A stretch of 38,104 bases of DNA from Clostridia bacterium (GTDB lineage: Bacteria > Bacillota > Clostridia > Oscillospirales > Acutalibacteraceae), in NCBI GenBank assembly GCA_017430145.1, contig JAFRNP010000075.1, forward strand, positions 1 through 38,104, read 5' to 3'. Positions 1-38,104 of the stretch are shown one piece after another. The position numbers and the translations under genes were made by a program. Under the pieces are notes generated by a model. That model saw only the letters and a list, made by a program, of their open reading frames with translations, was not told where the DNA came from and searched no databases. Within the stretch, counting starts at the first letter, position 1; the number at the start of each line of letters is the position of its first letter.

Positions 1-653
1 AGGAACGGACGGAAATCCAGCGAATGCGGGCAGATCGCCGTGACCAGCACCGCCGATAGCGTCGGCTCCACAATGGGACCGCCCGCCGCCATGTTGTAGG
101 CGGTGGAACCGGTGGGCGTGGAAAAGATCAGCCCGTCGCCCACGTAATCCGCTATGGGCTTTCCGTTCGCCCGCACGCTCAGCGTCACAAGGCTCAGCTG
201 CCGCCCTCTTGCAAACGCGACGTCGTTCAGGCACAGGTACCGGTGCAAAAGCCGGTCCGCCTCGTAAACGCTGACCTCCAGCATCATGCGGGTCTGTTCG
301 CCGTATTCGCCGGTCTTCAGCACGTCCAGCGCACCGGGGTCGTTCATCACGTCGGCGGCGCACAGATAGGCAAGGTTGCCGGCGTTGACGCCGAGCACCG
401 GCTTATCCGCCAGCGCCGCCGTTTTTGCGGCGCGGATGACGGAACCGTCGCCGCCCACCGGCAGCACGATATCACAGGCGGGGATCAGCGCCGACTCCGG
501 CAGGAACCGCCCGCTCTCCGGCTCCGGGAACGCCTCCCGCAGCGTATCGGGCAGATAATAGTCGATCTGCAGGCGACGGAGCTCCTCCATGAGCCGCAGC
601 GTCACGGTCCTCGCGCGCCTGCGGGTCATGTTGGGTAAGATCGCAGCAACCAT
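1..653 (-). CDS. nadK: NAD kinase, partial (C-terminus beyond window)
   Basis: ATP-dependent phosphorylation of NAD to NADP in the cytoplasm. The minus-strand frame starts at 653 ([12 protein letters not shown]) and is open for 217 codons to the left edge. It shows the family signatures: [11 protein letters not shown] (the GGDG nucleotide-binding loop, with Ser where Thr is usual), [11 protein letters not shown], the LCLNDVAF segment, and [20 protein letters not shown] followed by GPIVEP. About 60-70 C-terminal residues are missing. The order tlyA-nadK is the usual clostridial one, often followed by argR and recN, so those may lie further left. There is no strong ribosome binding site before the ATG, but the N-terminus matches the family. 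It is separated from tlyA by a repeat-filled gap with hairpins, so co-transcription with the upstream operon is uncertain. Confidence 0.95.
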
Positions 654-672
654 TTTATCACCGACTTTCGGG

Positions 673-989
673 AAAAGTTAAAAAAGTTAAAAAAGTTAAA
701 AAAGTTACAAAGTTACAAATAGGGGCGGGACACCCGCACCCGATTATATAATGCCGGCCAAAGGCCCGACACTTTTCAGCGCAGCCGAAATACATCACTT
801 CCGGCTGAGCCGGATACATCACTCGCCGTCAGGCGAACATCACGCCGCACAGCTGTACATCACTCGCCATCAGGCGTTACGGATCTTCAAATTGGATGGC
901 ACAAGGCATGAGCCTTTTACGATCAACGCCGCGCCAAGGCGGCGTTCCGAATTTCTAACTTTTATATCTTTTATAACTTTCTAACTTTC
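673..989. repeat. Composite intergenic repeat, copy 1
   Basis: The nadK-tlyA gap is filled by a structured repeat. The left end is a run of AAAAAGTT-like units (673-714), then ACAAAT and a GC hairpin (GCGGG/CCCGC, near 725-737). The right end, read inward on the minus strand, is a similar A-rich GTT run, then GAAATTCGGAA, an 8-bp hairpin AACGCCGC/GCGGCGTT, then TTGATCGTA. Between the ends lies an array of short palindromes separated by TACATCAC. The same two end types occur in opposite orientation at 14646-14964. The tlyA stop codon (981-983) lies within the right end. Read outward, each end is a hairpin followed by a T-rich tract, so it may stop transcripts leaving the element. No coding sequence is seen inside. 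Confidence 0.7.
771..895. repeat. Tandem short palindromes spaced by TACATCAC
   Basis: Four consecutive units of about 20-24 bp, each a short palindrome followed by (T/A)ACATCAC(T): TCCGGCTGAGCCGGA, CGCCGTCAGGCG, GCCGCACAGCTG and CGCCATCAGGCG. The spacer is nearly constant while the palindrome changes with its pairing kept, which points to selection on hairpin structure or to a hairpin-based duplication process. It lies in the core of composite repeat copy 1. Confidence 0.65.
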
Positions 990-1784
990 CAATTCCATAT
1001 GCGACGCCTTTGTCACCCCCGCGGGGTCCACGGGAACTTCCGCCCGCCCCGGGTCCTTGGTCAGGTACAGCAGATATTCGATGTTCCCCTCCGGGCCCTT
1101 GATCGGGGAAAAGTCGAGCCCGAGGACCGTAAAGCCTGCCTCCCTGCTGAAGGCGCAGATCTTTTCCACGACCTCGGTGTGAACAGAGATGTCGCGCACG
1201 ACGCCCTTTTTGCCGACCTTTTCGCGGCCGGCCTCAAACTGGGGCTTGATGAGGCAGACGCATTCGCCGACGGGTGAAAGCAGCGTATACGCCACCGGCA
1301 GCACCAGAGTCAGCGAAATAAACGACACGTCCACGGAGCAGAAATCCGGCGGCTCGCCGACGTCATCGGGCGTCACGTAACGGATATTCGTACGCTCCAT
1401 ATTGACGACGCGTTCGTCCTGTCTGAGCTTCCAGGCGAGCTGCCCGTAGCCCACGTCCACACAGTAGACCTTTTTTGCACCGTTTTGCAGCATACAGTCG
1501 GTAAAGCCGCCGGTGGAGGCGCCGATATCCATGCAGACCCTGCCGTCGAGCGTCACCCCGAACACGGCCATCGCTTTTTTGAGCTTGTACCCGCCGCGGC
1601 TGACGAACTCCATACCGGCGCGGACCTCCACGCTGTCGCCGGGCTTCACGGGGTCCCCGGCTTTAAGCGCCTTTTGGCCGTTTACGTATACGTCCCCGGC
1701 CATGATCGCGGCTTTTGCCTTTTCACGGCTTTCACAAAGCCCCGTTTGCGCCAGATACTGATCGAGACGCTGCTTTTCACTCAT
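981..1784 (-). CDS. tlyA: TlyA-family rRNA 2'-O-methyltransferase (S4 + FtsJ-like)
   Basis: Predicted SAM-dependent 2'-O-methyltransferase of rRNA cytidines; some members are described as hemolysins. Residues 1-60 form an S4 RNA-binding domain (RLDQYLAQTGLCESREKAKA ... VYVNGQ). From about residue 80 a Rossmann methyltransferase follows, with motif I CMDIGASTGGFTDCML and the acidic VDVGYGQLAWKLR. I chose ATG at 1784 (MSEKQRL): AAGGAG at 1795-1800 is 10 nt away, whereas the in-frame TTG at 1790 is only 4 nt from it. The start overlaps the 3' end of dxs by 8 nt, implying coupled translation. At 267 residues it is of normal family length. The TAG stop lies inside composite repeat copy 1. Confidence 0.93.
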   Translation of the reverse strand: MSEKQRLDQYLAQTGLCESREKAKAAIMAGDVYVNGQKALKAGDPVKPGDSVEVRAGMEFVSRGGYKLKKAMAVFGVTLDGRVCMDIGASTGGFTDCMLQNGAKKVYCVDVGYGQLAWKLRQDERVVNMERTNIRYVTPDDVGEPPDFCSVDVSFISLTLVLPVAYTLLSPVGECVCLIKPQFEAGREKVGKKGVVRDISVHTEVVEKICAFSREAGFTVLGLDFSPIKGPEGNIEYLLYLTKDPGRAEVPVDPAGVTKASHMELES

Positions 1785-3663
1785 CGTCAAGGATCTCCTT
1801 CATGCCGTCGGCGTCAAGCCGGTACAGATGCATAAGCCCCTCCACGGTATTCTGCGCGGAAAACTCGCCCTCCACGCCGATGTTGCGGTAATGGCCCGTA
1901 TAGTCGTATTTGAACAGCTTGTCGGCAAAGGTCTCTCCGATGCCGCCGAACCGCTGCCCCTCTTCAAAGAAAAACACGCGCCTGCACCCCAACACCCTTT
2001 TTACCGCGTCGTTGGGGATCGGTTTGATCTGCATCAGCTTTACGATCAGCGTCTGCTTATCCTCCGCACGGCGCTTGCGCCGCGCCTTGACAGCTTCAAA
2101 AAAGCAGCGCCCGTAGGTCACGATGGCGGTATCCGCGTCCGGGTCGCCGTAGATCTCCCACGGCTCTTCGCCCGGCGTGTAATCCGCCGGCAGCGGCGGC
2201 TGCATCCCGCGCGGGTAGCGCACCGCCACGCTCCCCTTCGTATGGTAGAGCGCCTGCGTAAAGCAGGTATCCAGCTCCTTGAAAGTCGCCGGGGCAAACA
2301 CCGTGATCCCCGGCACGGAATTCAGAAACGCCGCGTCAAACAGACCGTGGTGGGATTCCCCGTCGTCGCCGACAAAGCCCGCCCGGTCAATGGCAAAGAT
2401 GATCTTTAGATCCTGCATGGCGCAGTCGTGGACGATCTGGTCGTACGCGCGCTGCAAAAAAGTGGAATACACCGCAAATACGGGCTTCAGCCCGCCGCGC
2501 GCCAGCCCCGCCGCAAAGGTCACGGCGTGCTGCTCGGCAATGCCCACGTCAAAGAACCGCTCCGGGTAGCGTTCGCTGAAGGTCTTGAGGCCTGTCCCGA
2601 GGCCCATCGCTGCCGTCACGCAGCAGAGCGTGCGGTCCGTTTCGGCGGCGCGGACCATGAAATCGCCGAAGGCGTCGGAAAAGCCCGGCCCGCTCATGCG
2701 CTTTTCGCCGCTTTCCAGATCGAACGCCGAAATGCCGTGAAAACGGTCTGGCGCCTGCTCCGCGAAGGAATAGCCCTTGCCCTTGACCGTATGGACGTGC
2801 AGCAATACCGGCACATCCACCTCCATGGCGCCTTTGAGCGCGTCGATCAGATGCGGCAGGTCGTGGCCGTCGATGGGCCCGATATACCGGAAGCCCATAT
2901 CCTCAAACAGCGTTGAGCTGTGGTACATCCGGTTTTTCAGCTCCGTCTTGATGCGGAAGATGCCGTTTGCAAGCTTTTTGCCCACCAGCGGGATATGCCG
3001 CAGTACCGATTCCGTTTTCGCCTTCAGGCGGAAATACTGGGGATTTGCACGGATCACGGCAAGGTACCGCGCCAGCGCCCCCACGTTTTTGGAGATCGAC
3101 ATCTCGTTGTCGTTTAAGATCACGATCAGGCGCAGGCCCTTGGGGGCGCGCCCCGCGTTGTTGAGCGCCTCGTACACCATGCCGCCGGTAAACGCGCCGT
3201 CACCGACCACCGCGACGGTGTAGCGCTTTTTGTTTTTCAGCTTGTTTGCGCTTGCTACGCCGTAGGCGGCGGAAAGCGCGACGCTGGAATGCCCGCCGGA
3301 AAAGATATCGTGTTCGCTCTCGTACCGGCGCGTAAAGCCGGACAGCCCGCCGGGCTGGCGCAGCGTGTCAAATTCTTCCTGCCGTCCGGTGAGCAGCTTA
3401 TGGGTATAGCACTGGTGCCCCACGTCCCAGATGATCTTGTCCTTCGGGGAGTTGAACACCCGGTGCAGCGCAATGGTCAGCTCCACAACGCCCAGATTGG
3501 AGGACAGATGCCCGCCGGTCTCGGAGACGGTGCCGATCAGCTTTTCGCGGATCTCGGCGGCAAGCGCCGGAAGCTGGTCTTCATTCAGTTTTTTCAGATC
3601 CTGCGGTCCGTGGATCTGCGGCAGCAGCTTTTCTTCGCCGGCTGCCGGAATCGTTTTTTTCAT
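1777..3663 (-). CDS. dxs: 1-deoxy-D-xylulose-5-phosphate synthase
   Basis: Thiamine-diphosphate-dependent condensation of pyruvate with glyceraldehyde 3-phosphate, the first step of the MEP isoprenoid pathway (cytoplasmic). At 628 residues it is full length. The N-terminal region has GGHLSSNLGVVELTIALHRVF and DVGHQCYTHKLLTGR. The ThDP-binding motif is GDGAFTGGMVYEALNNAG followed by LNDNEMSIS. The central transketolase-like domain has YPERFFDVGIAEQHAVTFAAGL and HDCAMQDLKIIFAIDRAGFVG, and the C-terminal domain follows. The ATG at 3663 overlaps the ispA stop as ATGA, so translation is coupled. It sits beside ispA, whose substrates are the products of this pathway, and two further MEP genes (dxr, ispG) lie in the second operon of this window. 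Confidence 0.97.
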   Translation of the reverse strand: MKKTIPAAGEEKLLPQIHGPQDLKKLNEDQLPALAAEIREKLIGTVSETGGHLSSNLGVVELTIALHRVFNSPKDKIIWDVGHQCYTHKLLTGRQEEFDTLRQPGGLSGFTRRYESEHDIFSGGHSSVALSAAYGVASANKLKNKKRYTVAVVGDGAFTGGMVYEALNNAGRAPKGLRLIVILNDNEMSISKNVGALARYLAVIRANPQYFRLKAKTESVLRHIPLVGKKLANGIFRIKTELKNRMYHSSTLFEDMGFRYIGPIDGHDLPHLIDALKGAMEVDVPVLLHVHTVKGKGYSFAEQAPDRFHGISAFDLESGEKRMSGPGFSDAFGDFMVRAAETDRTLCCVTAAMGLGTGLKTFSERYPERFFDVGIAEQHAVTFAAGLARGGLKPVFAVYSTFLQRAYDQIVHDCAMQDLKIIFAIDRAGFVGDDGESHHGLFDAAFLNSVPGITVFAPATFKELDTCFTQALYHTKGSVAVRYPRGMQPPLPADYTPGEEPWEIYGDPDADTAIVTYGRCFFEAVKARRKRRAEDKQTLIVKLMQIKPIPNDAVKRVLGCRRVFFFEEGQRFGGIGETFADKLFKYDYTGHYRNIGVEGEFSAQNTVEGLMHLYRLDADGMKEILDDE

Positions 3664-4529
3664 GTTCTTCTGTTCAGCAGACGCAGGCTCAGCGCCCGTA
3701 CGGTTTCGGCGCGTTCCCCGAACACCGACAGCGCCCCGACCGCCTGATCGGTATGGTCGGCCGCAAGCCGCTTTGCCTCCTCATATCCGAAGGCGGTGAT
3801 ATAGGTCGCCTTGCCGTTTTCCTCGTCGCTGTGCTCGTTTTCGTCCTCGTATTCCAGAAGGTCGTCAACGATCTGGAACGCTAAGCCCAGATGCAGCGCA
3901 TAATCCTGCGCCGCCGCCATCTGCTGCGCATCGGCGCCGGCGGCGATACAGCCGAGTTCGCAGGCGGCCTCGATCAGGGCGCCCGTTTTTAAGGCGTCCA
4001 TTGCAAACAGCGTGTCTGCGTCCGGCGTTTTTCCCTCGTTTTCAAGGTCGATAAACTGGCCGCCCACCATGCCGTTCATACCGGCAAGGACGGAGAGGGT
4101 CCCCGCCGCCTCCGTACACTGCTGCGGGGTAAGGCCGTTGCCGGCGGCGTTTGCGATCAGGAAAAAGGCGTGGGTCAAAAGGGCGTCGCCGGTCAGCACC
4201 GCGTTCGCCTCGCCGTATTTTTTATGGGATGAAAGCCTGCCGCGGCGGTAATCGTCGTCGTCCATACAGGGCAGGTCGTCGTGCACCAGCGAATAGGTGT
4301 GCACCATTTCCACCGCCAGGGCGAAAGGCAGCGCCGTTTCGGGCCTGCCGCCGCATAATTCGCAGAACAGCAGGCACAAAAGCGGCCGGATCCGCTTGCC
4401 GCCGCCGGTCAGGGCATACTGCATCTGCTCGGCTGCGCCCGAAAGCTTTTCGCCGATGGGCGTCGGCAGGCTGCGTGCAAGCTGCGCCTCGATCAGAGAC
4501 GTCAGGTTTTCAATGTATCGTTCGTTCAT
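3660..4529 (-). CDS. ispA: Farnesyl/geranyl diphosphate synthase (polyprenyl synthetase)
   Basis: Class-I prenyl elongation of DMAPP with IPP, giving short-chain (probably C15) diphosphates. The first Asp-rich motif is VHDDLPCMDDDDYRRG and the second FQIVDDLLEYEDENEHSDEE. A Tyr lies five residues before the first motif (TYSLVHDD), as in bacterial farnesyl diphosphate synthases such as E. coli IspA. Product length is an inference. I chose the start at MNERYIENL (4529) rather than an upstream in-frame Met (4586) inside xseB, because the shorter N-terminus fits the family and a GGAAAG precedes it by 4 nt. At 289 residues the length is normal. The stop overlaps the dxs start as ATGA. Confidence 0.94.
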   Translation of the reverse strand: MNERYIENLTSLIEAQLARSLPTPIGEKLSGAAEQMQYALTGGGKRIRPLLCLLFCELCGGRPETALPFALAVEMVHTYSLVHDDLPCMDDDDYRRGRLSSHKKYGEANAVLTGDALLTHAFFLIANAAGNGLTPQQCTEAAGTLSVLAGMNGMVGGQFIDLENEGKTPDADTLFAMDALKTGALIEAACELGCIAAGADAQQMAAAQDYALHLGLAFQIVDDLLEYEDENEHSDEENGKATYITAFGYEEAKRLAADHTDQAVGALSVFGERAETVRALSLRLLNRRT

Positions 4530-4566
4530 GATCTTTCCGGCGGATACCGCCGGCCCTCCGCTATCG

Positions 4567-4809
4567 TTATTTGCCGTCGGGCGCATTTAGTGCCGACAGC
4601 TGGGTGATCTTCAGCTCCGCCGCCTTCAGCGTTTCGTCGCAGAAACGCGCAAGCGCCGCGCCCTCTTCAAAAAGCTTTACGGATCCGTCCAGCGGCAGCC
4701 CGCCTTTTTCAAGCGCCGCCACGATCTCTTCCAGCCGTTTCACGGCGTCCTCATACTGCATGGGTTCGGTTTCGTTCGCCCCTTCGGGCACCGACGTTCT
4801 GGTCTCCAT
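4567..4809 (-). CDS. xseB: Exodeoxyribonuclease VII small subunit
   Basis: Small subunit of exonuclease VII, which degrades single-stranded DNA to oligonucleotides with XseA. It is 80 residues and mostly helical, with the family core YEDAVKRLEEIVAALEKGGL, PLDGSVKLFEEGAALARFC and a final helix ending in KITQL. Two starts are possible: GTG at 4818, overlapping the xseA stop as GTGA, and ATG at 4809. GGGAG lies 8 nt before the ATG but directly abuts the GTG, so I prefer the ATG (METRTSV). It lies between xseA and ispA, the usual clostridial arrangement. Confidence 0.93.
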   Translation of the reverse strand: METRTSVPEGANETEPMQYEDAVKRLEEIVAALEKGGLPLDGSVKLFEEGAALARFCDETLKAAELKITQLSALNAPDGK

Positions 4810-4814
4810 TCCGG

Positions 4815-6083
4815 TCACTCCCTTTTTTCTTTCACGTCACAGACAAGCCCGCCGTCGCACATCCGGATCTCCACGGTATCGCCCACGGCGACCTCCTTTG
4901 CGGAGGATACGATCGTATCGCCGCTGTACACGGCGGCATAGCCGCGCAGCAGCACGTCCAGAGGGTTCATCCCCTTCAGCCGCGAAACGTCCCCGGTCAG
5001 CCGCAGCCGCAGCTGCCGCACCGCGTTTTCACCGAGCGCAGACAAAGCCTGCCGGTTCTCCGTACAGCGTGTTTTTTCTGCCGAAAGCTGCCCGGTCACC
5101 GCGCGCAGCATCGACGCCTGCAGCGTCTCCACCCGGCGGCGCTCGGCGGCAAACACCCCCGCCATGGAGGCAAAGGACTGTCTGGAACGCAGCAGCTCAA
5201 GCCTTGAGCGGCGCATGGCAAGCGCCGTTTTTGCCGCCGTATGCAGCCGCGTTTCCAGCGCGTCGGCGACCTCCGCCATCTGCGCAAGATCCGGCGCCGC
5301 CATTTCCGCCGCGGCGGAAGGCGTAGGCGCGCGCAGGTCGGCGACCAGGTCCGCGATCGTGGTATCCACCTCGTGGCCCACGCCGCTGACCACCGGGATC
5401 CGGCTGTTATAGACCGCACGGGCGATCCCCTCGTCGTTGAAACACCACAGGTCCTCGGCGCTGCCGCCCCCGCGCACAAGCAATATCACGTCCGCGGCGT
5501 TTTTTTCGTTCATTTCTTTCAGCGCCGCCGTGATCTCGCCGGGGGCGCTCGCCCCCTGCACGGTCACGCCCGCAAGGATCACTTCAGCCAGCGGGTACCG
5601 GCGCCGGAGCACCTTCAATACGTCCTGCAGCGCGGCGCCCCCGGGCGACGTGACCACCCCGATCCGGCGCGGGAATGCAGGCAGCGGCTTTTTGTGCGCC
5701 GGGTCAAACAGGCCCTCGGCGGCAAGCTTTTTTTTCAGCTGCTCAAAGGCGACCGCCAGCGCCCCCTCGCCGTCCGGCAGCAGCCGCCGGACGTAGAGCT
5801 GGTAAACGCCGTCGCGTTCAAAAACGCTGACCCTGCCCTCGGCGATCACTTTCATGCCGTTTTCGGGCTGAAAGGTCAGGCGTCCGGCGTCGGAGGCAAA
5901 CATCACCGCCTTGATCCCGGCGTGCTCGTCCTTTAATGAAAAATACAGATGTCCCGTGCGGTAATGCGGCGAAAAATTGCTGATCTCACCGCTCAGCAGC
6001 ACCGACGCAAAGGTCAGGTCGCTGTCGAACATCTTTTTGATATAGCCGTTCAGTTGGGAAACAGTCACAGTCGGAAGCTTCAT
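4815..6083 (-). CDS. xseA: Exodeoxyribonuclease VII large subunit
   Basis: Catalytic subunit of exonuclease VII (single-strand DNA exonuclease in repair and recombination). The N-terminal OB-fold has LSGEISNFSPHYRTGHLYFS; the core has RRIGVVTSPGGAALQDVL, LLVRGGGSAEDLWCFNDE and GVGHEVDTTIADLVADLRAP followed by TPSAAAEM; a long helical C-terminal region ends in a small domain. I chose ATG at 6083 (MKLPTVTVSQLN) because it overlaps the upstream stop as ATGA and has GGAG 6 nt before it. Two earlier in-frame ATGs (6095, 6110) lie inside the upstream gene without a better ribosome binding site. At 422 residues it is close to the usual length. Confidence 0.94.
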   Translation of the reverse strand: MKLPTVTVSQLNGYIKKMFDSDLTFASVLLSGEISNFSPHYRTGHLYFSLKDEHAGIKAVMFASDAGRLTFQPENGMKVIAEGRVSVFERDGVYQLYVRRLLPDGEGALAVAFEQLKKKLAAEGLFDPAHKKPLPAFPRRIGVVTSPGGAALQDVLKVLRRRYPLAEVILAGVTVQGASAPGEITAALKEMNEKNAADVILLVRGGGSAEDLWCFNDEGIARAVYNSRIPVVSGVGHEVDTTIADLVADLRAPTPSAAAEMAAPDLAQMAEVADALETRLHTAAKTALAMRRSRLELLRSRQSFASMAGVFAAERRRVETLQASMLRAVTGQLSAEKTRCTENRQALSALGENAVRQLRLRLTGDVSRLKGMNPLDVLLRGYAAVYSGDTIVSSAKEVAVGDTVEIRMCDGGLVCDVKEKRE

Positions 6084-7012
6084 ACTCTGCTCCATACGCT
6101 GCCGAGCCATGCGACCCCCGTCGCGTTGTCGGCGGCAAACCCCTGCCCGGCAAATACGATATCGAATTTTGCGCCCAGAGACCGGCGCAAAAGCGTATTC
6201 TCGGTCACGCCGCCCGAAAAGACCAGCGGCATATCCCGGAAAGATTCGTCCAGCGCAAGCACCATCCCTTCAAGCGCCGCGATCACGGCCGAAAGGCAAT
6301 AGTTTGCGATATCCGGCGCGCTCTCCCCTTTTTCCAGCATTGCCCGGCAGCGGTTCTCCACCCCGGACAGGGAACAGGAACCGTCCCGCAGAAAGGGACG
6401 GACCCGGTAGGTTTTATCGCTTTGAAGGCTCAGCGCGTCCAGCGCCTTCCCCGCCGGGAACGGCAGTCCCAGGAGCTTTCCGACCCGGTCGATCGCCTGC
6501 CCCGCCTTCAGGTCCAGCGAACGGGCAAGCGGCCGGCAGGCAAACACCGTTTTTTCGTCCGGCGTGACCGCCACCGCCTCGGTGGTGCCGCCGCTGACGT
6601 GGAACGCGACGAAGGGCCCGTAAACAAGTTCCGTTCGCCCGGCGGAATACAGCACGGCGGCGATATGCCCCGCCTGGTGCGTCACGGGTATCACAGGGAT
6701 CCCCAGCGCCGCGCCCAGTCCCTGCGCCATCGTTTTTCCGGGCAAAAAACAGGGCATGTAGGAACCCGCCTCCCCCGTCGGCGAAATGCTGACGGCGATC
6801 CGGTCCGGCGCGCCGGGCATTTCGTCAAACGCCTCTTGCATCAGCGCCGGGAGCTGCACCGTATGATGGAACACCGCGTCCGACTGCCGAAGCCCCAGTT
6901 CCCCGGGCTTGACCGGCAGGAGCTTGCGGCGGGAGACGAGCGTACCGTCGTCGTCCCGGTACAGCGCGACGGAGGTGGTATAATTGCTGGTATCGAGCCC
7001 GAGGCCGGTCAT
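6080..7012 (-). CDS. TsaD/Kae1-like paralogue (ASKHA fold, putative metal site)
   Basis: Belongs to the Kae1/TsaD (former peptidase M22 / O-sialoglycoprotein endopeptidase) family of tRNA t6A-modification proteins. It shows the N-terminal phosphate loop GLDTSNYTTSVALY, the HQAGHIAAV pair of histidines matching the HxxxH metal site, FHVSGGTTEAVAV, and a C-terminal LVFSGGVTENTLLR plus FAADNATGVAWLG. At 310 residues it is shorter than a typical TsaD (about 335-345) and divergent, so it is more likely the second paralogue that many Clostridia carry next to nusB/xseA than TsaD itself; its exact role is not known to me. Both ends overlap neighbours as ATGA (with nusB and xseA), so it is tightly coupled within the operon. 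Confidence 0.8.
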   Translation of the reverse strand: MTGLGLDTSNYTTSVALYRDDDGTLVSRRKLLPVKPGELGLRQSDAVFHHTVQLPALMQEAFDEMPGAPDRIAVSISPTGEAGSYMPCFLPGKTMAQGLGAALGIPVIPVTHQAGHIAAVLYSAGRTELVYGPFVAFHVSGGTTEAVAVTPDEKTVFACRPLARSLDLKAGQAIDRVGKLLGLPFPAGKALDALSLQSDKTYRVRPFLRDGSCSLSGVENRCRAMLEKGESAPDIANYCLSAVIAALEGMVLALDESFRDMPLVFSGGVTENTLLRRSLGAKFDIVFAGQGFAADNATGVAWLGSVWSRV

Positions 7013-7488
7013 GTGGTCTGTTCCGGCGCGCAGCCGTCTGTGGGCTTGTCCGCCGCGGCGTCCCCGGCGGCCTGCGCTTCGGCCTGCGCCTTTGCCCGCC
7101 CGCGGATCAGAGACCCCAGCACGCCGTTTATAAACGACGCGTCCTCCGGGGTCGCGTAGCGCTTGGCAAGGTTCACCGCCTCATTCGCGCTGACGGGCGC
7201 CGGGATCTCCGGCATATACAGGATCTCCGTCACCGCAAGCCGCAGCAGCGCAAGGCTGACCTTCGGCAGGCGTTCCAGCCGCCATTTGCGCAAAAACGGG
7301 CGGATCGTTTCGTTGATCTCCTCGCTGTGCGCTTCACTCGTCGTATAAAGCGCCTCGCAGAACGGGTCGATCTCAAACAGCGCGCTCTGAGCCGTCAGCT
7401 TCTGAAGCTCCTCATAGGTCAGGCTTTCGTGAAACAGCTTTTCAAATATCAGAATAAAGGCATGCTCTCTGGATTCTTTTCTGCCCAT
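7009..7488 (-). CDS. nusB: Transcription antitermination factor NusB
   Basis: RNA-binding helical protein that, with NusE, binds boxA in rRNA antitermination. The N-terminus is MGRKESREHAFILIFEKLF; the C-terminal half has LPKVSLALLRLAVTEILYMP and the signature PVSANEAVNLAKRYATPEDA followed by SFINGVLGSL. The C-terminus is extended by an Ala/Gln-rich tail of about 25 residues. It is the first gene of the operon, with a good promoter at 7561-7589 and no strong ribosome binding site just before the ATG. Its stop overlaps the next gene as ATGA. Confidence 0.95.
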   Translation of the reverse strand: MGRKESREHAFILIFEKLFHESLTYEELQKLTAQSALFEIDPFCEALYTTSEAHSEEINETIRPFLRKWRLERLPKVSLALLRLAVTEILYMPEIPAPVSANEAVNLAKRYATPEDASFINGVLGSLIRGRAKAQAEAQAAGDAAADKPTDGCAPEQTT

Positions 7489-7560
7489 AACGTCGCCGCG
7501 TCCCGGACGCGATCCTTTCGCTTGGATTCCCCCATGTATATACGGAGGTTCGGTATCTGT

Positions 7561-7589
7561 ATTTTAGCATATTTATTCGGTATATACAA
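7561..7589 (-). promoter_or_regulatory. Sigma-A promoter for the nusB operon
   Basis: On the minus strand, TTGTAT (7584-7589), a 17-bp spacer and TAAAAT (7561-7566), with an extended -10 (TGC before the hexamer). It leaves a leader of about 65 nt before nusB. No other promoter of this quality is seen before nadK, so the operon probably starts here. Confidence 0.75.
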
Positions 7590-7650
7590 GTATAAATGCA
7601 TATTTTTTTTAGAAATTTATGACCTTTACGCTCGCGCTTCTACCGCAAAA

Positions 7651-7690
7651 GTGTAAAAACCCCCTGCGAAAAAGCCTTCGCAGGGGGTTT
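7651..7690 (-). terminator. Rho-independent terminator of the small secreted protein gene
   Basis: Perfect 14-bp stem AAACCCCCTGCGAA / TTCGCAGGGGGTTT with a 6-nt loop. On the minus strand it is followed by TTTTT and further T-rich sequence, so it ends the transcript of the 7731-8108 gene just before the nusB promoter. The plus-strand side has only a short T run. Confidence 0.9.
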
Positions 7691-7730
7691 GTTACTGTCG
7701 CGGTTCCAACAAATCGGACGTTTTTTCCGA

Positions 7731-8108
7731 TCAGCCGCCGAGACCGGCGTCAATGTTGGAGATGGCTTCGTCGATCCAGTCGCCGGCGTCGCTGACGCCC
7801 TCGGTCAGGAAGTCGTCAAGGCTCTTGCCGAAGATGCCGAGAATGAGGTTGATGATCTTCTCAACGATCTTGAAGACAAAGGAACTCTTGAGCTGAGTGA
7901 AATTGATCGGCACTACAAGACCGTCTTTGTTGACGATATTGCGGGTCGTCGGCTCATTGGAAGCGGCCGTTGTCCCTTCCTCTTCGGGGGCTGCGGGCTC
8001 TTCCGCCACGGTATCGCCGGCACCTTCGGGGGTCTCGGTCGCAAAGGCGACGGACGTGACCGAGAAGATCATCAGCATTGCAAGAAAGACGGCAATGAAT
8101 TTTTTCAT
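7731..8108 (-). CDS. Small secreted protein of unknown function
   Basis: 125 residues. The N-terminus is a clear Sec signal peptide (MKKFIAVFLAMLMIFSVTSV) with a likely signal peptidase I cut after AFA. An acidic, low-complexity Glu/Ala/Pro/Thr segment follows (about residues 25-55). A hydrophobic amphipathic segment then runs from about residue 70 (SSFVFKIVEKIINLILGIFG), and the C-terminus is acidic, ending in GLGG. No cysteines, known domain or cell-wall anchor motif. GGAGGA lies 8 nt before the ATG. It is monocistronic, with its own strong promoter and terminator, which suggests substantial expression. The amphipathic segment recalls the tail of the secreted protein at 16366-18054, but no common ancestry can be shown. 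I do not recognise the family. Confidence 0.85.
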   Translation of the reverse strand: MKKFIAVFLAMLMIFSVTSVAFATETPEGAGDTVAEEPAAPEEEGTTAASNEPTTRNIVNKDGLVVPINFTQLKSSFVFKIVEKIINLILGIFGKSLDDFLTEGVSDAGDWIDEAISNIDAGLGG

Positions 8109-8146
8109 AGTATTAATTCCTCCGGATACATAATTTTTCTACGCTC

Positions 8147-8175
8147 ATTATAACGGTTTCTTTCAATAAAATCAA
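8147..8175 (-). promoter_or_regulatory. Sigma-A promoter of the small secreted protein gene
   Basis: On the minus strand TTGATT (8170-8175), a 17-bp spacer and a perfect TATAAT (8147-8152), followed by a short leader of about 30 nt and the ribosome binding site. Close to consensus. Confidence 0.85.
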
Positions 8176-8277
8176 TAGATTATTTGAAAAATTTCGTTTT
8201 TTATCAGATTACACAACAAGCGCAAACACAATTTAGTGATTTTACCCTCTCTTTTCGGAAAAGTTTTTCTTTTTTTC

Positions 8278-8306
8278 TTGACTTCCCAATGATTCTATAC
8301 TAAACT
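8278..8306 (+). promoter_or_regulatory. Sigma-A promoter of the glycosidase-ceramidase-oxidoreductase operon
   Basis: TTGACT (8278-8283), a 17-bp spacer and TAAACT (8301-8306), divergent from the small secreted protein promoter. An overlapping TATACT (8296-8301) is an alternative -10. The rest of the 8109-8364 gap is AT-rich and shows no other feature. Confidence 0.65.
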
Positions 8307-8364
8307 AATAAACTGAATAATCACGCGCTGATACTTTGATTCCTTTTCGATGGGGGGACGCACC

Positions 8365-10605
8365 ATGCGGCAGTACGCCGGGATCCGCATTGCAGACGGC
8401 AGGGATCCCTGTGAAAAACAGGCAGCCGAGATCCTCAGACAGGCGCTTTCCGAGCGGCTGCCGGCGGCGTGTATTGCCGAAGCCGCGGATCAGAGAGAGG
8501 ATCTGCTTGAGATCCGTCTGACGGCAGACGGATCCTTCTCCGACCCCGACGTTTTTTCGATCGAAGAGACCGAAGGGACTCTCACCCTGCGCGCCGGGGG
8601 CATACGGGGACTGATCTACGCGGCGGGACGGATCCTGCGTAAGGGCGTTTTCGGCCCGGACGGCGTGCATTTCGTATCGGCGCTGCCCGGGACGTACCGG
8701 CCGGACAAACACATCCGCGGGCACCAGCTGGGCTATCGGGCGATCTCCAATACGTACGACGCATGGACGCCGGCGCAATTTAAGCGCTATTTTACCGAGC
8801 TCATGTTTTTCGGCATGAATACGGTGGAGTTCATCCCCTACCAGGACGGCGCCTCCCACCGGAATGCGCTGATGCTCTACGACGAGGAGGAGATGGCGTG
8901 CACGCTGAGCGCCGTCGCCCACGACCTGGGCCTGAAGGTCTCCGTCTGGATGCCGAACGGTGAAAAGGACGCCGACGAGGCGCTGAAAAACCGGGAACGG
9001 TTCTTTTCAAAAATGCCGTACCTCGACGCGCTGTTCGTGCCCGGCGGCGACCCGGGCGACCTGCCTGCCGCCGAGATGCTCTCCCGCACCCGCGCCTACG
9101 CAAACATTCTGCGCCGGTACCACCCGGACGCCGAGTGCTGGCCCTCCGCGCAGCAGCCCCACTCACAGCCGACGTGGGGAGAGGAATTCCTCAGCTATCT
9201 GGAAGCCGAAAAACCGGCGGAATTCACGGGCGTCATCACCGGCCCGAACGCAGCCTTTGACATCGCGACCCTCCGGCGGCGATTGCCGGACAGGTACCCG
9301 ATCCGCTTTTACCCGGACGTGACCCACTGTCTGCGCTGCACCCATCCCGTACACTACTGGGCGGACGATTGGGATTACCGCTTTTCCGCCGCCTTCGGAC
9401 GGGAATCGATCTGTCCGAGGCCCTATGAATACGCAAGGCTGCACAAAGAGATCAGCCCCTTTACGATCGGCAGCGTCACCTACTCCGACGGCATCAACGA
9501 CGACGTAAACAAGGCCGTGTGGTGCGCGCTGGAATGGGACCCCGGCGCCGACGTCGATACGATCCTTGAAGACTACGCCCGCCTGTTTTTCCCGGGCGTC
9601 CCTGAAAAAGGGGCCGCAGAGGCGATCCGCCTGCTGGAACAAAACTGGGGACCCCCGCCTGTGGGCGACGCCGTAAAAGAGATCGGACAGACCCTTTCCT
9701 GCTGGACTGCAAGTGCCTTTGCCGAAAGATCCGCAGACAACTGGCGATACGTACAGGGGCTCTTCCGCGCGCGCTGCGACTGCTATATCGCCCGCAAATA
9801 CGCCGAAGAATCAGAAGTTTTAAACCATTATATAAATATCCTGCGCAGTCTGCCGCCGGAGCACCCGCTGATGCTGCCGGACTATACGCCTTCCAGAGCC
9901 CTGCTCCGGCTCAGAAAAGAGATCGACGCGGACGCTGACCGGCTGTTTGACCTGATCGGGATGCAGCTTTCCACCTCGCGGCACTTTGCCTCCGGCTGGG
10001 AGCGGGGCGCAACGCTCGACACCCTTGATCTGCCGATCACGGACCTCAGTTATCTGACGGGACAGGTCAAGGCGCTGCAAAGCGCCTCTCCCGCCGAAGC
10101 GCGGCGACGTTTACAGGCGATCCTGGACCGCTGCAAGGCGGGACCGGATGAAGTGTACTACTCCGTTGCCCTAAATGAACTGACAGGCCTGCACGCGGCG
10201 CAGGAGGGCGAGTTTTATATGGACTTCCAGGGCGACCGACCGAACGTCAACAACGGGACGCTGCCGGTCTGCCTGCAAAAACTCTACGACCACCTCTCAT
10301 TGCACGCGGTATTTACGGGACTTTCCGCCTGCGACTACACGCTGACGGCGACTTACAAGCTCCCGAAACCCTATGCAGGCTCCCGGCACACGGTGACCGT
10401 CAACGGGCAATGCATTTACAGCGGCTCCCTGTTTGAAGTCCCCGTTGACCGGGCGTATACGGACGAGCTGCTGCCCGCCGGGTTTACGGCGCTGAGGTAT
10501 TTAGTTCCTGCAGCGGCGATCGCAGACGGCAGCCTGCAGCTGACGGTCGAAGAGACGCCCTGCGGCTTTGAGATCGCGGAGCTGCGGATAACCAAGGCCC
10601 GCTGA
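8365..10605 (+). CDS. Putative glycoside hydrolase (TIM-barrel, GH20/GH67-like architecture)
   Basis: 746 residues without a signal peptide, so probably cytoplasmic. The first ~110 residues look like the alpha/beta domain that precedes the barrel in alpha-glucuronidase and hexosaminidase-type enzymes (ending in GIRGLIYAAGRIL). The barrel region starts at about residue 115 with HIRGHQLGYRAISNTYDAW and ELMFFGMNTVEFIP, continues with an acidic SYLEAEKPAEFTGVITGP stretch, and includes SVTYSDGINDDVNKAVWCAL. The C-terminal ~150 residues are probably a beta-sandwich (FYMDFQGDRP ... LTVEETPCGFEIAELRI). I cannot assign a GH family number or substrate with confidence. I chose ATG at 8365 because GGGGGGA lies 6 nt upstream; the ATG at 8350 has no ribosome binding site. 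First gene of a three-gene operon with a ceramidase-like hydrolase and an oxidoreductase. Confidence 0.65.
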   Translation: MRQYAGIRIADGRDPCEKQAAEILRQALSERLPAACIAEAADQREDLLEIRLTADGSFSDPDVFSIEETEGTLTLRAGGIRGLIYAAGRILRKGVFGPDGVHFVSALPGTYRPDKHIRGHQLGYRAISNTYDAWTPAQFKRYFTELMFFGMNTVEFIPYQDGASHRNALMLYDEEEMACTLSAVAHDLGLKVSVWMPNGEKDADEALKNRERFFSKMPYLDALFVPGGDPGDLPAAEMLSRTRAYANILRRYHPDAECWPSAQQPHSQPTWGEEFLSYLEAEKPAEFTGVITGPNAAFDIATLRRRLPDRYPIRFYPDVTHCLRCTHPVHYWADDWDYRFSAAFGRESICPRPYEYARLHKEISPFTIGSVTYSDGINDDVNKAVWCALEWDPGADVDTILEDYARLFFPGVPEKGAAEAIRLLEQNWGPPPVGDAVKEIGQTLSCWTASAFAERSADNWRYVQGLFRARCDCYIARKYAEESEVLNHYINILRSLPPEHPLMLPDYTPSRALLRLRKEIDADADRLFDLIGMQLSTSRHFASGWERGATLDTLDLPITDLSYLTGQVKALQSASPAEARRRLQAILDRCKAGPDEVYYSVALNELTGLHAAQEGEFYMDFQGDRPNVNNGTLPVCLQKLYDHLSLHAVFTGLSACDYTLTATYKLPKPYAGSRHTVTVNGQCIYSGSLFEVPVDRAYTDELLPAGFTALRYLVPAAAIADGSLQLTVEETPCGFEIAELRITKAR

Positions 10606-10682
10606 ACGTTCCGTTTGCAGGTCCCCTGCCGCTTAACCGAAATCCCGTTCTCCCCATTTTGTTTTTCAAGGAGGCGCTTTCT

Positions 10683-12305
10683 TTGCAAAATCTGAAAGAC
10701 AGGTTCGTATCCTCTCCCGTCGGCGAGCGTCTGCAGGCGTACGCCGAGGCGCACGATCTCAAACAGCGCGCCATTGACGGCGGAAGCGACGCCGTATTGC
10801 GGCTGGTCGGTAAATTTGCAGACGCCGTGTCCGACAAAGCGATCCCCTACCTCAACCGTTATGAAAACGACGGTTTTCTGGAAGGGGACGGTTACTGCCT
10901 TCCCGCTCCCGCGCCCGGCGCCCGCTGGCGCGTGGGATACGCCAAAGACAGCATTCTGCCGTCGCGCTGGACCGGCGACCTGTACATCGCCGGGTACCTT
11001 GCCTTTCCGCCCAATAAGGCCGACGGCGTCCTGACCGATCTGCAGGTGCGCGCCTTCGCCCTTGACGACGGCAGCGGCAGAGGGATCCACGTGTTCGCGG
11101 TGATCGACTGCATCGGCATATCCAACGCCGATATCCGCCTGATCCGGGGGGAGCTGAGGGACCTGATCGCCGAAAAAAACATCCTCTCGGTCAATATCAG
11201 CGCGACCCACTGCCACTCCGCGCCCGATACCCAGGGCGTCTGGGGCAGCCTGTTTCAGATGCTGAAAACCAACCCGAAGGCGGTCAAAAAAAGCCGCACT
11301 CGGCAAAACGCCGTCTCCGGAAAAAACCCGGATTACATGGCGTACCTGACTGTGGTCAGCGCCCGGACGATCCGGAAGGCCGTCGAGGACCTGCGCGAAG
11401 GCGAACTCAGCTTTGCGGTTATTGACGCCGCGCCCTTCGTATACGATAAGCGCCCGCCCTACCAACAGGACGCAAAGATGACGCTTCTGCGCTTTACGCC
11501 CGACGACGGGATGAATCCAGCCACTGCGGTGCTGCTGGCGGCGCACCCCACCAATTACGGCGACAAGCAGCGGCAGATCAGCGCCGATTTTCCGTTCTAT
11601 CTCTGCGACGAGCTGGAAAAAGCAGGGGAACGCGCCGCGTTCTTCCAGGGGGCCGAGGCCGCCATCGGCGCAAACAGAGGGCCCTTCAGCGAACCCGGCG
11701 CCTCGAGGAACGAAAGTATCGAGCAGTACGGCAGGGCCATCGCCCGGCACGTATCGCAGGTCCCGGAAGAAGAATGGAAACAGCTGCCGCCGCTTCTGAA
11801 CCTCCGCCTGCGCGAGGTGCTGATCCCGGCGGACAACCCGCTGCTGCGGCTGCTCGGAAAGCTCGGCGTCGTCAGCAACAACCTGGCCCGCCTGTCCATG
11901 CGCGACGACGGCAAAGAGAGTGAGATCTGCTTTATCACGGAGGTCGGCATCGCCTGCTTCGGCGACGCGCTGACGCTGGCGCTGATCCCGGGCGAGCTGT
12001 CGCCGGAGATCGCCTACGGGGGCGCCTACGGTGAAGAAGAGAGTTATCTGCACCGGGACTGGAACTTCCCGCCCTTTAAGGATACGGCGGCAGGTCACCT
12101 GGCCGTGATCGGCCTTTGCAACGACGCCATCGGTTATATCGGTCCGGACAACGACTTCGGGTCGGTCTTTGCGCCGAAGCACTACGAAGAGGTCGTTTCC
12201 GCAGGCGGCAGGACCGCCTCGAACGTCGCCGGCGCCTTCGGCCGCGTTGCGGATGATATCAAAAAATATACGGTTACCGAGATTTCTCAGCAAAAAGAAG
12301 GTTAA
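10683..12305 (+). CDS. Neutral/alkaline non-lysosomal ceramidase-like hydrolase
   Basis: 540 residues resembling the N-terminal domain of neutral ceramidases (zinc amidases that cleave the N-acyl bond of ceramide). Matches are WRVGYAKDSILPSRWTGDLY (compare the VGxGxxDITGP start), VFAVIDCIGISNADIRLIRG, NISATHCHSAPDTQG (the HTHSGP-type metal motif), LLAAHPTNYGDKQRQISADF and FFQGAEAAIGANRGP. No signal peptide, unlike secreted ceramidases, and the C-terminal Ig-like domain of those enzymes seems absent or reduced, so the substrate may differ. The start is TTG at 10683: AAGGAGG (10668-10674) lies 8 nt upstream, better placed than for the TTG at 10659. It follows the glycosidase by 77 nt and precedes the oxidoreductase by 5 nt. 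Confidence 0.7.
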   Translation: MQNLKDRFVSSPVGERLQAYAEAHDLKQRAIDGGSDAVLRLVGKFADAVSDKAIPYLNRYENDGFLEGDGYCLPAPAPGARWRVGYAKDSILPSRWTGDLYIAGYLAFPPNKADGVLTDLQVRAFALDDGSGRGIHVFAVIDCIGISNADIRLIRGELRDLIAEKNILSVNISATHCHSAPDTQGVWGSLFQMLKTNPKAVKKSRTRQNAVSGKNPDYMAYLTVVSARTIRKAVEDLREGELSFAVIDAAPFVYDKRPPYQQDAKMTLLRFTPDDGMNPATAVLLAAHPTNYGDKQRQISADFPFYLCDELEKAGERAAFFQGAEAAIGANRGPFSEPGASRNESIEQYGRAIARHVSQVPEEEWKQLPPLLNLRLREVLIPADNPLLRLLGKLGVVSNNLARLSMRDDGKESEICFITEVGIACFGDALTLALIPGELSPEIAYGGAYGEEESYLHRDWNFPPFKDTAAGHLAVIGLCNDAIGYIGPDNDFGSVFAPKHYEEVVSAGGRTASNVAGAFGRVADDIKKYTVTEISQQKEG

Positions 12306-12310
12306 AGGAT

Positions 12311-13609
12311 ATGGAAGACGCACCGATAACTGCCGTCATCGTGGGCGGCGGACACAGATCGATCATTTACGCAGATTATGCGCTGAAGCATCCTGAGCAG
12401 CTTAAGATCGTCGGGATCGCCGACCCCAACCCCGAGCGCCGCGCCATGGCGGCGGCGCGCTACGGCTTTTCTGCGGACATGTGTTTTGAGAACGCCGAAA
12501 CGCTTGCGCGGCTCCCGAAGCTTGCCGACGCCGTCATCAACGGCACCATGGACCACCAGCATTACGCGACGGCCGTTCCGCTGCTGGAGCGCGGCTACGA
12601 CATGCTGCTCGAAAAGCCCTTCGCCGTCAACAAGGAAGAGATGGACGCGCTTTACGACGTGATCCGCCGGCACGGCAACAAGGTCATGGTCTGCCACGTG
12701 CTGCGCTACGCGCCCTTTTATCTCGCCGTCAAAAAGGTGCTGCTCACCGGCGCCATCGGCGATATCCTCAATATCCAGACCGTGGAGCACGTCAGCTACC
12801 ACCATCTGTCCACCTCCTACGTACGGGGCAAATGGGCGAACTCCGACAAGTGCAAGACCACCATGCTGCTGGCGAAAAGCTGCCACGACATCGATATCAT
12901 GATGTGGATGATGCAGCCTACCCGCCCGCAGGCGGTCAGCTCCTTCGGTTCCCGCTTCCAGTTCCGGCCCGAAAACGCACCGGAAGGCGCCGGGACCCGC
13001 TGCACCGTGGACTGCCCGTACGTGGACACCTGCAGGTATTCCTCCAAAAGGCTCTATATGGATTTCCCGGAGCGCTGGAAATGCTACGTCTGGGAGGATC
13101 TGGAGCACATCCAGAACCCCTCCGACAGCGACCGCGAAAAATCCTTCGCCAACGGCAACCCCTACGACCGCTGCATCTACAAATGCGACAACAACGTTGT
13201 AGACCACCAGAGCGTACTGGTCCGTTTTGAAAACGGCGCGACCGGCACCCACAACATGGTCGGCGGCTCCGCCGTATCCATGCGCCGCATCCACATTATC
13301 GGCACAAAGGGCGAGATCGACGGCGTGTTTGACGAAGACTTTTTCAAGGTCCGCCTGATCGACCCCGCAAGCCCGACCGGCTATACGGAGGAGACCGTGC
13401 GCATGGAAGGCGATCTTGAAGAGGGCCACGGCGGCGGCGACGACGCGCTGACCGAAGATTTTGTGCGGTACCTTGCCACCGGCAAGCAGTCCGTCTCCTG
13501 CACCGCCATCGAAAATTCCATCGCGGGGCACCTGACGGTCTTCATGGCGGACGCCTCCATGGCGCAGGGCGGCGCCCCGCAGACAATGGATCTTTCAAGA
13601 TACGTGTAA
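12311..13609 (+). CDS. Gfo/Idh/MocA-family oxidoreductase
   Basis: 432-residue NAD(P)-dependent sugar-type dehydrogenase. The Rossmann domain has ITAVIVGGGHRSIIYADYAL and VGIADPNPERRAMAA, the family EKP motif occurs in YDMLLEKPFAVNKEEMDALY, and the C-terminal beta-sheet domain includes AKSCHDIDIMMWMMQ with the His/Asp pair usual at the active site. A Cys cluster (RCTVDCPYVDTCRYSS) lies in the C-terminal domain, as in a subgroup of these enzymes, and might bind metal. AAGAAGG lies 9 nt before the ATG, inside the end of the preceding gene. It probably oxidises or epimerises a sugar released by the upstream hydrolases; the substrate cannot be read from sequence. Confidence 0.9.
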   Translation: MEDAPITAVIVGGGHRSIIYADYALKHPEQLKIVGIADPNPERRAMAAARYGFSADMCFENAETLARLPKLADAVINGTMDHQHYATAVPLLERGYDMLLEKPFAVNKEEMDALYDVIRRHGNKVMVCHVLRYAPFYLAVKKVLLTGAIGDILNIQTVEHVSYHHLSTSYVRGKWANSDKCKTTMLLAKSCHDIDIMMWMMQPTRPQAVSSFGSRFQFRPENAPEGAGTRCTVDCPYVDTCRYSSKRLYMDFPERWKCYVWEDLEHIQNPSDSDREKSFANGNPYDRCIYKCDNNVVDHQSVLVRFENGATGTHNMVGGSAVSMRRIHIIGTKGEIDGVFDEDFFKVRLIDPASPTGYTEETVRMEGDLEEGHGGGDDALTEDFVRYLATGKQSVSCTAIENSIAGHLTVFMADASMAQGGAPQTMDLSRYV

Positions 13610-13639
13610 AGATAATTGACTTTACATTATACTGTTATC

Positions 13640-13659
13640 GTAAAGTGCTTTCACTTTAC
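13640..13659. promoter_or_regulatory. Perfect inverted repeat after the oxidoreductase gene
   Basis: GTAAAGTG-CTTT-CACTTTAC, an 8-bp perfect stem with a 4-nt loop. It has no T tract of its own and lies 16 nt before the terminator stem, so it may be an operator or an RNA 3'-end stabiliser. Confidence 0.4.
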
Positions 13660-13675
13660 AAGCATGCGTTTGATA

Positions 13676-13710
13676 AACCGCGGTTCGGATACGGGCCGCG
13701 GTTTTGTTTT
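13676..13710 (+). terminator. Rho-independent terminator of the hydrolase/oxidoreductase operon
   Basis: AACCGCGG (13676-13683) pairs with CCGCGGTT (13696-13703) over a 12-nt loop and is followed by TTGTTTT. It ends the transcript started at 8278-8306. Confidence 0.85.
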
Positions 13711-13814
13711 CGGTTTCCGTCACAAAATGCACGCAAAAACCGCAACATTTTCCGCCTCGGGCATACCATACTACCGGAGTACAAAGCTCACATATTCATT
13801 CAGGAGGTTTTATT

Positions 13815-14510
13815 ATGCCCGAAACGACACTCCCCACCCCCGAAGCCGCCCGGCCGAAGATCACGGACGCGGTATGCATCAACACCGCGCGGGTCTACGA
13901 TTCCTGCGCAGACAGAAGCTGCGTCAGCGGATTGCCCGTCACCTTCACGGATACCGCCCTTGCGGTCCTTGCGAACGCGGTCAGCGTGCGGCCCCGCAGC
14001 GCTGAGATCCTGAACGTTTTTTCAGAGATCGAACGGGTCCCGTTCAACACCGGCTACTACTCGGTGGACGCGACGTATTACTTCCGCGTGCTGCTTGACG
14101 TTTACACCCAGCAGCCCGCCTCGCCCGAGACGGTGGAAGGCCTGTGCGTTTACTCAAAAAAGAGCATCCTTTACGGCGCGGACGGCAGCGTGAAGGTGTT
14201 CTCTTCCGAATTTACGCCGGAGGTCGACACGCAGGCGGCGCCCGTCACCACCAATCCCCGCGCCGTGATCCAGGTGGCCTCCCCCATTCTGCTGGCGGCG
14301 CAGTACAATCCGGACGCCGACGCGTCGGACGTCGTTACGCCGCTGATCCCGGAGAGCGTAGGCAGGCGCTTCAACGGGGAGTTCCGGCGCCAGACAGACG
14401 AAAACGCCCCGCTCGTCAGCGTTACGATCGGGCTGTTCTCGATCGTGCGCATGGAGCGGGACGTCCAGCTTCTGATCCCTGCCTACGATTTCTGCCGCCC
14501 GACCAAGTAG
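13815..14510 (+). CDS. Conserved clostridial protein of unknown function, ended early by an in-frame TAG
   Basis: 231 residues from ATG 13815 (AGGAGG lies 7 nt upstream). No signal peptide or membrane segment. It starts with a cysteine-bearing stretch (KITDAVCINTARVYDSCADR ... SC), followed by beta-rich sequence (VPFNTGYYSVDATYYFRVLL, SKKSILYGADGSVKVFSSEF, LFSIVRMERDVQLLIPAYDF then CRPTK). I recall a clostridial family with this pattern whose C-terminus continues Pro-Glu-Lys-Glu-Cys... Here the codon after Lys is TAG, where that family has Glu (GAG), and the same frame stays open for 45 more family-like residues. It may be a pseudogene, a sequencing error or a readthrough product. Function unknown. 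Confidence 0.75.
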   Translation: MPETTLPTPEAARPKITDAVCINTARVYDSCADRSCVSGLPVTFTDTALAVLANAVSVRPRSAEILNVFSEIERVPFNTGYYSVDATYYFRVLLDVYTQQPASPETVEGLCVYSKKSILYGADGSVKVFSSEFTPEVDTQAAPVTTNPRAVIQVASPILLAAQYNPDADASDVVTPLIPESVGRRFNGEFRRQTDENAPLVSVTIGLFSIVRMERDVQLLIPAYDFCRPTK

Positions 14511-14648
14511 TGCGCGGGCGACCCCGAGGATCCCTGCGACGCCTTCAGCCGCATGGACTTCCCGATGAACGAGTTCTTCCCGCCGGAACAGGCAGACGCG
14601 GCAGAGACGTTCGACCCGACCGACGGCTGTACGGGATGCAGGGAATAA
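14511..14648 (+). other. In-frame C-terminal continuation after the TAG
   Basis: Directly after TAG (14508-14510) the frame continues for 45 codons to TAA (14646-14648): CAGDPEDPCDAFSRMDF, then PMNEFFPPE, then an acidic stretch ending in DGCTGCRE. The Cys-rich, FPxNEFFPP-type sequence looks like the natural end of the protein, and GC-rich codon use matches the upstream part. So the reading frame was recently intact or is still used by readthrough. Confidence 0.7.
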
Positions 14649-14718
14649 AAGTAGTAAAGTAAAAAAGTATAAAAGTATGAAATTCGGAAGGGCTTTGCCC
14701 TTGATTGTAGAAACGGGG

Positions 14719-14890
14719 GGTTCTGCAAAACCGAACGTAAACGGCTCTGAAATGACCGGGAGCTGATCTCTCTGCAAAACCGGACGCAGAGGGTCTGGAA
14801 AAACACATACGTGAAAGATCTGAAAAGGTCAGACGCAAAAAAACTCTGCGCATCCGGACGCGGTGGATCTGCGATTCCGGGCGCAGAGAG
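14719..14890. repeat. Degenerate tandem repeat of ~24 bp (TCTGcaaaaCCGgACG)
   Basis: Seven imperfect units begin with (G/C)NTCTG: TTCTGCAAAACCGAACG, CTCTGAAATGACCGGGAG, CTCTGCAAAACCGGACG, GTCTGGAAAAACACATACG, ATCTGAAAAGGTCAGACG, CTCTGCGCATCCGGACG and ATCTGCGATTCCGGGCG. Several are followed by CAGAG, which can pair with CTCTG. Spacing varies from about 21 to 27 bp. Confidence 0.55.
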
Positions 14891-14893
14891 TTT
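14844..14893. terminator. Probable bidirectional terminator hairpin
   Basis: CTCTGCGC (14844-14851) pairs with GCGCAGAG (14881-14888). The stem is flanked by an A run on the left and AGTTTTT on the right, so both strands end in T-rich tracts. It can serve the plus-strand gene ending at 14510/14648 and the minus-strand nahK. The 29-nt loop can fold further. Confidence 0.6.
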
Positions 14894-14961
14894 TTCAGAA
14901 TTCAGGTGCGGGCAGAGCCCGCCCGCATTTGTTACTTTGTATCTTTCTTACTTTTTTACTT

Positions 14962-16095
14962 TTATTTTTCTCCCAGCGTCTTCCCCGTGATCTCCCGATA
15001 CGTCTCCGCCGTGATCGCGTCCAGCAGCGCCATCTTCTTTTCAATGTCTTTTACAAGGGCGAACTGGGCGCGGGCACGCACCAGGTTATGCGTGGGGTAC
15101 GCCGTGCGGAAATAGACGTCGCCGTCCAGATAATCGGTCAGAAACCGCATGCCGCATTCAAAGGTCATCAGCTTTGCCGAGAAAGGCAGCAGGCGCACCT
15201 CCTCCCGCCACAGGCTCTCGCCCGCCGCTTCGAGGAAACCGCGCAGATAGGCGGTGTAAAGGTCAACGCTTAACGATACCTCCGCCGGATTTTCCGCATC
15301 CTCCGCCGCCGTATTGGCGCCGGACCGGATCGCGTCGCCGAAATCGTAGAGGCTGAGCCCCGGCATGACCGTATCCAGGTCCACCACGCACACGGGCGCA
15401 TCGGTATCCTTGTCAAACAGGATGTTGTTGAGCTTGGTATCGTTATGGGTCACGCGCAGCGGCAGAAGCCCCGCGGCCGCCTTGCCCGTCAGGATATAGG
15501 TATCGTCCGCGCGGGCGCGGGCAAAAGCGATCTCTTCGGTGCAGGTATCAAGCCTGCCGGAGCGGTTCTCACCGATCGCCGCCGTCAGGTTGCGGAAACG
15601 GGCCGCCGTATTGTGGAAATCGGGGATCGTCTCGCCGAGCTTTTCCGCCGGGAAATCCGCCAGCAGGTTCATAAAGGCGCCGAAGGCGCTGCCGGTTTTG
15701 TAAAACAGTGACGTCGACGGCGTACAGCTGTACGAGAAGACGTTATCTATATAATTGTATATACGCCAGACGCGCCCTTTTTCATCCGTATGGTAGATCC
15801 CGCCCGCTCTGCAGGGGATGCAGCGCAGCGAGCGCATGCCGCTCTCCGGCGCAGAAGCCAGTTTTTCGGCAAGAAAGGCGGTCACTGCCGCCACGTTTTC
15901 CATCAGCAGCGTCGGATTTTTAAAAACGGAGGTATTGATCTGCTGCAGCAGATACGCGCTGCCGCCCGTACCGCTTTTCATTATAAGTTTAAACGTGTTG
16001 TTGATGTGTCCTTCCTTGATGGCTTCGCTGCCCGCATACGTGCCCTCCAGCACGAACGCGTCGGCGATCGATTTGAGTTCTCTGTCCGTAAACAT
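14962..16095 (-). CDS. nahK: N-acetylhexosamine 1-kinase (NahK/LnpB-like, APH fold)
   Basis: Predicted anomeric kinase that phosphorylates GlcNAc/GalNAc at C1, used with lacto-N-biose phosphorylase in the catabolism of mucin core and milk-oligosaccharide disaccharides. At 377 residues it aligns along its length with the bifidobacterial enzyme as I recall it: EGHINNTFKLI and YLLQQINTSVFKNP near the N-terminus, the catalytic loop PLRVTHNDTKLNNILFD, VVDLDTVMPGLSLYDFGDAI then RSGANTAAED, and the C-terminal LMTFECGMRFLTDYLDGDVY then PTHNLVRARAQ. ATG at 16095 has AAAGGAG 8 nt before it; longer in-frame extensions have none. It stands alone, without a phosphorylase or transporter nearby. Confidence 0.85.
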   Translation of the reverse strand: MFTDRELKSIADAFVLEGTYAGSEAIKEGHINNTFKLIMKSGTGGSAYLLQQINTSVFKNPTLLMENVAAVTAFLAEKLASAPESGMRSLRCIPCRAGGIYHTDEKGRVWRIYNYIDNVFSYSCTPSTSLFYKTGSAFGAFMNLLADFPAEKLGETIPDFHNTAARFRNLTAAIGENRSGRLDTCTEEIAFARARADDTYILTGKAAAGLLPLRVTHNDTKLNNILFDKDTDAPVCVVDLDTVMPGLSLYDFGDAIRSGANTAAEDAENPAEVSLSVDLYTAYLRGFLEAAGESLWREEVRLLPFSAKLMTFECGMRFLTDYLDGDVYFRTAYPTHNLVRARAQFALVKDIEKKMALLDAITAETYREITGKTLGEK

Positions 16096-16124
16096 GGCAG
16101 ACTCTCCTTTCCTCAGCTTGTTAC

Positions 16125-16154
16125 AGTATAGCAGAAAGCCGGAGCCGCCGTCAA
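16125..16154 (-). promoter_or_regulatory. Sigma-A promoter of nahK
   Basis: On the minus strand TTGACG (16149-16154), an 18-bp spacer and TATACT (16125-16130), with the extended -10 TGC. It leaves a leader of about 20 nt before the ribosome binding site. Confidence 0.75.
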
Positions 16155-16231
16155 CATAAAAACGGCCGTTTAAAAATAATTCATATTTCTGCAACATGTT
16201 CGGAGAAAGCTGTGCAACCGTCCGAAGAGAG

Positions 16232-16254
16232 GCACTATATATTGTGAATAGTGC
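16232..16254. promoter_or_regulatory. Inverted repeat between nahK and the secreted protein gene
   Basis: GCACTAT and ATAGTGC, perfect 7-bp arms 9 nt apart, in the divergent promoter region about 37 bp before the -35 of the plus-strand gene. It may be an operator; no regulator gene is adjacent. Confidence 0.35.
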
Positions 16255-16290
16255 ACAAAGAAAACCCGTGAATATTTGCCATTTTTTTAG

Positions 16291-16319
16291 TTGACGGATG
16301 AAAAAAAATGCGATAAAAT
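16291..16319 (+). promoter_or_regulatory. Strong sigma-A promoter of the large secreted protein gene
   Basis: TTGACG (16291-16296), a 17-bp spacer and TAAAAT (16314-16319). The nonamer ATGCGATAA occurs at 16308-16316 and again at 16322-16330, across the -10 and the probable start site, and may be a regulator site. Confidence 0.8.
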
Positions 16320-16365
16320 ATATGCGATAACGAATGATTATCAAAAACTGGTAAGGAGTATGTGT

Positions 16366-18054
16366 ATGAAAAAAACAACCAAAGTCTTAGCTGTTATTCT
16401 TTCCGTTCTGATGGCTCTGTCCCTGATCCCGATCGCAGCGTTTGCCGCTGAGGGCGACGCTGACGTGAGCGATCCCAGAGTTGCAGGATGGAAAGCAAAC
16501 TATCAGCTCCTGCTTGACACCATCACCGACGACAGCCATTTTATCAGCTGGGAATATGCAGACCAGAACACCAAGGCGCTGAACACCACCATGAACGTCT
16601 ATACTGCGTTCGCGCTGTATGACTCCGCATGGAGAAACTATGCGACCAAGAACGTTTCCGTCGACAACGCCAAGAAGGTCCTCCTTGCCCTCATCGAAAA
16701 GGCGGAGTACAATTTTGACGACGGTTATGTGGATGAGATCGTGAAGGTTCTCGACACTGCCACCGACGTGAATGATTTCATTCAGAAGGTCAACAAGTAT
16801 GTCAACATCGAGCTCTTCGCTTCCGAAGGCTGGGGCACTGCGTTTGAGGTCATCGGCGACGTTGCCAAGATCGCGCATGCTTATCAGACCTACAGAGATC
16901 AGTTCATTGAGGCTTATGCCAACGTTCTGTCCGTCCAGAAGGCGAACGGCTATTATCTTGACCTGCTTCAGTATGTGGCCGACAACACCACCTACGGCGT
17001 GCTCAAGACCGCTGCCGAAGACCTGATCGCAGACATCAACACCAGCATGGAAGACGTTATCGCGCAGCTTGTCGCCGACATCGCTGCCGATGGCGCTGAG
17101 ATGGGCGTTGACTATCTGATCAACTTTGCCATGAACTCCAACGTTTACACCGCTGCCGTTCTGAAGATCTACGGCGTTGCGAAGAGCGTTGCTGACGTTC
17201 TTTGGAACACGGGCGACCAGTACAACCTGATCGACACCCTCATGACCACCTACTACTTCCAGGATCTCGCTTCCGACTGGACGGCTGCTGCGATTGCCGG
17301 CGACGATGATGACAAGACCATGATCGCCGTTGACATGATGCTCACCACCAGAGCGATCTGCGAAAAGAACCTGCACGACCTGAAGCTTGCCGAAAACGAA
17401 GGCATCATCAATGCCATCAAGAATAAGGTTTACGGCGAAGTTTATGACAACATTGAGATCAACCTGACCGCGATCGACGTGATGCGCAGCATCCTGTTCG
17501 ATACCGCTGTTGAAGATTTCAAGCAGATCGTCAGAGCTCTGTACATCTACTGCCCCGTCACCGTTCGCATCCGTAACGCGAAGAACGGCCTGCTTGCCAT
17601 CGTGAACGACGGCGAAGAGACTATGTTCTCCAACGATTCCGGCGTGTATGCGTCCGCGTACTCCGAGTATTCCAAGGAATACCTCAAGGTCGCGTACCTG
17701 TACAATGCGAGCAAGGTTGAGCTCAAGGGCACCAAGGACGGTTACGTCACCCTGAAGATGGACGTCCCGGGCAATGACTGGTCCTTCACCGACGTGGCTG
17801 TTGCCGCCGGTACCGTCATCGCTTTCGACACCGACTTCGCGGGCACCCCGACCTACACGGTCGACAATGGCGCTGCTGTTGCTTTCAACGATGATTTCGT
17901 CGCTTCCGAGCATAAGGAAGTTACCGTGAAGGACGTTGTGAACGCCACCACGGAAGTTGCGAAGGAAAAGAGCAAGAGCTTCTTCGGCGATTTCTTCAAG
18001 AAGTTCTTTGAGAGCATCAAGAACGCGTTCAAGAACCTGTTCCGTAAAAAATAA
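16366..18054 (+). CDS. Large secreted protein with cationic amphipathic C-terminal tail
   Basis: 562 residues; AAGGAG lies 7 nt before ATG 16366. Sec signal peptide MKKTTKVLAVILSVLMALSL with a likely cut after AFA. Residues 30-400 are predicted mostly helical and rich in Ala, Asp, Tyr and Asn, with no domain I recognise. A beta-rich segment from about residue 405 (CPVTVRIRNAKNGLLAIVND ... VAYLYNASKVELKG) resembles a module in clostridial surface proteins with a CPVDV-type start. The last ~25 residues alternate Phe with Lys/Arg (FFGDFFKKFFESIKNAFKNL then FRKK), giving a strongly cationic amphipathic helix that may bind membrane or wall polymers. Codon use differs from neighbours (many GTT, GCT and TAT, typical Asn/Lys codons), fitting high expression. 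Monocistronic, with strong promoter and terminator. Confidence 0.85.
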   Translation: MKKTTKVLAVILSVLMALSLIPIAAFAAEGDADVSDPRVAGWKANYQLLLDTITDDSHFISWEYADQNTKALNTTMNVYTAFALYDSAWRNYATKNVSVDNAKKVLLALIEKAEYNFDDGYVDEIVKVLDTATDVNDFIQKVNKYVNIELFASEGWGTAFEVIGDVAKIAHAYQTYRDQFIEAYANVLSVQKANGYYLDLLQYVADNTTYGVLKTAAEDLIADINTSMEDVIAQLVADIAADGAEMGVDYLINFAMNSNVYTAAVLKIYGVAKSVADVLWNTGDQYNLIDTLMTTYYFQDLASDWTAAAIAGDDDDKTMIAVDMMLTTRAICEKNLHDLKLAENEGIINAIKNKVYGEVYDNIEINLTAIDVMRSILFDTAVEDFKQIVRALYIYCPVTVRIRNAKNGLLAIVNDGEETMFSNDSGVYASAYSEYSKEYLKVAYLYNASKVELKGTKDGYVTLKMDVPGNDWSFTDVAVAAGTVIAFDTDFAGTPTYTVDNGAAVAFNDDFVASEHKEVTVKDVVNATTEVAKEKSKSFFGDFFKKFFESIKNAFKNLFRKK

Positions 18055-18072
18055 TTTCTGAATTGTTTTTCC

Positions 18073-18110
18073 GTCCCGCGGCGGCCGACCGGTCCCGCGG
18101 GACTTTTTTT
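18073..18110 (+). terminator. Rho-independent terminator of the large secreted protein gene
   Basis: GTCCCGCGG (18073-18081) pairs with CCGCGGGAC (18095-18103), 13-nt loop, then seven T. It separates this gene from the pyrH operon. Confidence 0.93.
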
Positions 18111-18139
18111 CATTTTTTATCCAAAATGCATTTTTCTTC

Positions 18140-18168
18140 TTTACATCCCACGGAAAATAAAGTAAAAT
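18140..18168 (+). promoter_or_regulatory. Sigma-A promoter of the pyrH operon
   Basis: TTTACA (18140-18145), a 17-bp spacer and TAAAAT (18163-18168). The leader of about 80 nt holds a hairpin CGGCACGG/CCGTGCCG (18215-18240) just before the pyrH start and a smaller CGGGAG/CTCCCG one. Having its own promoter fits the absence of the usual rpsB-tsf genes upstream. Confidence 0.75.
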
Positions 18169-18214
18169 AGAAAAGAAGAACCAACGGGAAGCGGGAGCCT
18201 CCCGAAGAAAGGAA

Positions 18215-18240
18215 CGGCACGGCGGCAACGGACCGTGCCG
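18215..18240 (+). promoter_or_regulatory. Leader hairpin before pyrH
   Basis: 8-bp stem CGGCACGG (18215-18222) / CCGTGCCG (18233-18240), 10-nt loop, ending 13 nt before the pyrH ATG and without a T tract. A possible translational or processing element. Confidence 0.4.
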
Positions 18241-18253
18241 GCAGGGATCAGAT

Positions 18254-18958
18254 ATGGAACCGGTATATAAACGCATCCTGCTGAAAGTCAGCGGCGAGGT
18301 CCTCGCAGGCAGCAAAGGGACCGGCATCGATTTTGAAAAGGTAAACGAAGTCTGCAAGGTCATCTGCGAATGCGCCGCCATGGGCACCCAGATCGCCATC
18401 GTCGTGGGCGGCGGCAATTTCTGGCGCGGACGCTCCAGCGGCGACATGGACCGTACCCGTGCCGATACCATGGGGATGCTTGCAACCGTGATCAATGCGC
18501 TCGCGCTGCAGGAAAGCCTGATACAGCTCGGCAACGACGCGGTGGTCATGACGGCGCTGGATATGCAGCGCGTCGCCCTTCCCTACAATAAATACGACGC
18601 CGTCAGGTACCTGAACGAAGGACGCGTCGTGATCTTCGGCTGCGGTACCGGCAGCCCCTTCTTCAGCACCGATTCGGGCGCTGCGCTGCGTGCCAACGAG
18701 ATCGAAGCGGACGTCTTTTTCAAGGCGACGAACGTGGACGGCGTGTATGACAAGGATCCGAACAAGTATCCGGACGCCGTAAAATACGATACGCTCACCT
18801 ACGACGAGATCCTTGAGAAACACCTGATGGTCATGGACAACACCGCCGCCGCCCTGGCGCAGAACGGTAAGCTGCCGGTGCTGGTGTTCAACCTCGACGA
18901 CCCCGAAAACATCCGGCGCGCCCTCAACGGCGAAAAGATCGGTACGATCGTAAAATAA
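18254..18958 (+). CDS. pyrH: UMP kinase
   Basis: Phosphorylates UMP to UDP (amino-acid-kinase fold, bacterial hexameric type). At 234 residues it is full length. Motifs: YKRILLKVSGEVLAGSKGTG, IAIVVGGGNFWRGRSSGDMD, RTRADTMGMLATVINALALQ, RVVIFGCGTGSPFFSTDSGA and DVFFKATNVDGVYDKDP, ending LNGEKIGTIVK. A modest AGGGA lies 6 nt before the ATG. It is the first gene of the pyrH-frr-uppS-cdsA-dxr-rseP-ispG set; frr follows after 20 nt. Confidence 0.97.
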   Translation: MEPVYKRILLKVSGEVLAGSKGTGIDFEKVNEVCKVICECAAMGTQIAIVVGGGNFWRGRSSGDMDRTRADTMGMLATVINALALQESLIQLGNDAVVMTALDMQRVALPYNKYDAVRYLNEGRVVIFGCGTGSPFFSTDSGAALRANEIEADVFFKATNVDGVYDKDPNKYPDAVKYDTLTYDEILEKHLMVMDNTAAALAQNGKLPVLVFNLDDPENIRRALNGEKIGTIVK

Positions 18959-18978
18959 TTTTATTAGGAGGATATATT

Positions 18979-19533
18979 ATGGAAACCGTACTTGCAAACG
19001 CAAAGGAAAAAATGACAAAAACCATCTCTTCTCTGAACAGCGAATATAACACGATCCGCGCCGGCCGCGCCAACGCCGCCGTGCTCGATCCGATCCGCGT
19101 CGATTACTGGGGCGTCCCCACGCCCATCAACCAGATGGCTGCGGTCTCCGTCACAGAGGCGCGCATCCTGGTGATCCAGCCCTGGGACAAATCCGCCCTT
19201 AAACTGATCGAAAAAGCGATCCAGGCGTCGGACCTCGGCATCAACCCGCAAAACGACGGCACCGTGATCCGCCTGACCTTCCCGCCGCTGACGGAAGAGA
19301 GAAGAAAGACCCTCGTCAAAGACGTCAAGGCCATGGCGGAGGGCGCGCGCGTCGCGATCCGCAACATCCGCAGAGACGCCATTGAAAAGCTGAAGGCAAT
19401 GAAAAAGGCCTCTGAGATCACCGAGGACGACCTGAAGGACGCCGAGGAAGACGTTCAGAAGCTGACCGACGACTTTATCAAGCAGGTTGAAAAGGTCGCC
19501 CAGAAAAAAGAAGAAGAGATCATGGCAATATGA
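18979..19533 (+). CDS. frr: Ribosome recycling factor
   Basis: Splits post-termination ribosomes with EF-G and IF3. 184 residues, the usual length: N-terminal helix with MTKTISSLNSEYNTIRAGRA and the conserved Arg region, the DYWGVPTPINQMAAVSVTEA segment, IQPWDKSALKLIEKAIQASD then LGINPQNDG, and the C-terminal helices REDAIEKLKAMKKASEI-type (here RRDAIEKLKAM) ending EEEIMAI. AGGAGG lies 7-8 nt before the ATG. The stop overlaps the uppS start as ATGA. Confidence 0.97.
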   Translation: METVLANAKEKMTKTISSLNSEYNTIRAGRANAAVLDPIRVDYWGVPTPINQMAAVSVTEARILVIQPWDKSALKLIEKAIQASDLGINPQNDGTVIRLTFPPLTEERRKTLVKDVKAMAEGARVAIRNIRRDAIEKLKAMKKASEITEDDLKDAEEDVQKLTDDFIKQVEKVAQKKEEEIMAI

Positions 19534-20318
19534 CGGTCGAAAGCATCCTTTCTGCGTCTGACGCAGAAAAAACCGCCCCGTCGAAACCGGTCCCGGATCC
19601 CTCCCGTTTTTCGGTGCTCCCCCGCCACGTCGCCGTGATCATGGACGGCAACGGGCGCTGGGCAAAGCAGCGGGGCCTGTCCCGCAGCGAGGGCCACATC
19701 GAGGGCGCCAAAACCTTCCGGCGGATCGGCGAATACGCCGGCGACCTCGGCATCCGGCATCTGACGTTCTACGCGTTTTCCACCGAGAATTGGGCGCGGC
19801 CGGAACAGGAGGTCAAGGGCATCATGAAACTGTTCGGCGCGTATCTGGACGAAGCGCTGGAACGGTTGGACGAAAACCTTGAAAAAGGCATCCGCCTGCG
19901 TTTTTTTGGCGATAAAAGCCGGATCGACCCGGAGCTTGTCGCCCTGATGAATAAGGTTGAGGATCTGACAAAAGATATGACGAAGGTCAACCTCAACATT
20001 GCCGTCAACTACGGCGCGCAGCAGGAGATCCTGCACGCGGCGCAGCTGCTTGCGGCGCAATGTACCGAAGGCAGCCTGAAACCGGAGGAGATCACAGCCG
20101 AAAAGCTGGAAGCGAACCTCTATACCGCCGGGCAGCCGCCGGTGGATCTGCTGATCCGGCCGAGCGGTGAGCAGCGGATCTCCAATTTCCTGCTCTGGCA
20201 GTGCGCATACGCGGAATTCTGGTATTCGGACGTGCTCTGGCCGGATTTCACCGAGCGGGATTTTGATATGGCGCTTTCGGATTTTGAAAAGCGCAGCCGC
20301 CGGTTCGGCGGCGTATGA
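19530..20318 (+). CDS. uppS: Undecaprenyl diphosphate synthase (cis-prenyltransferase)
   Basis: Adds eight IPP units to farnesyl diphosphate to make the C55 carrier lipid of cell-wall synthesis. 262 residues: HVAVIMDGNGRWAKQRGLSR (catalytic Asp39), GHIEGAKTFRRI, LTFYAFSTENWARPEQEV, LNIAVNYGAQQEI, and the C-terminal LLIRPSGEQRISNFLLWQCA then YAEFWYSDVLWPDF. The N-terminus is about 25 residues longer than in short homologues, but the ATG overlaps the frr stop as ATGA. It uses the product of ispA and provides lipid carrier for envelope genes; cdsA follows after 200 nt. Confidence 0.97.
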   Translation: MTVESILSASDAEKTAPSKPVPDPSRFSVLPRHVAVIMDGNGRWAKQRGLSRSEGHIEGAKTFRRIGEYAGDLGIRHLTFYAFSTENWARPEQEVKGIMKLFGAYLDEALERLDENLEKGIRLRFFGDKSRIDPELVALMNKVEDLTKDMTKVNLNIAVNYGAQQEILHAAQLLAAQCTEGSLKPEEITAEKLEANLYTAGQPPVDLLIRPSGEQRISNFLLWQCAYAEFWYSDVLWPDFTERDFDMALSDFEKRSRRFGGV

Positions 20319-20436
20319 CGCCGCCCGGCAGGATACCCGGAAGTATACCGGCGGCATTTCGCCTGACGTCCCCGCGTTCTGACCGCACAGGCGGGTGAGC
20401 AGAAACGCCCGTTTGTCTGCGTTTATATTCACCTTT

Positions 20437-20473
20437 GCCCCGCCGGCGCATAAAGGAATCCCGACGGCGGGGC
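20437..20473 (+). promoter_or_regulatory. GC-rich hairpin in the uppS-cdsA gap
   Basis: GCCCCGCCG (20437-20445) pairs with CGGCGGGGC (20465-20473) over a 19-nt loop, followed by TGCAGATTTTATAA. A weaker GCCGCC/GGCGGC pair lies near 20320-20355. The 202-nt gap is unusual inside this operon. The hairpin could be a weak terminator or processing site; no clear promoter or gene is visible. Confidence 0.4.
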
Positions 20474-20520
20474 TGCAGATTTTATAACCAATTTCAGGAA
20501 AGGGAAACGGAACCCGGATC

Positions 20521-21375
20521 ATGAAAAAACGATTACTGACAGCGCTTTTCGGAATCCTGATCGCCGTAGGCTGGATGTTTACGATCTACACCCCCGCCTT
20601 CTCGCTGATCCTTGCCGCAGTCGCCGCCATCGCCGTATTTGAGATGCTGAAAGTCTTTGAGGTCACAAACAAGCCTTTCTTCATCCTGTGCGAGCTGACC
20701 GCCGTTGCCACAACGGAATACGCGGAATACAAGGCAAAACTGCCTGTCCCGCTGTACGCCGCCGTTGCCGTCATCGTCCTGCTGGCGCTGATCATTATGG
20801 TCACCGACTATAAACGGCTGAAGTTTGAGCAGGTCGTCTGCGGGCTGTTCTGCAGCTTCCTGATCCCCGCAGCCATCTCCGCGCCTGTGCTGTTTCGGGA
20901 CGTCTATATCGAATTCCCCGACCTGTTCACCCAGGCGGACGGCATCTTTCTGATCCTTTTCTCCTTTTTCTGCGCCTGGTTCACCGACGGCTTTGCCCTG
21001 TTTGCCGGAATGGCGCTGGGCAAACACAAACTTGCGCCCAACATCAGCCCGAAAAAAACGGTCGAAGGCGCCGTCGGCGGGGTGCTCGGCAACCTGTTGG
21101 TATCTTGGATCCTCTGGTACGTTTTTAAGACAAAATTCAATCTTTCGGCATATATTGATATCGTGTGGCTGATCGTTTCGGCGCTGCTGCTTTCGGTCGT
21201 CAGCATCTTCGGCGATCTGGCGGCGTCCACGATCAAACGGCACCGCGGCGTCAAGGATTTCGGGAATCTTCTGCCCGGCCACGGCGGCGTCATGGACCGG
21301 TTCGACTCCTCCATCTTTGTATTCGCCGCCGAGTACGCGATCCTTCGGTTCAGCATCCTGTTCTGGGCCGCATAA
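20521..21375 (+). CDS. cdsA: Phosphatidate cytidylyltransferase (CDP-diglyceride synthase)
   Basis: Makes CDP-diacylglycerol from CTP and phosphatidic acid in the membrane. 284 residues, with about eight hydrophobic segments beginning at residue 5. The C-terminal signature is clear: SVVSIFGDLAASTIKRHRGV, KDFGNLLPGHGGVMDRFDS. Also AWFTDGFALFAGMALGKHKL and ISPKKTVEGAVGGVLGN, both typical. The start ATG 20521 lies after a purine-rich GGAAAGGGAAACGGAACC stretch without a classical spacing. It is followed 23 nt later by dxr. Confidence 0.95.
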   Translation: MKKRLLTALFGILIAVGWMFTIYTPAFSLILAAVAAIAVFEMLKVFEVTNKPFFILCELTAVATTEYAEYKAKLPVPLYAAVAVIVLLALIIMVTDYKRLKFEQVVCGLFCSFLIPAAISAPVLFRDVYIEFPDLFTQADGIFLILFSFFCAWFTDGFALFAGMALGKHKLAPNISPKKTVEGAVGGVLGNLLVSWILWYVFKTKFNLSAYIDIVWLIVSALLLSVVSIFGDLAASTIKRHRGVKDFGNLLPGHGGVMDRFDSSIFVFAAEYAILRFSILFWAA

Positions 21376-21398
21376 TCCTGTTCGGGTGGGAGGGCACT

Positions 21399-22547
21399 AT
21401 GATTAAAAAGACGATCTCGATCCTCGGCTCCACCGGTTCCATCGGCGTGCAGTCGCTGGACGTGGCAAAACAGGCGGGCTTTTCCGTCGCGGCCCTGACG
21501 GCGAACAGCGACGTAAAAACGATGGAGGCGCAGATCCGCGCCTTCCGGCCGCAGAAAGCGGCGCTTGCGGATGAAGCCGCCGCAAAGGACCTGCGCGCGC
21601 GGGTCGCGGACACCTCTACGGTTGTGCTTTCCGGGAAAGAGGGGGTCGAAGCCTGCGCCGCCGAAACAGACGCAGACACCGTCATTGACGCGATCGTGGG
21701 ACTTGCAGGGCTGCGCCCCGCGCTTGCCGCCGTCAACGCCGGCAAGGACCTGGCGCTCGCCAATAAAGAGGCGCTTGTCGCCGGCGGCTCCCTTGTACTG
21801 AAAGCCGTGGAGGAACACGGCGTCCGGCTTTTGCCGGTGGACAGCGAACATTCGGCGATTTTTCAGTGCCTGCAGGCGTCCCCGCCCAACCGCGCGCTGA
21901 AAAAGCTGATCCTTACCGCCTCCGGCGGGCCATTCTTCGGCAAAACGCGGAAGGAACTCAAAAACGTCACCGCCGCCGACGCATTGCGGCACCCGACCTG
22001 GGAGATGGGCGCAAAGATCACGATCGACTCGGCGTCCATGTTCAACAAGGGCCTGGAGCTGATCGAGGCGCATTTCCTGTTCGGGATGCCGGCGGAAAAG
22101 ATCGACGTGGTCGTACACAGGGAGAGCATCATCCACTCCCTGATCGAATTTGACGACAACTCCGTCCTCGCACAGCTCGGCGTTTCGGACATGCGCATCC
22201 CCATCCAGTATGCGCTGACCTTCCCCGAGCGCTACCCCTCCCCTGTCCGGGAGCTGGATCTTGCCCAGGTGGCGACGCTCCATTTTTACCGTCCGGACGA
22301 GGAGACCTTCGACTGCCTCGGCATCTGCCGGGAGGCGATCGGCAAAGGCGGGCTATACCCCGCCGCCGTCAACTCCGCAAACGAAGAGGTTAACCTTCTG
22401 TTCCGGCAGGGAAAGATCCGGTTTACGGAAATGGGGACGCTGATCCGCACCGCCTTTGCCGTGTGCGAAGACAAAAATGATTATACGCTGCAGGACGTCT
22501 TTGCAACCGACGCCGCCGTACGCCGCGCCGTTCATGCCGCCATGTAG
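21399..22547 (+). CDS. dxr: 1-deoxy-D-xylulose-5-phosphate reductoisomerase
   Basis: NADPH-dependent conversion of DXP to 2-C-methyl-D-erythritol 4-phosphate, the second MEP step. 382 residues: NADPH loop ISILGSTGSIGVQSL, PVDSEHSAIFQCLQ, LILTASGGPFFGKTRKEL, HPTWEMGAKITIDSASMFNK then GLELIEAHFLF, and VVHRESIIHSLIEFDDNS (metal and substrate residues). I chose ATG 21399 (MIKKTISILG), with GGGAGGG 4-8 nt upstream; the longer open frame overlapping cdsA is not the family N-terminus. The product of dxs in the first operon is its substrate. Ends with TAG. Confidence 0.97.
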   Translation: MIKKTISILGSTGSIGVQSLDVAKQAGFSVAALTANSDVKTMEAQIRAFRPQKAALADEAAAKDLRARVADTSTVVLSGKEGVEACAAETDADTVIDAIVGLAGLRPALAAVNAGKDLALANKEALVAGGSLVLKAVEEHGVRLLPVDSEHSAIFQCLQASPPNRALKKLILTASGGPFFGKTRKELKNVTAADALRHPTWEMGAKITIDSASMFNKGLELIEAHFLFGMPAEKIDVVVHRESIIHSLIEFDDNSVLAQLGVSDMRIPIQYALTFPERYPSPVRELDLAQVATLHFYRPDEETFDCLGICREAIGKGGLYPAAVNSANEEVNLLFRQGKIRFTEMGTLIRTAFAVCEDKNDYTLQDVFATDAAVRRAVHAAM

Positions 22548-22564
22548 CAAACCGAGGTATTTTT

Positions 22565-23635
22565 ATGCTGCAAGCCCTTTCTATTGACGTCGGCGCGATC
22601 TGGGAAAAAGTATGGCCGATCCTGGTCGCGATCCTGTTTTTCGGGGTGATCATCGCCCTGCATGAATTCGGCCATTTCTTTACGGCAAAGCTCTTTAAGA
22701 TCCGGGTCAACGAGTACTCCATCGGCATGGGGCCGACGCTTTTGAAACGGAAAAAGGGAGAGACGCAGTACTCCCTGCGGCTGTTCCCGATCGGCGGCTT
22801 CGTTGCCCTTGAGGGAGAGGACGAGGTCTCCGACGACCCCCGCGCCTTCGGGAACCAGAAGGCGTGGAAGCGCTTCATCGTCATCGCCGCCGGTGCGACC
22901 GTCAACATTATTTTGGGGCTTCTGCTGGTCTGCTGCATGCTCGCCGGCGAAAAAGAGACCTCCACCCGCGTCGTCAGCGGCGTCTCCCAGCAGATGCTGC
23001 AGATCGAAAACGGCGTGCGGGAGGGGGACGAGGTCCTGAAGATCAACGGCACGCGCGTTTTCTCTGCCCGGGACCTGTACTACGACCTGTACCGCGACGA
23101 GGACGGCGTTTTTGACCTGGTCGTCAGACGAGACGGCAAAAAGGTGGAGCTCACGGACCTGAACGTTGCCTACTCCGCAGAGGAGGGGTATTGCGATTTT
23201 ATCGTGGGCACGGCGCCCGTGGGGATCCTCAATATCGTCCCCGGCGCGCTGCGTGAAACGGTCTCCATGACCAAGCTCATCTGGCTGAGCCTGATCGATA
23301 TGATCCGCGGACAATACGGCCTCAAGGATATCTCCGGCCCTGTGGGGACCATCGGGATCGTTGCGGACACCGCCAGTGAAGCGATCTCCGGAAAAGACTA
23401 TTCGACCTTCATCTTTATTCTTGCGTTCATCACCATCAACATCGGCATCGTTAACCTCCTGCCGCTGCCGGCGCTGGACGGCGGGCGTCTGCTGTTCATT
23501 TTCATCGAGATCATCGCGCGGCGGCCGGTCCCCAAAAAGTTTGAGGCGATCGTCCACGCGGCCGGTTTCGTACTGCTGATCGCGCTGATGATCCTGATCA
23601 CCTTCAATGATATCGTCAATCTGATAAAAAAATAG
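22565..23635 (+). CDS. rseP: RseP-type site-2 zinc metalloprotease
   Basis: Intramembrane M50 protease that cleaves regulatory membrane proteins such as anti-sigma factors. 356 residues. The first membrane helix carries the zinc motif HEFGH (residues 33-37). An RVNEYSIGMGP-type motif follows (KIRVNEYSIGMGPTLLKRKK), then a single PDZ domain at about 130-200 (QIENGVREGDEVLKINGTRV). The C-terminal helices carry INLLPLPALDGGRLLF-like sequence (GIVNLLPLPALDGGRLLF), with the Asp that completes the zinc site. GAGG lies about 9 nt before the ATG. It sits between dxr and ispG, as in most Clostridia. Confidence 0.95.
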   Translation: MLQALSIDVGAIWEKVWPILVAILFFGVIIALHEFGHFFTAKLFKIRVNEYSIGMGPTLLKRKKGETQYSLRLFPIGGFVALEGEDEVSDDPRAFGNQKAWKRFIVIAAGATVNIILGLLLVCCMLAGEKETSTRVVSGVSQQMLQIENGVREGDEVLKINGTRVFSARDLYYDLYRDEDGVFDLVVRRDGKKVELTDLNVAYSAEEGYCDFIVGTAPVGILNIVPGALRETVSMTKLIWLSLIDMIRGQYGLKDISGPVGTIGIVADTASEAISGKDYSTFIFILAFITINIGIVNLLPLPALDGGRLLFIFIEIIARRPVPKKFEAIVHAAGFVLLIALMILITFNDIVNLIKK

Positions 23636-23658
23636 AATGAACGGAAAGGAGCGCCCTG

Positions 23659-23706
23659 CCGCCGAGCTGCCAATGCCATCAAACGGAGCCATTGGCCGGA
23701 CGGCGG
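23659..23706 (+). promoter_or_regulatory. Hairpin covering the ispG upstream region
   Basis: Outer stem CCGCCG (23659-23664) / CGGCGG (23701-23706) and inner stem GCCAATG (23669-23675) / CATTGGC (23690-23696). The right outer arm contains the only G-rich candidate ribosome binding site (GGCGGGG) before ATG 23720, so the fold could limit ispG translation. Confidence 0.45.
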
Positions 23707-23719
23707 GGCATTTATCGCC

Positions 23720-24763
23720 ATGGGCAGTCAGAAATTTGTCATCGCAGGCGGCGTACAGATCGGCGGCGGCGCACCGATTCGCGTGCAGTCTATGCTAAAT
23801 ACCCCCGCCGACGATACCGAAGCGTGCGTCAGACAGGCAAAAGCGCTTGCGGATGCCGGCTGCGAGCTGATCCGCACGACCGTTCCCGATATGGGGGCGG
23901 TAAAAACCGTCGCCGCGCTGAAAGAAGCGATCAGCGTTCCTGTTGTCGCCGACATCCATTTTGATTACAAAATGGCGATCGAAGCGGCTTACGCCGGGGC
24001 GGACAAGATCCGCCTGAACCCCGGCAACATCGGCGACGACAGTCGCGTCAAAAAAGTGGCGGACGTCTGCCGGGAACGGGGCCTCCCGATCCGTATCGGG
24101 GTCAATTCCGGCTCCGTGGAAAAGGATATCCTAAAAAAATACGGCGCACCGACCCCCGAGGCGCTGGTGGAAAGCGCCCTGTACCACGTGCGCCTGCTGC
24201 AGCGCCACGATTTTGACGACATCGTGCTGTCGCTGAAATCCTCGGACGTGCCCACGACCGTACAGGCGTACCGTCTGATGAAGGCGACCTGCGACTATCC
24301 GCTGCACGTCGGTGTGACGGAGGCGGGCACCCGGCGCATGGGGCTTATCAAATCCGCCGCCGGGATCGGCGCTCTGCTGCTGGACGGCATCGGCGATACC
24401 ATCCGCGTCTCCCTCACGGCGCCTCCCGTGGAGGAAGTATACGCCGGGCACGACCTGCTGAAGGCGATCGGCGTCAGAAAAGGCGGCGTCAACCTGGTCT
24501 CCTGCCCCACCTGCGGGCGCACGAAGATCGACCTGATCGGGCTTGCCTCCCGCGTGGAGGAGGCGCTTAGGAACTGTGAAAAGGATATCACCGTCGCCGT
24601 CATGGGATGCGCCGTCAACGGCCCCGGAGAAGCTTCCCACGCCGATATCGGCATTGCCGGCGGCAACGGGACGGGGCTGCTGTTCAAAAAGGGGGAGATC
24701 CTGTACAAGGTGCCTGAGGACGAACTGTTTGACGCGCTGATGCGGGAGATCGCGCTTTTATAA
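23720..24763 (+). CDS. ispG: 4-hydroxy-3-methylbut-2-en-1-yl diphosphate synthase
   Basis: [4Fe-4S] enzyme turning MEcPP into HMBPP, the penultimate MEP step. 347 residues of the short bacterial type: N-terminal TIM barrel with GAPIRVQSMLNTPADDTEAC, VPVVADIHFDYKMAIEAA, KIRLNPGNIGDDSRVKKV and PIRIGVNSGSVEKDIL, and GVTEAGTRRMGLIKSAAGIG. The cluster-binding domain has VSCPTCGRTKIDL (two Cys) and VMGCAVNGPGEASHADIG (third Cys; Glu follows). The ribosome binding site is weak and in a hairpin. It is the last gene of this operon here; a terminator follows and polC, often next in Clostridia, is absent. Confidence 0.96.
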   Translation: MGSQKFVIAGGVQIGGGAPIRVQSMLNTPADDTEACVRQAKALADAGCELIRTTVPDMGAVKTVAALKEAISVPVVADIHFDYKMAIEAAYAGADKIRLNPGNIGDDSRVKKVADVCRERGLPIRIGVNSGSVEKDILKKYGAPTPEALVESALYHVRLLQRHDFDDIVLSLKSSDVPTTVQAYRLMKATCDYPLHVGVTEAGTRRMGLIKSAAGIGALLLDGIGDTIRVSLTAPPVEEVYAGHDLLKAIGVRKGGVNLVSCPTCGRTKIDLIGLASRVEEALRNCEKDITVAVMGCAVNGPGEASHADIGIAGGNGTGLLFKKGEILYKVPEDELFDALMREIALL

Positions 24764-24784
24764 ATCGAAAAAACAAAAAAAAAT

Positions 24785-24832
24785 GAAGCAAGGCAACACC
24801 GTACAAAAGCGGCCGTTCGCCTTGCTTTTACT
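24785..24832 (+). terminator. Terminator after ispG, containing a repeat-like core
   Basis: AAGCAAGGC (24785-24793) pairs with GCCTTGCTT (near 24819-24827), with an inner CGGCCG palindrome, then TTTACTT. The left arm and loop contain AAGGCAACACCG, the same 12-mer that starts the repeat at the right edge of the window (37968-37979), so the terminator may derive from that repeat family. Confidence 0.7.
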
Positions 24833-25060
24833 TATTTCCGTCATAATGCAATGATTACGAAAAGATCAAATACGCTCGATTCTGTTGTTATAATATCTAT
24901 TTTTTGCAATATTCGTTTGTGCAGCTTGCATAAGAATCCGCAAAAATCGCGAATTCCAGAAAATTCAGCTTTCTTTTCCGTCGGTTCTATGGTATGATAG
25001 TGTTACAAATTGTAACCTTTTTCGACGGATCCGTCTGAATTTTAACGGGAGGCTTTCAAA
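24833..25060. other. AT-rich region upstream of the GH25 gene
   Basis: Outside the promoter and palindrome listed separately, this stretch shows only AT-rich sequence, an isolated TATAAT near 24890 without a good -35, and a palindrome GACGGATCCGTC (25024-25035) in the leader. No gene is seen. Confidence 0.5.
24993..25016 (+). promoter_or_regulatory. Extended -10 promoter with palindromic operator at the start site
   Basis: TATGAT (24993-24998) with TGG before it (extended -10) and only a weak -35 (TTTCTT). Four bases downstream is a perfect palindrome GTTACAA-A-TTGTAAC (25002-25016), covering the expected transcription start. This is a normal place for a repressor site. The gene for the GH25 protein starts at 25061. 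Confidence 0.55.
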
Positions 25061-27787
25061 ATGCGAATACGCATCCTTAAGAAAACGATCTGTTTCTTAT
25101 GTATTCTGTGCATATCGCTTTCGCTCCTTGCGCCTTTCGCGCGTGCCCAATCTCATCCGAATACCTATAAAAATACCGGGGATGCAGCGGCGGACATCGT
25201 TGCAGTCGCGAATACGCAGATCGGCTATAACGGGACAAACGGGCGAACGAAATATACTTCCGTTTACCGGGAGACCGACCCCACCTGGTCCGGCGCTTTC
25301 ATATCCTGGTGCGCTGCCGCGGCAAACGTGCGCGGCGACGTGATCCCGCAGTACACTTCCGCGCTTGCGATGATGCGCTATTTCCAATCCGAAAAGCAGT
25401 TTGTGCTCTCCCCTTCCCGCGGCGGCAGCTACACGCCGAAAGCCGGCGACCTGGGTTTTATCAGCGAACTGGGCAATCCCAACAAGCTGGCGCGCGCCGG
25501 GATCGTGCAGCGGGTGAACGGCGGCAAGGTCTATCTGATCGAGGGCGATACCTCCGTCGGCGTGGCGCTCGGGATCTATTCTCTGGATTCCGACCGGCTG
25601 ATGGGCTACGTTTCACCGAAATACCAGCTAAACGTCGCGCTTTTTGAAACCGGCACCTACATCACCACCGACCCGCTGAATTTCCGCGCGGCGCCGAATA
25701 CAGACGCCGAGCGTTACGCCGTGCTGGAGGCCGGCACGACCGTCCAGGTCACGTACGTACGCGGCAACTGGGGCCAGATCACCTACGGCGGAAAAACCGG
25801 CTGGATCTGTATGGATTACTGCCAGCCGTATCTTGAAAAGGCAAAAACCGTCAACTGGCTGGTGGCGGACATCTCCCAATGGAACGCCCCGAACCTGTTC
25901 AACTGGACCGCGCTCAAAAATTCCGGCGTGCGCGCCGTGATCATCCGGGTCGGCGGCAGGTTTTACGGCGGCAGCCGCAGCCTGTTTACCGACGATGAAT
26001 TTGCCGTCCACTACCGCGCCGCAAAAAAAGCGGGACTGTACGTCGGCGTTTACTTCTTCAGCTACGCCATGACCACAGCCGAAGCGAAGGCGGAGGCGGA
26101 TCTGACGATCCGGATGCTGAAAAACAACAACTGCCAGCTGGACATGCCCGTGTTCATCGACATCGAGGATTACACCGAGTCGAACGGCACGGACTACGCG
26201 CACGTCCGCGCGGGAAAAAAGGTATGCACCAACGTGGTGGACGCCTTTTGCTCCACGATCGAAGACGCGGGATACTATGCGGGGATCTACGCCTCCAAGA
26301 GCTTTGCGGAAGATCTTCTCGCCCCGGAGGTCTTTGAAAACCGCGGCGTCTGGATCGCCATGTACGAGTCCAAATGCACCTACCCGCGCCCTTACGACAT
26401 GTGGCAATACACCCGGTACGGGCGCATCAGCGGGTTCAACGGCAATCTGGACCTCAACCGCTGCTACGTCAATTTCCCGGCGCTGATCGCCGAACGGACA
26501 AATAAACTCCAGCCCCCGACGCAGGTCGTCTCCGAACCGGAGGTCGCCGTCAAACCGGAATACATGTACCTGGAACCGATCTATTCGCCCGGCGATATGG
26601 CGCTGAACACCTACGGAGATCACCGGCTGTCGGACAGATGGGTCACGACCGCGGCGCCGACCTGCCTGAAAGAAGGGGTCGCCGTCCGCCGGTGTACCGA
26701 CTGCGGCCTTGTGCTGCAAACGCGGTTCGCCCCGAAAAAGGACCATACGGCTTCGGCGGACCAGATCATCCTCGGACGTACGGACATCTTGCCCGGTACG
26801 GTCCTGACGAGCGCACAGCTCGCGCTGATCCACCCGTCCGGGACCTCCATGTACGCCGATTACGAAAAGAAACTCTACGCCTCCGGCGGGATGCTTTTGA
26901 CGTACTGTAAAGACTGCAAAAAGGTCCTGACGGTCAAATATGAGTACAATAACTGTATCCATCCCTCCGTCAACACGCTGATCACCCAGGGCACCTGTAC
27001 TTCGGAGGGGGTCCGGAAACGCGTTTGTACCCTCTGCAAACGCAACGCCGAAGCGGATCTGCTGTCCACCGTCCCTCACTCTGTCTCCCTGCCGGCCTTT
27101 GCCGGCAACAGCCGCTGTACGGACGTAAAGAGCTACCAGACCGTATGCGCCCAATGCGGGACGCTGGTTTTCAAAGACCACGTAGCGGCGTATGCGCACC
27201 GATATGACACCGTTTCCGCGGATCCTCCGCTGACCTTTACCGCAGCGGGCGTACTGACGCTGAAATGCGCGGTCTGCGGTGATACGAAGACCGAGACCGT
27301 GCAGCCGCCGAAATACGCGGATCTGGACGCGGACGGCCATATCACCGCCACGGACGCACGCAGCGCCCTTCGGATCAGCGTAGGTCTGGACGCCGCAGAC
27401 CCCGCGCAGAAACTCGCAGGAGACCTGAATGCCTCCGGCGACGTGGACGCGGTAGACGCACGGTTGATCCTTCGGCTGTCCGTGGATCTGGAAAACGCCG
27501 AGACGCTGATGAAGAAATACTATTATCAGGACAGCCTGATCCTGTTCAGTTCCAACGATAAGCAGCAGCTCGCCGCCCCGCCGGAAGATACCGAAACGAC
27601 TCAACCGGCGTCTGCCGGTCCGACGGACGGACCTGCGGCGGAACTGCCCGACGAAGCCGTACCCGATTCGGATGCGCCTTTGCCGGACGCCGCCCCGACC
27701 GGACCTGCGCCGCCGGACGAAGCCGTTTCCGACACGCCCGTTTTGCCCGGAGAACCGTTTTCAGGGGAACAGCCGCTTGCGGCATGA
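25061..27787 (+). CDS. Secreted GH25 muramidase with degenerate CHAP, SH3b, CxxC repeats and dockerin
   Basis: 908 residues, exported. Signal peptide 1-29 (cut near ARA-QS). Residues 42-190 resemble a CHAP amidase, but the catalytic Cys position reads WSGAFISWC (Ser77) and the HVGIV histidine is Arg145 (LARAGIV), so it is probably inactive. SH3b at 196-258 (LNFRAAPNTDAERYAVLEAG). GH25 lysozyme at 264-475: ADISQW (Asp270), FIDIED (Glu369), DMWQYTRYGRISG. Residues 535-745 hold repeated Cys-x-x-Cys motifs (CTDCG, CKDCK, CTLCK, CAQCG, CAVCG). A type-I dockerin follows at 751-812 with two Ca loops (DLDADGHITATDARSALRIS, DLNASGDVDAVDARLILRLS), then an acidic Pro-rich tail. It probably cleaves peptidoglycan glycan strands while docked on a cohesin protein. 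GGGAGG lies 8 nt before the ATG. Confidence 0.92.
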   Translation: MRIRILKKTICFLCILCISLSLLAPFARAQSHPNTYKNTGDAAADIVAVANTQIGYNGTNGRTKYTSVYRETDPTWSGAFISWCAAAANVRGDVIPQYTSALAMMRYFQSEKQFVLSPSRGGSYTPKAGDLGFISELGNPNKLARAGIVQRVNGGKVYLIEGDTSVGVALGIYSLDSDRLMGYVSPKYQLNVALFETGTYITTDPLNFRAAPNTDAERYAVLEAGTTVQVTYVRGNWGQITYGGKTGWICMDYCQPYLEKAKTVNWLVADISQWNAPNLFNWTALKNSGVRAVIIRVGGRFYGGSRSLFTDDEFAVHYRAAKKAGLYVGVYFFSYAMTTAEAKAEADLTIRMLKNNNCQLDMPVFIDIEDYTESNGTDYAHVRAGKKVCTNVVDAFCSTIEDAGYYAGIYASKSFAEDLLAPEVFENRGVWIAMYESKCTYPRPYDMWQYTRYGRISGFNGNLDLNRCYVNFPALIAERTNKLQPPTQVVSEPEVAVKPEYMYLEPIYSPGDMALNTYGDHRLSDRWVTTAAPTCLKEGVAVRRCTDCGLVLQTRFAPKKDHTASADQIILGRTDILPGTVLTSAQLALIHPSGTSMYADYEKKLYASGGMLLTYCKDCKKVLTVKYEYNNCIHPSVNTLITQGTCTSEGVRKRVCTLCKRNAEADLLSTVPHSVSLPAFAGNSRCTDVKSYQTVCAQCGTLVFKDHVAAYAHRYDTVSADPPLTFTAAGVLTLKCAVCGDTKTETVQPPKYADLDADGHITATDARSALRISVGLDAADPAQKLAGDLNASGDVDAVDARLILRLSVDLENAETLMKKYYYQDSLILFSSNDKQQLAAPPEDTETTQPASAGPTDGPAAELPDEAVPDSDAPLPDAAPTGPAPPDEAVSDTPVLPGEPFSGEQPLAA

Positions 27788-27826
27788 CCGCCTTTTGCAC
27801 CGGCTTTTGCCGGTCGTCCCTTCAAT

Positions 27827-27867
27827 GGCGAGGGGAGTCGTACAAAACCCGACTCCCCTCGCCTTTT
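27827..27867 (+). terminator. Rho-independent terminator of the GH25 gene
   Basis: Perfect 14-bp stem GGCGAGGGGAGTCG (27827-27840) / CGACTCCCCTCGCC (27850-27863), 9-nt loop, then TTTT. A smaller hairpin ACCGGC/GCCGGT lies just before it (27800-27815). Confidence 0.9.
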
Positions 27868-27916
27868 GATACTTAAACTCCCTTTTTTGTTCAAAAAAAA
27901 AGCCAAAAAAAAGGGA

Positions 27917-27946
27917 TTGCAAAATCCCGCAGACCGGGAGTATAAT
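27917..27946 (+). promoter_or_regulatory. Sigma-A promoter of guaA
   Basis: TTGCAA (27917-27922), an 18-bp spacer and a perfect TATAAT (27941-27946). The leader includes a small hairpin GCGCC/GGCGC (27961-27976) before the ribosome binding site; no riboswitch-like conservation is recognisable. Confidence 0.75.
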
Positions 27947-28002
27947 AAGAAAACAAAAAAGCGCCTTCTGCGGCGCATGGCAGAATGGAGGAAACAAGAC
28001 AG

Positions 28003-29535
28003 ATGGAAAAGATTCTCGTTCTGGATTTCGGCGGACAGTATAACCAGCTCATCGCCCGCCGCGTACGTGAGCAGCACATTTATGCGGAGATCCGCGCCTA
28101 CAACCGGATCACGCCGGAAGAGATCCTGCAGCAAGGCTACAGGGGCGTCATCTTCACGGGCGGGCCCAACAGCGTCTACGACGAAAGCTCCCCCCATTAC
28201 GACCCGGCGATCCTGAACGCCGGGATCCCGATCCTCGGCATCTGCTACGGCTGCCAGCTCATGGCGTACATGGGCGGCGGCGAGATCTGCGCCGCCGGAG
28301 AGATCAGCGAATACGGCAGGATCGAAATGCGCCACACGGGCGGCGCCCTGTTCAAAAACGTCCCCGAAGAGAGCACCGTCTGGATGAGCCACCGGGATTA
28401 CGTAAAGACCGTGCCGAAGGGCTTCACCGTGACCGCCGCCACCGCCCACTGCCCCACGGCCGCCATGGCGGACGAAGAACGCAGGCTTTACGCCGTGCAG
28501 TTCCACCCGGAGGTAACGCACACCGAATGCGGGAAGCAGATCCTGCATAACTTCCTCTATGACGTCTGCGGCTGTATGGGAGACTGGATCATGGCGGATT
28601 TCGCCAGCCGACAGATCGAATACTACCGTAACAAGATCGGAGACAAAAAAGTGGTGTGCGCCCTGAGCGGCGGCGTGGATTCCTCCGTGGCGGCGGTACT
28701 GCTGCACAAGGCCATCGGGCAGCAGCTCACCTGCATTTTCGTGGACCACGGCCTGCTGCGCAAGGACGAGGGCGATATCGTGGAGCACACCTTTGCGGGG
28801 CTGTTCGGCATGCGCCTGATCCGCGTGAACGCGCAGGAACGCTTTTTTGCGAAGCTTGCGGGCGTGACGGATCCGGAACGGAAACGGAAGATCATCGGTG
28901 AGGAATTCATCCGCATCTTTGAGGAGGAGGGCAAGAAGCTCGGCAAGGTCCACTATCTCGCCCAGGGCACCATCTACCCGGACGTGATCGAAAGCGGCAG
29001 TGAGAACGCCTCCGTCATCAAGAGCCACCACAACGTGGGCGGCCTGCCGGACGTGATCGACTTTGACGAGCTGATCGAACCGCTGAACACCCTGTTCAAG
29101 GACGAGGTCCGCGCCATCGGCAAGGAGCTGGGCATCCCCGAAGCGCTGGTCATGCGGCAGCCCTTCCCGGGCCCCGGGCTTGCGGTGCGCACCATCGGCG
29201 AGATCACGCCCGAAAAGGTCCGCACCCTGCAGGAGGCGGACGCCATCTTCCGGGAGGAGATGGACGCCTTCGGCTGGGGACGGCGCGCCAGCCAGTATTT
29301 CGCCGTGCTCACCGACACAAAGAGCGTGGGCGTGATCGGCGACGAGCGCACCTACGGCTGGACCGTGGCGCTCAGAAGCGTGGACACCGACGACTTTATG
29401 ACCGCGGACTGGTCCCGCCTGCCCTACGAGCTGCTGGAAAAAGTCAGCAGCCGCATCGCAAACGAGGTAAAAGGCGTCAACCGCGTGGTGTACGACATCA
29501 CCTCCAAACCCCCGGCGACGGTGGAGTGGGAATAA
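28003..29535 (+). CDS. guaA: GMP synthase (glutamine-hydrolysing)
   Basis: Converts XMP to GMP with glutamine and ATP. 510 residues, full length. N-terminal class-I amidotransferase with [31 protein letters not shown] (nucleophile Cys81) and [12 protein letters not shown]. The ATP-pyrophosphatase P-loop is [20 protein letters not shown], with the [13 protein letters not shown] segment and the C-terminal dimerisation domain [20 protein letters not shown], ending in [20 protein letters not shown] 28003 lies 10 nt after GGAGGA; the in-frame ATG at 27985 lacks a ribosome binding site. Monocistronic. Its 3' end borders the accessory region; guaA 3' ends are known insertion sites of genomic islands in several bacteria. 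Confidence 0.97.
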
Positions 29536-29603
29536 AAACCGAAAGCATGAAAACGTAAGCATATCAACGGTTTTCGACTCCTGAAGAAGTCTTTTGATAA
29601 CAA

Positions 29604-29681
29604 TTTGATAACAGAAGCGAAAATTACCTTTTCCGGATCGATCACAGCGTTTACCTGCGGGTCGAATTCTTCTATAAGCAT
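29604..29681 (-). pseudogene. Truncated N-terminus of a nucleoside phosphorylase
   Basis: Starting at 29681 with an excellent ribosome binding site (AGGAGG, 7 nt upstream), the frame begins MLIEEFDPQVNAVIDPEKVI. As I recall them, clostridial purine/uridine phosphorylases often start this way (MLIEEFDP...AVINP). After about 25 residues the similarity ends, and the frame runs on into the antisense of guaA without family-like sequence. So the rest of the gene (about 200+ residues) is missing, probably lost by deletion or by insertion at the guaA 3' end. It lies 17 nt behind the GNAT-nucleotidyltransferase gene on the same strand, as the last member of that operon. Confidence 0.5.
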
Positions 29682-29698
29682 CGTGTTACCTCCTGAAT

Positions 29699-30985
29699 CT
29701 AATCTCCCGTTTGCGTTGAACGACGAATTTCTTTTTCCAACACATCCGCATACGCTTGGATCGCGTCGCCGAGATTTTCAGCGTATTGCCGCAAAGTTTC
29801 ATCCTTATCAAACAGTTTTGGCTCTTTTCGTACCCGCAGCGCGTTTTCCAGCGCCGCCACATCGGGGCAAAGCCCGTTTCCCAGCGCCCATTCGCCCGCT
29901 TTCGTTTTGGTGATGATCTCTCCCGTGCGCAGTGTATAGATACAGCGGGAGATATCCAGCAGCCAGCTGAAGGAATAGAGGCTCCTACCGGTTTTACCGC
30001 CGTGTTCGCGGATCGTTTCAAAATGCCGCCGGACGTCCGTTTTCAGGTCTTCATAAGGCGGGCGGCGTATCTGACCGCGCACGTCTTTGCCGTACAGCAG
30101 AACGCCGTCGTCCAGCAGCTCAAGTTTACAAAAACTGTCAAAGACGTAACTGTCTGTGATCCGTTCGCCGGAAGTCCCCCAATAAACGACTGTATCCGAC
30201 GTATCCGTGAGAAACGCGGACAGACGCAGCATTCCGCCTTCAAACAGACGGTAGTACGGATTTTCCGGCTCGCGTCCTGTCAGCTCCTGCCGCAGATGCA
30301 CAATCCGCTCCGCCTGCTCGGGGGATATTTGTTTTTCGGTCAGTACCAGAATGTCGATATCGCTCCAGCCATAATGAAAATCGTCAAGCGCAACAGAGCC
30401 GTAAAGATAAACGGTGGGCGCGTTCTCTGCAAGGATCGCGGCAATCATGTCCGTTACGGCTTGAAAGCTTTTTTGAAGCTGCGCTTCTATCTGTTTTTCT
30501 CTGATCCCACGAAGAAAGGTCCCGCAATCCGCGCGGTAGTGATAACTGTTTCCGTTTTTGTTTTCACCGATACGAACAAAACCGTGGCTCTCCAATATGG
30601 TTTGCGATCTCGTGTTCTTCTTGTTTGCGTAAGCTTCCGCATAAAGAACGTCCGGCGAAATATGATCACAGATAAAAGCGAACGCGCTGCGCAGCACGCC
30701 GCGGCCCTGATGCGCCGGTCTTACCTGCGCTTCTTCGATCATAAAGGTCGTTTCGTTCGTGTAATACTGCAGATAGCCGATCAGTGTTTCATTATTGATA
30801 ATCAAAACGATATGACGGTTTTCTTTCTGCATGGCAGGGGCAACGGCGCCGCTCCACAGGGCGTAATCTTCTTCATAAGCATTGCCCGTCGGCGCGATGA
30901 CGCTCATATTGTCATGCAGGATGGAGAATAATAGCGGCAGGAAGCGTTGATCTTCATTTTTATCCAAAAATCGACAGGAAATCAT
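29699..30985 (-). CDS. GNAT acetyltransferase - nucleotidyltransferase fusion (aminoglycoside-modifying-like)
   Basis: 428 residues. Residues 1-155 form a GNAT domain with EEAQVRPAHQGRGVLRSAF (acetyl-CoA loop HQGRG) and LESHGFVRIGEN at its end. Residues 165-428 form a nucleotidyltransferase of the AadA/ANT type: YLYGSVALDDFHYGWSDIDI (GS at 196-197, the two metal-binding Asp in SDID at 208-211), then a helical C-terminal part with RSLYSFSWLLDISRCIYTLR and AGEWALGNGLCP as in DUF4111-type adenylyltransferases. So it could acetylate and nucleotidylate small amines; a true antibiotic substrate is an inference. AGAGGG lies about 8 nt before the ATG. It follows the reversed-order fusion at 31064-32008 by 78 nt, so probably one operon. 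GC is lower than the guaA side. Confidence 0.7.
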   Translation of the reverse strand: MISCRFLDKNEDQRFLPLLFSILHDNMSVIAPTGNAYEEDYALWSGAVAPAMQKENRHIVLIINNETLIGYLQYYTNETTFMIEEAQVRPAHQGRGVLRSAFAFICDHISPDVLYAEAYANKKNTRSQTILESHGFVRIGENKNGNSYHYRADCGTFLRGIREKQIEAQLQKSFQAVTDMIAAILAENAPTVYLYGSVALDDFHYGWSDIDILVLTEKQISPEQAERIVHLRQELTGREPENPYYRLFEGGMLRLSAFLTDTSDTVVYWGTSGERITDSYVFDSFCKLELLDDGVLLYGKDVRGQIRRPPYEDLKTDVRRHFETIREHGGKTGRSLYSFSWLLDISRCIYTLRTGEIITKTKAGEWALGNGLCPDVAALENALRVRKEPKLFDKDETLRQYAENLGDAIQAYADVLEKEIRRSTQTGD

Positions 30986-31063
30986 TTATATGTCCCTCTT
31001 ACAATTTTTAAATGAATGCCGGTCCAAAGTGGTTTTGTTACAGTCAAGTCACGCACAAATTAC

Positions 31064-32008
31064 TCATGCTTTCCCGATGAGCTGTTTATTTTCCGGGATG
31101 GCTTTTTCAAACACATAAACATTCCGGCCTTTATCGGTTGTGTATTGATCGGCAAGTGTAAAACCGAGTTTTTCATGCAGCCGGATGCTGGCTTCGTTAT
31201 CCGTTCGCACGGTATTCCTGATCGCAACAAATCCCTTTTCGGCAAGTAATTTCGCAATCGGCTCTGCGAAACGCGTTCCGTAACCTTGATGGCGGTATTG
31301 TTCCCGGATATCCAGACCGATGCTCACAGATCCCGGCTCTTTAGAGTAAAGAGAAACAAAGCCGATAATGTCGATTCCATCCCGTAGAGAAAACATTTCA
31401 AAGTAGTTCCCGTCCGTGTGCCGCCTTGTTTGTGATGCGGCAAGCATGTCTTTCTTTGCTTTTTCGGACATGAAAACGTAACCCGTGCCGGATAAGAACA
31501 GCAGGTCATCTTCCTCGAAAGACTTTAAGGTGAGCGGCAAACATGACAGAGCCTTTTTAATCAGGTCGATCTTTTGTTGGTCCTGCTTGTGTTTTATGTT
31601 TTTTCTGTAGTCGTCTTTTGCCGAGGCTTCGTATACTTTCAGATAATCGGCAAGCGTGAGCAAATAATACAGAACGCCGTTTTCCGTCAGAAGCGGGATT
31701 TGCTGCAGATCGATGCCGGCGAAGGGCGTTAAGCCCTCTATGTCTGCAAACGCCACGCAAAGCCTAGCTTTTTTGAATGCGTGCTCTTCCGCGTCGAAAA
31801 GCGTATACCCGTCTGCAGCCATGAGCGAGACAAGTTTGTCCCAACCCACTGTTAAAAACGATCCGGGGAGCAGGATATCGATATCGTCGGCATGCAGATC
31901 CATATGGAGACGTTTTTTTAGCCCCAGGGAACCAAAAAGGAGCGGGATAATTTGCAGTTTGGTGTTGAGTAATCCGGCAATATGCAAAAACGCTTCGTGT
32001 TTCTCCAT
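31064..32008 (-). CDS. Nucleotidyltransferase-like - GNAT acetyltransferase fusion
   Basis: 314 residues with the reverse module order of the next gene. Residues 1-150 form a nucleotidyltransferase-like domain: LLFGSLGLKKRLHMDLHADD then IDILLPG (GS at 26-27, DDID at 41-44), followed by a helical segment with LLTLADYLKVYEASAKDDYR and QDQQKIDLIKKAL, as in nucleotidyltransferases of the sugar/aminoglycoside type. Residues 155-300 form a GNAT domain: VSIGLDIREQYRHQGYGTRF and IRNTVRTDNEASIRLHEKLG then FTLADQYTTDKG. I chose ATG 32008, with AAGGGG 8 nt before it; the TTG two codons earlier is less well spaced. It starts 2 nt after the stop of the phosphatase gene. Substrate unknown. Confidence 0.7.
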   Translation of the reverse strand: MEKHEAFLHIAGLLNTKLQIIPLLFGSLGLKKRLHMDLHADDIDILLPGSFLTVGWDKLVSLMAADGYTLFDAEEHAFKKARLCVAFADIEGLTPFAGIDLQQIPLLTENGVLYYLLTLADYLKVYEASAKDDYRKNIKHKQDQQKIDLIKKALSCLPLTLKSFEEDDLLFLSGTGYVFMSEKAKKDMLAASQTRRHTDGNYFEMFSLRDGIDIIGFVSLYSKEPGSVSIGLDIREQYRHQGYGTRFAEPIAKLLAEKGFVAIRNTVRTDNEASIRLHEKLGFTLADQYTTDKGRNVYVFEKAIPENKQLIGKA

Positions 32009-32010
32009 CG

Positions 32011-32613
32011 TCAAATCCCCTTTGCATGTTCGTCGTCATTAGCCCTTGTAATGCGGCATTCTGTCGGTTCAATGATCCATTCATGGATACCGGTATCGGC
32101 GGTTGAGAAAAACATTCCGTCCTTTACGGGGAGCTTCAGGAACGCGTGGTACAGTTGATTGATCGTGCCGCCGTGCGTGACTACTGCGACGGTATCGTTT
32201 TCGCTTGCTTCGGCAAGAATCTTCGTCAGGATTCTCTCCGCGCGATCCCGGAATTCCACAAGGGATTCCTGCTCATAAACGGACTTGTCCGGCGGCAGGT
32301 CGGGAACCCGAGGATACTTCTCCGCCGCTTCTTTGTGCGGCAGCCCAGCCAAAAGCCCGTTGTTGAATTCCATCAGGTCGTGCTCCGGTCGGATCGGCAC
32401 GCAGGTCGCATCGGATAAGTGCCGCGCAGTCTGCATGGCGCGCGTCAGCGTGCTTGCGTAAATACGGTCAATATAATAGTTTTCCGCGACGTATTGGGCC
32501 ATCGCCTGCGCCTGCCGGTGTCCACGCTCCGTGAGCGCAAAATCCGCGCGCCCCTCGTGCACGTCCAGCAGATCGGCTTCGGATTCTCCGTGGCGGATGA
32601 TCAGCAGTCTCAA
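32011..32613 (-). CDS. Histidine phosphatase family protein (phosphoglycerate-mutase-like)
   Basis: 200 residues. The N-terminal catalytic motif is LLIIRHGESEADLLDVHEGR (phospho-accepting His8); also LTERGHRQAQAMA, YASTLTRAMQTARHL, a catalytic-acid region MEFNNGLLAGLPHKEAAEKY, and the second His in VAVVTHGGTINQLYHAFL. Cytoplasmic; could act on sugar phosphates, nucleotides or cofactors. First gene of a small operon with the two GNAT/nucleotidyltransferase fusions. No classical ribosome binding site before the ATG. Function within the operon is not evident. Confidence 0.88.
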   Translation of the reverse strand: MRLLIIRHGESEADLLDVHEGRADFALTERGHRQAQAMAQYVAENYYIDRIYASTLTRAMQTARHLSDATCVPIRPEHDLMEFNNGLLAGLPHKEAAEKYPRVPDLPPDKSVYEQESLVEFRDRAERILTKILAEASENDTVAVVTHGGTINQLYHAFLKLPVKDGMFFSTADTGIHEWIIEPTECRITRANDDEHAKGI

Positions 32614-32655
32614 AAATACAATCTCACAAATGCTATTTTTCTATCACGCAACAAA

Positions 32656-32685
32656 ACTATATTGTTTCTGGCACTCTCGCGTCAA
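32656..32685 (-). promoter_or_regulatory. Candidate promoter of the phosphatase/GNAT operon
   Basis: On the minus strand TTGACG (32680-32685), an 18-bp spacer and TATAGT (32656-32661). It lies 43 nt before the phosphatase ATG. The rest of the 32614-32783 gap shows no clear feature. Confidence 0.55.
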
Positions 32686-32783
32686 ACTCCACACCTCAGA
32701 CTTCCATGTTGTCATCCAACAATAGTTCTTTATAATCATTTTGCGTATCTAAAACAAGCACAACCATATTCATTGATAATTCT

Positions 32784-33497
32784 TTATATGTTTTGTATTA
32801 TATTATCCATAGTTAACCCTATGTTAGAAGTTAAAACACCTTGGCTTTTGTTATAATCTTGATTGATAGATTTTTCTTGGACAATTGCTATCTTTAAATC
32901 CTTGGCAAATTCACCAACTGCTTCGTCCGATTTTGGATCAAAGCAAAATATCCTATAAAACAAGTCATTAATAAATCTTTTTTTGCTGCCATCTTCTAAT
33001 TGAACCCATTCGTTTTTAACTATATCATCTTCGTTTGGTTTGATAATATCGTTAAGTGAGTTGTTTTTATGTAACATCAAAAACAATTCGAAACTGGGGT
33101 TTGTTGCTGCAATAAGATATCCTTTATTTCTTGCAGATTCAACAACTCTTGTGAAATCATTTTGCTTTGTTTCGTATATATCCAAGTCAAAAACTAGAAT
33201 AATTTTATCAAATTCAAGGTCAAATTCTTCACCTTTTTCAGAAACAAAACTATCCGCTAATTCAATTAGTTTCTTTGGCGCAGAAGTAGACCTATTATTA
33301 CCAGTTTTCTCTAAATAAGTTATATTGATATTAGAAGAAATACCAAGATATTTACGGATATCAATTATTTTTTCAAAATAATACCTTTCTGTATTTTGAC
33401 CTTCGCATAAAAGATAATAGTGTCTATAAGGATCAATTTGTTCAGATTTGTCATTATCTCTAATATTCCAATTGTTATATTCTCTTATAGGAGCCAT
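32784..33497 (-). CDS. RloB/AbiLii-like protein of a two-gene phage-defence system
   Basis: 237 residues of the RloB family, which contains the Lactococcus abortive-infection protein AbiLii. Family features: an N-terminal Toprim-like motif HYYLLCEGQNTERYYFEKII (Glu in CEG), KIILVFDLDIYETKQ (DxD-type acidic pair), and the signature AATNPSFELFLMLHKNN (NPxFElwlllH in the family). Probably a nuclease-like effector; the target is unknown. It starts 3 nt after the ATPase gene in the same operon. AT-rich (about one-third GC) against the GC-rich chromosome on the left, which suggests acquisition by transfer. Confidence 0.82.
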   Translation of the reverse strand: MAPIREYNNWNIRDNDKSEQIDPYRHYYLLCEGQNTERYYFEKIIDIRKYLGISSNINITYLEKTGNNRSTSAPKKLIELADSFVSEKGEEFDLEFDKIILVFDLDIYETKQNDFTRVVESARNKGYLIAATNPSFELFLMLHKNNSLNDIIKPNEDDIVKNEWVQLEDGSKKRFINDLFYRIFCFDPKSDEAVGEFAKDLKIAIVQEKSINQDYNKSQGVLTSNIGLTMDNIIQNI

Positions 33498-33500
33498 CAG

Positions 33501-34856
33501 TTATTCCTCCTTAAAACTAAAAGTTGAAAAGACAGGAATTGCTCCATACCGACCTTCAAGATATGACTTGCTAAGCTTTTTGTCATATCTTTCTTTGAAT
33601 CTGTCAAGAGAATAGAGATTACTTACATTATTGGCATCTCTCTCAACAAACCATATTTCATCACGTCTAAATAAATCCTGATCCATTATCGAAGATTCAT
33701 GAGTAGTAATGATTAACTGAACATCATCATTTTTGTGTATTTCGTTGAATAGCTCTATAAAGTGTTTTGTTAATTTGGGATGTAAACTCCTTTCCATTTC
33801 ATCAATAACATATACTCTACCGGAAAGATTTGTCAAAAGCATATCTAAAAAATCAAATAACCTTCTTGTTCCGTCGGATTCTTCTTTATACTTGAAATCA
33901 TAAAATGATTTACCATGTTTTATTTTCAGAGTAGTTATTCTCAGTTCTTGACCGTTTACATACTCTAAATTATAAAAGCTAAATTCATTTCTTATAGAAA
34001 AGCGGATTCTTTTGTTGCTTGTGTGTTCGATTTCTTTTTTTATTTCTTCAAGTACATCATCAAGAATAGGCTGCGGAACTTCTTTAGATATTTCATCAAT
34101 GGTGGTGTCTTCAATAGTTATATTACTGATACCGGTATCAAAACTTTTAATTAGTTCGGCAATTTTATTAAGCGATATTTCATCGTAATATCGTTCAAAA
34201 TTTGTGATAGATGTTTTAGGAGTACATACAATAATCTGTTTAATCAAATAATTATAGACATTTTTAAAAACAATCAGTTTTGAATTAGAAGTATACTTTT
34301 TCCCTTTATTCATAATAGACAGAAAAAGGAAACTTGAGTTCTCATCAAAATCATCAATATATGTTTGTACCTTTGCTGCATCAGTACCAATTATTCCCAA
34401 TTTATTATTTATTACTGGTTTCGCACCTTTTTCCCATTCGAAAATAGGGTATGCAGAACCATTCTGATGTAACTGGTAAAGCCACTCAGATTCAATTTCT
34501 CTCTTCTTCATAAGCACACTAAAGCCATATGCATATATTTTTTTATCTATTGAAAATTGGATTTCAAATGTGCTTGGAATATTGATATTATTTTTGCTGT
34601 TTTTGCAGAACAACTCGATTGCTTCTACAGGAACAGTATTCTTTAAGCAGTATTGAATAAAACGAAATCCCTCAACTAAGTTTGATTTTCCTGATGCGTT
34701 CGCTCCATAGATTGCAGCGTATTTCAAGATGTTAGTTGAAGTCATTAGTTCAACTTTATGTCCTTTGCTACCCTGGATTTTATTAGAAGAAATCATCGTA
34801 AAAGATGTTTCTTTCTCAAATGATTTAAAATTGCTCACTGTTAACTTGATTAACAT
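33501..34856 (-). CDS. RloA/AbiLi-like AAA ATPase of the defence pair
   Basis: 451-residue ABC/SMC-type ATPase of the AAA_15/AAA_21 group found in OLD-, PARIS- and AbiL-like systems. N-terminus MLIKLTVSNFKSFEKETSFT; Walker A AAIYGANASGKSNLVEGF (residues 47-64), a signature-like EESDGTRRLFDFLDMLL, Walker B GRVYVIDEMERSLHPKLTKH, switch His in LIITTHESSIMDQ, and RRDEIWFVERDANNVSNLYS near the end. I chose ATG 34856, with AAGGAG 9 nt before it, rather than the ATG at 34880. It probably senses infection and controls the RloB partner downstream; this role is inferred from the family. Confidence 0.85.
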   Translation of the reverse strand: MLIKLTVSNFKSFEKETSFTMISSNKIQGSKGHKVELMTSTNILKYAAIYGANASGKSNLVEGFRFIQYCLKNTVPVEAIELFCKNSKNNINIPSTFEIQFSIDKKIYAYGFSVLMKKREIESEWLYQLHQNGSAYPIFEWEKGAKPVINNKLGIIGTDAAKVQTYIDDFDENSSFLFLSIMNKGKKYTSNSKLIVFKNVYNYLIKQIIVCTPKTSITNFERYYDEISLNKIAELIKSFDTGISNITIEDTTIDEISKEVPQPILDDVLEEIKKEIEHTSNKRIRFSIRNEFSFYNLEYVNGQELRITTLKIKHGKSFYDFKYKEESDGTRRLFDFLDMLLTNLSGRVYVIDEMERSLHPKLTKHFIELFNEIHKNDDVQLIITTHESSIMDQDLFRRDEIWFVERDANNVSNLYSLDRFKERYDKKLSKSYLEGRYGAIPVFSTFSFKEE

Positions 34857-34887
34857 AATTAACCACTCCTTCATTCTCATATAACTA

Positions 34888-34916
34888 TTTTTAACATATA
34901 ATCATTAATATGTCAA
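34888..34916 (-). promoter_or_regulatory. Promoter of the AbiL-like operon
   Basis: On the minus strand a consensus TTGACA (34911-34916), a 17-bp spacer and TAAAAA (34888-34893), about 30 nt before the ATPase start. Confidence 0.6.
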
Positions 34917-34964
34917 TTGTTTTTTCTTATTTAGAGTTATTTTCTCTTTTTAATGAATCATCTT

Positions 34965-34979
34965 GCACATATTATGTGC
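34965..34979. promoter_or_regulatory. Palindrome upstream of the AbiL-like promoter
   Basis: GCACAT-ATT-ATGTGC, perfect 6-bp arms, 49 bp before the -35 of the ATPase promoter. A possible regulator site. Confidence 0.35.
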
Positions 34980-35148
34980 CACGTTCAAATATATATGCAA
35001 AAATAATGCGATTATATAGAAGTATTTATATATAACAACACAAATTCCTATACTAAATGTTAATTGTAATTTGTTCAATTACACATGAACTTATTTGCAA
35101 CTTTCATCATATAATTATATTAACCATATCTGTTTTCTAAATCCGTAT

Positions 35149-35946
35149 TTATTCCTTTCTTGCCAATTGCAAATCGATCGTATCATAGAGGGTTATTACG
35201 CCGCCGTGGCCGTTGATCGCTTCGGCAATTTTTGAAAAGAACTCCGTTCGGATCTTCTCCTCAATTGCAATATGATCTGAATAGGTTCCGAGCAACGCAA
35301 CATATTCTTTTGCTGTAAAGCGTCTTTCACGATAGAACATCTTATATCGAATATCAGAAAAGCCGTATTTTTCAGCTGTCAGCGCTCTTTCTTTTGCCTG
35401 CGCTTGCGTATATTCGGCCATAGGCTTGCGCATTTTGTTGTAATAGGTATAATAGTATTCGTCATAAATTGCGTCTATTTCCGTTGACAGCTCCGGGTTT
35501 CCCCTGTTTCTATATGGATGATTTGCAAACCGCGCGAAAGCGCCGCCGCTTTTCAGCATGGAGAATACTTTTTTGTATCCTATCTCTTCCGGTACCCAAT
35601 GAAACGCTGAGGCGGAATACACCAAATCGAACGCGCCGTCCGGGAATTCGACGTTTTCAAATTTATCCGTGACGACCGAAAAATCTGAATACTCTCGGAA
35701 TCTCTCTCTCAGAAGCTCGGAAAACTGCCTGCCGCATTCTACCGCCGTCAAGCGACACCCTGTTTTCAACATGGGAGCGGTAGCCTGTCCGCCGCCGCTT
35801 CCCACTTCTACCACGCTGCTGTTTTCATCAATGGGAATATAATCAAAAATCGTTTGATACAATTCGTCAACATAACCGGGGCGAAGCTTCTCGTATGCTG
35901 CGGCTACAGTGTCAAAGGTCCATTCCAATCCTTTTTGAGTAGGCAT
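35149..35946 (-). CDS. Class I SAM-dependent methyltransferase (second gene)
   Basis: 265 residues. Motif I VVEVGSGGGQATAPMLKTGC (about residues 45-64), the acidic VECGRQFSELLRERF, and the post-II region FDLVYSASAFHWVPEEIGYK, typical of Methyltransf_11/25-type small-molecule methyltransferases. The C-terminal half (ERRFTAKEYVALLGTYSDHI) resembles a substrate lid. GGAGGA lies 8 nt before the ATG. It follows the other methyltransferase by 19 nt, so both are probably on the leader-controlled transcript. Substrate unknown. GC content is between those of the defence pair and the chromosome. Confidence 0.87.
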   Translation of the reverse strand: MPTQKGLEWTFDTVAAAYEKLRPGYVDELYQTIFDYIPIDENSSVVEVGSGGGQATAPMLKTGCRLTAVECGRQFSELLRERFREYSDFSVVTDKFENVEFPDGAFDLVYSASAFHWVPEEIGYKKVFSMLKSGGAFARFANHPYRNRGNPELSTEIDAIYDEYYYTYYNKMRKPMAEYTQAQAKERALTAEKYGFSDIRYKMFYRERRFTAKEYVALLGTYSDHIAIEEKIRTEFFSKIAEAINGHGGVITLYDTIDLQLARKE

Positions 35947-35965
35947 GACAGGTTTCCTCCGAAAA

Positions 35966-36817
35966 TCAGTCGTTTATCTTTTGGCTGTCGTCTTTCTGTT
36001 TTCTTGAAATACTCAGAAAATGCGTAGAAAGTCCCATCAAACTGTCTTCTTTTTCCAGCAACCGTACTACGCGCATGATGTTTTCGCGTTTCTTTTTATT
36101 TTTCCACGCGCGGTCGAGATTGCGGATCAGCCAGCACGGACCGATTACACCGCGGATATCCACGTCAAGGAAACCGGCGTCTTCTATCTCCGCTTTCAGT
36201 TCTTCGGGCTTATGAAAGTAACCGAGTCCCAGTCCGCCGCCGGTATGCACGCCGGTTTTGACCGTTTGTTCCAAGTTCCTGAAAACGTCGTCGTTATCCA
36301 GCGCGGGGCGTCTCTTTTTATCGTAGACAGAAACAAAGTGCAGCGTGGAAGCGTAGGCGGTGATGTTCGCGGTGAACAGCAAACCGCCGGGCTTTAACAG
36401 CCGTTTGCATTCCGCAAGGCATTTATTCCGTTCCGTTCTTTCGGTCAGGTGATACAACGGGCCGAAAAGGAGGATCGCGTCGGCGCTTTCGTCCGGACGC
36501 GGGATATTTCTCGCGTCGGCAACCTCAGCGCAGCAGAGCGTAACGCCGCATTTCTTCCCGAATTTATGCGCCATATCAACGTTCTTCTCAGACAGATCAA
36601 ATAGATACACTTCATATCCGAGCGACGCCAGCCAATAGGAATACTCACCGTACGCGCCGCCGATATCGTAGATCACGGCGGGCGCGGGCGGGAGCGTTTC
36701 AAGCAAGATCTCCTTTGTACGGGCGAACTCGATCAAACCGAGCCCCTTATGCAGCCGGTTCTTTTCGATACCTTTATTGTATTTGTCGAGAAATAGCTTT
36801 TCGTTCAGAGTTTCCAT
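35966..36817 (-). CDS. Class I SAM-dependent methyltransferase behind an attenuator
   Basis: 283 residues. Motif I VIYDIGGAYGEYSYWLASLG (about 48-67), YEVYLFDLSEKNVDMAHKFG, ADAILLFGPLYHLTERTERN and AECKRLLKPGGLLFTANITA, a standard Rossmann methyltransferase. The C-terminal region (HKPEELKAEIEDAGFLDVDI) is of the kind in small-molecule or antibiotic methylases; the substrate is not readable. No strong ribosome binding site precedes the ATG (TTAAGTTAATT), because an attenuator stem with eight T ends 9 nt before it. A 17-codon leader peptide with a good ribosome binding site lies upstream (36891-36944). This layout suggests induction by ribosome stalling. Confidence 0.87.
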   Translation of the reverse strand: METLNEKLFLDKYNKGIEKNRLHKGLGLIEFARTKEILLETLPPAPAVIYDIGGAYGEYSYWLASLGYEVYLFDLSEKNVDMAHKFGKKCGVTLCCAEVADARNIPRPDESADAILLFGPLYHLTERTERNKCLAECKRLLKPGGLLFTANITAYASTLHFVSVYDKKRRPALDNDDVFRNLEQTVKTGVHTGGGLGLGYFHKPEELKAEIEDAGFLDVDIRGVIGPCWLIRNLDRAWKNKKKRENIMRVVRLLEKEDSLMGLSTHFLSISRKQKDDSQKIND

Positions 36818-36826
36818 AATTAACTT

Positions 36827-36862
36827 AAAAAAAACACGGCGCTCCCGATACCGGAAGTGCCG
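36827..36862 (-). terminator. Attenuator terminator before the methyltransferase
   Basis: On the minus strand CGGCACTTCC (36853-36862) pairs with GGGAGCGCCG (36837-36846), one mismatch and one G-U, loop GGTATC, then TG and eight T (36827-36834). It lies between the leader peptide stop and the methyltransferase start, so it must be overcome for expression. Confidence 0.8.
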
Positions 36863-36890
36863 CTAATGATACCAATGATGTTGATGCAAC

Positions 36891-36944
36891 TCAACAGGCA
36901 AACAAAACGGCACGTATTCTGTTGTTACGCTGGTACTGTGTCAT
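36891..36944 (-). CDS. 17-residue leader peptide of the methyltransferase operon
   Basis: MTQYQRNNRIRAVLFAC, then TGA. It has GAGGTG 6 nt before the ATG (36951-36956) and lies 33 nt downstream of the promoter, with the attenuator stem following 29 nt after its stop. Small, Arg/Asn-rich in the middle and hydrophobic at the end, as are leader peptides that stall ribosomes in the presence of antibiotics. The GTTGCATCAAC stretch after the stop could take part in alternative folds. No experimental support is available from sequence alone. Confidence 0.6.
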   Translation of the reverse strand: MTQYQRNNRIRAVLFAC

Positions 36945-36976
36945 TTTGCCCACCTCGCTTTCTTTAATATGGGAAT

Positions 36977-37005
36977 AGTCTACCATAGATTTCGGAATAA
37001 ATCAA
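36977..37005 (-). promoter_or_regulatory. Promoter of the leader/methyltransferase operon
   Basis: On the minus strand TTGATT (37000-37005), a 17-bp spacer and TAGACT (36977-36982) with an extended -10 TGG. It starts the transcript that carries the leader peptide and attenuator. Confidence 0.75.
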
Positions 37006-37259
37006 TACAGAGATTATACTTTATTTCGATATAAACAGTCACGCTTTTGCATCGTGATTTTAAGGGCAGAAGATGCTTATATATCAATATTCTTGTTGTT
37101 TATTATGGTATTGGTAATGAAATTATATTGCTGTCCTCATTTCGATTATGAAAACCCATATAAAACAAGGGGCATCAAGCTCCAAAAGCGTGACGAAAAT
37201 GACGACGGTTTCTATAATCAAAGAATAACGCAAAAGAATAATGAAATAATAAAAAGGTG

Positions 37260-37288
37260 TTGACATGTGGCTTAATATGATATATAAT
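37260..37288 (+). promoter_or_regulatory. Consensus promoter of the toxin-antitoxin pair
   Basis: Perfect TTGACA (37260-37265), a 17-bp spacer and perfect TATAAT (37283-37288). The antitoxin ATG follows 23 nt later after AGGAG. Such strong promoters are normally repressed by the antitoxin-toxin complex. The stretch between 37006 and 37259 holds nothing else supportable. Confidence 0.9.
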
Positions 37289-37311
37289 TTAATCACAAAA
37301 GGAGTGATTGT

Positions 37312-37569
37312 ATGCAAATCGTACCGATGAGAGATTTGAAGGATACCGTTCGGATCGAGGCGCTCTGCGCTAAGGAAAACGGGCCTGTATTCGTAACAAA
37401 GAACGGCTACGGGCGTCTTGTGGTCATGGATATAGAATACTATGAACGTACCATGCGGCAAATGCAGGAAGCCGCGGCGCTTGCCGTCGGGCTTGACGAC
37501 GCCGAAAACGGAAGGCTGCGCGCCGGTGAGGACGTTTTATCGGAGATGAAGGCAAAGTATGACGGCTGA
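37312..37569 (+). CDS. Phd/YefM-family antitoxin
   Basis: 85 residues. N-terminal Phd/YefM fold: MQIVPMRDLKDTVRIEALCA (start as in YefM, xxVpisdlr), then GPVFVTKNGYGRLVVMDIEY with the family pattern (pv.vTknG...vvm....y). The C-terminus (residues 50-85) is acidic and helical, the part that binds and neutralises the toxin. AGGAG lies 7 nt before the ATG. The 3' end overlaps the toxin gene by 11 nt. Probably binds its own promoter region as repressor. Confidence 0.9.
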   Translation: MQIVPMRDLKDTVRIEALCAKENGPVFVTKNGYGRLVVMDIEYYERTMRQMQEAAALAVGLDDAENGRLRAGEDVLSEMKAKYDG

Positions 37570-37885
37570 TTATTCTTTCGCTTTTACCTCTATCGCCGCT
37601 GCCGATCTCCAAGAAACACTGAATTACATCAGTGAAGAGCTGCGTAATCCGATTGCGGCGCAGAGCTTTCTTCAGAAGATGGAGACTGCGATTTCGGCGA
37701 TCCGCACATTCTCTCTTTCGGGCAGTCCGGTCGATAACCCTTACGTCAAGCGAAACGATATACGCAAAACAATGGTCGGTAATTATGTTTTGTACTACTT
37801 GCCGGATCATCTGAAGCGTGAAATCGTGATTTTGCGGATCGTATACGGTCAAAGAGATCGGGATCTTCTCGAGGAAAATCTGTAA
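37559..37885 (+). CDS. RelE/ParE-family toxin
   Basis: 108 residues of the RelE/ParE superfamily: an N-terminal helix pair (AAADLQETLNYISEELRNPI then AAQSFLQKMETAISAI), a central strand region (DIRKTMVGNYVLYYLPDHLK) and the C-terminal EIVILRIVYGQRDRDLLEEN, which matches the (v.IlrV.hgrRd) ending. Whether it cleaves mRNA on ribosomes (RelE) or poisons gyrase (ParE) cannot be decided here. The start overlaps the antitoxin by 11 nt, so it is translationally coupled. Last intact gene in the window. Confidence 0.9.
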   Translation: MTADYSFAFTSIAAADLQETLNYISEELRNPIAAQSFLQKMETAISAIRTFSLSGSPVDNPYVKRNDIRKTMVGNYVLYYLPDHLKREIVILRIVYGQRDRDLLEENL

Positions 37886-37903
37886 AGCTGTAAAGCTGTA
37901 ATA
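37882..37903 (+). repeat. Short tandem repeat GTAAAGCT across the toxin stop codon
   Basis: CTGTAAAGCTGTAAAGCTGT holds about 2.5 copies of an 8-bp unit; the toxin TAA is in the first. Probably slippage. Confidence 0.5.
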
Positions 37904-37965
37904 CCTCAACTGACGAATTTCCACTTGAAAAACTTTCGTATTTCGGTATTTAACAAAGAAAACGG

Positions 37966-38104
37966 TTAAGGCAACACCGCATAATTCCGGTGTGCGGATT
38001 GCGCAGTAGATTTTTTCGTCAGATTGTACAGATTTGACGCCGTCAACCTGGCGGTTGGCAAGGAAAATCTGTGCAGGATGACGGAATAAAGATCAAGCAA
38101 GGCG
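37966..38104. repeat. Start of a dispersed intergenic repeat (right end beyond window)
   Basis: Begins TTAAGGCAACACCGCATAAT with a small hairpin CACCG/CGGTG and continues without coding capacity to the edge, where AAGCAAGGCG occurs. I recall near-identical sequences scattered in gut clostridial genomes, so it looks like a multicopy, MITE-like repeat; this is recollection, not a search. The 12-mer AAGGCAACACCG and AAGCAAGGC also occur in the terminator after ispG (24785-24827). Confidence 0.5.

What the first reader, a model, noticed from the sequence alone, without database searches (positions are those of the whole stretch)
673..989. Two composite intergenic repeats with the same two distinct ends, inserted in opposite orientation (here and at 14646-14964)
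Both are about 315 bp. One end type is an A-rich AAAGTT/AAAGTA run + ACAAAT + a GC hairpin. The other is the same kind of run + GAAATTCGGAA + a hairpin of unrelated sequence + TTGATYGTA. The conserved words flank hairpins that differ in sequence but keep pairing. Copy 1 has order ACAAAT...GAAATTCGGAA, copy 2 the reverse. Both abut or include stop codons of neighbouring genes (tlyA; both neighbours of copy 2). Their cores are different arrays of short palindromic or degenerate tandem units. This suggests a mobile, non-coding cassette with variable cargo and outward terminators, which I do not recognise as a named family.
Basis: partly seen in the sequence, partly recalled or inferred. Interest (0 to 1): 0.78.

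Follow-up and report, generated by a model that had tools for sequence, protein, structure and literature searches.

The report
Mobile palindromic repeats with swappable arms
The two odd stretches are real copies of a small non-coding DNA element that has spread to scores of gene ends in this gut bacterium; relatives carry versions with the same layout but different short repeated words and hairpins, and at the same spots in two sister species the insert differs, which points to a fast-moving repeat family that we could not match to a named one.

Summary
Both 317-bp stretches end in the same kind of unit: tandem A-rich 8-9-nt words, AAATNNGG, a GC hairpin, then GATNNTA. The genome has at least 150 such ends. 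In 88 fetched loci I found 82 inverted pairs, 81 of them spanning 128-615 bp. Among 148 ends, 37 neighbours face inward within 620 bp (1.1 expected); none face outward.

Copies are alike over their full length in both orientations, and the likeness mostly stops at their edges. They sit between genes, often at a stop codon. In relatives the inner module CGGAA-hairpin-TTGATNATA stays, while stem and array words change. In one genome elements carry different words, yet arms match within elements (p=0.0002). At 7 of 7 alignable loci a sister species has a different insert; 3 keep the outermost inverted repeats. A goat-omasum relative has 14 copies about 95% identical.

Best reading: a non-autonomous, REPIN/MITE-like mobile palindrome with exchangeable layers. 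The ends are not terminators, though the core of copy 2 holds a terminator-like palindrome. No mover was identified. It fails the REPIN GTAG/CGTC tag test and has no Rfam match.

The parts
673..748 (+). Copy 1, end A read inward: array of AAAAAAGTT words (673-716), AAATAG (717-722), hairpin GGGCGGGACACCCGCACCC (723-741), GATTATA (742-748)
   Evidence: sequence; member of alignment A1; profile match at 683-748, 43.9 bits, seen in locus L188 = the same contig from base 1
749..917 (.). Copy 1, variable core with tandem (A)TACATCAC-hairpin units (790-876)
   Evidence: direct repeats D3-D5; a similar linker-hairpin design appears in relatives
918..988 (-). Copy 1, end B read inward: array, AAATTCGGAA (945-954), hairpin CGCCGC..GCGGCG, TTGATCGTA; tlyA stop (TAG) lies in the array
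   Evidence: profile match, E 1.8e-14
14647..14709 (+). Copy 2, end B: array of AAAGTANN words, AAATTCGGAA (14680-14689), hairpin GGGCTTTGCCC, TTGATTGTA
   Evidence: profile match, E 1.8e-13
14710..14901 (.). Copy 2, variable core with degenerate 28-nt repeats CTCTGCAAAACCGGACGCAGAGGGTCTG and a terminator-like palindrome with A and T runs (14837-14895)
   Evidence: repeats D1, I6, I7; terminator-like sites 14868-14887 (+) and 14862-14849 (-)
14902..14963 (-). Copy 2, end A: array of AAAGTANN words, ACAAAT, hairpin GGGCGGGCTCTGCCCGC; stop codon of the minus-strand APH-family gene (14962-16344) lies at its edge
   Evidence: profile match, E 8.5e-15; Pfam APH

Best explanation
The two stretches are copies of a non-autonomous, non-coding mobile element of the REPIN/MITE general kind. 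It is a large palindrome made of concentric layers: outermost inverted repeats (seen in some relatives, e.g. AAATTGG..TTTGTCG), arrays of a short degenerate word, a hairpin with fixed flanks (CGGAA-stem-TTGATNATA), and a variable centre.

Shown: the element is dispersed, multiplies as a paired unit, and is recent in one relative. The hairpin stem changes with compensation while its flanks stay fixed. Words and interiors differ between elements of one genome and between sister species, and the two arms stay matched where a genome holds several words.

Inferred: (1) an enzyme supplied in trans recognises the folded hairpin plus CGG/GATNATA, so that structure matters more than stem sequence. (2) New palindromic units insert into, or replace, the centre of older ones at permissive gene ends, so that the old unit's two halves remain as matched outer layers. 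This would explain paired words, nested symmetry and exchange of the interior with the edges kept. (3) Insertions survive mostly at gene 3' ends because the arms bring stop codons in short spacers. The enzyme is not identified.
For: Copies and pairs. Full-length homology in both orientations that mostly ends at the edges: 474 ordered pairs, 43 of 81 elements; 72-88% identity among the 45 best pairs. Recent spread: 14 full-span G062 (RGIG2737 MAG) copies with pairwise identity 90-99%, median 95%; near-identical G020 copies by eye. Insertion between close genes: the tlyA-nadK junction carries the element in G000, while most of the 20 relatives with a readable junction have about 10-75 nt there, read by eye. 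Stop codons: 54 of 85 facing gene 3' ends lie -25 to +10 nt from the element edge, median 3 nt, against a median of 40 nt for 65 facing gene starts. Hairpins: at least 5 of 6 stem pairs in 111 of 157 parsed ends (of 211) against 44 on average (most 59) when arms are re-dealt; other stems with the same flanks in other genomes. Word matching between arms: G060, 23 elements, 40.0 within against 29.4 between, p=0.0002; G063 inserts, 5 of 7 loci cut out automatically, 51.6 against 20.2, exact p=0.0083. Exchange at orthologous loci: 7 of 7 collinear loci differ, 3 keep the outer inverted repeats.
Against: No transposase or recombinase is tied to the ends. The one RAYT-like gene of G000 has no G000-type end in its 3.35-kb locus. 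No clean target duplication was seen in 12 full elements, all of G064, or by eye. In G000 itself arm words do not match more within than between elements (p=0.81, 48 of 81 elements parsed), nor do inner arms (p=0.999). There is likewise no excess in G062 (p=0.72), G064 (p=0.11) or the G065 inserts (p=0.14). In G060 the own partner is the single best for only 3 of 23 elements, and 8 of 23 lack a matching right arm within 400 nt. Unit order along the arms beats block shuffles in only 14 of 38 elements. The exchanged inserts keep some likeness: 36-67% identity against 31-51% for shuffles in 5 loci, the compared stretches including shared edges. Centre insertion was not caught as a before/after pair: none of the 7 loci is empty.
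Confidence: 0.55

Rival explanations
1. Ordinary bidirectional intrinsic terminators or mRNA 3'-end stabilisers that arose at gene ends, with no mobility.
For: Elements abut stop codons. 16 of 75 lie between convergent genes, 21% against 39 of 312 (12.5%) of adjacent gene pairs in the same loci. Terminator-like sites exceed shuffles (2 and 3 against 0.6), and copy 2's core has an A-run/hairpin/T-run palindrome.
Against: Copies align over their whole length, core included, in both orientations. 53 of 75 lie between co-directional genes (71%; 237 of 312 gene pairs, 76%, in the same loci). No T run follows the end hairpins. The tlyA-nadK junction holds this element in this genome only, among 21 read.
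Confidence: 0.08
2. Locally born palindromes: slippage and fold-back synthesis at AT-rich gene ends make inverted word arrays in place, and likeness between loci is due to gene conversion rather than transposition.
For: Word matches between arms, exchange of interiors at fixed loci, no target duplication seen.
Against: 14 copies with median identity 95% in G062, and homology that mostly stops at the element edges, are easier to explain by movement of whole units.
Confidence: 0.17
3. REPINs proper, moved by the genome's RAYT (Y1) transposase.
For: Inverted doublets, hairpins with compensatory stems, intergenic location, one RAYT-like Y1 gene in G000. REPINs share these traits (PMC3116915: abstract and first part of its section 10 read).
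Against: No GTAG or CGTC tag at the hairpin foot. Element-bearing G018, G020, G010 and G002 have no Y1 match (completeness 92, 58, 58 and 85%). No match to the G000-type end lies in the 30 fetched Y1 loci (that model is tuned to the G000 word). Separate GTAG-tagged inverted hairpins exist in G063.
Confidence: 0.1
4. The word arrays are written by a telomerase-like reverse transcriptase, e.g. the UG26 enzyme found here, as 7-9-nt tandem repeats on DNA ends.
For: UG26 RT in G000 (E 1e-172); proteins that look the same in G062, G063 and G064 by eye. A UG-family RT (DRT10) makes 9-nt tandem-repeat DNA (PMC12632851, passages read). Word lengths here are 7, 8 and 9.
Against: G059 and G061, where I read 3 and 1 module copies, have no RVT_1 match. 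The one RT of G060 is retron-like. G011 has two RVT_1 matches and no module match. DRT10 is a defence system, not known to write into the genome.
Confidence: 0.04
5. A structured cis-regulatory RNA (cloverleaf of outer stem, two hairpins and inner stem).
For: The symmetric anatomy could fold so; hairpin stems covary.
Against: Outer arrays and inner arms show no excess pairing within elements in G000. RNAalifold found no consensus pair on the mixed end alignment. Rfam: no relevant match.
Confidence: 0.04

Closest known systems
REPINs / BIMEs (REP doublets moved by RAYTs), PMC3116915
   Same: Short hairpin motifs in inverted pairs as the unit of spread, intergenic, compensatory stems, unpaired singles as well.
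   Different: No GTAG/CGTC tag; arrays of degenerate 7-9-nt words outside the hairpins; exchangeable words; 128-615 bp in G000; no linked RAYT found.
Prokaryotic MITEs (review PMC10969869; MITE with a minisatellite in Porphyromonas gingivalis PMC4596501; only the start of each abstract seen)
   Same: Small, non-coding, inverted-repeat ends, many copies, tandem repeats inside.
   Different: No parent transposon with the same ends found, no clear target duplication, inverted arms are word arrays that differ between copies of one genome.
Intergenic heptamer direct repeats such as TAACTGA (PMC4679880, passages read) and cyanobacterial STRRs (recalled)
   Same: Tandem 7-mers between genes, scattered distribution.
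   Different: There they are direct repeats of one word with one inverted case reported; here words come in inverted pairs flanking a hairpin module.
IS200/IS605-type ends (recalled; HUH survey PMC6006769, start of abstract seen)
   Same: Subterminal hairpins, no target duplication seen.
   Different: No tnpA linked to the ends; long symmetric palindrome rather than asymmetric ends.

Membership tests
REPIN/BIME | Two hairpin motifs in inverted orientation as one unit | tested here: met
   37 inward pairs among 148 listed ends, 1.1 expected; 82 pairs in fetched loci
REPIN/BIME | GTAG or CGTC tag at the foot of the hairpin | tested here: not met
   Hairpin feet are AAATNNGG and GATNNTA in the 62 aligned G000 ends and CGG/GATNATA in the module copies of relatives (found by that pattern)
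REPIN/BIME | Cognate RAYT in the genome, usually beside the repeats | tested here: inconclusive
   One Y1 match in G000, no G000-type end in its locus; none in G018, G020, G010, G002; all are incomplete assemblies
MITE | Inverted-repeat ends, no coding capacity | tested here: met
   Inverted ends; of 77 elements compared with called genes 2 overlapped one (own gene caller)
MITE | Target-site duplication | tested here: inconclusive
   None evident in 12 full G064 elements; G000 edges are blurred by arrays and were not tested
MITE | Autonomous transposon with the same ends | tested here: inconclusive
   In the 88 fetched loci only one pair spans more than 615 bp (L207, 3610 bp), and its right end has a weak nearby partner; the whole genome was not scanned for long pairs
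Intrinsic terminator (element ends) | GC hairpin followed by a T run | tested here: not met
   Tails of the end hairpins are ATTTGTTACTTTG; weak sites in the relaxed scan. The core of copy 2 has a T-run hairpin
Any Rfam family | Match over the element | tested here: not met
   0 at gathering score in the window; in four element loci at E up to 0.1 two hits, a T-box away from the element and a below-threshold microRNA model

The most novel reading that the evidence does not exclude
A class of bacterial mobile palindromes whose two arms are written together. Whatever installs the element puts the same short word into both ends, chosen from a changing vocabulary (AAAGTANN, AAAGTTG, AGTGCTG, AATTAAA, AATGCAG, GTCGGAA, AGGTTTG and others), and whole interiors are exchanged at fixed gene-end sites under the same outermost inverted repeats. 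The word would be installed as part of the reaction (fold-back copying or templated repeat addition) rather than inherited as fixed transposon ends.
Probability: 0.25. Interest if true: 0.85.

Novelty: new variant of a known kind. Interest (0 to 1): 0.66.

Why it matters
Short intergenic repeats in gut Clostridia are easily passed over as noise. Here they form a paired, spreading family that can separate neighbouring genes, and its words and interiors turn over faster than the genes beside it: 7 of 7 alignable loci differ between two sister species whose flanks at those loci are 91-99% identical. If arms and interior are installed together, this gives a testable route to two questions: how bacterial palindromic repeats stay palindromic, and where scattered 7-mer tandem repeats in bacterial genomes come from.

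Tried and rejected
RNA cloverleaf: dropped, because neither outer arrays nor inner arms pair more within than between elements. The model built from the end alignment has no base pairs because RNAalifold gave none, so R1 is a sequence model tuned to the G000 words.

Phage carriage: the pattern AAATTCGGAANGCCGC gives 52 viral-contig stretches; read by eye none is an element end. Phage and plasmid record collections were not searched.

RAYT and reverse transcriptase as movers: presence does not follow element presence. Only three RTs were classed with PADLOC models.

Target duplication: not seen; G000 was not tested for it.

Unit-order collinearity of arms: weak (14 of 38).

A first stringent pattern in genome contigs found nothing; the looser one found 29 stretches, five of them in unrelated groups and taken as chance.

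Full report
What is there. The window is contig C51 of genome G000, a 3.03-Mb, 180-contig, 86.6% complete assembly. Both reported stretches are 317 bp. Read inward, each of the four ends is an array of 8-9-nt A-rich words, then AAATNNGG, a GC hairpin and GATNNTA (copy 2's ACAAAT end closes with the variant GAATTCT). The ACAAAT-GGGCGGG end and the GAAATTCGGAA end are variants of this one unit.

How many. AAATTCGGAA occurs 51 times in the genome against 6 for its reversed control; with TTGAT after 8-26 nt it is 42 against 0; the word-free module CGGAAN{8,20}TTGATNATA is 73 against 0. I fetched 88 stretches around the listed ones (bases) and found 221 matches at E up to 0.05, or 211 merged ends with nhmmer, of which 164 form 82 inward pairs: 81 span 128-615 bp and one 3610 bp. 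47 ends stay single. Among 148 ends copied from the list, 37 neighbours within 620 bp face inward, 4 are tandem, none face outward; 1.1 are expected at uniform density.

It spreads as a unit. Blast between elements with 200-nt flanks gives 474 ordered pairs that cover at least 80% of an element, 247 in plus and 227 in minus orientation, involving 43 of 81 elements. The alignments overhang the element by a median of 0 and in 95% of cases by about 8 nt or less; the largest overhangs are 43 and 171 nt. The 45 best pairs are 72-88% identical, core included. In relative G062 (RGIG2737) 14 copies with full span have pairwise identity 90-99%, median 95%. Tandem dimers sharing one terminal hairpin occur there (L429, L439).

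Where it sits. With a codon-usage gene caller of my own, 75 elements with clear neighbours gave 53 between co-directional, 16 between convergent and 6 between divergent genes; 2 more overlap a called gene and 4 lie at contig edges. All adjacent gene pairs in the same loci are 237, 39 and 36, so co-directional places are not favoured and convergent ones are mildly so. 54 of 85 facing gene 3' ends lie -25 to +10 nt from the element edge (median 3), against 5 of 65 facing starts (median 40 nt). In the window, copy 1 separates tlyA from the next gene, which I read as nadK (name by recall; TlyA-type S4 and FtsJ domains). Of 20 relatives with a readable junction most have about 10-75 nt there and no such element; G003 and G004 have other repeats there (gaps read by eye). 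The tails after the end hairpins lack T runs, but the relaxed scan finds 2 and 3 terminator-like sites against 0.6 expected, and the core of copy 2 holds an A-run/hairpin/T-run palindrome at 14837-14895. Termination by that core is possible; by the ends it is not supported.

Relatives. In the genus search (26 genomes) the module pattern counts 73 in G000, 64 in G024, 37 in G004, 21 in G020, 13 in G025 and 11 in G018. 25 of 26 genomes have some match, but those listed for G012-G014, G001, G021 and G016 are mostly without a hairpin, and the list was cut part-way through G024. R1 finds G020 27, G018 8, G010 7, G003 5, and 15 of 26 none. Flanks CGGAA and TTGATNATA stay (they define the search); the stem changes: AAAACGC/GCGTTTT in G064 (= G024), AAAACAC/GTGTTTT in G062 (= G004), AAGGC, AAGCC and AAGTCC in G060, AAGCCC in G065 (= G020), AACGCCGC, AAGGGC and AAGCGC in G000. 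In G000, 111 of 157 parsed ends (of 211) have at least 5 of 6 stem pairs against 44 on average when arms are re-dealt; nearly all of the rest are the bulged GGGCGGG stem. Array words also change: AAAGTTG (G020, G018), AAAGATA (G010), CAATTAA (G024), and in G060 alone AGTGCTG, AATTAAA, AATGCAG, AATTCGG/AATGCGT and AATTAAG. The related named records are rumen and gut Clostridia MAGs.

Arms match. In G060, where words differ between elements, the left arm matches its own downstream region, inverted, better than other elements' regions (40.0 against 29.4, direct orientation 20.6, 5000 permutations, p=0.0002, 23 elements; hits with low-repetition left arms or short downstream sequence were dropped). 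Because words are shared by several elements, the own partner is the single best for only 3 of 23, and 8 of 23 have no good right arm within 400 nt. In single-word genomes there is no excess (G062 p=0.72, G064 p=0.11; G000 arrays p=0.81 on 48 of 81 elements). Unit order is only weakly preserved (14 of 38).

Exchange between sister species. G065 (CAMVNL01, = G020) and G063 (RUG13427, = G018) are the two species. Flanks of 10 G065 elements were searched in G063: 7 are collinear on both sides with 91-99% identity, 3 are unresolved (L304, L309, L311). In all 7 the insert in G063 is different: arrays of GTCGGAA, AGGTTTG or GGAATTC in three, inverted GTAGC-tagged hairpins in four. In L314, L318 and L324 the outermost inverted repeats are the same in both species while the interior differs. 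None of the 7 is empty. For the five loci that could be cut out automatically, insert identity between species is 36-67% against 31-51% for shuffles, the compared stretches including shared edges. The five G063 inserts are each self-matched palindromes (51.6 within, 20.2 between, exact p=0.0083); the five G065 ones, which mostly share a word, show no such excess (60.4 against 54.4, p=0.14). One further locus (upstream of a gene I read as mutS) has the same cassette in both (L297, L320).

Movers. PF01797 (Y1) has one match in G000, RAYT-like by eye, without G000-type ends in its locus; G018, G020, G010 and G002 have none. RVT_1 has three in G000, one of class UG26 (E 1e-172), but G059 and G061, where I read 3 and 1 module copies, have no RVT_1 match, and the RT of G060 is retron-like. 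Neither is supported as the mover.

Reading. A non-autonomous mobile palindrome family of the REPIN/MITE kind is well supported. That its layers arise by insertion into or replacement of palindrome centres is inference from nested symmetry, matched words and exchange under kept edges. It is not a REPIN by the tag test and matches no Rfam family. Papers: REPIN paper (abstract and first part of section 10), TAACTGA paper (passages), DRT10 preprint (passages), others from search listings only.

Noticed in passing
window 13704-14648: A frame of 268 codons is interrupted by TAG at 14508-14510 and runs on for 45 residues (4 Cys) of protein-like sequence to TAA at 14646-14648, right at the edge of copy 2. 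Possible read-through, recoding or recent nonsense change; unexplained.
   Followed up: no
L164 2354, L191 2637, L199 3824, L202 2755, L236 718 (positions on the strand read): A conserved cargo inside some cores, GTTAAGAAAATGATC..GATCATTTTTAGC-AGACCGACCGGGC..GCCCGGCGGGGCAACC, with a hairpin that seems to covary, five distinct copies.
   Followed up: partly
window 780-880; L148, L300, L320, L254: Another repeat design: constant linker (A)TACATCAC / GTGATAT followed by hairpins of unrelated sequence, in tandem.
   Followed up: no
L480 465-2021 (G000 C17); L474, L476, L482 in relatives: A UG26 reverse transcriptase (PADLOC, E 1e-172 for the G000 copy, the only one of these classed) that looks shared by several relatives.
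   Followed up: partly
L332 (G000 C57 5290-5640): A single RAYT-like Y1 transposase with GTAGGGGCGGGC..GCCCGC hairpins nearby, i.e. perhaps a separate REP family whose stem resembles the GGGCGGG end hairpin.
   Followed up: partly
L235 829-1076: T-box leader-like RNA, 83.9 bits, just below the Rfam gathering score of 93.
   Followed up: no
G062 contigs C2, C19, C26, C27, C37, C38, C47, C56, C68, C69: A module copy starts within 100 bp of the start of each of these contigs, so near-identical copies may break the assembly; copy numbers are then lower bounds.
   Followed up: no
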